Below are positions 1 through 43,184 of a DNA stretch of 43,184 bases, piece by piece. Each line of letters begins with the position of its first letter. Positions within the stretch are counted from its first letter, which is position 1. Location: assembly GCA_023246095.1 (NCBI GenBank), contig JAHFJA010000007.1:1-43184 (forward strand). The letters are read 5' to 3'. Origin of the DNA: a bacterium (lineage in GTDB: Bacteria; Patescibacteriota; Patescibacteriia; JACQRZ01). Under the pieces are notes generated by a model. It did not search any database. It was not told the origin of the DNA and saw only the letters and a program-made list of their open reading frames with translations. The translations under genes and the position numbers were made by a program.

Positions 1-1
1 T

Positions 2-121
2 GGAGCACCGGTCAGTGCCGGAAGAGCTGCTCTGCTCCTCAAAGCCTCGGTTGCTACCACGACTCCTGCGGGGGATGACTATGGAAATACCTTGACGTTT
101 ATTGCGGTGGGGACGTTTTAG
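2..121 (+). CDS. C-terminal fragment of an unknown protein
   Basis: An open frame runs from the window edge to a TAG at 119-121, giving 39 residues that end in NTLTFIAVGTF. The fragment is rich in Ala, Thr and Gly and ends in a beta-strand-like hydrophobic stretch, which would suit the last strand of a secreted or surface protein, but that is only an impression. It lies on the same strand as the next gene and stops just before that gene's promoter. No function can be assigned from so little sequence. Confidence 0.5.
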   Translation, partial: GAPVSAGRAALLLKASVATTTPAGDDYGNTLTFIAVGTF

Positions 122-150
122 TTGTCTTTTCCCTTTGCTTGGCCTATAAT
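122..150 (+). promoter_or_regulatory. Sigma70-type promoter for the DsbA-like gene
   Basis: TTGTCT at 122-127 and a perfect TATAAT at 145-150 are separated by 17 nt. The -10 box ends 32 nt before the ATG at 183, a distance repeated exactly at three other SD-less genes in the window. Confidence 0.7.
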
Positions 151-182
151 TGGTAAATATTACGCATAACCTTTCTTTTAAT

Positions 183-845
183 ATGTCAGCAAACATAAAG
201 CAGGTAATTTTTTGGGTTGTCGGTGCTTTGGTGCTTCTCGGTATAATAATTGCCATCGCTATTGCTACCTCACCTTCATCCAAACAAGGAGGCTCATCAA
301 CAAACCCAGTGAATGATACAAAACCCGTCTCGGACGATTGGATGAAAGGAAAAATAGATGCAAAGGTGCAAATTATCGAATATAGTGATTTGGAGTGTCC
401 TGCGTGTTCAGGATATGAACCAAAACTTAAACAATTGACCAGTGAATTTGGAGACAAGATCGGTTTGACGTATCGCCATTTTCCTTTGAAGACTATCCAC
501 AAGAATGCGGAACGTGCATCATGGGCGGCAGAGGCAGCGGGCGCACAAGGAAAGTTTTGGGAAATGCATGACAAACTTTTTGATACACAATCTCAATGGG
601 CAGATGAGGTTGATCCACTTGGTAAATTTGTAGGATTTGCAAAGGATCTTGGTCTTGATCAAGAAAAGTTTAAGACGGATTTCAATTCTCCATCCTTTCA
701 TGCAAAAGTTGACTCACAAGCTGCAGCCGGTGAGCGAGCAGGAGTTGATGCAACACCGACGTTGTTTCTTAATGGCACAAAATTGGAACTTCCACGAACC
801 TATGATGATCTTAAAAATGCTGTAAAAAAAGCATTAGGGGAGTAA
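183..845 (+). CDS. DsbA-like thiol:disulfide oxidoreductase, membrane-anchored
   Basis: This 220-aa protein has an N-terminal hydrophobic segment (about residues 8-29) that acts as signal anchor, then a low-complexity Ser/Gly/Asn linker, then a DsbA/thioredoxin_4 fold. The redox motif CPAC is at residues 72-75 and the cis-proline loop (ATPT, Pro192) precedes the last strands, as in DsbA-family enzymes. Family knowledge suggests it forms or shuffles disulfides in exported proteins outside the membrane. No DsbB or VKOR partner is visible here. I chose the ATG at 183: a TTG 33 nt upstream overlaps the -10 box and would not be transcribed. No SD precedes it. The exonuclease gene follows 42 nt later, possibly co-transcribed. 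Confidence 0.88.
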   Translation: MSANIKQVIFWVVGALVLLGIIIAIAIATSPSSKQGGSSTNPVNDTKPVSDDWMKGKIDAKVQIIEYSDLECPACSGYEPKLKQLTSEFGDKIGLTYRHFPLKTIHKNAERASWAAEAAGAQGKFWEMHDKLFDTQSQWADEVDPLGKFVGFAKDLGLDQEKFKTDFNSPSFHAKVDSQAAAGERAGVDATPTLFLNGTKLELPRTYDDLKNAVKKALGE

Positions 846-887
846 TTTGGCAGTGTACTGAATCGGTAGTAATCGGATGAATCTTAT

Positions 888-1709
888 ATGAAACTTCTTG
901 TTATTGATGGTCACAACTACTTATTTCGGTCGTATTATGGTGTGCCACCCGATCAGAGAGATGGGACAACTCCTCATCTTGTCTATACGTTTTTGGCCTC
1001 ATTGCGTCGGATGGTCAATGTATTAGAACCTACACACATCGCGATCGTATTTGATTCACAGACGGGAACCGCAGCAAAGAAAGTACAAAGAGAGGAATAC
1101 AAGGCAACGCGTCAGGAGCACGACGCGGATGTTTTTGAACAAAAGAAAATTTTAGACATGGTGTTAAAGAAAATTGGTATCTTTACTCTCGAGCATCCCG
1201 ACTATGAAGGGGATGACCTTATTGGGAGTATCGCCGTTCAATGTGTATCAAAAGGTCTGCCGACTCTCATAGCTTCAGCGGATTTTGATTTCTCACAATT
1301 AGTAACGTCTGATATCTCGCTTCTGCGAGAACATAAAGGTGAATATGACATTGTGACTCCTCAACGAGTGGAAGAACTATTTGGTATCAAGCCGAGCCAG
1401 TATGTTGATTACGTCTCGCTTAAAGGCGATAGTAGTGATAATATTAAAGGGATTAAGGGGGTCGGCCCAAAAGCGGCGAGTCAATTGATCAACCAGTGGG
1501 GGAGTTTGGAACAAATATTTGAAAACATTGATTTTCTCCCCGAAAAATGGGCACGCTTATTCGAACACGAACACCAACGAATAATACAGGTGCGTGATTT
1601 TTTAAGAATTAATCATTCTATAACACTACTTCCTTCCTCATCACAATCATTTGAATTTTCGCGAGCCTCTCTAATGGCTCCGACACGATCGTTTTTGGAT
1701 ACCATATGA
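888..1709 (+). CDS. Stand-alone 5'-3' exonuclease / flap endonuclease
   Basis: The 273-aa product matches the N-terminal nuclease domain of DNA polymerase I without any polymerase part. It starts with the LLVIDGHNYLFR motif, carries the metal-binding acid cluster YEGDD (canonical YEADD) near residue 104, ADFDFSQLV (canonical GDKDxxQLV, both aspartates kept), and GDSSDNIKGIKGVGPKAA, the last metal-site aspartates plus the H3TH DNA-binding motif. All expected catalytic acids are present. The family removes RNA primers and flaps during lagging-strand maturation and repair. A separate exonuclease is common in reduced genomes. Its TGA stop overlaps the next ATG (ATGA at 1706-1709), which implies translational coupling to the CAP-domain gene. 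Confidence 0.9.
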   Translation: MKLLVIDGHNYLFRSYYGVPPDQRDGTTPHLVYTFLASLRRMVNVLEPTHIAIVFDSQTGTAAKKVQREEYKATRQEHDADVFEQKKILDMVLKKIGIFTLEHPDYEGDDLIGSIAVQCVSKGLPTLIASADFDFSQLVTSDISLLREHKGEYDIVTPQRVEELFGIKPSQYVDYVSLKGDSSDNIKGIKGVGPKAASQLINQWGSLEQIFENIDFLPEKWARLFEHEHQRIIQVRDFLRINHSITLLPSSSQSFEFSRASLMAPTRSFLDTI

Positions 1710-3079
1710 AAAATTTTATTAAAGGGTATTGGGGGTATTTTTTTGTCATGTGCGTCATGGTCGGGGTTTTCTCACTCGCTGGGGTAACGGATGCTGCAAC
1801 AATGGCACAGCGTATGGCGGGGCGCATACTTTTGCAAGTGCAGTCGAAGGGTGAAGGATGGTATGTTCATCCAACAGAATTGCATCGATATTATCTTGGG
1901 CGGCCAAACGATGCTTTTTCAATTATGCGTTCAACGGGGCTTGGGGTCACCAACGCCAATCTGAATCGTATTGCGGTTTCCGGGTCAACTGGCATAGGAG
2001 ACACAACCTTTGCCAAAAGTCTGTCGGGAAGGATCTTATTACAAGTACAATCGAATGGCGAGGCATGGTATGTCTATCCAGTTAATCTAAAACGATATTA
2101 TCTGGGACGTCCTACTGATGCATTCGCGCTAATGCGCACATTGGGTTTAGGTATTACGGATAGTGATATTTCTACTATTCCTGTTCATGTCGATTCTTCT
2201 GTTCCTGTACCGGTAAGTACGACAGTACCCGATACAACTCTTACTGATAATTATGAAGCTCAGCGCACAACGATTCTTACCGACCTTAATGTACAGCGTA
2301 ATTCGCATGGCCTTGCTTCGGTAAAACTTTCAGCTCTATTGTCCCAGGCTGCTCAGAATCATAGTGACGATATGACATCAAAAGGATATTACTCTCTTAC
2401 CTCGCCTGATGGAACAAAAGCGACCGAGCGTGTGGCAGTGGTTGGGTATAAAGCTCACAGTGTGGCGGTCTGGCTCGATTCAGTTCCTAATGGCGCGTCA
2501 GCAGTTATTTCTCAGTGGATGACGAAGTCACCTGCCAATTTTTCGACATTAGCGTTAAGTAATGATTATCGTGAAATAGGCGTCGGAGTTGCCACTGTTA
2601 ACGGTACGTCTGCTTATGTCATTATCTTTGCCATGTCCGATGCAGATTATTTCAGCACTTTCACCGATGCCCTTGCCGATCTTAGTAAAGTGCGCAATGA
2701 TATGCTCGTCCGAGTGAATCAGGAACGTCAAAATGTGGGTCTATCACCTCTTGTCTTTAACGATAAACTTAACATTGCTTCACAAGGCCACACTGATGAT
2801 ATGCTTGCTCAAGGGTATTACAGTCATAATTCTCTTGATGGCCGCACTCCTGCCATGCGCATTACGGCTACAGGGTATCTCTATCAAGCAATGGGGGAAA
2901 ATATTGCAAAAGGCCAGCGAACTGTGAAGGAAGTCATGGATGATTGGATGGCAAGTCCGGAGCATCGCGCAAACATTCTTAATCCGTTTTATGAAGATAT
3001 AGGGATAGGACTTTCATTTGGAAAGAACACGAACGGGTATGAGATCTTATGGGGACAAGACTTTGGAAAACCACGATAA
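1706..3079 (+). CDS. Secreted protein with two GRILLQV repeats and two CAP domains
   Basis: The 457-aa protein has a signal peptide (residues 1 to about 30). Two copies of a roughly 52-aa repeat follow (residues 39-89 and 107-159; DNA 1820-1972 and 2024-2182), each with GRILLQVQ, G..WYV.P, YYLGRP.DAF and GLG(V/I)T. Two CAP/SCP domains follow. The second (about 330-455) keeps the family residues His362, Glu398 in GENI, and His420 in SPEHRANIL. The first (about 183-310) keeps NHSDDM but has SPANFSTL where the second histidine should be and no GEN motif, so it is probably degenerate. CAP proteins of bacteria are extracellular with varied or unknown roles. The same repeat occurs twice each in the proteins at 26059 and 27387. 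Its start overlaps the exonuclease stop. Confidence 0.85.
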   Translation: MKNFIKGYWGYFFVMCVMVGVFSLAGVTDAATMAQRMAGRILLQVQSKGEGWYVHPTELHRYYLGRPNDAFSIMRSTGLGVTNANLNRIAVSGSTGIGDTTFAKSLSGRILLQVQSNGEAWYVYPVNLKRYYLGRPTDAFALMRTLGLGITDSDISTIPVHVDSSVPVPVSTTVPDTTLTDNYEAQRTTILTDLNVQRNSHGLASVKLSALLSQAAQNHSDDMTSKGYYSLTSPDGTKATERVAVVGYKAHSVAVWLDSVPNGASAVISQWMTKSPANFSTLALSNDYREIGVGVATVNGTSAYVIIFAMSDADYFSTFTDALADLSKVRNDMLVRVNQERQNVGLSPLVFNDKLNIASQGHTDDMLAQGYYSHNSLDGRTPAMRITATGYLYQAMGENIAKGQRTVKEVMDDWMASPEHRANILNPFYEDIGIGLSFGKNTNGYEILWGQDFGKPR

Positions 3080-3085
3080 TTGTTT

Positions 3086-3391
3086 ATGAATAAAAAAATA
3101 CGAGTGTGTGATGGTGGGTCGTGTCTTTATGATGGGGCAGTGAAAATTCTGCGTACGATTGAAGAACAGACTGGCCTCGCGCCAGGACAATCAAATAATG
3201 AATATGATTTCGACCGATGTGATTGCACTGGCCATTGTGGTATGGGCCCAAACGTTGTCGTTGACGATGAAGTGGTGATTCACGAGGCAGAAGAGGAGAC
3301 GGTTATGGAAAAAATCAACAAGAAAGAAGGTGCACCACTGATACAAGGGGTTGATGTTGATATTGATGCGATTATGAAAGATTTGGTATAA
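3086..3391 (+). CDS. Thioredoxin-like [2Fe-2S] ferredoxin
   Basis: This 101-aa protein resembles the thioredoxin-like ferredoxins related to the NuoE fold. It shows VCDGGSC near the N-terminus, and C-TGH-C-GMGPNV (a CxxxC pair followed by the typical G.GP turn) about 45 residues later. These four cysteines are the expected cluster ligands; the first pair is spaced more tightly (C-x4-C) than in some relatives. It would act as a soluble electron carrier; no partner is evident next door. I chose the ATG at 3086, six nt after the CAP gene's stop; a TTG directly adjoining that stop is in frame but less likely. A terminator follows closely, ending this operon. Confidence 0.8.
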   Translation: MNKKIRVCDGGSCLYDGAVKILRTIEEQTGLAPGQSNNEYDFDRCDCTGHCGMGPNVVVDDEVVIHEAEEETVMEKINKKEGAPLIQGVDVDIDAIMKDLV

Positions 3392-3395
3392 ATAT

Positions 3396-3415
3396 AACCC
3401 CTCTTTTGAGGGGTT
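3396..3415 (+). terminator. Rho-independent terminator after the ferredoxin gene
   Basis: A perfect 8-bp stem AACCCCTC/GAGGGGTT with a TTTT loop begins 5 nt after the ferredoxin stop, followed by an A/T tract with a run of six T (3425-3430). It separates the plus-strand operon from the convergent epimerase gene. Confidence 0.75.
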
Positions 3416-3432
3416 ATTAAAAATATTTTTTA

Positions 3433-4089
3433 TCAGTATTTTGGTAGGTAGTTTCCAGCGTTGAGAGCTTCATCGAGTGTAGGAAAATTGGTGTCTCTCG
3501 GGTTTACGATAAGATTACCAATCTTAAATGGAGAATAGACGTTAAACACATTCATAATGCGATGATCTTTGAAGGTAATACCCCTGTCTTCTTCTGGAAG
3601 ATATACTTCGTCACAGAGATACTGATATCGTGTATTGTTTTCGAGAGCGAGAAAACCGTGGGCTACTCCTTTCGGCGCATGAAGCATTATTCCACAGGTT
3701 GGTTCGAGTATACAGGAAACTACGTTTCCAAATGTGGGTGACCCGACCCGCGTATCCAAAACGACGACCAGTGCTATTCCCGCATAACATTCAACGATCT
3801 TTGCTTGTGGGTGGTCGCTTTGAAAATGCAATCCGCGAAATACTCCTTCTTTACGAGATAGACTTTTATTTATCTGTTTAATAACAAACGGGATTCCTAT
3901 ATCTGAAAATTTTTCAACATGATACGACTCCCAGTTTGAACCCCGTTTTACAGGATTATCGGAAAATTGATCATCGAAACGCTCTGCATCGGGATCAATT
4001 GCATAACAACCTTCAATGTCATTACGTTTTCCCGTAAACTGTGTGGACATCCAGATTGTTGGTTTTGAATGAACTATGCGTTCTTCCAT
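3433..4089 (-). CDS. RmlC-like dTDP-4-dehydrorhamnose 3,5-epimerase family protein
   Basis: The 218-aa cupin resembles RmlC. It contains VFRGLHFQ (canonical RGLHYQ, with the catalytic-region histidine), a VVVLDTRVGSPTFG strand pair, PKGVAHGFLAL, and a YLPEEDRGITFKD segment equivalent to the YxPxxExGI motif. The family epimerises C3 and C5 of a dTDP-ketosugar on the way to dTDP-L-rhamnose or a related deoxysugar. No rmlA, rmlB or rmlD is in the window. The N-terminus is about 40 residues longer than usual. I placed the start at the ATG at 4089 because a GAGGAG SD lies about 8 nt upstream and the promoter -10 is at 4124-4129, so an in-frame start at 4152 would lie outside the transcript. Confidence 0.82.
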   Translation of the reverse strand: MEERIVHSKPTIWMSTQFTGKRNDIEGCYAIDPDAERFDDQFSDNPVKRGSNWESYHVEKFSDIGIPFVIKQINKSLSRKEGVFRGLHFQSDHPQAKIVECYAGIALVVVLDTRVGSPTFGNVVSCILEPTCGIMLHAPKGVAHGFLALENNTRYQYLCDEVYLPEEDRGITFKDHRIMNVFNVYSPFKIGNLIVNPRDTNFPTLDEALNAGNYLPKY

Positions 4090-4123
4090 TGTTGTTTCTC
4101 CTCTATTAAAATAATCTGCCCCT

Positions 4124-4152
4124 ACTTTAAGGGACGAATTTGGTTTTGTCAA
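4124..4152 (-). promoter_or_regulatory. Promoter for the epimerase gene
   Basis: Read on the minus strand, TTGACA (4152-4147) and TAAAGT (4129-4124) are separated by 17 nt. The predicted transcript starts near 4117 and includes the SD of the ATG at 4089. Confidence 0.75.
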
Positions 4153-4175
4153 CCCCTGTTTGTCCTATAAAACCA

Positions 4176-4184
4176 TGCTATAAT
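4176..4184 (+). promoter_or_regulatory. Extended -10 promoter for the 4211-5984 operon
   Basis: TGC-TATAAT at 4176-4184 is an extended -10 element (TGn before the hexamer). There is no good -35 at the normal distance, which such promoters tolerate. The ATG lies 26 nt beyond the hexamer and no SD is present. Confidence 0.6.
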
Positions 4185-4210
4185 GATTTCATTGTTCATA
4201 ATTTTCATGT

Positions 4211-4564
4211 ATGTCCGCACTTCAAGAAACATTCGAGCGTGTTGAAAAAAAGAAAGACGAGCAGCGTAAGATCCGTGCTCAAATTAAAGAAGCACAGGAC
4301 GGCTCACAGTCTTATAAACGAATCAAAGAAGAAGGTCAAGCCCTTAAAGCTCGGAAGCAAAAGGTCGAGCAAGAGCTCCATAATGAATTTTTTTCAGAAT
4401 ACGAGCGTCTTGATAAATTAGCCCGTGATATTAAAGATGATCTTCAGATGCTTTCTGACCTTGCACTTACCTGCATAGCAAAAGGACAGACTGTTGAGGT
4501 AAAAGGACAGGATGATGTTGATTACGCACCATTATTCTCTGTTCGATTCAAAAAAGTGACATAG
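4211..4564 (+). CDS. Coiled-coil protein of unknown function
   Basis: I do not recognise this 117-aa protein. Residues 1 to about 85 are highly charged (Lys, Glu, Gln) with heptad-like spacing and are probably a continuous helix or coiled coil. A short hydrophobic segment and a compact tail ending in APLFSVRFKKVT follow. It has no signal peptide. It is the first gene of an operon with the VIT-type transporter (1-nt gap) and a methyltransferase (6-nt gap). The tight spacing suggests joint expression but does not reveal its role. Confidence 0.75.
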   Translation: MSALQETFERVEKKKDEQRKIRAQIKEAQDGSQSYKRIKEEGQALKARKQKVEQELHNEFFSEYERLDKLARDIKDDLQMLSDLALTCIAKGQTVEVKGQDDVDYAPLFSVRFKKVT

Positions 4565-4565
4565 T

Positions 4566-5285
4566 ATGCATCTTTCCCACGATAAAGAATACATTCATCA
4601 TCTCAATCCTCGTATTTCTTCACGGGTGCGCGAGACGGTGTTTGGTATGGAAGATGGACTGGTATCAACGATGGGGGCGATTACCGGAATTGCCGCGGCA
4701 ACCCGTGATCCGTTTATTGTTTTACTCTCAGGCTTCGTTATTGTGGCAGTGGAGTCAGTTTCAATGGGGGTTGGGTCGTATCTTTCAAGTAAGTCAGAAA
4801 AAGAGGTTAAATTAAATAAAATCAGAGAAGAAAAGCAAGAATTGAAGGATTACCCTCAATCAGAAGAAGATGAATTGTACGCACTTTACGTTGAAAGCGG
4901 CTGGTCAGAGGAATTGGCCAAAAAAATGGTAAAAGAAGCGTCAAAAAAACCGGCGTTGTTTCTCAATGAGATGGCGTTTCATGAGCTTAAAATTATCCCT
5001 GATAATCTCGAAGCACCTTTGGATAACGCGGTTTTCATGGGAATATCTTACGTGATCGGCGGTGCGGTTCCACTGCTTCCATATCTTTTTTTGCCGGTAC
5101 CTATTGCATTGATGCTTTCAGTTCCTTTTACAATGATCGGAATATTTGTACTTGGTGTGGTGACAACAAAATTTACGGGGCGCACATGGTGGAAGGCGGG
5201 TGTTGAGATGTTTCTCCTTGCAAGCGCGGCGGCATTGGTCGGATATGGAGTGGGAAGGCTTGCTGATATGGTTATTCCCCATTAA
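4566..5285 (+). CDS. VIT1/CCC1-family membrane transporter (Fe2+/Mn2+)
   Basis: The 239-aa protein matches the VIT1/CCC1 family. The N-terminus has RETVFGMEDGLVSTMGAITG, the family signature on the first helix, then a second helix with SVSMGVGSYLSSKSEKEV. A cytosolic metal-binding helical region rich in Glu follows (about residues 75-150), and then three C-terminal hydrophobic helices. Family members move ferrous iron or manganese out of the cytosol; bacterial substrates are less certain. It follows the coiled-coil gene by one nt, has no SD, and is probably translated by coupling. The methyltransferase starts 6 nt after its stop. Confidence 0.88.
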   Translation: MHLSHDKEYIHHLNPRISSRVRETVFGMEDGLVSTMGAITGIAAATRDPFIVLLSGFVIVAVESVSMGVGSYLSSKSEKEVKLNKIREEKQELKDYPQSEEDELYALYVESGWSEELAKKMVKEASKKPALFLNEMAFHELKIIPDNLEAPLDNAVFMGISYVIGGAVPLLPYLFLPVPIALMLSVPFTMIGIFVLGVVTTKFTGRTWWKAGVEMFLLASAAALVGYGVGRLADMVIPH

Positions 5286-5291
5286 AAATAT

Positions 5292-5984
5292 ATGGCACAA
5301 AGTGAAGTATGGGAGAGGGAATATAAACAACAATTGCTTGTCACTCGGGGTGAACAACCACAGGCAAGTGTTGCACGATTTTTTAAAACATTACGCAAAG
5401 AGAAGATCACACTCGAAGGGGTATATGTTCTTGATTTGGGGTGCGGGATAGGTCGTAACGCGCTTTATTGTGCACAGCAAGGTGCAATAGTAGTTGGTAT
5501 TGAGATTTCAAAAGAAGCATTGAAGATCGCAAAGGAACGGATGAGAGAGGCAAAAGTGAAGGTTGAATATGTCCATGGTGACATCGGGTCAGTACTCCCT
5601 TTTGGTGACAATTTTTTTGATGTTATCTTGGATGTAACTTCGTCAAATTCACTTTCAGAATCGGAACGGGCGATATATCTTCAAGAGACTACACGCGTCT
5701 TGCAGCCCGATGGCCGTATGTTTGTTCGTGCTTTATGTAAAGATGGGGATGTAAACGCAAAACGACTTCTCAAAGACCATCCGGGAAAAGAAAAAGACAC
5801 CTATATCATGCCTGAATTAGGTCTGGTAGAGAGAGTATTTTCTCGTGAGGATTTTCTTACTGCATACAAACCGTATTTTAATGTTTATTTTTTTGAAAAA
5901 GAAACACACTACTCAATGTTTAATGGTACACGATATCGGCGGAATTACTGGATTGCGTATATGAAGAAGAATTTAGATGCCTAG
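5292..5984 (+). CDS. Class I SAM-dependent methyltransferase
   Basis: The 230-aa protein has the Rossmann methyltransferase motif I VLDLGCGIGRNA (about residues 47-58), motif II with an acidic end of strand two (VGIEIS), and a later DVILDVTSSNSL segment equivalent to motif IV. It belongs to the Methyltransf_11/25 group, which methylates small molecules, lipids or proteins; nothing in the sequence names the substrate. The N-terminal 40 residues (EVWEREYKQQLL) are helical and may form a substrate cap. It ends the operon begun at 4211 and its 3' end overlaps the convergent ABC-F gene by 12 bp, so no terminator lies between them. Confidence 0.85.
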   Translation: MAQSEVWEREYKQQLLVTRGEQPQASVARFFKTLRKEKITLEGVYVLDLGCGIGRNALYCAQQGAIVVGIEISKEALKIAKERMREAKVKVEYVHGDIGSVLPFGDNFFDVILDVTSSNSLSESERAIYLQETTRVLQPDGRMFVRALCKDGDVNAKRLLKDHPGKEKDTYIMPELGLVERVFSREDFLTAYKPYFNVYFFEKETHYSMFNGTRYRRNYWIAYMKKNLDA

Positions 5985-7400
5985 TTCGTCTACCTCTCCC
6001 AACTGCTGCAAAAAATACCGATCATGTGATACAACCAAAATGCCTCCTTGGTAATCTCTTAATGCGTGCTCAATTGCTTCTCGCGATGGAATGTCGAGAT
6101 GGTTCGTCGGTTCATCAAGAATAAGAAGATCGTGTTCTTTCTGCATCAATTTCGCAAATGATAATCGTACTCGTTCACCAAAACTCAACGACTCAATTTT
6201 CTTGTAAATATCGTCGTTTGAGAAGAGAAATCCTCCTAGTACCGATCGTGCCCTTTCCAGCGTGAGAGATGTGTTGCTTCTTTGTATTTCCTCAAGCACG
6301 TTTTTTGCCGGGTCAAGAGTCTCGTTGGTCTGACTGAAATATCCCACACAAACATTATCGCCGATTTTCACTTCACCAGCGTCAGGCAATACTTCACTCA
6401 TTACAATTTTGAGCAGTGTAGACTTTCCGCTACCGTTTTGTCCTGATATACAAAGTCGCTCGTGTCCGCGTACCTCAAAAGAGATATCACGAAATAATTC
6501 ACGACCCGCAAATGATTTTTCAAGAGATTCAACCCTAAGAAGCAGCTTGCCAGTGTGTGTACTTCCCCCAAACCGAGCTGACTTCATGGTTTTGTTGTCG
6601 CTAGGTTTTACAATCGCTTTGTCGTAAATTTCACGTTGGATTCGCTTTTCCATTTGTCGTACTTGTCGACCTTTCGCAGGATCAACAAAGATGCTTGCTT
6701 CTTGGCGTTTGAGCGCAAGCCATTGCTCTAGCCGTCGTTTTTCTCGTTGTTGAAGTTCATAATCCTTTTCCCATTGCGCACGGCGTGCGCCACGTTCCTC
6801 TAGATACGCATCATAATTGCCTACATACTGTTCGATAGTGTGATTTGCAGGATCAAACTCAATAATACGACTTACAGTAGCATTAAGAAACGATCGGTCA
6901 TGAGAAACAATCAATGCGCTTCCAGAAAACTTCCGCACAAATGATTCAAGCCAGTCAATTCCTTCGCTGTCTAAATTGTTAGTCGGTTCATCCATGAGAA
7001 GGAGGGTGGGTTGTGCACTGAGGGTCTTTATGAGTGCGAGGCGGGTTTTCTGACCACCACTTAATGAACCTATCGTTTGATTGACGTCCATATCGCCAAG
7101 ACCGAGTTTGCCTAACAATGCCCATCCTTGTGGATGAGAGGGAAGTTCAAGATAATCTTCAAGAGTGCTGTTGTTGGGGGCATCTATCGTTTGTGGAAGG
7201 TATCCGACGATTTCCCGATCGAGCGTGATAGTGCCCGCATCTGGTTTCATTTGACCGGCGATTAGTTTGAGTAAAGTTGATTTGCCCGATCCGTTTTGGC
7301 CTATAATACCTACTTTCTCGCCCGCGCGTACGATAAAATTCAAGTCTTGAAAGAGAGACTTGCCGTAAATAGACGCACTGAGGTTGTTGATAACGATCAT
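5973..7400 (-). CDS. ABC-F family ATPase (ribosome-associated)
   Basis: The 475-aa protein has two ABC ATPase domains and no membrane segments. Domain 1 has GQNGSGKST, SLSGGQKTRLAL and LLMDEPTNNLD; domain 2 has GQNGSGKST, SLSFGERVRLSF and LLILDEPTNHLD. A charged linker of about 80 residues lies between. ABC-F proteins bind the ribosomal E site; some are translation factors and others protect against antibiotics. This sequence does not say which. The ATG at 7400 begins the normal MIVINNLSASIYG start, without an SD. An in-frame TTG at 7460 with GAGG nine nt upstream would add 20 residues and would be read through a terminator hairpin in the leader. See the findings on this leader. Confidence 0.9.
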   Translation of the reverse strand: MIVINNLSASIYGKSLFQDLNFIVRAGEKVGIIGQNGSGKSTLLKLIAGQMKPDAGTITLDREIVGYLPQTIDAPNNSTLEDYLELPSHPQGWALLGKLGLGDMDVNQTIGSLSGGQKTRLALIKTLSAQPTLLLMDEPTNNLDSEGIDWLESFVRKFSGSALIVSHDRSFLNATVSRIIEFDPANHTIEQYVGNYDAYLEERGARRAQWEKDYELQQREKRRLEQWLALKRQEASIFVDPAKGRQVRQMEKRIQREIYDKAIVKPSDNKTMKSARFGGSTHTGKLLLRVESLEKSFAGRELFRDISFEVRGHERLCISGQNGSGKSTLLKIVMSEVLPDAGEVKIGDNVCVGYFSQTNETLDPAKNVLEEIQRSNTSLTLERARSVLGGFLFSNDDIYKKIESLSFGERVRLSFAKLMQKEHDLLILDEPTNHLDIPSREAIEHALRDYQGGILVVSHDRYFLQQLGEVDELGI

Positions 7401-7419
7401 ATGATTATAATTATATAGT

Positions 7420-7447
7420 AAAAAAGCCCGGCGAGTGCCGAGCTTTT
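7420..7447 (-). terminator. Terminator hairpin inside the ABC-F leader (possible attenuator)
   Basis: On the minus transcript an 11-bp stem (7447-7437 with 7432-7422, one G-U pair, loop 7436-7433) is followed directly by six U (7425-7420). It stands 20 nt upstream of the ABC-F ATG and downstream of the predicted promoter at 7615-7587, so it can end transcription before the gene. On the plus strand the same pair is C-A, so the hairpin favours the minus transcript. A second hairpin (7487-7480 with 7452-7445, 8 bp) abuts it. Confidence 0.65.
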
Positions 7448-7586
7448 CTGTATAGTTCAAGGATTTTTACCTCATTATGTACAGAAATATTCGCCCAGCA
7501 CAAAACAACCTGCAGTCTTTGCTGATCGAATAAAATCTACGAGTAGAATTTTTTTTACTTCCATAAAATTTTGGTAACTTGATAAG

Positions 7587-7615
7587 ACTATAGCGTAGAT
7601 TTAAAAAAAATGCAA
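7587..7615 (-). promoter_or_regulatory. Promoter for the ABC-F leader transcript
   Basis: On the minus strand TTGCAT (7615-7610) and TATAGT (7592-7587) are 17 nt apart. The predicted start near 7580 gives a leader of about 180 nt. It stands back to back with the plus-strand promoter at 7626-7654, 10 bp between the two -35 boxes. Confidence 0.65.
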
Positions 7616-7625
7616 CATCGCCAAC

Positions 7626-7654
7626 TTGACAGAATCGAAAAAATAGTGTAGAGT
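7626..7654 (+). promoter_or_regulatory. Promoter for the small peptide gene and ABC exporter
   Basis: TTGACA (7626-7631) and TAGAGT (7649-7654) are 17 nt apart. The -10 ends 32 nt before the ATG of the 48-codon frame at 7687. Confidence 0.65.
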
Positions 7655-7686
7655 AGGAATCACTGATTATTGTCAGCCTAAATTAT

Positions 7687-7833
7687 ATGACCAACAACAC
7701 GAACAACTTGATGTTGACGCAACTCCTAGGAGCTGTGAATACCAACGCTATGAGCGGTGGTGTGCTTGTTGCTGTTTCTGTACAGGCTGCCCCAAAACAG
7801 GGAGGATATTTCTTAATGAACATGAAGCCATAA
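7687..7833 (+). CDS. 48-aa peptide upstream of an ABC exporter
   Basis: A 48-codon frame lies between the promoter at 7626-7654 and the exporter gene. The peptide is Asn-rich at the start (MTNNTNNL), has a hydrophobic middle with SGG near residues 23-25 and QGG at 38-40, and ends FLMNMKP; it has no cysteine. There is no SD, but the ATG sits 32 nt after the -10 box, exactly as at three clearly real genes here. Two readings are open: a secreted or modified peptide exported by the neighbouring transporter (SGG could be a double-glycine-like cleavage site), or a leader peptide whose translation controls the hairpins at 7803-7888. I do not recognise a homologue. Other frames across this stretch look like chance. 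Confidence 0.5.
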   Translation: MTNNTNNLMLTQLLGAVNTNAMSGGVLVAVSVQAAPKQGGYFLMNMKP

Positions 7834-7888
7834 TGGCTATACATCATCGTATTTATCAAGAAATATCCTGCCAAAAGCAGGATTTTTT
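7803..7888 (+). promoter_or_regulatory. Competing hairpins and terminator before the ABC exporter
   Basis: A perfect 12-bp pair AGGATATTTCTT (7803-7814) and AAGAAATATCCT (7858-7869) encloses a small AGCCA/TGGCT hairpin (7826-7830 with 7834-7838) whose loop is the TAA stop of the peptide gene. The 3' arm overlaps the first half of a 7-bp terminator stem ATCCTGC/GCAGGAT (7865-7871 with 7877-7883) followed by TTTTT (7884-7888). The two structures share 7865-7869 and cannot both form fully, the usual logic of a transcription attenuator. Confidence 0.65.
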
Positions 7889-7929
7889 AATTGCACATTG
7901 AAAATATTATAAATTGGAGGATAAAGGGA

Positions 7930-9729
7930 ATGGAAGGAAAAGAGAGGGTTAGTAATCCGCTCGTATTTTTACTTCGTATGACGTGGCGATTTTCGGAAGG
8001 AAATCGAAATAACATCGTTATTTTTTGGTCATTATTCATGATCGCACGATCGTTGGAGCTATTTTGTCAGCCACTCATTGCAGCACGGATGATGGAGGTA
8101 ATACAAAAAGTCGGAATTACACCCGAAAGTATCAAGACATTATGGGGATTACTTGGATTGATGGTGCTTACTGAAGCGGTATTTTGGATGTTTCATGGAC
8201 CTGCACGGTTATTGGAATGTGCCAATGCTTTCATAGTTCGGAAAAACTATAGGTTCTTCCTTTTGAACGGCGTTTTAACGATGCCAGTTGAGTGGCACGT
8301 CAAACACCATTCTGGTGACACTATCGACAAAATAGAGAAAGGAACTAATTCATTGTATGATTTTTCTGCCGGCACCTTTGAAATCATATATTCGGGAGTA
8401 AATTTGATGGTAAGTTGTTTTATGCTGGGTTATTTTAGTCCTTTCGCTTTATCTATTGCTATTGTCGTGATGGCGATAAATGTAGCAATAACAATGAGAT
8501 TCGATAAAGTTCTAGTTGTTCAATATAGAAAATTGAGTAAATCAGAAAATAGTATTGCGGAGAGCGTCAATGATATGATTTGCAACATACGCACGGTCAT
8601 CATTTTGCGAGTTGAGCAACTCATCTTCAAAACGATCATGAGAAAGGTCGAAGAGCCGTTTTCTCTCTTTAAGAGAAATAACTATCTCAACGAGTGGAAA
8701 TGGTTTTCAACCAGCCAATTTTGTCAAGTCATGATTGCTTTATCGCTGGGAATTTATTTTTTTCAGCATTCGGGCGCAAAAGGCGGAGTACTTGTGAGTA
8801 GTGTCTACTTGTTGGTGAGCTATCTCAACAAGCTGGGAGATTTGTTTTTTCACTTTGCGTACATGTATGGAGATATTCTCAAGCGTGCGGCACGAGTCGC
8901 AAATGCAGAAGAATTATCTCAAGATTTTCAACCAGTAAAAAATACTGAGCATGTATTACCTAAACATTGGCGCCAGCTTTCTATTGAAGGACTTAATTTT
9001 TCTTATTCAACTGATGGTGGAAAACGAATTCATTTGGATGATGTGGATCTTACTGTTGACAACGGAGAAAAGATTGCAGTGGTGGGACCCAGCGGCGGAG
9101 GAAAGTCAACTCTGTTAAGCGTCCTACGAGGAATTCTTCAGGCTGCCAGTGTTACGTTGAAGGTAGATGGTTACGAAATTCCTCAGGGTTTTGATGGTAT
9201 AAGCCGCGCAGTATCATTTATGCCGCAACTTTCACAAATATTTGCCACCACTATATTGGGAAACATTACGATGGAGGATACGAAATATAGCGAGGAGATG
9301 GTGCAATATTACTCAGATATGGCATGCTTCACTGAGGTAATTCCTAATCTTCCTAATGGATTCGATTCATCAACTACAGAAGATGGGGTAGATTTGAGCG
9401 GGGGGCAACGGCAACGTCTTGCTCTTGCACGTGCACTAGCTCGTTGTGACGGAGATATTGTTGCATTAGATGAACCGACGAGTGATCTCGATGCAGAGAA
9501 TTCGATGAAGGTATATCAAAATATTTTTCGTGAATTTAAAGACAAGACAGTTATTTCGTCTATACATCAATTACATCTTCTCCCATTATTTGATCGAGTT
9601 ATTGTCGTCGATGAAGGAAAGATAGTGGGACAGGGTACTATAGATCAATTATTGGTTCATTGCGTTCAATTCCAAGAATTGTGGAAGAAATCCAATGTGC
9701 AACATAAAATAAAGGAAATCGTTAAATAA
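7930..9729 (+). CDS. ABC exporter half-transporter, fused membrane and ATPase domains
   Basis: The 599-aa protein has an N-terminal membrane domain with about six hydrophobic helices (residues 20-330) and a C-terminal ABC ATPase. The ATPase has Walker A GPSGGGKST near residue 385, signature DLSGGQRQRLAL near 487, Walker B DIVALDEPTSDLD near 510 and a switch histidine in SSIHQL. This is the architecture of homodimeric exporters of drugs, lipids or peptides. There is no C39 peptidase domain, so it would not itself cleave a double-glycine leader. The start is the ATG at 7930, nine nt after GGAGG (7916-7920); an in-frame TTG at 7891 lacks an SD. Upstream lie the 48-aa peptide gene and an attenuator-like structure. 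A terminator follows. Confidence 0.9.
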   Translation: MEGKERVSNPLVFLLRMTWRFSEGNRNNIVIFWSLFMIARSLELFCQPLIAARMMEVIQKVGITPESIKTLWGLLGLMVLTEAVFWMFHGPARLLECANAFIVRKNYRFFLLNGVLTMPVEWHVKHHSGDTIDKIEKGTNSLYDFSAGTFEIIYSGVNLMVSCFMLGYFSPFALSIAIVVMAINVAITMRFDKVLVVQYRKLSKSENSIAESVNDMICNIRTVIILRVEQLIFKTIMRKVEEPFSLFKRNNYLNEWKWFSTSQFCQVMIALSLGIYFFQHSGAKGGVLVSSVYLLVSYLNKLGDLFFHFAYMYGDILKRAARVANAEELSQDFQPVKNTEHVLPKHWRQLSIEGLNFSYSTDGGKRIHLDDVDLTVDNGEKIAVVGPSGGGKSTLLSVLRGILQAASVTLKVDGYEIPQGFDGISRAVSFMPQLSQIFATTILGNITMEDTKYSEEMVQYYSDMACFTEVIPNLPNGFDSSTTEDGVDLSGGQRQRLALARALARCDGDIVALDEPTSDLDAENSMKVYQNIFREFKDKTVISSIHQLHLLPLFDRVIVVDEGKIVGQGTIDQLLVHCVQFQELWKKSNVQHKIKEIVK

Positions 9730-9734
9730 TATAT

Positions 9735-9770
9735 ACCCTCGATGCCAACGCGCTTCGAGGGTTTTATTTT
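9735..9770 (+). terminator. Terminator after the ABC exporter
   Basis: An 8-bp stem ACCCTCGA (9735-9742) and TCGAGGGT (9755-9762), with a 12-nt loop, is followed by TTTATTTT. Confidence 0.75.
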
Positions 9771-9826
9771 ACATTGAAATCCCTGGCATGATAGGATAAG
9801 CGTTGAATCTGTAAACTAAAAACTGT

Positions 9827-10348
9827 ATGAAACTCATTTTGGAGCTTAATGGAAACGACGTCGGATTGCCGTATAGTGAAAGCTATACCACGCCATATAT
9901 TTTGCGCAAAACAGCGCTTGCAGTACTTTTTAACAATGCAGGGAAGATAGCTCTTTTAGACGTCTCTAATGATAAGTATCATAAACTGCCGGGCGGTGGG
10001 CTAGAAGCCGGCGAGGATGTGATTACAGCCCTTAGGCGAGAATGCCTCGAAGAGGTGGGAAGTCACATTGAGATAACTGATGAAATAGGTCTGACTATTG
10101 AATATAAAAATGAAAAGGGATTTTTGCAGATTTCATATTGTTATATTGCTCAGTCTGTAGGTGGCTTGGTGAGCCCTCAATATGAGGATGGGGAGTTAGA
10201 AGACGGTTTTCATCTTATCTGGGTTGATATAGACGAAGCGATAACGTTGATATCTCAGGATAGCTCTGCAACCAGTAGTGGAAAGTTTATTTGTAAAAGA
10301 GATTTGGAGATTTTAAAAGAAGCGAAACAAGTTATGCGCGTTAAGTAG
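9827..10348 (+). CDS. Nudix hydrolase
   Basis: The 173-aa protein has a complete Nudix box: GGGLEAGEDV, then seven residues, then RECLEEVGS, matching Gx5Ex7REUxEExGU. The flanking strands AVLFNNAGKIALLDV and KLPGGGLEAG are typical. Nudix enzymes hydrolyse nucleoside diphosphates linked to another group; the substrate here is not evident, and cleansing of oxidised or unusual nucleotides is the usual guess. The N-terminal 25 residues (LILELNGNDVGLPYSESY) form an added strand pair. The gene stands alone after the exporter's terminator; its promoter is unclear and no SD is seen. It is one of three Nudix genes in the window. Confidence 0.87.
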   Translation: MKLILELNGNDVGLPYSESYTTPYILRKTALAVLFNNAGKIALLDVSNDKYHKLPGGGLEAGEDVITALRRECLEEVGSHIEITDEIGLTIEYKNEKGFLQISYCYIAQSVGGLVSPQYEDGELEDGFHLIWVDIDEAITLISQDSSATSSGKFICKRDLEILKEAKQVMRVK

Positions 10349-10448
10349 CCATGCTTGAAGAAGTCGAAAGGATCGTGGTCTCTTATAAACATATGTCCTT
10401 TTAGTTAGGGGGGTGTTGCACTTGGAGAACGAATTGAAGCAAAGATTC

Positions 10449-10476
10449 TTGACATTCTCGCAAGGTTTGATATTAT
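10449..10476 (+). promoter_or_regulatory. Promoter for the 10532 orphan gene
   Basis: TTGACA (10449-10454) and TATTAT (10471-10476) are 16 nt apart; transcription would begin near 10483, about 50 nt before the ATG. The surrounding gap 10349-10531 holds no intact gene that I can support. Confidence 0.6.
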
Positions 10477-10531
10477 GGGCCTACTGTTCGTTTACAAATT
10501 AGTTCTCGAGAGAGATTTAGGTGTGTAAGGA

Positions 10532-11683
10532 ATGGAAAAGAATTATAAAGATGAGGTAACCAAGATGCAAAAAACGCAGGTCATGGAAGATGAGTTGAGA
10601 AGCGTATTTACTCCCATGGATTTCTGGACAGTACCCACAAAGACATTGAGAGATTGGCGTGATGTGAACAATAACAGTCTCACTCACTATCTCCGTTCCT
10701 TTGGAGTGAAAACTAATAATGGTCTTAAAAGCAGCAGGGAATTATACTTGAAATTAGGAATACATCTCTATCAAGACCACAAGAAACTTAAAAGCTTATT
10801 GACCCTTGTTGTTTGCCCTGAACAGTATCTGAGGGAACAGATCACATGGGATACTATTTGGAGGAAAGAATGGACCGACAAATTTGGGTTGTTTACTTTT
10901 GAAGAAGTGGAAAGTGGTGGATTCACGTGTGATAACCAAGAGGCAGCGCACTCTCTCTATATAAAAAGGAAAGCAATGGTTGAACTGCCCCTATATGAAA
11001 AAATACTGTCTGAATTTGTTTCCGAAGAGAGGTTTAGTCAGATTGAAGTTATAGCCAACAATCATGCGTCCACTTTGAATAGGGTACTCTCTACGGACAA
11101 AGCTGCTATTTTGGAAGATACGTATAGTGGCGCGTTGATGGGGCTCGTACGACTACAGCAATATAAGGATCTTCCTGCATATATAAAGGTGGGGTTGAAG
11201 TTGTTTCCTGATCATCCCAACGTTGATGAATTAGTAAAACAGGGAAGAGATTTCTTGGAAAAGCGGGCAGAACTACTTGCGATTGAGGAAAAAGAGAAAG
11301 AATTAAAAAAGAGTTTGGTAAAAGTCGCTAAGATTAAAGATGAATTGTTGGCTGATGAACCGACAGTGCACCATTTGACGAACAAAAAACTTGCAGAACT
11401 ATTTGTTGTTGCCATGAAGAAATATTCTGGTCATGTAGATTATAAAATAGTGAATGCGATTGAAACCAGCAAGATAAACATCGCACAGTTGTATAATCAG
11501 GAAAAAACTCTTGATAATTTTAAGGCAAAATATGTCGGCACAGGAGCCAAAGTGTTACTTTCAAGCATTTTGAAGTTCAAAGGTGATTTAAACCAGCTGA
11601 CAATTCGTGATGCAGAAGGGGAAGTGAAGTCATTAAAAAAGATGACGAAGAAAGTATGGAATGTTGAATCAGACATATCATAA
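10532..11683 (+). CDS. Unknown 383-aa helical protein
   Basis: I do not recognise this protein. It has no signal peptide or membrane segment and looks almost entirely alpha-helical. The N-terminal third has TLRDWRDVNNNSLTHYL and repeated Trp residues (WDTIWRKEW). The middle (about residues 195-245) has a TPR-like look (YSGALMGLVRLQQYKDLPAYIKVGLKLFPDHPNV), and a Lys/Glu-rich coiled coil follows around 246-275. The C-terminal part is basic. The start is preceded by AAGG six nt upstream and a TTGACA promoter. It forms a single-gene unit closed by a palindromic terminator. It belongs to the AT-richer, promoter-strong gene class of this window. Confidence 0.75.
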   Translation: MEKNYKDEVTKMQKTQVMEDELRSVFTPMDFWTVPTKTLRDWRDVNNNSLTHYLRSFGVKTNNGLKSSRELYLKLGIHLYQDHKKLKSLLTLVVCPEQYLREQITWDTIWRKEWTDKFGLFTFEEVESGGFTCDNQEAAHSLYIKRKAMVELPLYEKILSEFVSEERFSQIEVIANNHASTLNRVLSTDKAAILEDTYSGALMGLVRLQQYKDLPAYIKVGLKLFPDHPNVDELVKQGRDFLEKRAELLAIEEKEKELKKSLVKVAKIKDELLADEPTVHHLTNKKLAELFVVAMKKYSGHVDYKIVNAIETSKINIAQLYNQEKTLDNFKAKYVGTGAKVLLSSILKFKGDLNQLTIRDAEGEVKSLKKMTKKVWNVESDIS

Positions 11684-11708
11684 ATTTTCTTCTTTATTCA
11701 CGATTTTT

Positions 11709-11731
11709 GAGACCATATGGTCTCTTTTTTT
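11709..11731 (+). terminator. Terminator after the 10532 gene
   Basis: The palindrome GAGACCATATGGTCTC (11709-11724) forms a 6-bp stem with an ATAT loop and is followed by seven T. Confidence 0.85.
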
Positions 11732-11765
11732 ATACTGTACACATTAATCAAAAATAGCAATACAT

Positions 11766-11794
11766 TTGCTATTCCCATTGGAGATCCATATACT
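11766..11794 (+). promoter_or_regulatory. Promoter for the VOC protein gene
   Basis: TTGCTA (11766-11771) and TATACT (11789-11794) are 17 nt apart. The ATG at 11822 lies 27 nt after the -10 box, without an SD. Confidence 0.6.
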
Positions 11795-11821
11795 TTAGGT
11801 ATTAAACATTTTATTTATTAT

Positions 11822-12214
11822 ATGAACAAGGTAGTACATTTCGAAGTGCCTATTGACGACGTGGAGCGTGCTAAGAAGTTTTATCGGGATGTTTTCGGGT
11901 GGGAGATTACGTCGGTTCCGATGGAGGGAGGAAGTACATACGAGATGGTGCGTACCGGTCCAGTTGATGAAAAAATGTCGCCCGCTGAGGTTGGCTTTAT
12001 AAACGGTGGAATGACGATGCGCAGTGAACTGAAAGAGAACTCCGTGATAGTGATTGATGTCCCAAATCTTGACGAGCATCTTGCAAAGATCGAATCTGCA
12101 GGAGGAAGCGTTGTGATGCCTAAAACGTCAGTCGGTACCATGGGATGGTATGCGCGCGCAAAGGACTCGGAAGGCAATATTATTGGTGTTTGGGAGGTTA
12201 TGCCAAAAGAGTAA
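11822..12214 (+). CDS. VOC-superfamily (glyoxalase/bleomycin-resistance fold) protein
   Basis: The 130-aa protein begins VVHFEVPIDDVERAKKFYRDVFGWE, the standard first half of a VOC module, and ends with DSEGNIIGVWE, the metal-proximal glutamate strand of the second half. The first-strand histidine (HFEV) and the final Glu are kept, so a metal site is plausible. VOC proteins include glyoxalases, dioxygenases and antibiotic-binding proteins, and this group (CFP-32/YdcJ-like small proteins) usually lacks an assigned substrate. I chose the ATG at 11822 because it starts the fold directly and follows a promoter by 27 nt. A longer in-frame start at 11717 would read through the preceding terminator. 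Confidence 0.85.
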   Translation: MNKVVHFEVPIDDVERAKKFYRDVFGWEITSVPMEGGSTYEMVRTGPVDEKMSPAEVGFINGGMTMRSELKENSVIVIDVPNLDEHLAKIESAGGSVVMPKTSVGTMGWYARAKDSEGNIIGVWEVMPKE

Positions 12215-12231
12215 AGGAGATATTAGAAATT

Positions 12232-12270
12232 TAAAATGCGCTTTGGAGGATTACTCGAAAGCGCATTTTA
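12232..12270. terminator. Bidirectional terminator between convergent genes
   Basis: A 13-bp perfect stem (12232-12244 with 12258-12270; core AAAATGCGCTTT) with a 13-nt loop is flanked by A-rich and T-rich runs. It can serve both the VOC gene and the convergent lipoprotein gene. Confidence 0.8.
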
Positions 12271-12281
12271 TTTATTTTATA

Positions 12282-13364
12282 TTAAAGCTGTGTTTTTGTG
12301 ACCTCTGGTAGTGCGATAGGGCTTGGGTGTATCATATCAAAGTCTAAAATTTGACGTTCTCCATCGTTGAATGTTTTGTTGTATAACTTCTCAACATCCT
12401 CAGTGTATACAGTCAACGATACAGTATCAACATGTTCTACATCTGTTTTTTCGTACACAAACTGTATGTCATATTCTATTTTTGTTCCGCTTTTAACGAT
12501 CACATCATCTGCAATTCTATATACATTGGGCCTTCCTTCTACTAATGAGAGGGCGGGACCAGGAATATAGCCGTTATCAAGTCTCAGACGACATGGTTGT
12601 CCATATCCCTTCTTGATTTCGCTATAAAGCATCATACCTCTCAGATTAACGGACCCTTCGAAACCAGGGTTAGTAACAACGATCAGTTTTGCAGCTACTC
12701 CAGAACCCCATTCATATACAGCAGAACTAACTTTTTTTACTTGGACTCTTACATTTTTAGAGCCGGTTGTCCAAGGTAGATCCTGGGGTGTTATTGTGGG
12801 TGGTGCTACGGAGATCTCCGCTTTTGGGGGATTGATTAAACCTAAAAGGTTATTTGCAAATCCCAAAGGTACGGAGTTCGCTGCATTATCCTGTACTTTT
12901 TTTAAATCCGTTTCTAATTGTTGAAGTTTTAATTCAACAGAAGGAGGGATACTATTTCCAGAGGCCTTGATTTCAGTAATACTGTCCTTTAAAACCTGAA
13001 CATCATTACTTAATGAACTAATACTTATTAAGCTTTTGTTGTGTGAAGCAATGACGTCTGTCAAGCTGCTCCTCAGTGTTTTAAGTTCGGTTGTAATCTG
13101 CGATATAGAAGCGGTTATTTCAGGGTCTGGTGTGGTTGTGGTGGCTGCATTATTATCTACAATCATTGCTTGTGGACGTGAGGGGAGTACAACGGGTACT
13201 TCTTCTGTCGTTTTTAGTTCAACATTTGTTTTCTTTGGTTCTGTTACTTTTGGAGTAGATACAACCAAGGGACCTGCAGTAATTGGTGTACTAGGGATTG
13301 GCTGTTGCTGACAACCTGTTCCAAATACGACTAAACTAACTAAAAGACTTAATGTTTTTTTCAT
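12282..13364 (-). CDS. Predicted lipoprotein with coiled coil and C-terminal beta domain
   Basis: The 360-aa product starts MKKTLSLLVSLVVFGTGC, a lipoprotein signal with Cys18 as lipidation site (the -3 residue is atypical). A Pro/Thr-rich spacer (about 20-75) leads to a coiled coil (about 80-165, Ser/Leu heptads) and then a roughly 170-residue domain of predicted beta strands (QVKKVSSAVYEWG, AAKLIVVTNPGFEG, IEYDIQFVYEK). I know no named family for this domain. It is probably anchored on the outer face of the cytoplasmic membrane. The ATG at 13364 follows an AAAGGA SD; a longer frame from 13388 is unlikely. A consensus promoter lies 44 nt upstream. Confidence 0.78.
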   Translation of the reverse strand: MKKTLSLLVSLVVFGTGCQQQPIPSTPITAGPLVVSTPKVTEPKKTNVELKTTEEVPVVLPSRPQAMIVDNNAATTTTPDPEITASISQITTELKTLRSSLTDVIASHNKSLISISSLSNDVQVLKDSITEIKASGNSIPPSVELKLQQLETDLKKVQDNAANSVPLGFANNLLGLINPPKAEISVAPPTITPQDLPWTTGSKNVRVQVKKVSSAVYEWGSGVAAKLIVVTNPGFEGSVNLRGMMLYSEIKKGYGQPCRLRLDNGYIPGPALSLVEGRPNVYRIADDVIVKSGTKIEYDIQFVYEKTDVEHVDTVSLTVYTEDVEKLYNKTFNDGERQILDFDMIHPSPIALPEVTKTQL

Positions 13365-13407
13365 TTCTGAACATCCTTTTCTTAACAAAATATACTATAC
13401 AACACCC

Positions 13408-13436
13408 ACTATAGCATATAATACCACTTTTGTCAA
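13408..13436 (-). promoter_or_regulatory. Promoter for the lipoprotein gene
   Basis: On the minus strand TTGACA (13436-13431) and TATAGT (13413-13408) are 17 nt apart, close to consensus. Confidence 0.8.
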
Positions 13437-13497
13437 GTACTCACTTTACTGATTTGCTCGATTTGAGGACAAATCCAGGCAAAATGTGGCATATTCT

Positions 13498-13526
13498 TTG
13501 ACAAAACTGTCTTTTTATCGTAATTT
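13498..13526 (+). promoter_or_regulatory. Promoter for the 13564 receiver gene
   Basis: TTGACA (13498-13503) and TAATTT (13521-13526) are 17 nt apart. The GGAGG SD follows at 13552-13556. Confidence 0.6.
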
Positions 13527-13563
13527 ACGGTCAGTTAATTGATATATATACGGAGGTATAAAC

Positions 13564-14331
13564 GTGAAAAAAGAACAAGTTTTGGCTGTTTATCATTCCA
13601 ACAAAATGGTGGGGAGGGCCTTGGAACAAGTATGCATACTTTTTAATGGTACATGTGAAAGGGAAATATACTCTGACCATCACAAATTGATGGATGATAT
13701 CCAGTCTGGTCGTGTAGGATATCTTGTTGAGATTGAAGATTCACGGCTAGCATCAGGTCTGTTGGGCGCATGGAATCATGATTATCGGCAAGATTTTGAG
13801 AAAAAGATGGAGACTGTCCTTTTTCCACCACATGAGCGTCTGTCGGTAATTGACTCTGTCGTTCAACTGATGTTAATTAACGAATTTCTTAATAAGGATA
13901 CATCTATGACATGGAAGGAGAGCGTAGGCGATATCTCTTTTGAGAAGCATCATTCAGTGATCGCCGTTGATGACAATAAAAATGTGTTAGGTGAATATGA
14001 AAAGTTCTTTGACGGATGTCCGTACTTGTCGCTGAATTGCATCAATACATCTGACCTTACACTGGGTGAGTGCGTAGAAAAAATACGAATACTTGTTCAG
14101 AATACCGATGTTGTCACCGTAATTCTGCTTGATGAGCAGATGCCTAATTTTAAGGGGCAGGCATTAGAAGCTCAGTTGCGTCGAGAAAATCTGAATGTTG
14201 CCATGATTTCCACGACGTCTGGAATGGTACCGTATGCAAGTACACTGCCTCATTTTTCTCAGAAGCATGGTTTGACAGGTAACAGGGTTGCAGGTGGACG
14301 TCTACTACAGATGATACGTGAATCCGCATAA
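13564..14331 (+). CDS. Response-regulator receiver protein with an unknown N-terminal half
   Basis: The C-terminal half (residues about 131-255) is a CheY-like receiver: acid pair Asp136-Asp137 in VIAVDDN, phosphoacceptor Asp190 in ILLDEQMP, Thr217 in ISTTSG and Lys234 in FSQKHG. There is no DNA-binding or enzymatic output domain. The N-terminal 125 residues (VLAVYHSNKMVGRALEQ...) have strand-helix spacing like a decayed receiver lacking the acids; that is inference. It starts with GTG at 13564, seven nt after GGAGG. A GAATGTATACATTC palindrome and a terminator follow. Three more receiver-only genes lie at 16.8-18.3 kb, and the only kinase is at 23.8 kb. Confidence 0.85.
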   Translation: MKKEQVLAVYHSNKMVGRALEQVCILFNGTCEREIYSDHHKLMDDIQSGRVGYLVEIEDSRLASGLLGAWNHDYRQDFEKKMETVLFPPHERLSVIDSVVQLMLINEFLNKDTSMTWKESVGDISFEKHHSVIAVDDNKNVLGEYEKFFDGCPYLSLNCINTSDLTLGECVEKIRILVQNTDVVTVILLDEQMPNFKGQALEAQLRRENLNVAMISTTSGMVPYASTLPHFSQKHGLTGNRVAGGRLLQMIRESA

Positions 14332-14340
14332 AAAAAAGAT

Positions 14341-14380
14341 GAATGTATACATTCAACTCTCGATTATTTCGGGAGCTTTT
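14341..14380 (+). terminator. Palindrome and terminator after the receiver gene
   Basis: A perfect 14-nt palindrome GAATGTATACATTC (14341-14354) is followed by a 7-bp stem CTCTCGA/TCGGGAG (14357-14363 with 14369-14375, one T-G pair) and CTTTTTATTTTT. Confidence 0.65.
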
Positions 14381-14392
14381 TATTTTTAGAAG

Positions 14393-14854
14393 CTAATTAC
14401 AATGTCGTGCTAACTCATATAGAGCTACTCCTGCAGCAACGCCGACGTTGAGCGATTCTTTTTTTCCTACCATAGGAATACGGACAATATCATCAGCGTA
14501 CTCGCGTACTTTTGCAGAAATGCCGTTGACTTCACTTCCGACAATAAGGGCCATCGGAAATGTGGGGGAGTAAGAGGGGAGTTCGTACGCACCTTTGTCA
14601 GTTTCGAGTGCGACAAGACGTACTCCTTGAGACTTCAATGTCATGAGCAGACGATGAGTTTGGTAGTGTCGTTCCCATGGGATCCACGTGTCTGCACCCA
14701 ATGCTGTCTTGCTGATTTCTTTGCGAGGAGGAAAGCCGGTGTATCCGCACAAAAAAATTTTATCAACGCCAAATACATCTGCGCAGCGAAATAGCGCTCC
14801 GACATTGAATAAACTCCTTATATTTTGAGCAATTAAGTAGAGCGGTGGGCGCAT
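14393..14854 (-). CDS. SpoU-family 2'-O-ribose RNA methyltransferase
   Basis: The 153-aa protein is a minimal SPOUT enzyme. Motif 1 is NIRSLFNVGALFRCADVFGV (catalytic-region Asn and Arg), motif 2 is ALIVGSEVNGIS and motif 3 is RIPMVGKKESLNVGVAAGVALYE, which together form the trefoil-knot SAM site. It would methylate a ribose 2'-OH in tRNA or rRNA. With no N-terminal RNA-binding extension it resembles TrmL/TrmH-sized members; the target base is not deducible. I prefer the ATG at 14854; a GTG at 14866 in frame is possible. No clear SD. It is convergent with the receiver gene and divergent from the acidic-protein gene. Confidence 0.9.
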   Translation of the reverse strand: MRPPLYLIAQNIRSLFNVGALFRCADVFGVDKIFLCGYTGFPPRKEISKTALGADTWIPWERHYQTHRLLMTLKSQGVRLVALETDKGAYELPSYSPTFPMALIVGSEVNGISAKVREYADDIVRIPMVGKKESLNVGVAAGVALYELARHCN

Positions 14855-14880
14855 ATATTTATGCACATAATATCACCATC

Positions 14881-14908
14881 TTGCGCTAATGAAAAGGGAT
14901 GTTATTAT
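14881..14908 (+). promoter_or_regulatory. Promoter for the acidic protein gene
   Basis: TTGCGC (14881-14886) and TATTAT (14903-14908) are 16 nt apart; the ATG at 14941 lies exactly 32 nt after the -10 box. Confidence 0.55.
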
Positions 14909-14940
14909 GATCCACATCTTAACTCATAAGTGCAATTTTT

Positions 14941-15309
14941 ATGCACTATTATTGCGAAGGGGGTTGCGGCTCCATTTCAGAAGAGCCAACAACATGCAGT
15001 GTCAGTGATTGTCCGATGAACGGAGATGAAATGACAGAATGTGATTGCACGGATAACATGCACGCACAGACAGAAGGAGAAGAGTTGCAAATGGATCAAG
15101 CAATGGGAGATGACGATGATGAACTCGAAGATGATGAAGATGACGATCTTGATCTCGATGACGAACTCGAAGGAGAAGACGATGACATTGAACTTCTCGA
15201 TGAAGATGAACTTGAGCTTGACGATGAGGATGATGAATTGGATGGTATGACCGTTCTTGATCCGGAGGCAGAAGAAAAAAGTGACGAGGACGACGAAGAC
15301 GAGGACTAA
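14941..15309 (+). CDS. Cys-rich N-terminus with very acidic tail, unknown function
   Basis: This 122-aa protein has six cysteines in its first 36 residues (5, 9, 19, 24, 34, 36), ending CDCTDNMH, a pattern suited to a small zinc or other metal site. Everything after about residue 44 is dominated by Asp and Glu, with runs such as DDDDELEDDEDDD, so the isoelectric point must be extremely low and the tail is probably disordered. I do not recognise a named family. Possible roles, all inference, are metal buffering or a nucleic-acid-mimicking tail. The ATG lies 32 nt after a -10 box and has no SD. The repeated GAT/GAA codons make the opposite strand look open, which is a composition artefact. Confidence 0.75.
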   Translation: MHYYCEGGCGSISEEPTTCSVSDCPMNGDEMTECDCTDNMHAQTEGEELQMDQAMGDDDDELEDDEDDDLDLDDELEGEDDDIELLDEDELELDDEDDELDGMTVLDPEAEEKSDEDDEDED

Positions 15310-15328
15310 GACATATCTCGTTTGCACG

Positions 15329-15356
15329 AAACAGGGCATGGTATGTCCTGTTTTTT
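15329..15356 (+). terminator. Terminator after the acidic protein gene
   Basis: An 11-bp stem AAACAGGGCAT (15329-15339) and ATGTCCTGTTT (15343-15353, one G-T pair) with a 3-nt loop runs into TTTTTT (15351-15356). Confidence 0.8.
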
Positions 15357-15383
15357 GTTGAGAGGCGGCGGATTTGATATACT
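15355..15383 (+). promoter_or_regulatory. Probable promoter for the pgi gene
   Basis: TTGTTG (15355-15360) and TATACT (15378-15383) are 17 nt apart; the -35 overlaps the upstream terminator's T tract. The ATG at 15411 lies 27 nt beyond the -10. Confidence 0.5.
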
Positions 15384-15410
15384 TCTTCTAGAAGATTTCA
15401 TATATTCCCT

Positions 15411-16718
15411 ATGCTTACTTTTTCATCCGAGAACAACAAAGTATCTCCTCAACAGAACAAACGATACAGTGATCGCTTGGTTCCGTATATCAAACACCTC
15501 CAAGAAGTAGCAAAAAGCAAGAAATATCTTGCACCAGAATCCTCTATAGTGCTTCCGAATGATAGTCATGCTATCAAACAAGTTCAGCGTCTTGCGCAAA
15601 CAATGAGTTCGCGATCTTTGAAGTATGTAATCGTCATTGGCATTGGTGGATCAAATCTCGGTGCAAAAGCGGTGTATGACGCACTGTATGGGCACACCGA
15701 CGCATATATGCTTGATCGTTCCCCGAAACTTATTTGTTTGGACACCTGTGATAGTGCGTCTTTGGAGAGCGTCGTTGAATATTTAAAAAAGAATATTACT
15801 TCCGAGGATGAGTACATTATCAATGTTATAAGTAAATCGGGGGCAACCACCGAAACAGCAGCGAACATGGCGTATCTTTTTCAAGCGTCCGCAAAAAAAC
15901 TTCCAAAGTTTAATTCGCGCATTGTTCTTACCACCGATCGAGGAAGCGCGTTATGGGAATTGGGAAAAGAGAAGGATTACCCCACACTTGAAATGCCAAA
16001 ACAAGTAGGAGGACGATATTCCGTATTTTCAGCCGTAGGGTTATTTCCCCTCGCGTGTCTGGGTATTGATATTGGAAAACTATGTAAAGGTGCGCAGTGG
16101 AGCATTAAACAGGGGCTTTCTGAGCGCACTGATTCTAATTCATCGGCAATGTCCGCAATCGCTTTGGTGAATTATTACTCCAAAGGAGGGCGCATTCATG
16201 ATACGTTTTTCTTTGCTCCTGCCCTTGAAACGGTAGGGAAGTGGTATCGACAATTATTTGCTGAAAGTCTTGGTAAAGTACCGAGCAATTCTAAAACCCG
16301 CGAGGCGATTAGTATAACCCCCACCGTGTCGATAGGATCAACTGATCTCCATTCGATGGCGCAACTCTATTTAGCAAATCCTTCTTCTCGCTTTACAACA
16401 TTTGTGAGTGTAAAAAATTCAGCACATTCACAGAGGTTGGAAGCAAGCGATTGGACGAATCTTGTACAAGGATTAAAAGGACAGACGATGTTCGGTCTCA
16501 TGAGCACTATTTATCGTGGTGTCGTGAATACGTACACATCAAAAAAAATGCCATTTATAACGATAGAGATGAAAGAATACAGCGAGTTTGTGCTAGGGGC
16601 ACTAATGCAAATGAAAATGTTGGAGGTAATGTTCTGCGCCCACTTGTTGGGGGTGAACGCATTCGATCAACCACATGTTGAGCTGTATAAAAAAGAAGTG
16701 AGGAAATTATTGGAATAA
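15411..16718 (+). CDS. pgi: Glucose-6-phosphate isomerase
   Basis: The 435-aa protein interconverts glucose 6-phosphate and fructose 6-phosphate in glycolysis. It has the first sugar-isomerase (SIS) core IVIGIGGSNLGAKAVYDAL, the phosphate-binding VISKSGATTET, the family signature GGRYSVFSAVGLFP, the ESLGK segment with a catalytic-region Glu and Lys, and the C-terminal AFDQPHVELYKKEVRKLL (canonical FDQPGVE..K). At 435 residues it is of the shorter bacterial type rather than the 550-residue enterobacterial type. No SD is seen; the promoter overlaps the preceding terminator. The gene is followed by a long hairpin shared with the convergent receiver operon. Confidence 0.95.
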   Translation: MLTFSSENNKVSPQQNKRYSDRLVPYIKHLQEVAKSKKYLAPESSIVLPNDSHAIKQVQRLAQTMSSRSLKYVIVIGIGGSNLGAKAVYDALYGHTDAYMLDRSPKLICLDTCDSASLESVVEYLKKNITSEDEYIINVISKSGATTETAANMAYLFQASAKKLPKFNSRIVLTTDRGSALWELGKEKDYPTLEMPKQVGGRYSVFSAVGLFPLACLGIDIGKLCKGAQWSIKQGLSERTDSNSSAMSAIALVNYYSKGGRIHDTFFFAPALETVGKWYRQLFAESLGKVPSNSKTREAISITPTVSIGSTDLHSMAQLYLANPSSRFTTFVSVKNSAHSQRLEASDWTNLVQGLKGQTMFGLMSTIYRGVVNTYTSKKMPFITIEMKEYSEFVLGALMQMKMLEVMFCAHLLGVNAFDQPHVELYKKEVRKLLE

Positions 16719-16773
16719 AAAAATCTCCCATCTGGTACACTATGTATTAGTAATAGTGAAACCAGAGGGAGAT
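16716..16773 (-). terminator. Long terminator hairpin for the receiver operon
   Basis: A near-perfect 19-bp stem (16723-16743 with 16753-16773, with small bulges at 16730, 16737 and 16759-16760) with a 9-nt loop is followed on the minus strand by seven U (from 16724 down). It ends the minus-strand receiver genes and may also stop pgi transcripts. Confidence 0.75.
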
Positions 16774-16788
16774 GTAATGAAAGAACTG

Positions 16789-17250
16789 TTATAGCCCTCC
16801 GAGCATTTTTTTTGTTATATCGAGGATATTCAGGATATTGTCCGGTGATCCTTTTGAGACAAAATCTATGTAGGGATCTGCAATATTGTTCCTGTAGGCG
16901 TCAATAACAATTTCATTGAACGAGCCAGAAAAAAACAATACAGGAGTTTTTTCGTGGCCGGGCTCCTTACGCAACTGAAGATAGGTATCCCATCCACCTC
17001 TACCCGGCATTTGCCAGTCTAGAATGACCAGATCAATTGTTCCTATGTGCCCGAGAAGAAATGTCTCCAGGTGTGATCCGTCGTGTAATATGGGTATATT
17101 AACGGTTTTCCCTTCCCGGGTGCCAAATACTTCTTCGAGTATCAAAGCTAACATTGTTGCCAGTCGTTTGTCGTCGTCGACAACAAGAATTGTTTTCGTT
17201 TCTTTATGATTGACCGCATTGGTGGCATCAATCGTTTCACACATTTTCAT
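16789..17250 (-). CDS. Single-domain response regulator (receiver only)
   Basis: The 153-aa protein is one CheY-like receiver with a complete active site: Asp25-Asp26 in ILVVDDDK, phosphoacceptor Asp78 in VILDWQMPG, Ser108 in LFFSGS and Lys133 in VSKGS. There is no output domain, so it would act as a phosphorelay intermediate or by protein contact. The ATG at 17250 follows the SD GAGGGAGA. It is last of three tandem minus-strand receiver genes (17851, 17282, 16789), 31 nt after the previous gene and before a strong terminator. No kinase is adjacent. Confidence 0.88.
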   Translation of the reverse strand: MKMCETIDATNAVNHKETKTILVVDDDKRLATMLALILEEVFGTREGKTVNIPILHDGSHLETFLLGHIGTIDLVILDWQMPGRGGWDTYLQLRKEPGHEKTPVLFFSGSFNEIVIDAYRNNIADPYIDFVSKGSPDNILNILDITKKMLGGL

Positions 17251-17281
17251 TGTATTCTCCCTCTTACTATAATTGTATTTG

Positions 17282-17698
17282 TTATGAACGTACCGTCATG
17301 ATTTTTGGAATCACGCTGACAAAATCATTCCAACTGTCATCTTTTTTACAGAAGAACATGTATTCGTCATCCTTGAATGTTACTTTGATCGATAATAAAA
17401 CCGACAAGTCTATAAATTCTTTGGAAAAGAATAGTATTGGTGTTGTTTTGTATTCCGGTATGGATCGTATTTTCTTGGCCGTAGCAACTCCTTTAATGGG
17501 AACAAGATCGAGAATGAACAAGCCTATATCTGGCTGCGTGTTCTCACATGTTTTCAAAAGTTCCTTTCCATCATTAAACACAAGTGTGTTCCTGATGGTG
17601 GGAAGAATTACCGGCAGAAAATCCTTACAATTGGCCTTTGCGTTCTCGTCATTGCCTGCTATGGCAACTTGTACTATTTTCTGTTGCGTTCTTATCAT
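17282..17698 (-). CDS. Divergent receiver-like protein
   Basis: The 138-aa product has the strand-helix order of a receiver: phosphoacceptor-like Asp64 in LFILDLVPIKG, Ser92 in ILFFSKE and a late Lys pair (118-119, FFCKKDD). The first-strand acid pair is disturbed: VAIAGNDEN in place of the usual VDDD, so magnesium binding and phosphorylation may be reduced or lost. The spacing between Ser92 and the Lys is close to normal. An SD-like GGAGAG precedes the ATG. It lies 31 nt upstream of the intact receiver gene at 16789 and probably shares its transcript. A pseudo-receiver regulator or phosphate sink is possible. Confidence 0.75.
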   Translation of the reverse strand: MIRTQQKIVQVAIAGNDENAKANCKDFLPVILPTIRNTLVFNDGKELLKTCENTQPDIGLFILDLVPIKGVATAKKIRSIPEYKTTPILFFSKEFIDLSVLLSIKVTFKDDEYMFFCKKDDSWNDFVSVIPKIMTVRS

Positions 17699-17735
17699 CC
17701 ACTTCTCTCCTGCTTGCTATAATTGTATATAATAT

Positions 17736-17788
17736 ACCTTTATAATAAAGGTAAAACAAAGCTTAACGGATTATTTCAATGTTGTCAA
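17736..17788 (-). promoter_or_regulatory. Promoter and start-site palindrome for the receiver pair
   Basis: On the minus strand TTGACA (17788-17783) and a weak TAAGCT (17765-17760) are 17 nt apart. The palindrome ACCTTTATAATAAAGGT (17736-17752) would cover about +1 to +17, a position suited to an operator. The palindrome's own TATTAT could be an alternative -10. Confidence 0.45.
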
Positions 17789-17805
17789 GTAAATACTTGT
17801 CGTGT

Positions 17806-17833
17806 TATAAAAAAACTGCCATATTGGGCAGTT
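17806..17833 (-). terminator. Terminator after the 17851 receiver gene
   Basis: On the minus strand AACTGCC (17833-17827), loop, GGCAGTT (17820-17814) is followed by a run of U. This separates the 17851 gene from the next receiver pair. Confidence 0.85.
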
Positions 17834-17850
17834 ACGAGATTGATAACTAT

Positions 17851-18300
17851 TTACGCAATCAATTGATTCATACAGAAAATTAAATTTTCAATAGCACGTT
17901 CATCGGGTAATTTAGATTTTTGCGTGAAATCTCCGTCTCCATATTTCTGAGCTTCGATGGAAAAGCTAAGAATTTTACATGTCGGAGTTTTTTCCCGCAC
18001 CTTTGACGCTATATAGGCACCAGTATAGGTGATGTGTGAAAGATTATTGTCAAGAATTATGATGTCTTTTTTATAGAGCGAGTCATCAAATCCCATGAAA
18101 TAATCAGGTAGCATGAAGCAATGGGGTGGAAGATTTGAAAAGAGAGAATATGTCTCCAATTCGATATTTTCCCACAATGCCACAATAGCCATTACAATTT
18201 CCGCAAGTGTCTCGTCGTCTTCAATAAGCATGACTTTGAGATGTTTTGCGGGTATGATCATCATTGATCTCAGTTGATCTGCGTTATTGAGTAACGTCAT
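17851..18300 (-). CDS. Single-domain response regulator (receiver only)
   Basis: The 149-aa protein is a receiver domain with Glu27-Asp28-Asp29 in VMLIEDDE, phosphoacceptor Asp84 in IIILDNNL, Ser112/114 in ILSFS and Lys near 128-130 (FTQKSK). About 20 extra N-terminal residues precede the fold. The segment between the first acids and Asp84 is longer than in CheY (PPHCFMLPDYFMGFDD), an insertion not seen in the neighbouring receivers. The ATG at 18300 follows a strong SD GAGGGGGGA. It has its own terminator, so it is a separate unit from the 17282-16789 pair although all point the same way. Confidence 0.85.
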   Translation of the reverse strand: MTLLNNADQLRSMMIIPAKHLKVMLIEDDETLAEIVMAIVALWENIELETYSLFSNLPPHCFMLPDYFMGFDDSLYKKDIIILDNNLSHITYTGAYIASKVREKTPTCKILSFSIEAQKYGDGDFTQKSKLPDERAIENLIFCMNQLIA

Positions 18301-18385
18301 TTAAATCCCCCCTCTACAAGTAAAATGTAAAATATCTGGTTTTCAGCATAGCAAAGAATCGCTTTTTCGCAATAATTGAATATAA

Positions 18386-18408
18386 CAAAACCCCGGTACT
18401 AGCGGGGT
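18386..18408 (-). terminator. Terminator after the Cys-rich protein gene
   Basis: On the minus strand ACCCCG (18408-18403), 7-nt loop, CGGGGT (18395-18390) is followed by TTTTG. Confidence 0.7.
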
Positions 18409-18430
18409 CATGTTTACAACAGGTTGAGCG

Positions 18431-18592
18431 TTAACACTTGCAGGTACTTTCTCCTTCTTTGCAATTTTCACACTTATTTTCACCGACATTGTCGGGACCG
18501 CATTGCTTTTCATCACCGCAATCGCCGTTACACCCAGCACACTTTCCACCTTCGGTGGTATTACAGCCCGCGCACTTCATTTCTTCTTCCAT
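18431..18592 (-). CDS. 53-aa metallothionein-like Cys-rich protein
   Basis: The 53-aa protein has ten cysteines (7, 10, 18, 21, 25, 31, 41, 44, 51, 53), arranged mostly as CxxC, CxxxC and a terminal CKC, with no aromatic residue and many Gly, Lys and Glu. This composition and size match small metallothioneins; it could instead be an unusual zinc-knuckle protein. Metal buffering or detoxification is the likely role, by inference. It has its own -10 TATAAT on the minus strand (18616-18611) next to an inverted repeat, and its own terminator. Two starts are possible: ATG at 18592, or ATG at 18580 (GGAAG just upstream). It is divergent from the MutY homologue. Confidence 0.7.
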   Translation of the reverse strand: MEEEMKCAGCNTTEGGKCAGCNGDCGDEKQCGPDNVGENKCENCKEGESTCKC

Positions 18593-18610
18593 ATAAATAG
18601 GGAATTATGT

Positions 18611-18636
18611 ATTATAGAAAGGTTTATACAAACCTT
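18611..18636 (-). promoter_or_regulatory. -10 box with adjacent inverted repeat before the Cys-rich gene
   Basis: TATAAT on the minus strand (18616-18611) has no clear -35. Two nt upstream is AAGGTTT-ATAC-AAACCTT (18619-18636), a perfect 7-bp inverted repeat in the spacer region where a metal-responsive activator or repressor could bind. Confidence 0.5.
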
Positions 18637-18642
18637 CTTCTT

Positions 18643-19491
18643 ATGAGTGTGCAATTATCGGGTGAATCTGTCAAATTGTCCCGTTCGGTCGTCTCTCGTT
18701 TTCAGCAGATGATTTGGCAATACTATGAAACGCACGGACGCCATGATCTTCCGTGGCGTTTGACTGATGACCCCTATCATATTTTGGTGTCGGAAGTTAT
18801 GCTCCAACAAACACAGGTCTCGCGAGTTCTGACGAAGTATCCCGAGTTTCTTGATGTATTTCCGGATATACAGACGCTTGCAAGCGCATCTTTGAAAGAC
18901 ATTCTTGGTGTGTGGCAGAGCATGGGATATAACCGTAGAGCAAAGTTTTTACAACAAGCGGCGCAAAAAATTGTGAGCGAATATGATGGAGAAATACCGA
19001 GCGACCCGGCGCAACTGATTACATTACCGGGCATAGGGAAGCACACTGCCGGTTCCATATCGGCGTTTGCGTTCAACAACCCAGCTGTTTTTATCGAAAC
19101 AAATATTCGACGAACATATATTCATCATTTTTTTCAAGGAATATCAGATGTTTCGGATACACAGCTCTATCCGTTCATTGAAGCGACCCTCCCCAAAGAC
19201 GATGCGCGTAATTGGTACAACGCGTTGATGGATTACGGTACTTTTCTAGCACAGACCATCGCAAACCCCAATCATAAAAGCAAGCACTATAAAAAACAAA
19301 GCCCATTTGAAACCTCGTTGCGCAAAGTGAGAGGGGAGATACTGAAAGCGGTTAGCAACGCAGAGGGGAAGATTTCAAAAAAAGAGCTTGAAACGTTACC
19401 GTTTGAGGGAGATCGTATTCGTCAAGCACTCGGGGCCCTTGTAAAGGAAGGATTTTTGATCAAAGAGCGAGCTCAGTACCGGATTGCGTAA
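18643..19491 (+). CDS. MutY-like HhH-GPD DNA glycosylase without an Fe-S cluster
   Basis: The 282-aa protein has the adenine-glycosylase hallmarks: LPWR, SEVMLQQTQV (with the MutY catalytic Glu) and the helix-hairpin-helix LPGIGKHTAGSI, where a His occupies the EndoIII-lysine/MutY-serine site. It differs from MutY in two ways. It has no cysteine at all, so the C-x6-C-x2-C-x5-C iron-sulfur site is absent. The usual VDxNVxR aspartate is Glu (FIETNIRR). The C-terminus (about residues 220-282) looks like a winged helix (SKKELETLPFEGDRIRQALGALV) rather than the NUDIX-like 8-oxoG reader. It probably removes adenine opposite 8-oxoG. I prefer the ATG at 18643; an in-frame ATG at 18607 overlaps the divergent gene's promoter. 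Confidence 0.85.
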   Translation: MSVQLSGESVKLSRSVVSRFQQMIWQYYETHGRHDLPWRLTDDPYHILVSEVMLQQTQVSRVLTKYPEFLDVFPDIQTLASASLKDILGVWQSMGYNRRAKFLQQAAQKIVSEYDGEIPSDPAQLITLPGIGKHTAGSISAFAFNNPAVFIETNIRRTYIHHFFQGISDVSDTQLYPFIEATLPKDDARNWYNALMDYGTFLAQTIANPNHKSKHYKKQSPFETSLRKVRGEILKAVSNAEGKISKKELETLPFEGDRIRQALGALVKEGFLIKERAQYRIA

Positions 19492-19509
19492 TCAAGGGAG
19501 ACTACGCAG

Positions 19510-19554
19510 TTTTGTAAAAAGATTCTTTACAAAATTGTAAAAGTACGCTATTAT
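19510..19554 (+). promoter_or_regulatory. Promoter with inverted repeat over the -35 for the 19606 gene
   Basis: TTTACA (19526-19531) and TATTAT (19549-19554) are 17 nt apart. TTTTGTAAA (19510-19518) and TTTACAAAA (19526-19534) form a 9-bp inverted repeat over the -35, an operator-like site; as RNA it could also be a weak terminator for the glycosylase gene. Confidence 0.55.
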
Positions 19555-19605
19555 GGTCTTCGTAGTAAAGGTCGAATGTGTAGAAGTTATTTAACAACTA
19601 ATTGT

Positions 19606-20199
19606 ATGGAACAGATTGAAGTGGTTGCCGAAAGTACGGGTGAACCTACCGGAATGGTGCTTCCTCGTCACGAGGTTATTGCGGGAGGGCACTGGTGTCA
19701 GTCAACAAACATCTTTGTGCTTAATAGTGATGGCCATGTGTTGTGTCATAAACGTTCGATGAAAAAAGACCGTTTCCCGGGAATGTGGTTTACCCATGTT
19801 GGGGGTCATGTTGTTCATGGTGAGACGTTTTGGCAAAGTGCACATAAAGAATTTTGCGAAGAAACAGGTACTTTCTTGCATGATAGCCAGCTCTTGTTTT
19901 GGCGAAAGAGTAAACATTCAATGATGCGCATGTGGATTCACGAGTTCGTGACGGTCGTGAATAAAAAAGTAGAGGATTTTACCCCACAGGAGGGTGAAGT
20001 CGATGAATTTCGATGGTACGCGCCGGAAGAGATTTTTGAACAATCTCGGCGTAATGCCAAGATTTGGAAAGCAGGAACACACAATTTCATGGTTGAGTAT
20101 TATTGCTTGCGAGCAGTGATTGCACTGGCATCGAGTCAGGGTATGTTCGCTTCCAAAAAACCTCTCCATGTTTGGAACCTTCATCCGATCGCACTGTAG
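19606..20199 (+). CDS. Nudix hydrolase of the IPP-isomerase-like type
   Basis: The 197-aa protein starts EQIEVVAESTGEPTGMVLPR.EV, the N-terminal pattern of IDI-like Nudix proteins, then VLCHKRS, then a Nudix box GGHVVHGETFWQSAHKEFCEETG (the Arg of REUxEE is Lys). This group includes isopentenyl-diphosphate isomerase relatives and nucleotide hydrolases such as YfcD; the sequence alone does not separate them. The IDI catalytic Cys of the N-terminal region is not clearly present. The ATG at 19606 matches the family start; an upstream in-frame ATG at 19576 is also inside the transcript. A terminator follows. Confidence 0.83.
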   Translation: MEQIEVVAESTGEPTGMVLPRHEVIAGGHWCQSTNIFVLNSDGHVLCHKRSMKKDRFPGMWFTHVGGHVVHGETFWQSAHKEFCEETGTFLHDSQLLFWRKSKHSMMRMWIHEFVTVVNKKVEDFTPQEGEVDEFRWYAPEEIFEQSRRNAKIWKAGTHNFMVEYYCLRAVIALASSQGMFASKKPLHVWNLHPIAL

Positions 20200-20223
20200 T
20201 GCGTATCTGGGTGAAGTGATATG

Positions 20224-20245
20224 AGCCGCGTTAGCGGTTTTTTTG
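20224..20245 (+). terminator. Terminator after the 19606 Nudix gene
   Basis: A short stem AGCCGC/GCGGTT with a GTTA loop is followed by seven T. Confidence 0.75.
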
Positions 20246-20269
20246 TTTCCCAAATATCGGGAGATTTGA

Positions 20270-20275
20270 TAAAAT
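20270..20275 (+). promoter_or_regulatory. Extended -10 box for the 20304 operon
   Basis: TGA-TAAAAT (hexamer 20270-20275) fits an extended -10 element; the ATG at 20304 lies 28 nt downstream with no SD. Confidence 0.45.
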
Positions 20276-20303
20276 ACATGCATAAACTGTGAATTTTCTT
20301 TAT

Positions 20304-20570
20304 ATGAATAGACCATATAGTCAAAAGACTTCGATTGCTGTCGTAGGTATTGTAGGGTGCATAGCCTTATGGGTGATTGTTATTGCGTTTACGAACATGA
20401 ATGATGAGGTCAATCAGTTGTCGAGGGATGTGACAGAGCTCAAGACGCAAGTATCGCACCCTGCAAACAGCGCACCTGCAGTCTCGATGCCGCCTGTACC
20501 CACTCCGCCTGCTATTCCTGTTAACCTTGCTGAACCCAAGACACCTCCACCAACAGGTTTGTATCGCTAA
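20304..20570 (+). CDS. Small single-pass membrane protein with proline-rich tail
   Basis: The 88-aa product has a short basic N-terminus, one transmembrane helix (about residues 10-30, IAVVGIVGCIALWVIVIAF), a short coiled coil (MNDEVNQLSRDVTELKTQV) and a Pro-rich C-terminal tail with PPVPTPPAIP. I do not recognise a family. Topology with the tail outside the cell is likely but not proven. It is the first gene of an operon: the next gene starts 4 nt after its stop. The ATG at 20304 is preferred over the in-frame GTG at 20289. Confidence 0.72.
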   Translation: MNRPYSQKTSIAVVGIVGCIALWVIVIAFTNMNDEVNQLSRDVTELKTQVSHPANSAPAVSMPPVPTPPAIPVNLAEPKTPPPTGLYR

Positions 20571-20574
20571 TAGT

Positions 20575-21225
20575 ATGAAAAAGAAAGCTTCATTGCTGCC
20601 ATTTTCATTTCGCGAGCTCATGGCACGACCCGATACTGCGGAGCTTGTCCGGCTTTTTCATCTTGAGATACCTGTTAAGTCAAAACTCAAGGCTCTTGCT
20701 GTTCTTATGGAAGAGTACGAAGAAACGGTGTTGGCGGTGCAGGACCATGTAAGGATTGTTGCGAGTCACATAGCCAGCGAAGGAGATACTTCGATACACA
20801 ATGATCAAGCAGATGCTACTCAATCAACTCATGCTTTTGAAATCGAGCGATTGGTCTTTTCTCTTCTTCTTGTTGCTGCATCGGCACGTATAAACGAGTC
20901 GATGGACGCAAGACAACAGGCAGGGTTTTCTTCTACTGCGTTAAAACGTATTACCTTTTCCTCGGTGAAAGGTATTGTATTCAATCTCGACGGAAAGCCC
21001 CAATCGGGTATGACGGTAGTATTGGAAGCGGAGGATCCTTTGAATACCCAGCCACTGGTATGTATGAAGACAAATCAAGCAGGACGATTGCCTATTTCCC
21101 ATGAACTTGCAGAAGGTCACTACATGATGACGATGTTGTATGTTGATCACGTCGAACGTCAGCCGATTTTTATCGGTCAGCCAAAAGGCGATAAGCCGGA
21201 AGGAAGCGTACGGAAGTTGGTGTAA
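20575..21225 (+). CDS. Unknown protein with a carboxypeptidase-regulatory-like domain
   Basis: The 216-aa protein has no signal peptide. Residues 1 to about 125 are mainly helical and charged. The C-terminal region (about 130-205) reads GIVFNLDGKPQSGMTVVLEA, then TNQAGRLPI..ELAEGHYMMTML, the pattern of a carboxypeptidase-regulatory-like or similar beta-sandwich domain, which usually mediates binding rather than catalysis. It follows the small membrane protein by 4 nt and probably works with it. The cytosolic prediction is odd for such a domain. Confidence 0.7.
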   Translation: MKKKASLLPFSFRELMARPDTAELVRLFHLEIPVKSKLKALAVLMEEYEETVLAVQDHVRIVASHIASEGDTSIHNDQADATQSTHAFEIERLVFSLLLVAASARINESMDARQQAGFSSTALKRITFSSVKGIVFNLDGKPQSGMTVVLEAEDPLNTQPLVCMKTNQAGRLPISHELAEGHYMMTMLYVDHVERQPIFIGQPKGDKPEGSVRKLV

Positions 21226-21280
21226 AAAGAGATAGTATTTTTTGGATGGGCGTTATATAACGTTGTCGGAAGAGAAAGCT

Positions 21281-21655
21281 ATGAGCAGTCATAAAACCCT
21301 ACAACATAAACTTAAAAAGGATAAACGAGTGAATGCGCGTGATGGCAATTCACATTTCCTGGATATTACCTGCAGCAAATGTGGACAATACGTTGCTTTG
21401 TACCAAAAGGACGGAATCGGCTCATTGTTGCGGATGTATTTGGATAGAATTTTTGAACCGAAAGAAGTATCTGCCCTTCAATTTAAGGAGGATAAGAAAG
21501 ATATTCCCAATTTGAAATGTTCAAAGTGCGGTGAAGTTATTGGTGTGCCAATGGTTTACGAACGTGAAAAAAGATTGGCTTTTCGTCTTATACGCGGTTC
21601 CTTTGCGAAAAAAATGAGTGAAGGTGGCTTGGAATCGTCGTCGCGTGAAAATTAA
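21281..21655 (+). CDS. Small zinc-ribbon protein
   Basis: The 124-aa protein has two CSKCG knuckles (around residues 33-37 and 83-87), spaced as in a zinc ribbon, with a basic N-terminus and a basic C-terminus (RLIRGSFAKKM). Zinc ribbons of this kind bind nucleic acid or protein partners; the partner is unknown. The ATG at 21281 has GAAGAGAAAG upstream as a possible weak SD; an in-frame TTG at 21242 is less convincing. It lies 55 nt after the previous gene, and its end overlaps the convergent Nudix gene by 4 nt. Confidence 0.72.
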   Translation: MSSHKTLQHKLKKDKRVNARDGNSHFLDITCSKCGQYVALYQKDGIGSLLRMYLDRIFEPKEVSALQFKEDKKDIPNLKCSKCGEVIGVPMVYEREKRLAFRLIRGSFAKKMSEGGLESSSREN

Positions 21656-22053
21656 ATTAACGTTTGAATTTCCAAAAAATAGCTTTTGAGATTTTCGTGG
21701 GTGAGTTTTTCTAAAATACGTTCTTTGTCTATCCACTGGAGCTCGTCAGTGTCATGTTCAGTGTTGAGGGTACTATCGTCTAGAGATTGTGCGAGAAACA
21801 TGTGAACAAGCACCGCCCCTCCTTCAGGATATTCATATTCAAAACTTGAAAGTTTTCTCAATAGTGCCACGTCAAGGCTTGTTTCTTCTTTTATTTCACG
21901 TATAGCTGCGCTTTCCCGAGATTCGCCGGGTTCTATATGGCCTTTGGGGAAACTCCAATCTTGTTCTCTAGTGCGAAAAATAAGCAGGATGTTGTTTGGG
22001 TTGGATTTGCTTACTATGACCGCGCCGGCTTTTTGAACTTTTCTGGTGGTCAT
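21652..22053 (-). CDS. Nudix hydrolase, diadenosine-tetraphosphatase-like
   Basis: The 133-aa protein has SFPKGHIEPGESRESAAIREIKEETSL across the Nudix region: Gx5E then REIKEETS. The FPKGHIE..E pattern and the small size match the Ap4A hydrolase/MutT-like group. It would hydrolyse dinucleoside polyphosphates or damaged nucleotides; the exact substrate is inferred from family pattern only. The C-terminal region with DELQWIDKERILEKLTHEN is typical of the fold. The ATG at 22053 is chosen; a GTG at 22062 is in frame. No SD is visible. The upstream region is the AT-rich gap. Confidence 0.85.
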   Translation of the reverse strand: MTTRKVQKAGAVIVSKSNPNNILLIFRTREQDWSFPKGHIEPGESRESAAIREIKEETSLDVALLRKLSSFEYEYPEGGAVLVHMFLAQSLDDSTLNTEHDTDELQWIDKERILEKLTHENLKSYFLEIQTLI

Positions 22054-22062
22054 AGGCGTCAC

Positions 22063-22534
22063 GGTTTATATTCTTTGTGAATGCATCTTAGCAAATATAT
22101 CAAGATACCGATAGCTTTTTTTGTAATTATTTGTTGGTCATTTTTTGTTTAACTATTGATGTCATAACTTTTTCTTATACTTTTTTTCTTTTACATGTTA
22201 GCAATTTTCAAAATAATAATTTATCTATTTATTTCTAGACAAAAATAGGTTGAAATTATAATAAAAAGTGAATGCGTATATTTTTTTGTCCATACCCAAA
22301 GGGCACCTTCGGCATCTTTTTCCACAGAAAATATTTTGTAAACTGTGTTGATAACATTTAACAAATAATTCGAACTTCACCCATAAATCCTTTGTTTAAA
22401 AGGAATATCTGTTTACTTGACAAAAGTATTAATATATTGTAGGAGATGGTGTAAGATTGATTTAGGTTATCGATGCCTTATCGGTATTGAACCTTGATAA
22501 TTGAATAATAGTTAACAAAAAGGAGGGAGACGAG
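22063..22534. other. AT-rich 470-bp intergenic region
   Basis: No gene can be supported here. The stretch is markedly AT-rich, with many T runs on the plus strand. It contains TTTTCCACA (22318-22326), a match to the DnaA box TTWTNCACA, and GTGTTGATAA (22346-22355), whose complement TTATCAACA differs from a DnaA box by one base. A TTGACA (22417-22422) begins the next promoter. Replication genes are not nearby, so an origin is not supported. It could be a transcriptional boundary or regulatory spacer. Confidence 0.4.
22417..22445 (+). promoter_or_regulatory. Possible promoter for the 22535-23696 unit
   Basis: TTGACA (22417-22422) is followed 17 nt later by TAGGAG (22440-22445), a poor -10; TTTACT (22412-22417) with TATTGT (22435-22440), also 17 nt apart, is an alternative. 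Confidence 0.4.
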
Positions 22535-22651
22535 ATGGATGACGGTACCACAAGAATGAAAATTACAATTTCGGCATTTTTCTGGTGGTTTCGACCCATC
22601 CAGATAGCAATTATTTTTTTTGAAAGGGGGAAGAGGGGAAATGGGAATTAA
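22535..22651 (+). CDS. Possible 38-aa peptide overlapping the next gene
   Basis: The ATG at 22535 follows a strong SD AAAGGAGGGAG with good spacing. The 38-codon frame encodes a short polar start, then a hydrophobic aromatic stretch (ITISAFFWWF, IAIIFF), then a basic tail RGKRGNGN. It ends at TAA 22649-22651, 11 nt inside the next gene, whose ATG is at 22641. This overlap suggests translational coupling, with the peptide either a small membrane protein or a leader. There is no homology that I can name; the SD is the main evidence. Confidence 0.45.
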   Translation: MDDGTTRMKITISAFFWWFRPIQIAIIFFERGKRGNGN

Positions 22652-23696
22652 ACATGAAAAAGTTTCTACACACAACAAGAAGGCAAAGATATCAGGTATT
22701 ATTGTAGATTTTGAGAAGGTTCGACGAGAGAAGAAAACAGAGCAGGAGGGATCTTTGTTCTCTCGCATAAAGAAGGGTCTGACATTGCATGTCCGAAAAA
22801 TACTTATACTGCTCATCAGTTTGTTGGTAAATAACATAATTGTTCTTGGTGTTATTGGTTTACTCAATAGGAAATTTCATTTTTTGGAAACTATTTTTGT
22901 GGCATATGGGGCTGTAGAAGATTATGCTTTAGCATATTTTTATCCATGGCATATGCGATTCATGAAATGGAATCCATGGCCAGTAGGTTTCTTTAGACAA
23001 AACAATCGTTGGGGAATTATGTTTGGCATCACCGCTACTGAAAAGGATTTTTACAAGGATGACGACAGTATTCACAATAACGCGGAATTAACTTATCTTG
23101 TCGAAAAAACAGAGCAGCTCAGGCTACTATTAGGCGCGGAGCAAAAAACGTTTGCAGGGATATTGCCCGGAGTTTTATTTGCTCGCAAGATTGTTACGAA
23201 TACTCCAGAGATAGATGTAACTTTGAAAGCCGTAATAGATGCTGAGGTTAAGCTCAGAATGCTTCTTGGATACCCTGATGACACCCCTTTGATCATTTTG
23301 GGTGGTAAAGGGTTTCTTGGAAGAAAATTGATGCAACATCTGGAAGGTCGTGAATTATATTGCGTCGACGCGGATGGTCATAATGTTAATCTGAATTCTT
23401 GGCCTAAAGGGATAGAAGGGAAGAAGGCAATCCTCATTAATGTCACCAGAAAAACAGTAATTAATAATTATATACATCTATTTTGGCCGGAATTAGTCTT
23501 GTTGAATGAAACATATCCAGAACCCTCAAAGGAGGAACTAAAAGGTTTGAACAGAAAAGGGTGTTCTGCTTATCATGTAGTCGGGGTAGAGGCAGTTTCG
23601 TATCCTCGTCTTCCTAGGGTTTATAAGGGAGGGATTCCGTGCTGTGCAGCCTGGAATTCAAAAGATCTCAAAGTAATTTTGAGAAAACTTATATAA
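22641..23696 (+). CDS. Membrane-anchored protein with Rossmann-like C-terminal domain, unknown
   Basis: I do not recognise the 351-aa protein. Residues 1-50 are basic and cytosolic. A hydrophobic helix follows at about 55-75 (ILILLISLLVNNIIVLGVIGLL). The C-terminal domain (about 215-351) has LIILGGKGFLGRKLMQHL, which looks like a dinucleotide-binding GxGxxG turn, followed by ELYCVDADG with an acidic residue at the end of strand two, as in NAD-binding Rossmann folds. A catalytic role is therefore possible but unproven. The start at 22641 has GGGGGAAGAGGGG upstream. The gene ends with a strong terminator before the histidine kinase. Confidence 0.72.
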   Translation: MGIKHEKVSTHNKKAKISGIIVDFEKVRREKKTEQEGSLFSRIKKGLTLHVRKILILLISLLVNNIIVLGVIGLLNRKFHFLETIFVAYGAVEDYALAYFYPWHMRFMKWNPWPVGFFRQNNRWGIMFGITATEKDFYKDDDSIHNNAELTYLVEKTEQLRLLLGAEQKTFAGILPGVLFARKIVTNTPEIDVTLKAVIDAEVKLRMLLGYPDDTPLIILGGKGFLGRKLMQHLEGRELYCVDADGHNVNLNSWPKGIEGKKAILINVTRKTVINNYIHLFWPELVLLNETYPEPSKEELKGLNRKGCSAYHVVGVEAVSYPRLPRVYKGGIPCCAAWNSKDLKVILRKLI

Positions 23697-23703
23697 TATT
23701 TAT

Positions 23704-23745
23704 AGGACTTATAATCACATGAGTATAAGTCCTTTTATTTTTTTT
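23704..23745 (+). terminator. Terminator before the histidine kinase
   Basis: A perfect 10-bp stem AGGACTTATA (23704-23713) and TATAAGTCCT (23724-23733) with a 10-nt loop is followed by TTTATTTTTTTTT. Confidence 0.88.
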
Positions 23746-23785
23746 TCTAAAAAAGATATATAATGTGTAAGAGTTCGTAAAAATA

Positions 23786-25963
23786 ATGTTTCTTTTGGAT
23801 AAAATCAATATACTCCTTTTGATTACGGGGATAGTCAATCTAGCCTTAGGTCTTATTGTATTTGTAAAAGGGAAGGATAAACAAGTTACTAGAGTGTATG
23901 CGTACATAATTTTCACTATCATTGGTTGGATAATGTCGATGTTAGCCTATCGGTCGGCGTCCGACGCAGATGCATTATTTTGGGGTATCATACTTTATGA
24001 TTCGGCAACTCTAATCGCGAGCACTTTTCTATATTTTACTTACATTTTTCCAGAAAAAGATAGAACCAATCTATCTTTCGTCGCTCGAATTATTTTTGGA
24101 GTAAATATTTTACTGATAATTTTAGTGTCAGTTCCAGGATTAGTGGTTGAACGAGTATATAATGTTCCGGGTTTTGAGAAAGCAATAATATTTTCTCATG
24201 TATATATTTTATATTTTTTTTATATATTAATTTATTTTTTTTATGGTTACTATCGTTTATATAAAAAATACTTAATTGTAAATAAACTCCAAAAGGCGCA
24301 GATATTATATTTAGTCGCAGGATATTTCATCGCTGGAAATCTCTCTTTTACGACAAACTTGACATTTCCGTGGATGGGGAACTTTTCATTAAATTGGTTA
24401 GGGCAAGTTTTTACTTCAGTTATTGTTGGGTTTACCGCATACGCGATCATTTTACACAAGCTCATGGACATAAAACTTGTTCTTCGAAAATATTCGGTCA
24501 ATATAGCGGCTTTATCTACTATCACCGGCGTCGCAGCGGTCGTCTATTGGACATTGCAAACGTTATTAATTCCACAAGGTTTTTTTCTTGAAATTATTAC
24601 TATTTGTATCGCGGTCGGGTTATTTGGCCCGCTTCGTTCGTTTTTTTATAAATTCGCCAACAAATATCTCTTCTCATCACTGTATGATTCTAGGGAGGTT
24701 ATTCGTACCCTGAGCAACAAACTCCGTGCGACTCTTGAATTGCAAACAATTTACGAGTCTATCTTTCAGACACTTGAGTCCGCCTTCCATCAAAAAAAGT
24801 TTGCTATTTTGTTATTTGATGAAGATCGTGGAAAATACCATCCTGTATATACGAATAATATGACGCTGAATAGTGAAAGTATTTCTGCAAATAGGGTTTG
24901 CAAATTTGTTATCAAATACGATAAACCATTTTCGCTTGAAGACGAACATACTCGTGTGCCGTCGGGGTTTCAATCGTTGCGACAGCTCGGCGTTGAGGTA
25001 GTCAATCCACTCAATCTAAAAGGCAAATGCGTCGCGCTTATATTATTGGGGGCAAAAGAATCAGGCGATCGTTATAATGAAGAGGATTTTAGCGTTCTCA
25101 ATATCACGGGTGCACAAGCGGCAACGGCAATTGATAATGCTCGTCTTTATGAAGAAGTGAAACATTTTAACGAAGATCTCCAGAAAAAAGTAGCTTACGC
25201 GACAAAAAAATTGCAGGCCCAGAACGGCAAACTCAAAGAACTCGATCACATGAAGACTGAGTTTATCTCCGTAGCCTCTCATCAGCTCCGTACACCCCTC
25301 ACCGCAACGAAGTGGGCCCTTGAATTCCTCCTTAAAGGTGAAGATGGGAAGATAAACGCTAAACAACGAGAGTCGTTGAGTGAAATGTCGATTATGAACG
25401 TTCGCCTTATCACGCTGGTGAATGAATTGCTTAATATTTCACGTATTGATGAAGGGCGCCTTAAGATTGAGCCTGAGCCGATTAACATTGCTACGGCAGT
25501 GAAAAATAGTCTTGCAGAACTTTTGCCTATTGCGCGCAAAAAGGAGCTTTTGGTGGTTGAACATTACGATGAAGTGCCGTTCATTAATCTTGACCCCAAT
25601 GTTATCACAAAAGCAATTTCAAACGTCCTTTCCAACGCAATCAAATATAACCGCGATGGGAAACATTTGTGGGTGAAAGTCTTGAAGAATAAAGATCATG
25701 TATCGGTGATAATAAAAGACGAAGGGATCGGTATTCCCCAGAAAGAACAAGATCAGCTGTTTCAGCGATTTTATCGCGCCTCCAACGCAGCCAGTTCAAA
25801 TACAGAAGGAACTGGTCTGGGTCTTTACATAGCAAAATCTGTCCTCGAAATGTCGGGCGGGAGCGTTTCATTTGAGTCAGAAGAAGGGGTGGGTACAACC
25901 TTTACTATTACACTTCCTCTTAAGGGGTCGAAGGCCAGGAAAGGGGAGAAGAGTTTGGCATAA
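23786..25963 (+). CDS. Sensor histidine kinase with 7TM-like, GAF, HisKA and HATPase domains
   Basis: The 725-aa protein has about seven to eight hydrophobic helices (residues 1-285), resembling the N-terminal 7TM sensor region of some kinases, then a GAF domain (about 310-450). A coiled linker leads to HisKA with the H box SVASHQLRTPL (phosphoaccepting His near 499), then the ATPase with N box NVLSNAIKYN, G1 DEGIGIP near 645 and G2 GTGLGLYI near 678. It senses a membrane or cytosolic signal and phosphorylates a response regulator. No regulator is next to it, but five receiver proteins in the window are candidate partners. No SD; the gene follows a terminator. Confidence 0.92.
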   Translation: MFLLDKINILLLITGIVNLALGLIVFVKGKDKQVTRVYAYIIFTIIGWIMSMLAYRSASDADALFWGIILYDSATLIASTFLYFTYIFPEKDRTNLSFVARIIFGVNILLIILVSVPGLVVERVYNVPGFEKAIIFSHVYILYFFYILIYFFYGYYRLYKKYLIVNKLQKAQILYLVAGYFIAGNLSFTTNLTFPWMGNFSLNWLGQVFTSVIVGFTAYAIILHKLMDIKLVLRKYSVNIAALSTITGVAAVVYWTLQTLLIPQGFFLEIITICIAVGLFGPLRSFFYKFANKYLFSSLYDSREVIRTLSNKLRATLELQTIYESIFQTLESAFHQKKFAILLFDEDRGKYHPVYTNNMTLNSESISANRVCKFVIKYDKPFSLEDEHTRVPSGFQSLRQLGVEVVNPLNLKGKCVALILLGAKESGDRYNEEDFSVLNITGAQAATAIDNARLYEEVKHFNEDLQKKVAYATKKLQAQNGKLKELDHMKTEFISVASHQLRTPLTATKWALEFLLKGEDGKINAKQRESLSEMSIMNVRLITLVNELLNISRIDEGRLKIEPEPINIATAVKNSLAELLPIARKKELLVVEHYDEVPFINLDPNVITKAISNVLSNAIKYNRDGKHLWVKVLKNKDHVSVIIKDEGIGIPQKEQDQLFQRFYRASNAASSNTEGTGLGLYIAKSVLEMSGGSVSFESEEGVGTTFTITLPLKGSKARKGEKSLA

Positions 25964-25996
25964 TTGGATCTATCAATCCGACTTTTTAAACACCTC

Positions 25997-26055
25997 TTGC
26001 GGTTTCTGTTGTCATGGTGTAAAAATAGAGGCAACGACCTTACGGTCTCACCTCT
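25997..26055 (+). promoter_or_regulatory. Promoter and leader hairpin for the 26059 surface protein
   Basis: TTGCGG (25997-26002) and TAAAAA (26020-26025) are 17 nt apart. Just after lies a hairpin with AGAGG/CCTCT (26027-26031 with 26051-26055) around GACC-TTAC-GGTC (26036-26047), occupying nearly the whole 5' leader up to 3 nt before the ATG. Confidence 0.45.
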
Positions 26056-26058
26056 AAT

Positions 26059-27192
26059 ATGTATCGATTTTCCCATATGATACGATTTATTTCAGCTGTT
26101 GTTCTCACGTTCGGTTTATTGTTCGTATCCTTTCAGTCAGTAAGCGCGGCGGAAAATACTGCTGCTAAGTTGTCCGGAAGAATTCTGTTGCAAGTACAGG
26201 ACAAAGGGCAAGCGTGGTATGTGAACCCTGTGGATAAGCAAGTGTACTACATGGGCCGACCTGCTGACGCATTTGCACTCATGAAACGCCTGGGTACCGG
26301 TATCAGCAACAATGATCTTCGAAAGATTCCGGTGGCTCCTATGAACTATTATGGAACCCCTGATACTGATCACGACGGGCTATCTGACGCATTTGAACAA
26401 ATTTACGGCACTGACATGAATAATCCTGATACGGATTATGATGGTATCACTGATTGGTCGGAGCTTAATGGTGGTACTACTCCATTTGGTTTGGGTACAC
26501 AAACGTACGATAAAGCATTCGCAAAGGCACAAAAAGGAAAAATATTTATTCAAGTACAACAGGGCGGAGCAGCATGGTATGTTAATCCCGTTGATTTGAA
26601 AGCATATTATCTAGGTAAGCCACTCGATGCGTTCAATGTGATGCGTGCTCTTGGGTTGGGTGTCAGTAATGAGACGCTGGCTCAAGCTCAGGGAAGATAC
26701 GTGGCGGTTCCCCCTCTCCAGTATGCACCGTACCCCTATAACCCTTACTATCCGTACAATCCTAATGTTCCTTACATTCCGTATTATCCAAATCCTACCC
26801 CTGTAACCCCTTCACCTTCACCGTACTACAGCTCACGATGGTATGTCCGCATGTATAATATCGATGATGTAGGTACCGCAATGGTTAATGGAAGCACTGC
26901 AGCGACCACTTCCTATGGGGGAGATTCAGGGTTTGTCGACATCACTAAGATGATTCATACAGGAGACAACAGTATTAACTTCAAGCTCCATAACAATGTT
27001 GGAGGGTATACATGGGGTTTCCAGATCAAAAAGGATAATACTATCGTATTTGATGAAAAAGCAGGTACTGCAGGCTCTTACGGGGCAAACAACAATGACG
27101 GGAGTATGCAATACCAAGATGTCTATAACAAAAACATTACCGTAAACGAATCAGGGGTCCTGACGATGAATTCATTGCAGCCCACCTACTAG
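26059..27192 (+). CDS. Secreted surface protein, two GRILLQV repeats, calcium-type loops, one C-terminal module
   Basis: The 377-aa protein has a signal peptide (cleavage near residue 30; ATG at 26059, alternative at 26077). Repeat one covers 39-91 (GRILLQVQ, AWYVNP, YYMGRP). Then come DTDHDGLSDAFEQIYGTD and NPDTDYDGITDWSE (101-135), loops like thrombospondin type 3 or dockerin calcium sites. Repeat two covers 159-209. A Tyr/Pro-rich linker (219-258) leads to a roughly 110-aa module (260-370: RWYVRMYNIDD, DITKMIHTGDNSI, YTWGFQIKKDNTIVFDE). The paralogue at 27387 has the same order but three such modules. The repeats' function is not known to me; cell-surface attachment or adhesion is inference. 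Confidence 0.82.
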   Translation: MYRFSHMIRFISAVVLTFGLLFVSFQSVSAAENTAAKLSGRILLQVQDKGQAWYVNPVDKQVYYMGRPADAFALMKRLGTGISNNDLRKIPVAPMNYYGTPDTDHDGLSDAFEQIYGTDMNNPDTDYDGITDWSELNGGTTPFGLGTQTYDKAFAKAQKGKIFIQVQQGGAAWYVNPVDLKAYYLGKPLDAFNVMRALGLGVSNETLAQAQGRYVAVPPLQYAPYPYNPYYPYNPNVPYIPYYPNPTPVTPSPSPYYSSRWYVRMYNIDDVGTAMVNGSTAATTSYGGDSGFVDITKMIHTGDNSINFKLHNNVGGYTWGFQIKKDNTIVFDEKAGTAGSYGANNNDGSMQYQDVYNKNITVNESGVLTMNSLQPTY

Positions 27193-27226
27193 AACGGTAA
27201 ATAGTCTAGGATAGTACGGTTTTCGG

Positions 27227-27266
27227 AAAAACCACCTTAGAAAGGGTGGTTTTTCTATTTTTTGTT
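27227..27266 (+). terminator. Terminator between the two surface-protein paralogues
   Basis: A 10-bp perfect stem AAAAACCACC (27227-27236) and GGTGGTTTTT (27245-27254) with an 8-nt loop is followed by CTATTTTTTG. Confidence 0.85.
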
Positions 27267-27325
27267 ATAAATTAGTCTAGATTCGAAAAAAGCCTTAAAT
27301 ATGGGTAATTGTTCTGTATTTACCC

Positions 27326-27354
27326 TTGACATTTCCCGTGATTAGGTGTATACT
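27326..27354 (+). promoter_or_regulatory. Promoter for the 27387 surface protein
   Basis: TTGACA (27326-27331) and TATACT (27349-27354) are 17 nt apart; the ATG lies exactly 32 nt after the -10. Confidence 0.82.
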
Positions 27355-27386
27355 TCCTTTCAAATGGTAACTTTATCCATCTAATT

Positions 27387-29159
27387 ATGTATAGATTTCT
27401 TTATATGAAACGGTTTATTACAGCTTCTGTTTTGACGCTAGGCCTGTTTTTCGTCTCGTTCCACCCGGCACAGGCGGCAACAGTTGCCTCTAATTTATCG
27501 GGAAGAATCCTTTTGCAGGTCCAAGACAAGGGGCAGGCATGGTATGTCAACCCTGCCAATAAAATGGCATATTACATGGGTCGTCCTACTGACGCTTCGG
27601 AACTCATAAAGCGTCTTGGTACGGGTATTACGGACTATGATCTTCGTAAGATCCCTGTGGCACCTATGAACTACTATGGGACTCCTGACGCTGATCGAGA
27701 TGGTATCTCAGACGCGTTTGAACAAGTCTACGGTACCGATATGAATAATCCTGACACGGATTATGACGGTTACCCTGACGTAGTAGAATTAAATAACGGC
27801 TATAGTCCGTTTGGTGCGGGAACACAGTCCTATGACATGGCGTTCGCCAAGTCACAAAAGGGAAAGATTCTCATCCAGGTACAGCGCGGAGGAGCAGCAT
27901 GGTATGTGAATCCTACAAACTTGAAGGCGTACTACTTAGGTAAGCCACAAGATGCATTTAACGTAATGCGTGCACTTGGTTTGGGGGTATCAAACGAGAC
28001 CTTGGCTCAAATTCCTGGAACATATATTGGGAATTACCCATACTACACCGCAACAGCGGATCGTTACTCTTTGCGAATTTTTAACACTGATAACGTGGGG
28101 ACTGCAGATGTCAACGGAGTTCGCACTTTTAGCAACTCATACGGCACTGATCGCATCGAAGATATCACCAATGTAATGCACTCAGGGTCAAATACTATAC
28201 ATTTCAAAATGTATAATGACACCGGATCATATACATGGGGATTTGAGGTGAAAAAGAACGGTCGCGTTATTTTCTCCGAAAGTGCCGGTACTGTCGGGCA
28301 AGTCGGTGCAAACTATAACGACCTCACAAAAACATACCAGGACGTGTACGATAAGATGGTCACCCTGAGTGACTCAGGGGCAGTGACCGTTACTGGTTAT
28401 CAAGCACCTACCCCTACACCTCCTCCACCACCAACGACCCGTTGGTACATGCGTGTGTATAATGCCGATGATAAGGAATCAGCGGTAATCAACAATCAAT
28501 ACACCTATACCACGACATTTGGGCAAGATGCGGGATACACTGATATCACCAATCTTCTCCATTCAGGCAACAATACGATTGATTTCAAGACGTGGAACGA
28601 AGTCGGAGCATATGCATGGGGCTTCCAGATCTTGAAGGACAACACTGTTGTATTTGATGAACATGAAGGTACTGCCGGCACCATGGGTGCTTACAGTAAC
28701 GACGGTTCAAAACCAAACCAGTTTGTGTATAACAAGACCGTCACGATAAACCAGTCAGGATTGGTGAGTGTTCGGAACAATATTGTTCCCACACCTCCAA
28801 CTCGATGGTATATCCGCGAGTACAATGGTGATGATAAGCAGACTATGGTGATTAACAACCAATATAGCTATGCTACCACCACATTTGGTCAAGACAGTGG
28901 ATTTATTGATATCACCGATCGCCTTCATGCTGGCAACAACACGCTTGATTTCAAGACGTGGAATGATCAGGGGGGATACACGTGGGGATTTCAGATTCGG
29001 AAAAATAATACGGTTGTATTTGATGAAAATGCAGGCGTAGCAGGAATTGTCGGTGCTTATAACAACGACGCTTCGAGATCAAACCAATACATTTATAACA
29101 AAACCCTCACACTTAATGAGGCAGGAGTTGCAAGTGTACACAACAATCTCAGCTTCTAA
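27387..29159 (+). CDS. Secreted surface protein, two GRILLQV repeats and three C-terminal modules
   Basis: The 590-aa protein is a paralogue of the previous one. It has a signal peptide to about residue 30, repeat one (39-91), calcium-type loops DADRDGISDAFE and NPDTDYDGYPDVVE (101-135), and repeat two (159-209). Then come three copies of the C-terminal module at 226-336, 352-462 and 473-584, joined by Pro/Thr linkers (PTPTPPPPPTT). Copies two and three are closest to each other (INNQY, TTFGQD, FKTWN, YNKT), so the last duplication was recent. The module has alternating strands like a carbohydrate-binding jelly roll. Its promoter and terminator are its own. Confidence 0.83.
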   Translation: MYRFLYMKRFITASVLTLGLFFVSFHPAQAATVASNLSGRILLQVQDKGQAWYVNPANKMAYYMGRPTDASELIKRLGTGITDYDLRKIPVAPMNYYGTPDADRDGISDAFEQVYGTDMNNPDTDYDGYPDVVELNNGYSPFGAGTQSYDMAFAKSQKGKILIQVQRGGAAWYVNPTNLKAYYLGKPQDAFNVMRALGLGVSNETLAQIPGTYIGNYPYYTATADRYSLRIFNTDNVGTADVNGVRTFSNSYGTDRIEDITNVMHSGSNTIHFKMYNDTGSYTWGFEVKKNGRVIFSESAGTVGQVGANYNDLTKTYQDVYDKMVTLSDSGAVTVTGYQAPTPTPPPPPTTRWYMRVYNADDKESAVINNQYTYTTTFGQDAGYTDITNLLHSGNNTIDFKTWNEVGAYAWGFQILKDNTVVFDEHEGTAGTMGAYSNDGSKPNQFVYNKTVTINQSGLVSVRNNIVPTPPTRWYIREYNGDDKQTMVINNQYSYATTTFGQDSGFIDITDRLHAGNNTLDFKTWNDQGGYTWGFQIRKNNTVVFDENAGVAGIVGAYNNDASRSNQYIYNKTLTLNEAGVASVHNNLSF

Positions 29160-29200
29160 CGATCCGTACAGATTTTCGATTTAGTCGAAAAGACGGTATA

Positions 29201-29233
29201 AAAAAGCCATCCATTCAGGGGTGGCTTTTTTAT
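29201..29233 (+). terminator. Terminator after the 27387 gene
   Basis: A 12-bp stem (29201-29212 with 29219-29230; AAAAAGCCA/TGGCTTTTT core) with a 6-nt loop ends in T residues. A smaller hairpin with TTTTCGA arms lies upstream near 29173-29190. Confidence 0.88.
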
Positions 29234-29246
29234 TAGTTTTATAGCG

Positions 29247-29255
29247 TGGTATACT
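29247..29255 (+). promoter_or_regulatory. Extended -10 directly before the 29262 receiver gene
   Basis: TGG-TATACT (29247-29255) is an extended -10. The ATG at 29262 begins seven nt later, so the mRNA could be leaderless. Confidence 0.5.
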
Positions 29256-29261
29256 ATATGC

Positions 29262-29651
29262 ATGTCTCCAACAAAACAATATACAATTGCCGTTATTGAA
29301 GATGAGAAGATGCTTCTTAAGTATATGGTCTCCAGCTTGTCTACGGAGCCTGCTTTTCATTTGGTCAGCGCTTTGAATGGAGAAGAAGGGGAATGTTTGA
29401 TTATAGAAGAAAAACCTGATCTTGTCTTCTTGGATATCATTATGCCAAAAAAGAACGGATTTGAGGTTTTGGAAGCGATCAAAAAGAATCCTGCGACAAA
29501 AGATATTCCTATTGTAGTACTTTCAAATCTGGGACAAGAAAAAGATATCAAACTTGCAAAAGAACTGGGTGCTCTCGATTATTTGATTAAAGTAGATCTT
29601 GAGATCAGTGATTTAGTTAAAAAAGCATATAGCTACTTGCCAAAACGATAA
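29262..29651 (+). CDS. CheY-like response regulator coupled to a PilB-type ATPase
   Basis: The 129-aa receiver has Glu13-Asp14 in VIEDEK, phosphoacceptor Asp58 in VFLDIIMPK, Ser88 in VVLSNLG and Lys110 in YLIKVD, a full active site. No output domain. Its stop overlaps the ATG of the PilB-type ATPase (TAATG at 29649-29653), so both are translated together. That points to control of pilus extension or secretion by phosphorylation, by analogy with pilus response regulators. The -10 box lies so close to the ATG that a leaderless transcript is likely. No kinase is adjacent. Confidence 0.88.
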   Translation: MSPTKQYTIAVIEDEKMLLKYMVSSLSTEPAFHLVSALNGEEGECLIIEEKPDLVFLDIIMPKKNGFEVLEAIKKNPATKDIPIVVLSNLGQEKDIKLAKELGALDYLIKVDLEISDLVKKAYSYLPKR

Positions 29652-31342
29652 TGTTCCTCCCCGATGAACAACTGAAAAAGATCTTGTTTGATAGCAAGAT
29701 GATCGACCAGCAGACCTGGGATGATGCTCTGGCTGATGCGCGACGTCTTGAGGTGCCCGTTGAGGATGTTCTCAAAGAGAGAGATGTCATAGCGGGTCAC
29801 ATTCTATATGAACTTGTTTCAAAGGCAATCAATTTGCCATACGTAAATCTTAAAACACATGATATTCCGCCTAAAGTACTTGACTTGTTTGATTATCGGA
29901 CAGCAAGTACGCTTCGGGCGATTCCTTTCGAGTATGAAAAAGGGAAACCAATAAAAGTGGCGTGTGTTGATCCGTTAGATAAAAAGGTCATACGAGCGAT
30001 AAAAAGTAAACTAAAAAAGAAGATTGAGGTATATCTCACAGGTAAAGACGGATTTTCATTTGCGGCGCGACACTATCAAAAAGATGTGGCGAACAAAATA
30101 AAGAAAGCGGTGCAAAAGATTGCTTCTAAAAAAGGGAAAAATGCTGCGTTGCTGGGGAAGTTGCTGGCTGAATACGTCTATTACACCCATCCTTCTGATA
30201 TTCATATTGAACACTTGGTGGATGGAGGGGTTATAAAATACCGAGTGGATGGTTTTTTGTATGATGAATTTTTTGTACCCACCAAGGCTTTGAATGATTT
30301 AATTCGTTTAATGATAGAAAGCGCTCATATCACGACCAATGGAATGACCCTCAGTGCTGATGGGAGGTTAGCGGCACAAGTGTTTGACGAACTCATCGCG
30401 TTTCGAATTTCTATCGTGCCGTCATATTACGGTCAGACTGTGGTATTGCGCGTGATCAATGAGTCATCGCAAAAAATGAGCCTCCGCGATCATGGGTTCC
30501 AAGAGGTGGCTGTTGAACTCGTAAAAAAAGAAATTAAAAAGCCGTATGGGCTGATATTGGTCTCAGGGCCGACAGGGTCAGGAAAGTCATCAACCTTATA
30601 TGGTTTGGTAAAAATGCTCAATACGCAAGGAGTTAGTATTGCGAGTATTGAAGATCCGGTGGAATACAGCATTCGTCACGTGAATCAAACACAGGTTGAT
30701 GTCGAGCATGGATACACTTTTGCACAGGGGCTACGACACCTTCTGCGACAAGATCCTAATATTATCATGGTGGGTGAAGTGCGAGACAATGAAACCGCCT
30801 CAATAACCGCCGAAGCTGCGTTGACAGGTCATATCGTACTTTCAACGATTCACGCCAATTCCGCGGTGGGTACTATCACTCGATTGCGCAACATGGAAGT
30901 AAAACCATACTTGATAGCGCCAACGCTTAACCTTGCTATTTCTCAGCGGCTCATAAAACGTATTTGTCCGTACTGCCGAGAGAGTTATGAGGTTATGAAA
31001 TCCCTTCTGGATAGCCTTGAAAGTGATACCCATGTGTATGCATCATTGAAAAAATTGCGCGCAGCGGGTTTTCTTACTACCCCCAATGATACTGATATCC
31101 GTTTCTTTCGAGGGAAGGGCTGTTTGAAGTGTTCAGGCACTGGATATCGGGGGCGTGTTGGGTTATTTGAAATTTTAAATGTTGATGATGATATTCAGCG
31201 TATGATCCTGGAAGAAAAGGATGAGGTGGCGATTCAAAAAGAAGCCGAGAGTAAAGGCATGCTGACGTTATTTGAAGATGGACTTCTTAAAGTCATAACA
31301 GGTGATACGACAATAGAAGAAGTTATGAGGGTGATTAACTAA
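29651..31342 (+). CDS. PilB/GspE-family type IV pilus or type II secretion ATPase
   Basis: The 563-aa protein has an N-terminal MshEN/GspE-N-like domain (about 1-130) and a secretion ATPase core. It shows Walker A GPTGSGKSSTLYG near residue 306, the Asp box IASIEDPVEY, Walker B DPNIIMVGEVRDNETA, and the His box LSTIHANSA. A tetracysteine zinc site, CPYC near 439 and CLKC near 491 with GTGYRGRVGLFEIL, marks the PilB/GspE rather than PilT type. It powers pilus assembly at the inner membrane; PilC, PilM and pilins lie outside the window. It is coupled to the receiver gene by a 1-nt overlap. Confidence 0.93.
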   Translation: MFLPDEQLKKILFDSKMIDQQTWDDALADARRLEVPVEDVLKERDVIAGHILYELVSKAINLPYVNLKTHDIPPKVLDLFDYRTASTLRAIPFEYEKGKPIKVACVDPLDKKVIRAIKSKLKKKIEVYLTGKDGFSFAARHYQKDVANKIKKAVQKIASKKGKNAALLGKLLAEYVYYTHPSDIHIEHLVDGGVIKYRVDGFLYDEFFVPTKALNDLIRLMIESAHITTNGMTLSADGRLAAQVFDELIAFRISIVPSYYGQTVVLRVINESSQKMSLRDHGFQEVAVELVKKEIKKPYGLILVSGPTGSGKSSTLYGLVKMLNTQGVSIASIEDPVEYSIRHVNQTQVDVEHGYTFAQGLRHLLRQDPNIIMVGEVRDNETASITAEAALTGHIVLSTIHANSAVGTITRLRNMEVKPYLIAPTLNLAISQRLIKRICPYCRESYEVMKSLLDSLESDTHVYASLKKLRAAGFLTTPNDTDIRFFRGKGCLKCSGTGYRGRVGLFEILNVDDDIQRMILEEKDEVAIQKEAESKGMLTLFEDGLLKVITGDTTIEEVMRVIN

Positions 31343-31349
31343 GTGGAAT

Positions 31350-32426
31350 ATGGAAAAACCTCGCGAGTATGTACCGCCGATTGATAATAAAAAATCGTCT
31401 GAGCGAAAAGTAGAACACAGCGACATTTCTGATCGGGAGAAAAAAGAATCTCAGAAAGAAACCGTTGAAAAACAGATTGAACAGGAAAAAAGTGACTTGG
31501 AGGAAGTGAGGAAAGTAATAAAAGATCTTCAAAGCGAACAAACGAGCGTTGAGACAAATCAGGGCGATCGCCAACAAGAGATACAGGAATATTTTGATAA
31601 GAATGTTCCAGAGTATTTGCAAAGGCCCCCAACTGCGACGCAAGTTGTCGGTAATGTAGCTCATTTGCTTTTCAGGCATGTCAATGCTCTCGAACAGAAC
31701 GCCGAACGCGCAGGGAAAGAATTGTTCCCCAAAGAAGGTGGTTTTTTGGTTGTCACGAATCATTTTGGAGGTGAAACACCTCAGCTCATGGGGTTGCTTA
31801 GTGAGTATAAATTGCATATTGCGGCGGGTGAAGAACTAAACTTTAATCGCTCCAAGTTTAGGGGGTGGTTGTTGAAAAAATTAGGAATGATCCCTGTTTA
31901 TGAGTCGCTCGCACATGTGAAGACACCGGAAGAAAAAGATGCTCTTCTATCGCGCGTTCCAAGTGGAGAGCGAAGAGGTGGATATCAACGTGTATTGGAT
32001 CATAACCCCGCTGATGTTGCAAGGCGTGCAAATGAGTTTGCTAAGACAGCCGCCGCTCTACTGGCCAAGGGTGATGTGGTTGCCATGATGCCAGAAGGAC
32101 TCTTTGCGTACGAGGAAGAAAAAATGTTGCAAGAAGGGTACGGTGGCATGGGGCTCATTGCGGCGGAGTATAAAAAACTGACTGGTCAGGACTTGAAAAT
32201 TATCCCCGTCGCCATGTATACCGATGAACAGAAAACGGTAAATGTTGGTGAGCCACTATTTATCCCTGGGGCGAAAGGAAAGATCGATAAAAAGGAAGAT
32301 ACTGATTCGATTATGACGTATCTTGCGTCAATGATGCCTGAAAAATTTCGGGGGTACTATAAAGACAAAGTGAATAAAGGTTCTGGGTATAAAAAGTCGC
32401 AAATTGTTTCGAGCAATAGTTCGTGA
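31350..32426 (+). CDS. PlsC-like acyltransferase with a long charged N-terminus
   Basis: The 358-aa protein has residues 1-85 as a highly charged coiled coil. A glycerolipid-acyltransferase domain follows: LVVTNHFGGETP (residues 134-144), a KLGMIPVYESL block, and MMPEGLFAYEE near 245, the equivalent of the PlsC PEG motif. The catalytic NHx4D motif is altered: His138 is followed by Glu142 and Thr143, so the acid is one residue early. Transfer of an acyl group to a lysophospholipid or similar acceptor is probable, but the altered motif leaves it open. It starts 7 nt after the PilB stop and is convergent with tgt. Confidence 0.75.
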   Translation: MEKPREYVPPIDNKKSSERKVEHSDISDREKKESQKETVEKQIEQEKSDLEEVRKVIKDLQSEQTSVETNQGDRQQEIQEYFDKNVPEYLQRPPTATQVVGNVAHLLFRHVNALEQNAERAGKELFPKEGGFLVVTNHFGGETPQLMGLLSEYKLHIAAGEELNFNRSKFRGWLLKKLGMIPVYESLAHVKTPEEKDALLSRVPSGERRGGYQRVLDHNPADVARRANEFAKTAAALLAKGDVVAMMPEGLFAYEEEKMLQEGYGGMGLIAAEYKKLTGQDLKIIPVAMYTDEQKTVNVGEPLFIPGAKGKIDKKEDTDSIMTYLASMMPEKFRGYYKDKVNKGSGYKKSQIVSSNSS

Positions 32427-32437
32427 GATCGGTGGGA

Positions 32438-33541
32438 TTACTTTCTCAATTCTTTCATGAGATCGAGATAAAACGCGAGGTTGTGCAGGGTGGCAAGACG
32501 TAGTGCAAGACCTTCATTGATGGAAAATAGATGGCGAAGGTATGCACGGCTATGATGAGTGCAGGTATAGCACGGGCAATGGGGGTCGATCGGTTTTTTG
32601 TCGAACTTATATTTCTCGTTACCAATCTTTATCGTTTCATAAAACGATTTTTTTGTTATAGCGCCTTTGCGCACGTATAGCTGGCCGTGACGCGCTTCAC
32701 GAGTCGGGATTACACAATCAAACATATCCACACCGTTTTGGACAGCGAATACGATCTCTTCGGGTTTTCCCAGACCCATGAGATAGCGAGGTTTGTCAGC
32801 GGGAAGAAGGGGGGCGATCGCCTTGATAATAGTTTGTTTATCCTCCATTCCTTCGCCGACAGCTACACCACCGATGGCATATCCATCAAAGTCAAGTTTG
32901 GATAGCTCTTCAACACAGCGTTTTCGTAAATCAAGGAAAGTGGAACCTTGCACGATACCAAAGACGAGAGGACGTTTTTCGGGCGCTATTCGTTTTTGTT
33001 TCATGCGCTTTTCAAAATATACTTTACTGCGCGTTGCCCATGCGATCGTACGCTTCACGGCTTTTTCTGCTTCTTCGCGGGTGCAGGGCCATGGAGGACA
33101 CTCGTCTAATACCATGAGGATATCTGAGCCGATGGTAAGCTGTGTCTCGATAACGCTTTCGGGGGTGAGGAAAATCTCACGGCCGTCTATTTCTGACTGG
33201 AACCGCACACCCTCGTCAGTGATCTTTCGCATCTTGGATAGTGAAAAGACTTGATATCCGCCACTGTCGGTCAATATAGGTCCATCCCAGCCCATGAAGG
33301 AATGAAGGCCGTTAAACTTTTTAAGTATTTCAAGGCCGGGTCGCTGGAATAGGTGATAGGTATTGGAAAGGATGATCGACGCCCCAAGCCCTTTTAATTC
33401 ATCGATCGTAACTTGCTTGACCGCACCGCGAGTCGCAATGGGCATGAAAAAGGGCGTCTGAATAGATCCGTGCGGAGTATCCAGTGTGCCACGTCGTTGC
33501 AGGTCTTTTTTACTGGTTTTATAGGAAAAATGAGGCATCAT
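32438..33541 (-). CDS. tgt: tRNA-guanine transglycosylase
   Basis: The 367-aa enzyme exchanges guanine 34 of GUN tRNAs for preQ1 (bacterial queuosine pathway). It has the nucleophile/base region ILTDSGGYQVFSLSKMRK, the substrate-pocket ALGGVAVGE-like GGVAVGEGMED, PRYLMGLGKPEEIV, the MFDCVIPTREARHGQ motif (second catalytic Asp) and the zinc site CPCYTCTHHSRAYLRHL with its three Cys and His. I chose the paired ATG at 33541/33538; a longer frame to 33574 has no family support. No SD. The queA gene lies at 38.8-39.8 kb in this window. Confidence 0.95.
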   Translation of the reverse strand: MMPHFSYKTSKKDLQRRGTLDTPHGSIQTPFFMPIATRGAVKQVTIDELKGLGASIILSNTYHLFQRPGLEILKKFNGLHSFMGWDGPILTDSGGYQVFSLSKMRKITDEGVRFQSEIDGREIFLTPESVIETQLTIGSDILMVLDECPPWPCTREEAEKAVKRTIAWATRSKVYFEKRMKQKRIAPEKRPLVFGIVQGSTFLDLRKRCVEELSKLDFDGYAIGGVAVGEGMEDKQTIIKAIAPLLPADKPRYLMGLGKPEEIVFAVQNGVDMFDCVIPTREARHGQLYVRKGAITKKSFYETIKIGNEKYKFDKKPIDPHCPCYTCTHHSRAYLRHLFSINEGLALRLATLHNLAFYLDLMKELRK

Positions 33542-33580
33542 ATTTGAAATAGAGTGTACCCCATACCGTACCACGCAACC

Positions 33581-33625
33581 TTGACAAAATCAACAGATTG
33601 CAGTAGTCTGTCAACATGTTATATA
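33581..33625 (+). promoter_or_regulatory. Promoter region for the 33657 methyltransferase
   Basis: TTGACA (33581-33586) with TAGTCT (33604-33609), spacing 17, and TTGCAG (33598-33603) with TATATT (33620-33625), spacing 16, are two overlapping candidates. Confidence 0.5.
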
Positions 33626-33656
33626 TTGTGATTTCTTTGAAAAAGGAGAAATGAAG

Positions 33657-34511
33657 ATGGACGAAAGTGCAACAACGAGCTCAAAGGAGCTCTTGTTTAA
33701 GAGAATTAAACATATTGTGGGTGATCAGGAGGAAATGAAAAAGGTAAGATCGGACTATGAAAAAACCTTTTCAAGTCTTAAGGTGAAAGAACCTGAAAAA
33801 TTGGTTGCTTTGATGGTGGAAATAATGCAGAAGGCGGACACCTTAGAAAGTATGCATCGTGGTATCCATGGCTTGTTTGGATACTTTCCTACATTTGATG
33901 GAAATAGCTTTCTTGATGCTCTTCCTCAGATGTTTCACAAGAGAGTAAAAAAGATCATGTCTCAGATTTTGCCACACCTTCAGGGAATGGAAATCGTATG
34001 CGATTACGGTGCGGGGAAAGGCGATTTGGCCAAACTTGTTGCCGATAATAAAGGGCGTTTTGTGGAAGCGTGGGATGTCATCAGTTTCCCAAACGAAAAA
34101 ACGGCGTATCCGGTACAAATCTTTGATGGATACAAACTCCCGGTAGATGATAAGGCCTACCAATGTACTTACTTTACAAATGTACTTCATCATATCGCCG
34201 ACAACGAGAAAGCGATGGGTGAGATTTCAAGAGTGACCGGAGTGAGACTCATTATGGTTGAAACGGTATCTGAAGGAAAAACTAAGCAGGAAATTGCCGA
34301 AGATTGGTCTCGCACTTTTATGAATGACGTATTATGGAATACCTTATTTAATCACATCGATACACCGGTACCCGGCACGTACGATACAGGTGAAAAATGG
34401 ATTAAACGTTTTCAAAGATATGGTTGGAAGTGCACCTATTACCAGGATCTTGGCTATGACCAGGAAAGCATAAGAGATAGGCATATAATTGCCGTATTTG
34501 AGAGACAATAG
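33657..34511 (+). CDS. Class I SAM-dependent methyltransferase with helical N-terminus
   Basis: The 284-aa protein has about 90 helical residues and then a methyltransferase core. Motif I is EIVCDYGAGKGDLAKLV (about residues 111-127), with DYGAGKG in place of the common DxGxGxG; a VEAWDVIS strand follows, then YTNVLHHI, the Methyltransf_11 motif before the central helix. The acceptor is unknown. A C-terminal part with YDTGEKWIKRFQRYGWKC resembles small-molecule or sugar methylases of this group. The ATG at 33657 lies 8 nt after GGAG; the ATG at 33651 is too close to it. A single-gene unit with its own promoter and terminator. Confidence 0.85.
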   Translation: MDESATTSSKELLFKRIKHIVGDQEEMKKVRSDYEKTFSSLKVKEPEKLVALMVEIMQKADTLESMHRGIHGLFGYFPTFDGNSFLDALPQMFHKRVKKIMSQILPHLQGMEIVCDYGAGKGDLAKLVADNKGRFVEAWDVISFPNEKTAYPVQIFDGYKLPVDDKAYQCTYFTNVLHHIADNEKAMGEISRVTGVRLIMVETVSEGKTKQEIAEDWSRTFMNDVLWNTLFNHIDTPVPGTYDTGEKWIKRFQRYGWKCTYYQDLGYDQESIRDRHIIAVFERQ

Positions 34512-34534
34512 TCTCTAAAAAGAGTCTATTTTGT

Positions 34535-34570
34535 GCCTGTATTAATAATTTAATATAGGCATATTTTTTT
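34535..34570 (+). terminator. Terminator after the 33657 gene
   Basis: A 10-bp stem GCCTGTATTA (34535-34544) and TAATATAGGC (34551-34560, one G-T pair) with a 6-nt loop is followed by a run of T (34563-34570). Confidence 0.82.
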
Positions 34571-34650
34571 TCTTATAATATCGTGGTTTCTAGACTAAAA
34601 CGCATTATTTCGTATTTGTGACGGTGTGTCATATCTTGTACAGATGATAC

Positions 34651-34679
34651 TTGACAAAAATAGGAAAATATGCTATTAT
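34651..34679 (+). promoter_or_regulatory. Promoter for the HExxH lipoprotein gene
   Basis: TTGACA (34651-34656) and TATTAT (34674-34679) are 17 nt apart; TGC just before the -10 makes it an extended element. Confidence 0.8.
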
Positions 34680-34730
34680 TCCTTTTGATATAGTATATAT
34701 TATTGAAATGAAAGAGGACATTAACAAAAG

Positions 34731-36842
34731 ATGAGAAAAACATCAAAAACTTTAAAAAGCCTTATTTTAACAGTATCTATGTTGGTTGGTTGTTCTCAAC
34801 CTCCAACCACGATACAAAAAGTTATTCCTCCCACCTCGGTTGGGCTGAATTCAAAAGCAGGGGCAGTCGTTACGATACAGCTTCCAAAGCTGTCCATCGT
34901 CGACAAAATCCAGAGCGGACTCATCCTTCATCCAGAAAAGATTGGGATGAAGAAGATGACTGGAGATGTAGAAGTTTATTATAACTTAGAGCTCAAATTG
35001 GACGATTCCAGTTTCGACTCACTTGGTAATAAACTACCCATGGATCATGAAAGAGCCCAGAGCCGCTATTTCCAGGTGATCGATTCATTGGAAAAAGACG
35101 GATATGTCCTGACTGATCCTGGTGCTGATTTGAAAGTGCTGAGCAGTACTGTGACGTACTGTAATCTTACGGTGATACCCAGAGTAACAAGTCATGTTGT
35201 TATAGGTAAGAGTTCATATGACAATATCGAGGCTTACCTCGATTGTACTGTGTATCGTGGTGGTGAGATTGTTGGCGGTAGTTTTGGTCTCCAACAGTAC
35301 TTGGGATACGAAGGAGATTGGGATATTGAAAAGACAATAGGAGAAATTTCTGCCAAAGCTCAGGCCTTGAGTGAAGTGGAATTAGTTACTGACATAAAGG
35401 CCGGTGAGAAAAGTAATCTCCCGATTACTTGGACACTCAGATATAAAGGTCGTGACTCAACGTATGCAGATATGGTAATAGCGGCTAATGGAGCCTTACT
35501 ATATCGACCACTTACAGTTACGATAAATAATCGTGTGCAAGAGGTAGAATGGGAGGACACTGTTAAGGGTGATAAAAAACTTCTTTTACATTTGCCTTTG
35601 AAGAGTGGAGAATCAACAACGATATCTGTTGTTGGCTCACCTCTTTCATCGGGGGAAGAAGGGACAGTAAGTATTGCTAGTTTTGAAGTTTTGGGGGGAA
35701 GTAAATATCCTCAAGATATGAGAGAAAGACAGCAAAATCTATTTGGTGGTGATGGTGATTCCACTTCAATACCTCTCGTTTTGGTGGCTACTGAAACCTC
35801 TGGTTTAGAAAAAATGAGAGAGAATTCTGTAAAATTTGTTGAGAACCTTAATAAGGTATTTTCTCCAATGGGAAAGAAATATCGGTTAGCAAATCTTTTG
35901 ACTATCAAGTCAAGAGAATTTCTCAATATTACTTCTCACCCAGAAAATTATCCAGATCTTTTTCATGTGCAAGGTAGTACAATTCCATCAATCACGATGT
36001 TTCTTATCGGAACGGATACATTTACTCCGCAAGATAAAGTAAACTTCTCTGATAAGATGGGGTACTCTACTCTCTGGTATGAGAAGGACCCCTATGATGT
36101 CAGTAAATTTACCAAGAAACCATATGTCGTTGTCTCGGCAATGGACAAGATGAATCCGTTGATAGACCCTGAAGAAATTCAGGTTTCATCACATGAGCTA
36201 GCTCACTCATTTGGTGTTCAGGATGCCTATAGGTATAAGGCGACTGACGCAACCGGGGTTGAGTCTGACTTCCATGACTATTATCCAACAGGATATAGTG
36301 AGGATTGGGCTATGGATCCAATGGTACATTTGGATCCGGACTTAACTGTTGACACCCTCCGTTTCTCTTCACTGAATATGGCTATCATTAGCCGTACACC
36401 AGTAGAGGACTTCAACAGAGACTATGCAGCATTTTTTGCCGGTATGTATGCGAAGCAAACAAAGCTTACTGTGTTGGATACACAATTAAAACCAGTAGAA
36501 GGTGCAGATGTTAGCGTATACTGTGTGAGAAAAGCCTGTTGGTCTTGCGATGACGTTGTGATGAGAGGAACAGTGAAATATGACGGAGTTCCTTATCATC
36601 CAGAAGCACTTGCTTCTCTGAAAACAGATAAGGATGGTGCGGTCACCTTCGACTCACCAACTTCACAGTTTGACGTTAAGCAAAACTCAGCAACAGGTTG
36701 TGGTGTCGAAGTTGCCAAGATTAACTATCAAGGCAACAGAACAAACAAGATTGTTTCTGGGCTCGATGTATCGACAGCATATGTTGTAGGGGGAAAATAC
36801 ACCTATGACACAACCGTTTCAATCGATACCGGTCTAAAATAA
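34731..36842 (+). CDS. Large lipoprotein with a HExxHxxGxxD metalloprotease motif
   Basis: The 703-aa protein begins with a lipoprotein signal ending LVGC (Cys21). Residues about 40-300 are mostly beta and of unknown family. At 488-498 is HELAHSFGVQD, the zinc site HExxHxxGxxD of metzincin-like peptidases that use Asp as third ligand; SSLNMAIIS about 60 residues later could be the Met-turn. The C-terminal region (about 580-703) starts LTVLDTQLKPVEGADVSVYC and looks like a carboxypeptidase-regulatory or Ig-like domain with several Cys. It is probably a surface-anchored protease; substrate unknown. Promoter consensus and extended, own terminator. Confidence 0.75.
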   Translation: MRKTSKTLKSLILTVSMLVGCSQPPTTIQKVIPPTSVGLNSKAGAVVTIQLPKLSIVDKIQSGLILHPEKIGMKKMTGDVEVYYNLELKLDDSSFDSLGNKLPMDHERAQSRYFQVIDSLEKDGYVLTDPGADLKVLSSTVTYCNLTVIPRVTSHVVIGKSSYDNIEAYLDCTVYRGGEIVGGSFGLQQYLGYEGDWDIEKTIGEISAKAQALSEVELVTDIKAGEKSNLPITWTLRYKGRDSTYADMVIAANGALLYRPLTVTINNRVQEVEWEDTVKGDKKLLLHLPLKSGESTTISVVGSPLSSGEEGTVSIASFEVLGGSKYPQDMRERQQNLFGGDGDSTSIPLVLVATETSGLEKMRENSVKFVENLNKVFSPMGKKYRLANLLTIKSREFLNITSHPENYPDLFHVQGSTIPSITMFLIGTDTFTPQDKVNFSDKMGYSTLWYEKDPYDVSKFTKKPYVVVSAMDKMNPLIDPEEIQVSSHELAHSFGVQDAYRYKATDATGVESDFHDYYPTGYSEDWAMDPMVHLDPDLTVDTLRFSSLNMAIISRTPVEDFNRDYAAFFAGMYAKQTKLTVLDTQLKPVEGADVSVYCVRKACWSCDDVVMRGTVKYDGVPYHPEALASLKTDKDGAVTFDSPTSQFDVKQNSATGCGVEVAKINYQGNRTNKIVSGLDVSTAYVVGGKYTYDTTVSIDTGLK

Positions 36843-36864
36843 AAAATTAATATAATTATAACAG

Positions 36865-36888
36865 TCCTCCCCTAAAAAGGAGGATTTA
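36865..36888 (+). terminator. Probable terminator after the lipoprotein gene
   Basis: A 6-bp stem TCCTCC/GGAGGA (36865-36870 with 36879-36884) is followed by a weak TTTATTGTTTT tract. Confidence 0.6.
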
Positions 36889-36972
36889 TTGTTTTCTATC
36901 TTTAGGCTGGTTTAAGCGTACGATTATGATACACTGGACTCACTTATTGGTGCTTTGAACTTTACGATTCCC

Positions 36973-38790
36973 ATGCAAGAAACCATTCACGAATTACTCA
37001 AGGAATACTTTGGCTATGACAGCTTTCGCCCCCAACAGGAGGATATTATCCATACTGTCCTAGCGGGCAACGATACGGTGGTGCTCATGCCGACAGGGGG
37101 AGGGAAGTCGCTTTGTTTTCAAATTCCTGCCTTGGCGCTTGATGGGATCACTCTTGTGGTGTCGCCTTTGATCGCGCTTATGAAAGATCAGGTGGATGCG
37201 ATGGTGGCAAACGGTATCCCCGCGGCGTTTATCAACAGTAGTCTTTCTGGTGCGGAAATCAATGAAATTCAAGGTGAACTTGAAAGGGGAGAGATCAAAC
37301 TTTTGTACATCGCGCCCGAGCGGTTGGCGCTACCCGAATTTCAAATGTTTCTCAAAGAACTTCCGATCGCGCTTATTGCGGTCGATGAAGCGCACTGTAT
37401 TTCGGAATGGGGGCATGAATTTCGTCCTGACTATCGAAACCTTCAGCGATGCAAGCAAATACTGTTTCCTGATGTACCGATCATCGCGCTGACCGCGACG
37501 GCTACTCCAAAGGTGAAAGACGATATCATTTCACAGCTTCATTTGCAATCGCCGAAAGTGTTTTTGGCAAGTTTCGATCGGCCGAATTTGTTCATCAACG
37601 TTAAACCGAAACAGCAGGCTTCTAAAGAGATTTTGTCACTTTTAAAAAGACACAAAGACGAAGCGGTTATTATCTATTGTCTTTCTCGAAAAGAAACAGA
37701 AACGCTCGCGTCTGCCCTCAAAAAAGAAGGCCATAAGGCGACGGCCTATCACGCTGGCATGAACAGCGAGGAACGAAGAATCGCGCAAGATCGTTTTAAA
37801 AAGGATCAAGTGTCTATCATTGTGGCCACCGTGGCGTTTGGTATGGGGATTGATAAGCCGGATGTACGATTAGTGATTCATTATAGTTTGCCAAAGAGTA
37901 TTGAAGGGTACTATCAGGAAATAGGTCGTGCGGGTCGGGATGGATTGCCCAGCGAGTGTGTACTTTTCTATACTTACGGCGACACGAGAACGCTGGAATA
38001 TTTCATCGGCGCCATGGAAGATCCTGAAGAACAGAAACGCGCACGAGTGAAACTTCAGGACATGGTTGATTACTGTGAAGAAAAAGGCTGTCGAAGAAAT
38101 GTACTGTTGAAATATTTCGGCGAAGTTGGCGGAGAGCAAAATTGTGAAAGCTGTGATACCTGTACGACAACAAAAGAAATGTTCGACGGGACGATTATCG
38201 CGCAAAAGATTCTTTCGGCAGTGATTAAGACGGGAAATAGATTTGGTGCACAACATGTCATCAATGTTTTACGGGGATCAAAAAGTAAGCCGGTGCTCGA
38301 TCGCGGGCATGATACTCTCTCGGTGTATGGGATTGTAAAAGAGTATGATGACTCGGCGTTGCGTCTTTTCTTTAAAGAACTGGTGGCAAAGGGATATTTG
38401 CTGAAAGATGAAATCGATACTAATATTTTTGTGTTCAAAGTGTCCCCACAAGGAATGGAGGCATTGAGAGAACGATCGGCGATCGAGCTCACACAGCCTC
38501 CTGTTACGCTTTCGAAAACTAAAACATCATCGAGTCGTACATCAGCAGCGCACAGCTATAATGCACTCTTTCAGGAACTTCGCGCTCTTCGCAAGAAACT
38601 CGCCGAAGCACGAAATATTCCGCCGTTTATGATCTTCAGCGATAAATCGCTTATTGAGATGACAGAATACCTGCCGCAGGATAAAGAGAGTTTTTCAAAG
38701 ATATTTGGCGTAGGAGCGCAAAAACTCGAGGATTTTGGGCGGGATTTTATGGAGGTGATACGGCGATACGAGAAATTAACTACAAAATAA
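36973..38790 (+). CDS. recQ: RecQ-family ATP-dependent DNA helicase
   Basis: The 605-aa protein unwinds DNA 3'-5' in recombination repair. It has the RecQ order: GYDSFRPQQ (motif 0), LMPTGGGKSLCFQIPA (Walker A), VDEAHCISEWGHEFRPDY (DEAH and aromatic loop; HEF in place of HDF), ALTATATP, the second helicase domain with ATVAFGMGIDKPDVR and YQEIGRAGRDG, the RQC zinc site ending CESCDTC, a winged helix, and a C-terminal HRDC domain (about 525-600). The ATG at 36973 is chosen; an in-frame TTG at 36955 is possible. Its 3' end overlaps the convergent queA by 11 bp. Confidence 0.95.
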   Translation: MQETIHELLKEYFGYDSFRPQQEDIIHTVLAGNDTVVLMPTGGGKSLCFQIPALALDGITLVVSPLIALMKDQVDAMVANGIPAAFINSSLSGAEINEIQGELERGEIKLLYIAPERLALPEFQMFLKELPIALIAVDEAHCISEWGHEFRPDYRNLQRCKQILFPDVPIIALTATATPKVKDDIISQLHLQSPKVFLASFDRPNLFINVKPKQQASKEILSLLKRHKDEAVIIYCLSRKETETLASALKKEGHKATAYHAGMNSEERRIAQDRFKKDQVSIIVATVAFGMGIDKPDVRLVIHYSLPKSIEGYYQEIGRAGRDGLPSECVLFYTYGDTRTLEYFIGAMEDPEEQKRARVKLQDMVDYCEEKGCRRNVLLKYFGEVGGEQNCESCDTCTTTKEMFDGTIIAQKILSAVIKTGNRFGAQHVINVLRGSKSKPVLDRGHDTLSVYGIVKEYDDSALRLFFKELVAKGYLLKDEIDTNIFVFKVSPQGMEALRERSAIELTQPPVTLSKTKTSSSRTSAAHSYNALFQELRALRKKLAEARNIPPFMIFSDKSLIEMTEYLPQDKESFSKIFGVGAQKLEDFGRDFMEVIRRYEKLTTK

Positions 38791-39814
38791 TCATCGCATC
38801 CCCAAAACTATAAAACTGATATTGTCGTTCGATCGCTTCTTGATATGCGTCGAGAATACGCGTTGTCCCGCCTTGTTTTTTATACTCTGCAAACGCGCAT
38901 ACGAGTAGAATAAGCGTTGATTGAGGGAGGTGAAAGTTCGTGATAAGCCCATCAACGATTTTAAATTGATATCCGGGGTACATAAAAATATCGACGTCTT
39001 TTGAACCTGGCGTGAGATTACCGTTTTTGTCTGTAAATGCCTCCAGTGTTCGAGTTGAAGTGGTGCCGACGGTAATGACACGTCGTCCTTCTTTTTTTGC
39101 AGTGTTTATGATGTCGGCGGTTTCGGGAGATATGGTCGCGTATTCAGGGTGCATGCGATGGTCGGTGATGGTTTCAGTGCGGATGGGGGAGAAAGTTCCG
39201 GGGCCGACATGAAGGGTGACTTCGGTGAAGATAACTCCTTTTTGTTTTAAACGTTCGATTAGTTCTGTGGTGAAATGAAATCCTGCAGTTGGCGCGGCGA
39301 CAGAGCCTTCTTGGGATGCAAACACTGTTTGGTATTCTTCATTGTTGGAAACATGAGAGATATACGGCGGTGTAGGCGGAGTGCCATGGGTTTCGATCAA
39401 TGCACGCAAATCAGTTCCGTGCTTGTTAAATGAAATATGCCACAGCGTGTCGTCGATTTTTTCTTGCGCGATAGCGTACCAGTCATCGGCGAGAGTGAGT
39501 TGTTTTCCTGTTTCGCTTGCTTTTAGATTTTTTATCATGGCAGACCATACGCCGTCTTTTATTTCGCGCACTAATAATATTTCAACGAGGCCACCGGTCG
39601 GTTTGGTGGCAGATAAACGTGCTGGGATCACTTTTGAGTTATTGAGTACCACCACGTCGCCTTCGTGGAGAAGGTCTATGAGATCATAAAAATGCTTATG
39701 CTCCGGCGCATTCCTATTTTCAAGTATCATAAGCCGGCAATGATCGCGCGGAGAGGTAGGCTCTTGGGCGATCAAGTTTTCGGGGAGGGTGAAGTTGAAA
39801 TCGGAAAGTTTCAT
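38780..39814 (-). CDS. queA: tRNA preQ1(34) S-adenosylmethionine ribosyltransferase-isomerase
   Basis: The 344-aa enzyme transfers and isomerises the ribosyl part of SAM onto preQ1 in tRNA to give epoxyqueuosine, the step after Tgt. It starts MKLSDFNFTLPENLIAQEP, the canonical QueA N-terminus, and has VVVLNNSKVIPARL, the SVAAPTAGFHFT motif, LHVGPGTFSPIRTE and ITNFHLPQSTLILLVCAF near the end. The frame continues upstream to an ATG at 39895 and overlaps the end of the small gene before it, but those extra 27 residues have no family support. No SD at 39814. Confidence 0.95.
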   Translation of the reverse strand: MKLSDFNFTLPENLIAQEPTSPRDHCRLMILENRNAPEHKHFYDLIDLLHEGDVVVLNNSKVIPARLSATKPTGGLVEILLVREIKDGVWSAMIKNLKASETGKQLTLADDWYAIAQEKIDDTLWHISFNKHGTDLRALIETHGTPPTPPYISHVSNNEEYQTVFASQEGSVAAPTAGFHFTTELIERLKQKGVIFTEVTLHVGPGTFSPIRTETITDHRMHPEYATISPETADIINTAKKEGRRVITVGTTSTRTLEAFTDKNGNLTPGSKDVDIFMYPGYQFKIVDGLITNFHLPQSTLILLVCAFAEYKKQGGTTRILDAYQEAIERQYQFYSFGDAMIIL

Positions 39815-39882
39815 ATTCAATTTTTGCAGTGCTCTTGTAGGGATAAAAAAATCGGCATTAATACCGACTAAATATTGTTCAA

Positions 39883-40092
39883 TCACTTTCGGCATTCCTC
39901 ACAAAGGTACTGCCTTGAATCTGGATCAAACGCAACTGCTCCCTTGTGTTGATTATCAGCATATACGCCATTGATTTTCTTATCTTGTCTTTGCTGAACC
40001 CAACATTCATCCTCAGATAGAGGTTGCGTACCCCTAACACGGAGGTTTCCTGTTGCATGCTTGCTTGGCCTTGGAATGAACGATTCTGCCAT
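39883..40092 (-). CDS. 69-aa protein of unknown function upstream of queA
   Basis: The 69-residue product is basic and polar, with one CEEC pair at the C-terminus (YLCEECRK) and a single Cys in DECWV, possibly a half zinc knuckle that needs dimerisation. There is no membrane segment. The ATG at 40092 follows AGGGAGAGAAGG, a usable SD; a longer frame to 40113 is less likely. A possible promoter on the minus strand is TAGACA and TTAAAT 17 nt apart (near 40157-40129). It runs in the same direction as queA with a 68-nt gap. I do not recognise a family. Confidence 0.6.
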   Translation of the reverse strand: MAESFIPRPSKHATGNLRVRGTQPLSEDECWVQQRQDKKINGVYADNQHKGAVAFDPDSRQYLCEECRK

Positions 40093-40181
40093 CCTTCTCT
40101 CCCTAATATACAAAAATATATCTTCCTCTATTTAACTCTAAAATCTGTATTTTGTCTAATTCACCAAGAAGGATACGGGGA

Positions 40182-40210
40182 TTGACAAAAGTGTATATTT
40201 GTGATATAAT
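40182..40210 (+). promoter_or_regulatory. Perfect consensus promoter for the GT2 gene
   Basis: TTGACA (40182-40187) and TATAAT (40205-40210) are 17 nt apart, an exact sigma70 consensus. Confidence 0.9.
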
Positions 40211-40251
40211 TTGACTTAGTATTATTGAAATTTCAAGGAGGAAATCAAATC

Positions 40252-40977
40252 ATGCTAGTTTCGATTATTATTCGGACTATGAATGAAAAAGATGATTTAG
40301 AAAAATTACTTAATGTACTTCTAAATCAAAATTACCACTCACATGAGATTATTGTCGTCGACAATGAGTCAACAGATGGAACAGTTCAGCTCGCACAAGA
40401 AAGGGGTGCGAAGGTGATTACTATAAGTCGGCAAGATTTCAACTTCCCCCGATCTCTTAATCGAGGAGCCGAGGCTGCGAGTGGTGAGATATTGGTCTAT
40501 CTTGTGGGACACGCTCTTCCGTACACGGATGACTGGCTACGGTGCGGAATGGAGCATTTCAGCGATGCAAACGTTGCAGGTGTGTATTCGCCAGTTATCC
40601 CTAAGAAGGGGTGTACAGTGGCTGAGCATCTGTTTTATTGGCCTGGCTATCTGATTGCAAAAATGCGTGGTTCTCATAAAGTTGTAAAAACTGGCATGGG
40701 AATATTTGGAGCAACGAATATTGCTATGCGTAGAGATTTGTGGGAGAAACACCATTTTGATGAAACGTACCAATTGGGTGGAGAAGATGGTGAATGGGCA
40801 GGCTGGGCGATCTCTGAGGGGTTTCAGCTTGTCTGTGATTATCGTTTTGCGGTCAAGCACTCACATGGATTGGGTTTTGCTGGCTTAAAAAAGCAAATTC
40901 AATATTGGGATAAGCTTTCAGAACCGACGACCTTTAGTTTGGAAGAATTTGCGTTTAGAAAAGATTTAAAATTTTAA
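40252..40977 (+). CDS. GT2-family glycosyltransferase
   Basis: The 241-aa protein has a GT-A fold: SIIIRTMNEKDDLEKLL, EIIVVDNESTDGT (nucleotide-sugar site) and FPRSLNRGAEAASGEILVYL. In related rhamnosyltransferase-like enzymes the next motif is DAxP; here it reads GHALP, so the metal-binding Asp is replaced by His. A later GGEDGEWAGWA carries the acidic catalytic-base region (ED motif). There is no membrane helix. It would build a surface glycan; the sugar is unknown, though an RmlC-like epimerase is elsewhere in the window. The ATG at 40252 follows AAGGAGG by 10 nt and a perfect promoter. Single-gene unit. Confidence 0.88.
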   Translation: MLVSIIIRTMNEKDDLEKLLNVLLNQNYHSHEIIVVDNESTDGTVQLAQERGAKVITISRQDFNFPRSLNRGAEAASGEILVYLVGHALPYTDDWLRCGMEHFSDANVAGVYSPVIPKKGCTVAEHLFYWPGYLIAKMRGSHKVVKTGMGIFGATNIAMRRDLWEKHHFDETYQLGGEDGEWAGWAISEGFQLVCDYRFAVKHSHGLGFAGLKKQIQYWDKLSEPTTFSLEEFAFRKDLKF

Positions 40978-40989
40978 AAAATTTATTTA

Positions 40990-41028
40990 AAACTCCTTGC
41001 TGTCATTATGACGGAAAGGAGTTTTTTA
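40990..41028 (+). terminator. Terminator after the GT2 gene
   Basis: A 9-bp outer stem AAACTCCTT (40990-40998) and AAGGAGTTT (41016-41024), with an inner GTCAT/ATGAC hairpin, is followed by T residues. It also lies just past the convergent small gene at 41031-41126. Confidence 0.82.
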
Positions 41029-41030
41029 CT

Positions 41031-41126
41031 TTAAGCAATACTGAGGTAAATAAAGGCGATAATAGTTATTGATGCCATTGAAATTCCAAGTATTCTTGTA
41101 AAATCGTCAAGATTGAGTTCTTTCAT
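41031..41126 (-). CDS. 31-aa single-pass membrane peptide divergent from lexA/umuD
   Basis: A 31-codon frame on the minus strand encodes an acidic N-terminus (MKELNLDDFTRIL) and one hydrophobic helix (about residues 13-31, ending FIYLSIA). The ATG at 41126 follows AAAGGA by about 8 nt, and a promoter TTGACA-17-TATACG stands about 55 nt upstream, so promoter, SD, start, stop and a following terminator are all in place. The promoter is back to back with that of the LexA-like gene. Small membrane peptides linked to SOS regulators include TisB and SidA; similarity here is only of size, topology and position. Confidence 0.6.
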   Translation of the reverse strand: MKELNLDDFTRILGISMASITIIAFIYLSIA

Positions 41127-41181
41127 TAATGTTTTCCTTTGCTCATTTAGTGTCGAGCAGACCTACTTCCTTGTAGTGGTA

Positions 41182-41210
41182 CGTATAACATATAAGTCGA
41201 TAATTGTCAA
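41182..41210 (-). promoter_or_regulatory. Promoter for the 31-aa peptide
   Basis: On the minus strand TTGACA (41210-41205) and TATACG (41187-41182) are 17 nt apart; the -35 lies 10 bp from the -35 of the divergent LexA-type gene. Confidence 0.7.
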
Positions 41211-41220
41211 TCTCTGTATG

Positions 41221-41250
41221 TTGACAAGGTATACGATCGTTCACTATACT
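41221..41250 (+). promoter_or_regulatory. Promoter and candidate operator of the LexA/UmuD gene
   Basis: TTGACA (41221-41226) and TATACT (41245-41250) are 18 nt apart. The spacer holds a perfect palindrome ACGATCGT (41233-41240) and, on the minus strand, GAAC-GATC-GTAT, a partial match to the Gram-positive SOS box GAAC-N4-GTTC. The ATG at 41260 lies only 9 nt after the -10, so the mRNA would be almost leaderless. Confidence 0.6.
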
Positions 41251-41259
41251 ATATAATAT

Positions 41260-41829
41260 ATGAAGGATTCTCACCGTACAAAACTTTCTCGGTTCTATTG
41301 GGCTCATAATCGGATGCCCAGCTTTTCTGAAATGGCGGGACTTTTTGGGTTTGCTTCAAAAAATGCGGTGTCGAAAGTGGTAAATCGTTTAGTGGAGGAG
41401 GGGATAGTCCAAAAGGACAAAACTGGCAGGCTTATTCCCGGGGCGTCGCTGAAAGGGTTAGCGATACGGGGGACGGTGGGGGCAAGTTTTCCATCGCCAG
41501 CCGAAGAGGAGCTCGTGGATGTCATTACTCTTGATGAATATCTTATTCACAACCACGAAGCGACGTTTATGCTCAATGTTTCGGGTGATTCAATGATTGA
41601 TGCAGGCATCCATCCGGGCGATATTGTCCTTTTGGAACGAGGAAAAACACCAAAACATGGAGATATCGTGGTTGCACAAGTCGATCACGCCTGGACGATG
41701 AAATATTATGAGAAAAAAGGAAAGCAAGTGCGTTTGGTGCCTGCAAACAAGGCGTATCCGATGATTTTTCCTAAAGAAGAGTTGACGATCACGGGGGTGG
41801 TGGTAGGGGTAGTGAGACGATACGTTTAA
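41260..41829 (+). CDS. LexA/UmuD-type self-cleaving repressor (S24 peptidase)
   Basis: The 189-aa protein has an N-terminal winged helix (residues 1-62: MPSFSEMAGLFGFASKNAVSKVV) and an S24 peptidase domain. Catalytic Ser111 is in VSGDSMID and Lys148 in WTMKYY. The cleavage region reads TVGASFPSPAEEE: FPSPA is the UmuD signature, and the bond aligned with UmuD Cys24-Gly25 is Ala75-Ser76. So it combines a LexA-like DNA-binding domain with a UmuD-like C-terminus. RecA-triggered self-cleavage would release repression and possibly activate the polymerase encoded just downstream (29-nt gap). Its promoter contains a palindrome suited to autorepression. Confidence 0.9.
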   Translation: MKDSHRTKLSRFYWAHNRMPSFSEMAGLFGFASKNAVSKVVNRLVEEGIVQKDKTGRLIPGASLKGLAIRGTVGASFPSPAEEELVDVITLDEYLIHNHEATFMLNVSGDSMIDAGIHPGDIVLLERGKTPKHGDIVVAQVDHAWTMKYYEKKGKQVRLVPANKAYPMIFPKEELTITGVVVGVVRRYV

Positions 41830-41858
41830 GTACAAGATTGAATCATAAACTCTACTCC

Positions 41859-43139
41859 ATGCGCACTATATTCCATGTTGATGGGGACGCGTTCTTTGCT
41901 GCTTGTGAACAGGCGGTTCATCCTGATTGGGTGGGTCGTGCGGTGATTACGGGTGCGGAGAGGGGAATCGTGTCGGCGGCAAGTTATGAGGCAAAAGCAA
42001 AAGGCGTATCGCGGGGAACCGCATTGTGGGATGTTCACAGGATAATTCCTGACGCTATCATTGTGCCGTCAGATTATGAAACGTACTCTACATTTTCAAA
42101 TCGCATGTTTAACATTGTGCGACGCTTTACTCCTGAAGTGGAGGAATACTCTATCGATGAGGCATTTGTCGATGTAACAGGGTGTGATCGTATGTATAAC
42201 TGTTCATATAATGAGCTCGCATTACGTATCCAATCCGTGGTTGTCCGTGAATTAGGTATTTCGGTATCGATTGGTATTGGCCCGTCAAAAGTTCTTGCAA
42301 AAGTTGGTTCGAAATGGAAAAAGCCATCGGGGGTTACTGAAATTACGGTTGATACTCGTGAAAGTTATTTGAGTAAACTTGATGTTGAAAAAATTTGGGG
42401 CATCGGTAACGCTCATGCGGCACGGTTTCGCATGGCGGGCATTCGTACGGCATGGCAATTTGCGAGTATGCCTGAATCAACGATGAAACAATCGCTGTAT
42501 AAACCGCTCAAAGAAATTTGGCATGAGCTCAATGGCACATCGGTTAATCCTGTGATCACGTCAATAAAGCAGGCTTATAAAAGCATCAGTAAGGTGAAGA
42601 CCTTTACTCCCCCGTCATCGAATGCTTTGTATCTTAAAGCTCGTATCATGCGTAATCTTGAAAATGCTTGTATCAAGGCGCGTCGGTATGGTTTACTCGC
42701 CGGCAGTGTAGGTCTCTATTTGCGTAAACAGGATTTTCGATCGGCATACGGCGAACATAAGCTCGCTATAGCGAGTGTGTATCCATCGGAGCTGTTTTCT
42801 GTGTTGGAAAATATGTTTGATACCCTTTTCGACCAACGCGCGCTCTATCGAGCGACGGGTGTGGTATTGTTGGGGCTCCATTCGACAGGACAGGCTCAAA
42901 AATCATTGTTTTCTCATTATAATGCAAGTAAGAAGCTTGCTGGTTTGTACAAGAGTATGGATCAAATCAATAGGAGGTATGGTAAACATACGGTCGCAAC
43001 TGGTACTTCTCTTCGTCTGACCCATCAACCGTATCACACGAGTAGTCGTGGTAATATACCGATTAGAGCCCAAAAACGTCTCATAGGAGAGACGTCACGT
43101 CAACGTATTAATATCCCCTTACTCCATGTGGTCGTATAG
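41859..43139 (+). CDS. umuC: Y-family DNA polymerase V catalytic subunit (UmuC-like)
   Basis: The 426-aa protein carries out translesion synthesis. The first metal motif is HVDGDAFFAACEQ, the second EYSIDEAFVDVTG, and the finger/thumb parts include VSIGIGPSKVLAKVGSKWKKP and the HhH IWGIGNAHAARF. The C-terminal little-finger domain follows (about 250-390). The far C-terminus RINIPLL could be a beta-clamp contact, but this is weak. It follows the LexA/UmuD-type gene by 29 nt, the umuDC order. The ATG at 41859 is chosen; an in-frame TTG at 41838 adds seven residues. After its stop the last 45 nt of the window show nothing I can name. Confidence 0.93.
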   Translation: MRTIFHVDGDAFFAACEQAVHPDWVGRAVITGAERGIVSAASYEAKAKGVSRGTALWDVHRIIPDAIIVPSDYETYSTFSNRMFNIVRRFTPEVEEYSIDEAFVDVTGCDRMYNCSYNELALRIQSVVVRELGISVSIGIGPSKVLAKVGSKWKKPSGVTEITVDTRESYLSKLDVEKIWGIGNAHAARFRMAGIRTAWQFASMPESTMKQSLYKPLKEIWHELNGTSVNPVITSIKQAYKSISKVKTFTPPSSNALYLKARIMRNLENACIKARRYGLLAGSVGLYLRKQDFRSAYGEHKLAIASVYPSELFSVLENMFDTLFDQRALYRATGVVLLGLHSTGQAQKSLFSHYNASKKLAGLYKSMDQINRRYGKHTVATGTSLRLTHQPYHTSSRGNIPIRAQKRLIGETSRQRINIPLLHVVV

Positions 43140-43184
43140 AGTCTTGCCTTTTTTGTGAACATCATGTATATTGACCGTTATCAA

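Follow-up and report, generated by a model that had tools for sequence, protein, structure and literature searches.

Candidate leader-peptide attenuators ahead of divergent ABC-F and ABC exporter genes in a Patescibacteria genome

Results

Two divergent ABC genes, each preceded by a leader

The window (the whole stretch of 43,184 nucleotides analysed here, contig JAHFJA010000007.1) carries genes for an ABC-F ATPase and an ABC exporter half-transporter that diverge from a single promoter region (Table 1). An initial annotation of this DNA had described back-to-back promoters with -35 boxes 10 bp apart, and reading of the sequence bears this out; the exporter promoter was returned by a promoter scan, and that of the ABC-F gene, which lies under the scan threshold, was read by eye and matches at only 3/6 positions of the -35 and 5/6 of the -10 box. 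The intrinsic terminators claimed ahead of both protein genes could likewise be located, and between promoter and gene each leader also contains a short ORF, the one ahead of the ABC-F gene having been missed in the initial annotation. Neither leader ORF has a Shine-Dalgarno sequence, as is the case for 18 of the 21 window gene starts checked (between 888 and 41260), the other three carrying a Shine-Dalgarno-like motif.

Table 1. Features of the divergent ABC-F/exporter locus, in window coordinates
Feature	Position	Strand	Basis or remark
ABC-F ATPase, 475 aa, ribosomal-protection-like	5973..7400	-	NF000355, 448.7 bits against a cut-off of 380
Intrinsic terminator, AAAAGCUCGGC-ACUC-GCCGGGCUUUUUU	7420..7447	-	-16.4 kcal/mol; hairpin 7447-7422, T-run to 7420
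Region 3, GCUCGGCAC, terminator 5' arm and loop	7435..7443	-	antiterminator partner of region 2; covarying in orthologues
Leader peptide ORF, 29 aa, MEVKKILLVDFIRSAKTAGCFVLGEYFCT, then stop	7475..7564	-	sequence
Antiterminator inner 5' arm, UUUCUGUA	7480..7487	-	pairs with UACAGAAA (7452-7445), around the stop codon
Region 2, antiterminator outer 5' arm, GUGCUGGGC	7493..7501	-	leader-peptide codons V22-L23-G24
Region 1, anti-antiterminator 5' arm, UAUUCGAUCAGCA	7520..7532	-	pairs with 7500-7488 (UGCUGGGCGAAUA); -16.2 kcal/mol
ABC-F promoter	7587..7615	-	-35 TTGCAT 7615-7610, 17 nt, -10 TATAGT 7592-7587
Exporter promoter	7626..7654	+	-35 TTGACA 7626-7631, 17 nt, -10 TAGAGT 7649-7654; promoter scan, 10/12 matches
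Leader peptide ORF, 48 aa, MTNNTNNLMLTQLLGAVNTNAMSGGVLVAVSVQAAPKQGGYFLMNMKP, then stop	7687..7833	+	last codons form the antiterminator arm
Antiterminator 5' arm, AGGAUAUUUCUU	7803..7814	+	lies in leader codons 39-43; all 12 positions pair with 7858-7869 (AAGAAAUAUCCU)
Antiterminator 3' arm, AAGAAAUAUCCUGCC	7858..7872	+	overlaps the terminator 5' arm
Intrinsic terminator, AUCCUGC-CAAAA-GCAGGAUUUUUU	7865..7888	+	-9.7 kcal/mol; hairpin 7865-7883, T-run to 7888
Exporter Shine-Dalgarno, GGAGG	7916..7920	+	strong in attenuated orthologues too, although 3/21 window genes checked have one
ABC exporter half-transporter, 599 aa	7930..9729	+	Pfam ABC_membrane and ABC_tran

The protein families originally named hold for both products. 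The ABC-F protein has tandem ABC domains and scores above the NCBIfam equivalog cut-off for the ribosomal-protection-like family, and falls far under the curated cut-offs of the named resistance subfamilies (Vga, Sal, Msr, Lsa, OptrA and others; e.g. 330.7 against 725 for Vga). The nearest solved chain is 8buu_9, and among the nearest are those of 6ha8 and 8buu, annotated as ExpZ, which we take to be the VmlR and VmlR2 ribosome complexes. The exporter matches ABC_membrane and ABC_tran; the Pfam search found no N-terminal C39 peptidase domain, and a C39 bacteriocin-exporter reading was rejected on this ground. Generic bacteriocin-export models match the exporter at sub-cutoff scores. Protection by the ABC-F protein and efflux by the exporter are the presumed roles.

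A longer ABC-F reading frame from TTG 7460 was dismissed as an artefact that runs through the terminator, the true start being the ATG at 7400. Just 5' of this ATG, TATATAATTATAAT (7417-7403, minus strand) is a possible -10 element of a near-leaderless transcript that would bypass the leader; it has no good -35 and is absent in G001, a relative from the same genus. Elsewhere in the window, three predicted proteins (1706-3079, 26059-27192 and 27387-29159) have in common SGRILLQVQ-type repeats near a signal-peptide-like N terminus and make up a paralogous family. The Patescibacteria-like assignment of the initial annotation fits the ~0.99 Mb genome, in which uL30 and bL9 are missing; absence of these two proteins is a known trait of Patescibacteria/CPR.

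Mutually exclusive pairings in both leaders

Terminator-like hairpins in this AT-rich DNA are not by themselves above chance (5 found against 4.3 expected in shuffled sequence). Unlike these hairpins alone, the folding of whole leaders exceeds chance, with z = -4.0 on the plus and -5.0 on the minus strand and none of 200 shuffles equally good. An Rfam scan of the window returned no family and no riboswitch, and PADLOC gave generic ATPase matches only.

In each leader, the 5' arm of an antiterminator missed in the initial annotation is made up of the final ORF codons; this antiterminator is mutually exclusive with the terminator, and its formation depends, computationally, on the modelled ribosome position. 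For the ABC-F leader, the outer helix GUGCUGGGC:GCUCGGCAC encloses the inner helix UUUCUGUA:UACAGAAA, giving -22 to -23 kcal/mol, and a third hairpin, UAUUCGAUCAGCA:UGCUGGGCGAAUA (region 1:2), is able to hide the antiterminator arm. The exporter antiterminator, AGGAUAUUUCUU:AAGAAAUAUCCU, reaches -22.4 kcal/mol as a duplex and -28 kcal/mol as a hairpin, against -9.7 kcal/mol for the terminator.

Ribosomes were modelled by masking ~29 nt per position and then folding each leader. With the transcript cut before the terminator 3' arm, the leader codons hold the terminator 5' arm at a probability of 0.76-0.91 in 7/9 leaders, the values for the window being 0.83 (ABC-F) and 0.85 (exporter); modelled ribosomes free this arm mainly when placed over the last ~10-13 codons, and only partially in the exporter relative G017. 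At equilibrium, the terminator probability of the full exporter leader is 0.03 in the absence of a ribosome and rises to 0.9-1.0 once one covers codons 36-48. The full ABC-F leader gives 0.99 at almost all ribosome positions, with a dip to ~0.8 at S14 (in the window and in G001), and because the full-length equilibrium fold favours the terminator nearly throughout, antitermination ahead of the ABC-F gene must be kinetic.

Antiterminator energies were also compared with those obtained on permuting the leader codons. For the window leaders this gave p = 0.0015 (ABC-F) and p = 0.0005 (exporter), and for the relatives G001, G252, G017 and G692 values of 0.003, 0.023, 0.0035 and 0.004, respectively, weaker values being found for G270 (0.064), G059 (0.05), G656 (0.055) and G545 (0.062). 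Under synonymous-codon shuffling the window ABC-F leader gave 0.0005, and the exporter leaders were weaker (window 0.081, G270 0.083, G692 0.24). The 7-10 nt terminator arm tested alone likewise gave weak p-values for the exporters, since exporter antiterminators extend upstream of this arm. Overall, an antiterminator arm at the 3' end of the short ORF that pairs with the terminator arm is present in 8/9 leaders, and weakly in two more.

Conservation and covariation among relatives

Orthologues were sought in 144 relatives and subsequently in class and phylum samples of ~380 genomes each. ABC-F orthologues with leader and terminator were found in G001 (76% identity), G252 (48%) and G656, and their leader peptides are 29-30 aa long, with FVLG at residues 21-24 invariant across the four ABC-F leaders, that of the window included. 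The window and G001 peptides are of equal length and 72-73% identical (dN 0.18, dS 0.49). A profile search of genome contigs with the ABC-F alignment yielded, among the matches listed, only generic ABC-F proteins of 31-42% identity, which were not used. G411 was excluded from the comparison because its upstream region looks like a contig chimera: the 5' part of its contig (L180:1-480) is very GC-rich, unlike the ABC-F gene joined to it.

The initial annotation had proposed covariation of the stems in related genomes as a check, and such covariation is seen in the outer helix of the ABC-F antiterminator. The Val-Leu-Gly codons and the terminator arm read GTG CTG GGC with GCTCGGCAC in the window and G001, and GTA TTG GGA with GCTCGATGC and GTA TTG GGG with GCCCGATAC in G252 and G656, so that two pairs are changed on both sides (G-C/A-U and C-G/U-A), at synonymous positions in the codons for Val and Leu. 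Pairing in this helix is retained in 92.6% of cells, compared with 15-42% in slid controls; as there are three distinct sequences only and 50/500 shuffles did as well, it is the slid control and the codon placement that carry the covariation evidence. Within the inner helix, a C-G pair is exchanged for G-C between the window and G001. Since its codons form the antiterminator arm, FVLG may be conserved as an RNA arm rather than as a peptide. G545, which is near in the ABC-F tree, has a leader peptide of another sequence, and its analogous antiterminator is of borderline significance (0.062).

On the exporter side, a leader ORF of 36-43 aa precedes the orthologue in each of G017, G059, G270 and G692, along with a terminator and an antiterminator built from the 3' codons of that ORF. 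Together with the window exporter they make up a single clade with support of 100/100, in which 5/5 members are attenuated, and leaders with an antiterminator of this kind are absent from every other exporter in the tree. G452, with a leader-like ORF and a terminator, was left out of this count because it has no antiterminator and falls outside the attenuated clade. The same scan of unrelated ABC loci found the short-ORF-plus-terminator leader to be rare. The exporter leader peptides are mostly dissimilar, although those of the window and G270 both carry GGVL...GGxxFL, and between G017 and G059 dN (0.17) is not below dS (0.11), i.e. there is no purifying selection; this argues that it is translation of the ORF, and not a secreted product, that matters, as proposed for bmrB.

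Three further observations concern the surroundings of exporter relatives. In G270 a tRNA-Asn gene (L062:1070-1144) is found directly ahead of the exporter attenuator, the leader peptide of which is rich in Asn; this, and the MTNNTNN start of the window leader peptide (7687-7707), may be due to chance or may point to sensing of asparagine tRNA. In G201 (L067, ~1.1-1.5 kb, reverse strand), an unrelated short ORF with promoter-like and terminator-like sequences precedes a non-attenuated exporter orthologue, and in G689 a tmRNA gene (L158:1020-1438) is immediately upstream of an exporter relative.

The initial annotation had read the pairing as suggesting a single inducible locus; the comparison gives no support for one conserved unit. 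Exporter orthologues occur in 10/381 class genomes and ABC-F orthologues in 4/381; no exporter orthologue turns up in the family's 10 remaining genomes, the G001 ABC-F gene has no adjoining exporter, and exporter orthologues elsewhere have no ABC-F gene beside them. As the pairing is found in no other genome examined, the divergent layout is particular to the window genome, and the patchy, single occurrence of the orthologues is consistent with horizontally acquired accessory genes.

Discussion

A model for attenuation and its alternatives

We propose, at a probability of approximately 0.75, that in this ultra-small bacterium the ABC-F gene and the exporter gene are each controlled by their own ribosome-mediated transcription attenuator. 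Polymerase starting from either promoter would first transcribe the short leader-peptide ORF. During normal translation, ribosomes would cover the last codons, i.e. the antiterminator 5' arm, allowing the terminator to fold and transcription to stop before the gene; a ribosome stalled earlier in the leader would leave this arm free to capture the terminator 5' arm, with read-through into the ABC-F or exporter gene as the result. A stall exactly at FVLG would, in such a model, favour termination. In the ABC-F leader the region 1:2 hairpin could, as in VmlR, also sequester the antiterminator arm. The inducibility by ribosome-mediated attenuation suggested in the initial annotation is thus predicted for both genes, from the antiterminators, the covariation and the orthologues. 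The stall would most plausibly be caused by a ribosome-targeting antibiotic bound to the ribosome, and we consider an antibiotic to be, on balance, the probable signal.

The attenuators may instead be real but respond to general slowing of translation, or to a shortage of some amino acid or of a charged tRNA, perhaps asparagine in the case of the exporter. The Asn-containing start of the window exporter leader and the Asn-rich G270 leader beside its tRNA-Asn gene would suit the latter, and the unconserved G017 and G059 peptides are what a general translation-rate sensor would predict. However, no single-codon run is common to the exporter leaders, those of G017, G059 and G692 not being Asn-rich, the ABC-F leaders have none, and the genes downstream encode an ABC-F protein and an exporter rather than biosynthetic or tRNA-charging functions; we regard such a signal as unlikely.

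Constitutive partial terminators, or terminators relieved by a ligand or RNA-binding protein independently of translation, have a low probability in our assessment. Premature terminators with an unknown trigger are common in bacteria (PMC2965389), and nearly every equilibrium fold favours the ABC-F terminator. Against both possibilities stand the placement of the antiterminator arm at the 3' end of the short ORF in 8/9 leaders, where it pairs with the terminator arm, the restriction of covariation to synonymous sites, and the lack of any Rfam riboswitch match. It is very improbable that the 48-aa ORF encodes a secreted, RiPP- or bacteriocin-like peptide with a double-glycine motif that is exported by the adjoining transporter, the terminator merely lowering exporter expression. 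Its GG motifs (AMSGG), its position directly before an ABC exporter and the sub-cutoff bacteriocin-export matches invite this reading, which was nevertheless rejected: the exporter has no C39 match, a peptide-family search with the 48-aa peptide found none either, the peptides before orthologous exporters are mostly dissimilar even though the leader and terminator arrangement persists, and the last codons of the ORF are the antiterminator arm.

Relation to known systems and implications

The proteins and architectures that come closest are ones known to be inducible by antibiotics, and by analogy the arrangement would correspond to attenuation of the trp/VmlR/BmrB kind. The vmlR leader of Bacillus subtilis (PMC9226507) similarly places an ABC-F gene after a leader ORF and anti-antiterminator, antiterminator and terminator hairpins, and antitermination follows when a ribosome stalls in that ORF. 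The vmlR ORF encodes just three residues (MIN) and is contained in the first hairpin, whereas the window ORF is 29 aa long, contains the FVLG motif and contributes its 3' codons to the antiterminator. The bmrB-bmrCD system of the same species, which is induced by ribosome-targeting antibiotics, resembles the exporter side (PMC4191407): its leader peptide is comparable in length (53 aa, that of the window having 48 aa), and a multidrug ABC exporter follows under the control of an antiterminator and a terminator. The bmrB terminator lies within the ORF, however, and the exporter is a two-gene heterodimer, in contrast to a terminator that starts 31 nt past the stop and a single half-transporter gene in the window. 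The streptococcal msrD/mefA system (PMC10314930) likewise brings together genes for efflux and for an ABC-F protein, with a separate leader-peptide transcription attenuator for each. There, both genes belong to a single operon, and the MsrDL terminator is blocked directly by the stalled ribosome; in the window the two genes diverge, and switching would rely on an antiterminator located within the leader ORF.

Ribosome-mediated transcription attenuation is known from Firmicutes (Bacillus, Streptococcus). A search of the open-access literature found no description of attenuators of this type in Patescibacteria, and a study that surveyed CPR genomes for resistance genes mentions neither ABC-F genes nor attenuation (PMC8651080). 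What appears to be new is the occurrence in this phylum, together with the families of leader peptide, the recruitment of FVLG codons into an antiterminator arm and the divergent twin arrangement.

More tentatively, and with somewhat less than even confidence, we suggest that Patescibacteria have drug-sensing leader-peptide families of their own, FVLG before ABC-F genes and a second type that defines one exporter clade, in which the same codons would both form the antiterminator arm and serve as a sensor, whether by nascent peptide or by codon, and that two independent switches on one divergent promoter region here provide a compact, two-pronged antibiotic response. If they operate as predicted, the leaders would imply that in these reduced bacteria the coupling of transcription to translation is tight enough for attenuation, that no dedicated protein regulator is needed to sense ribosome stress, and that inducible, probable resistance genes are retained; the leaders themselves are short, cis-only candidates for inducible switches.
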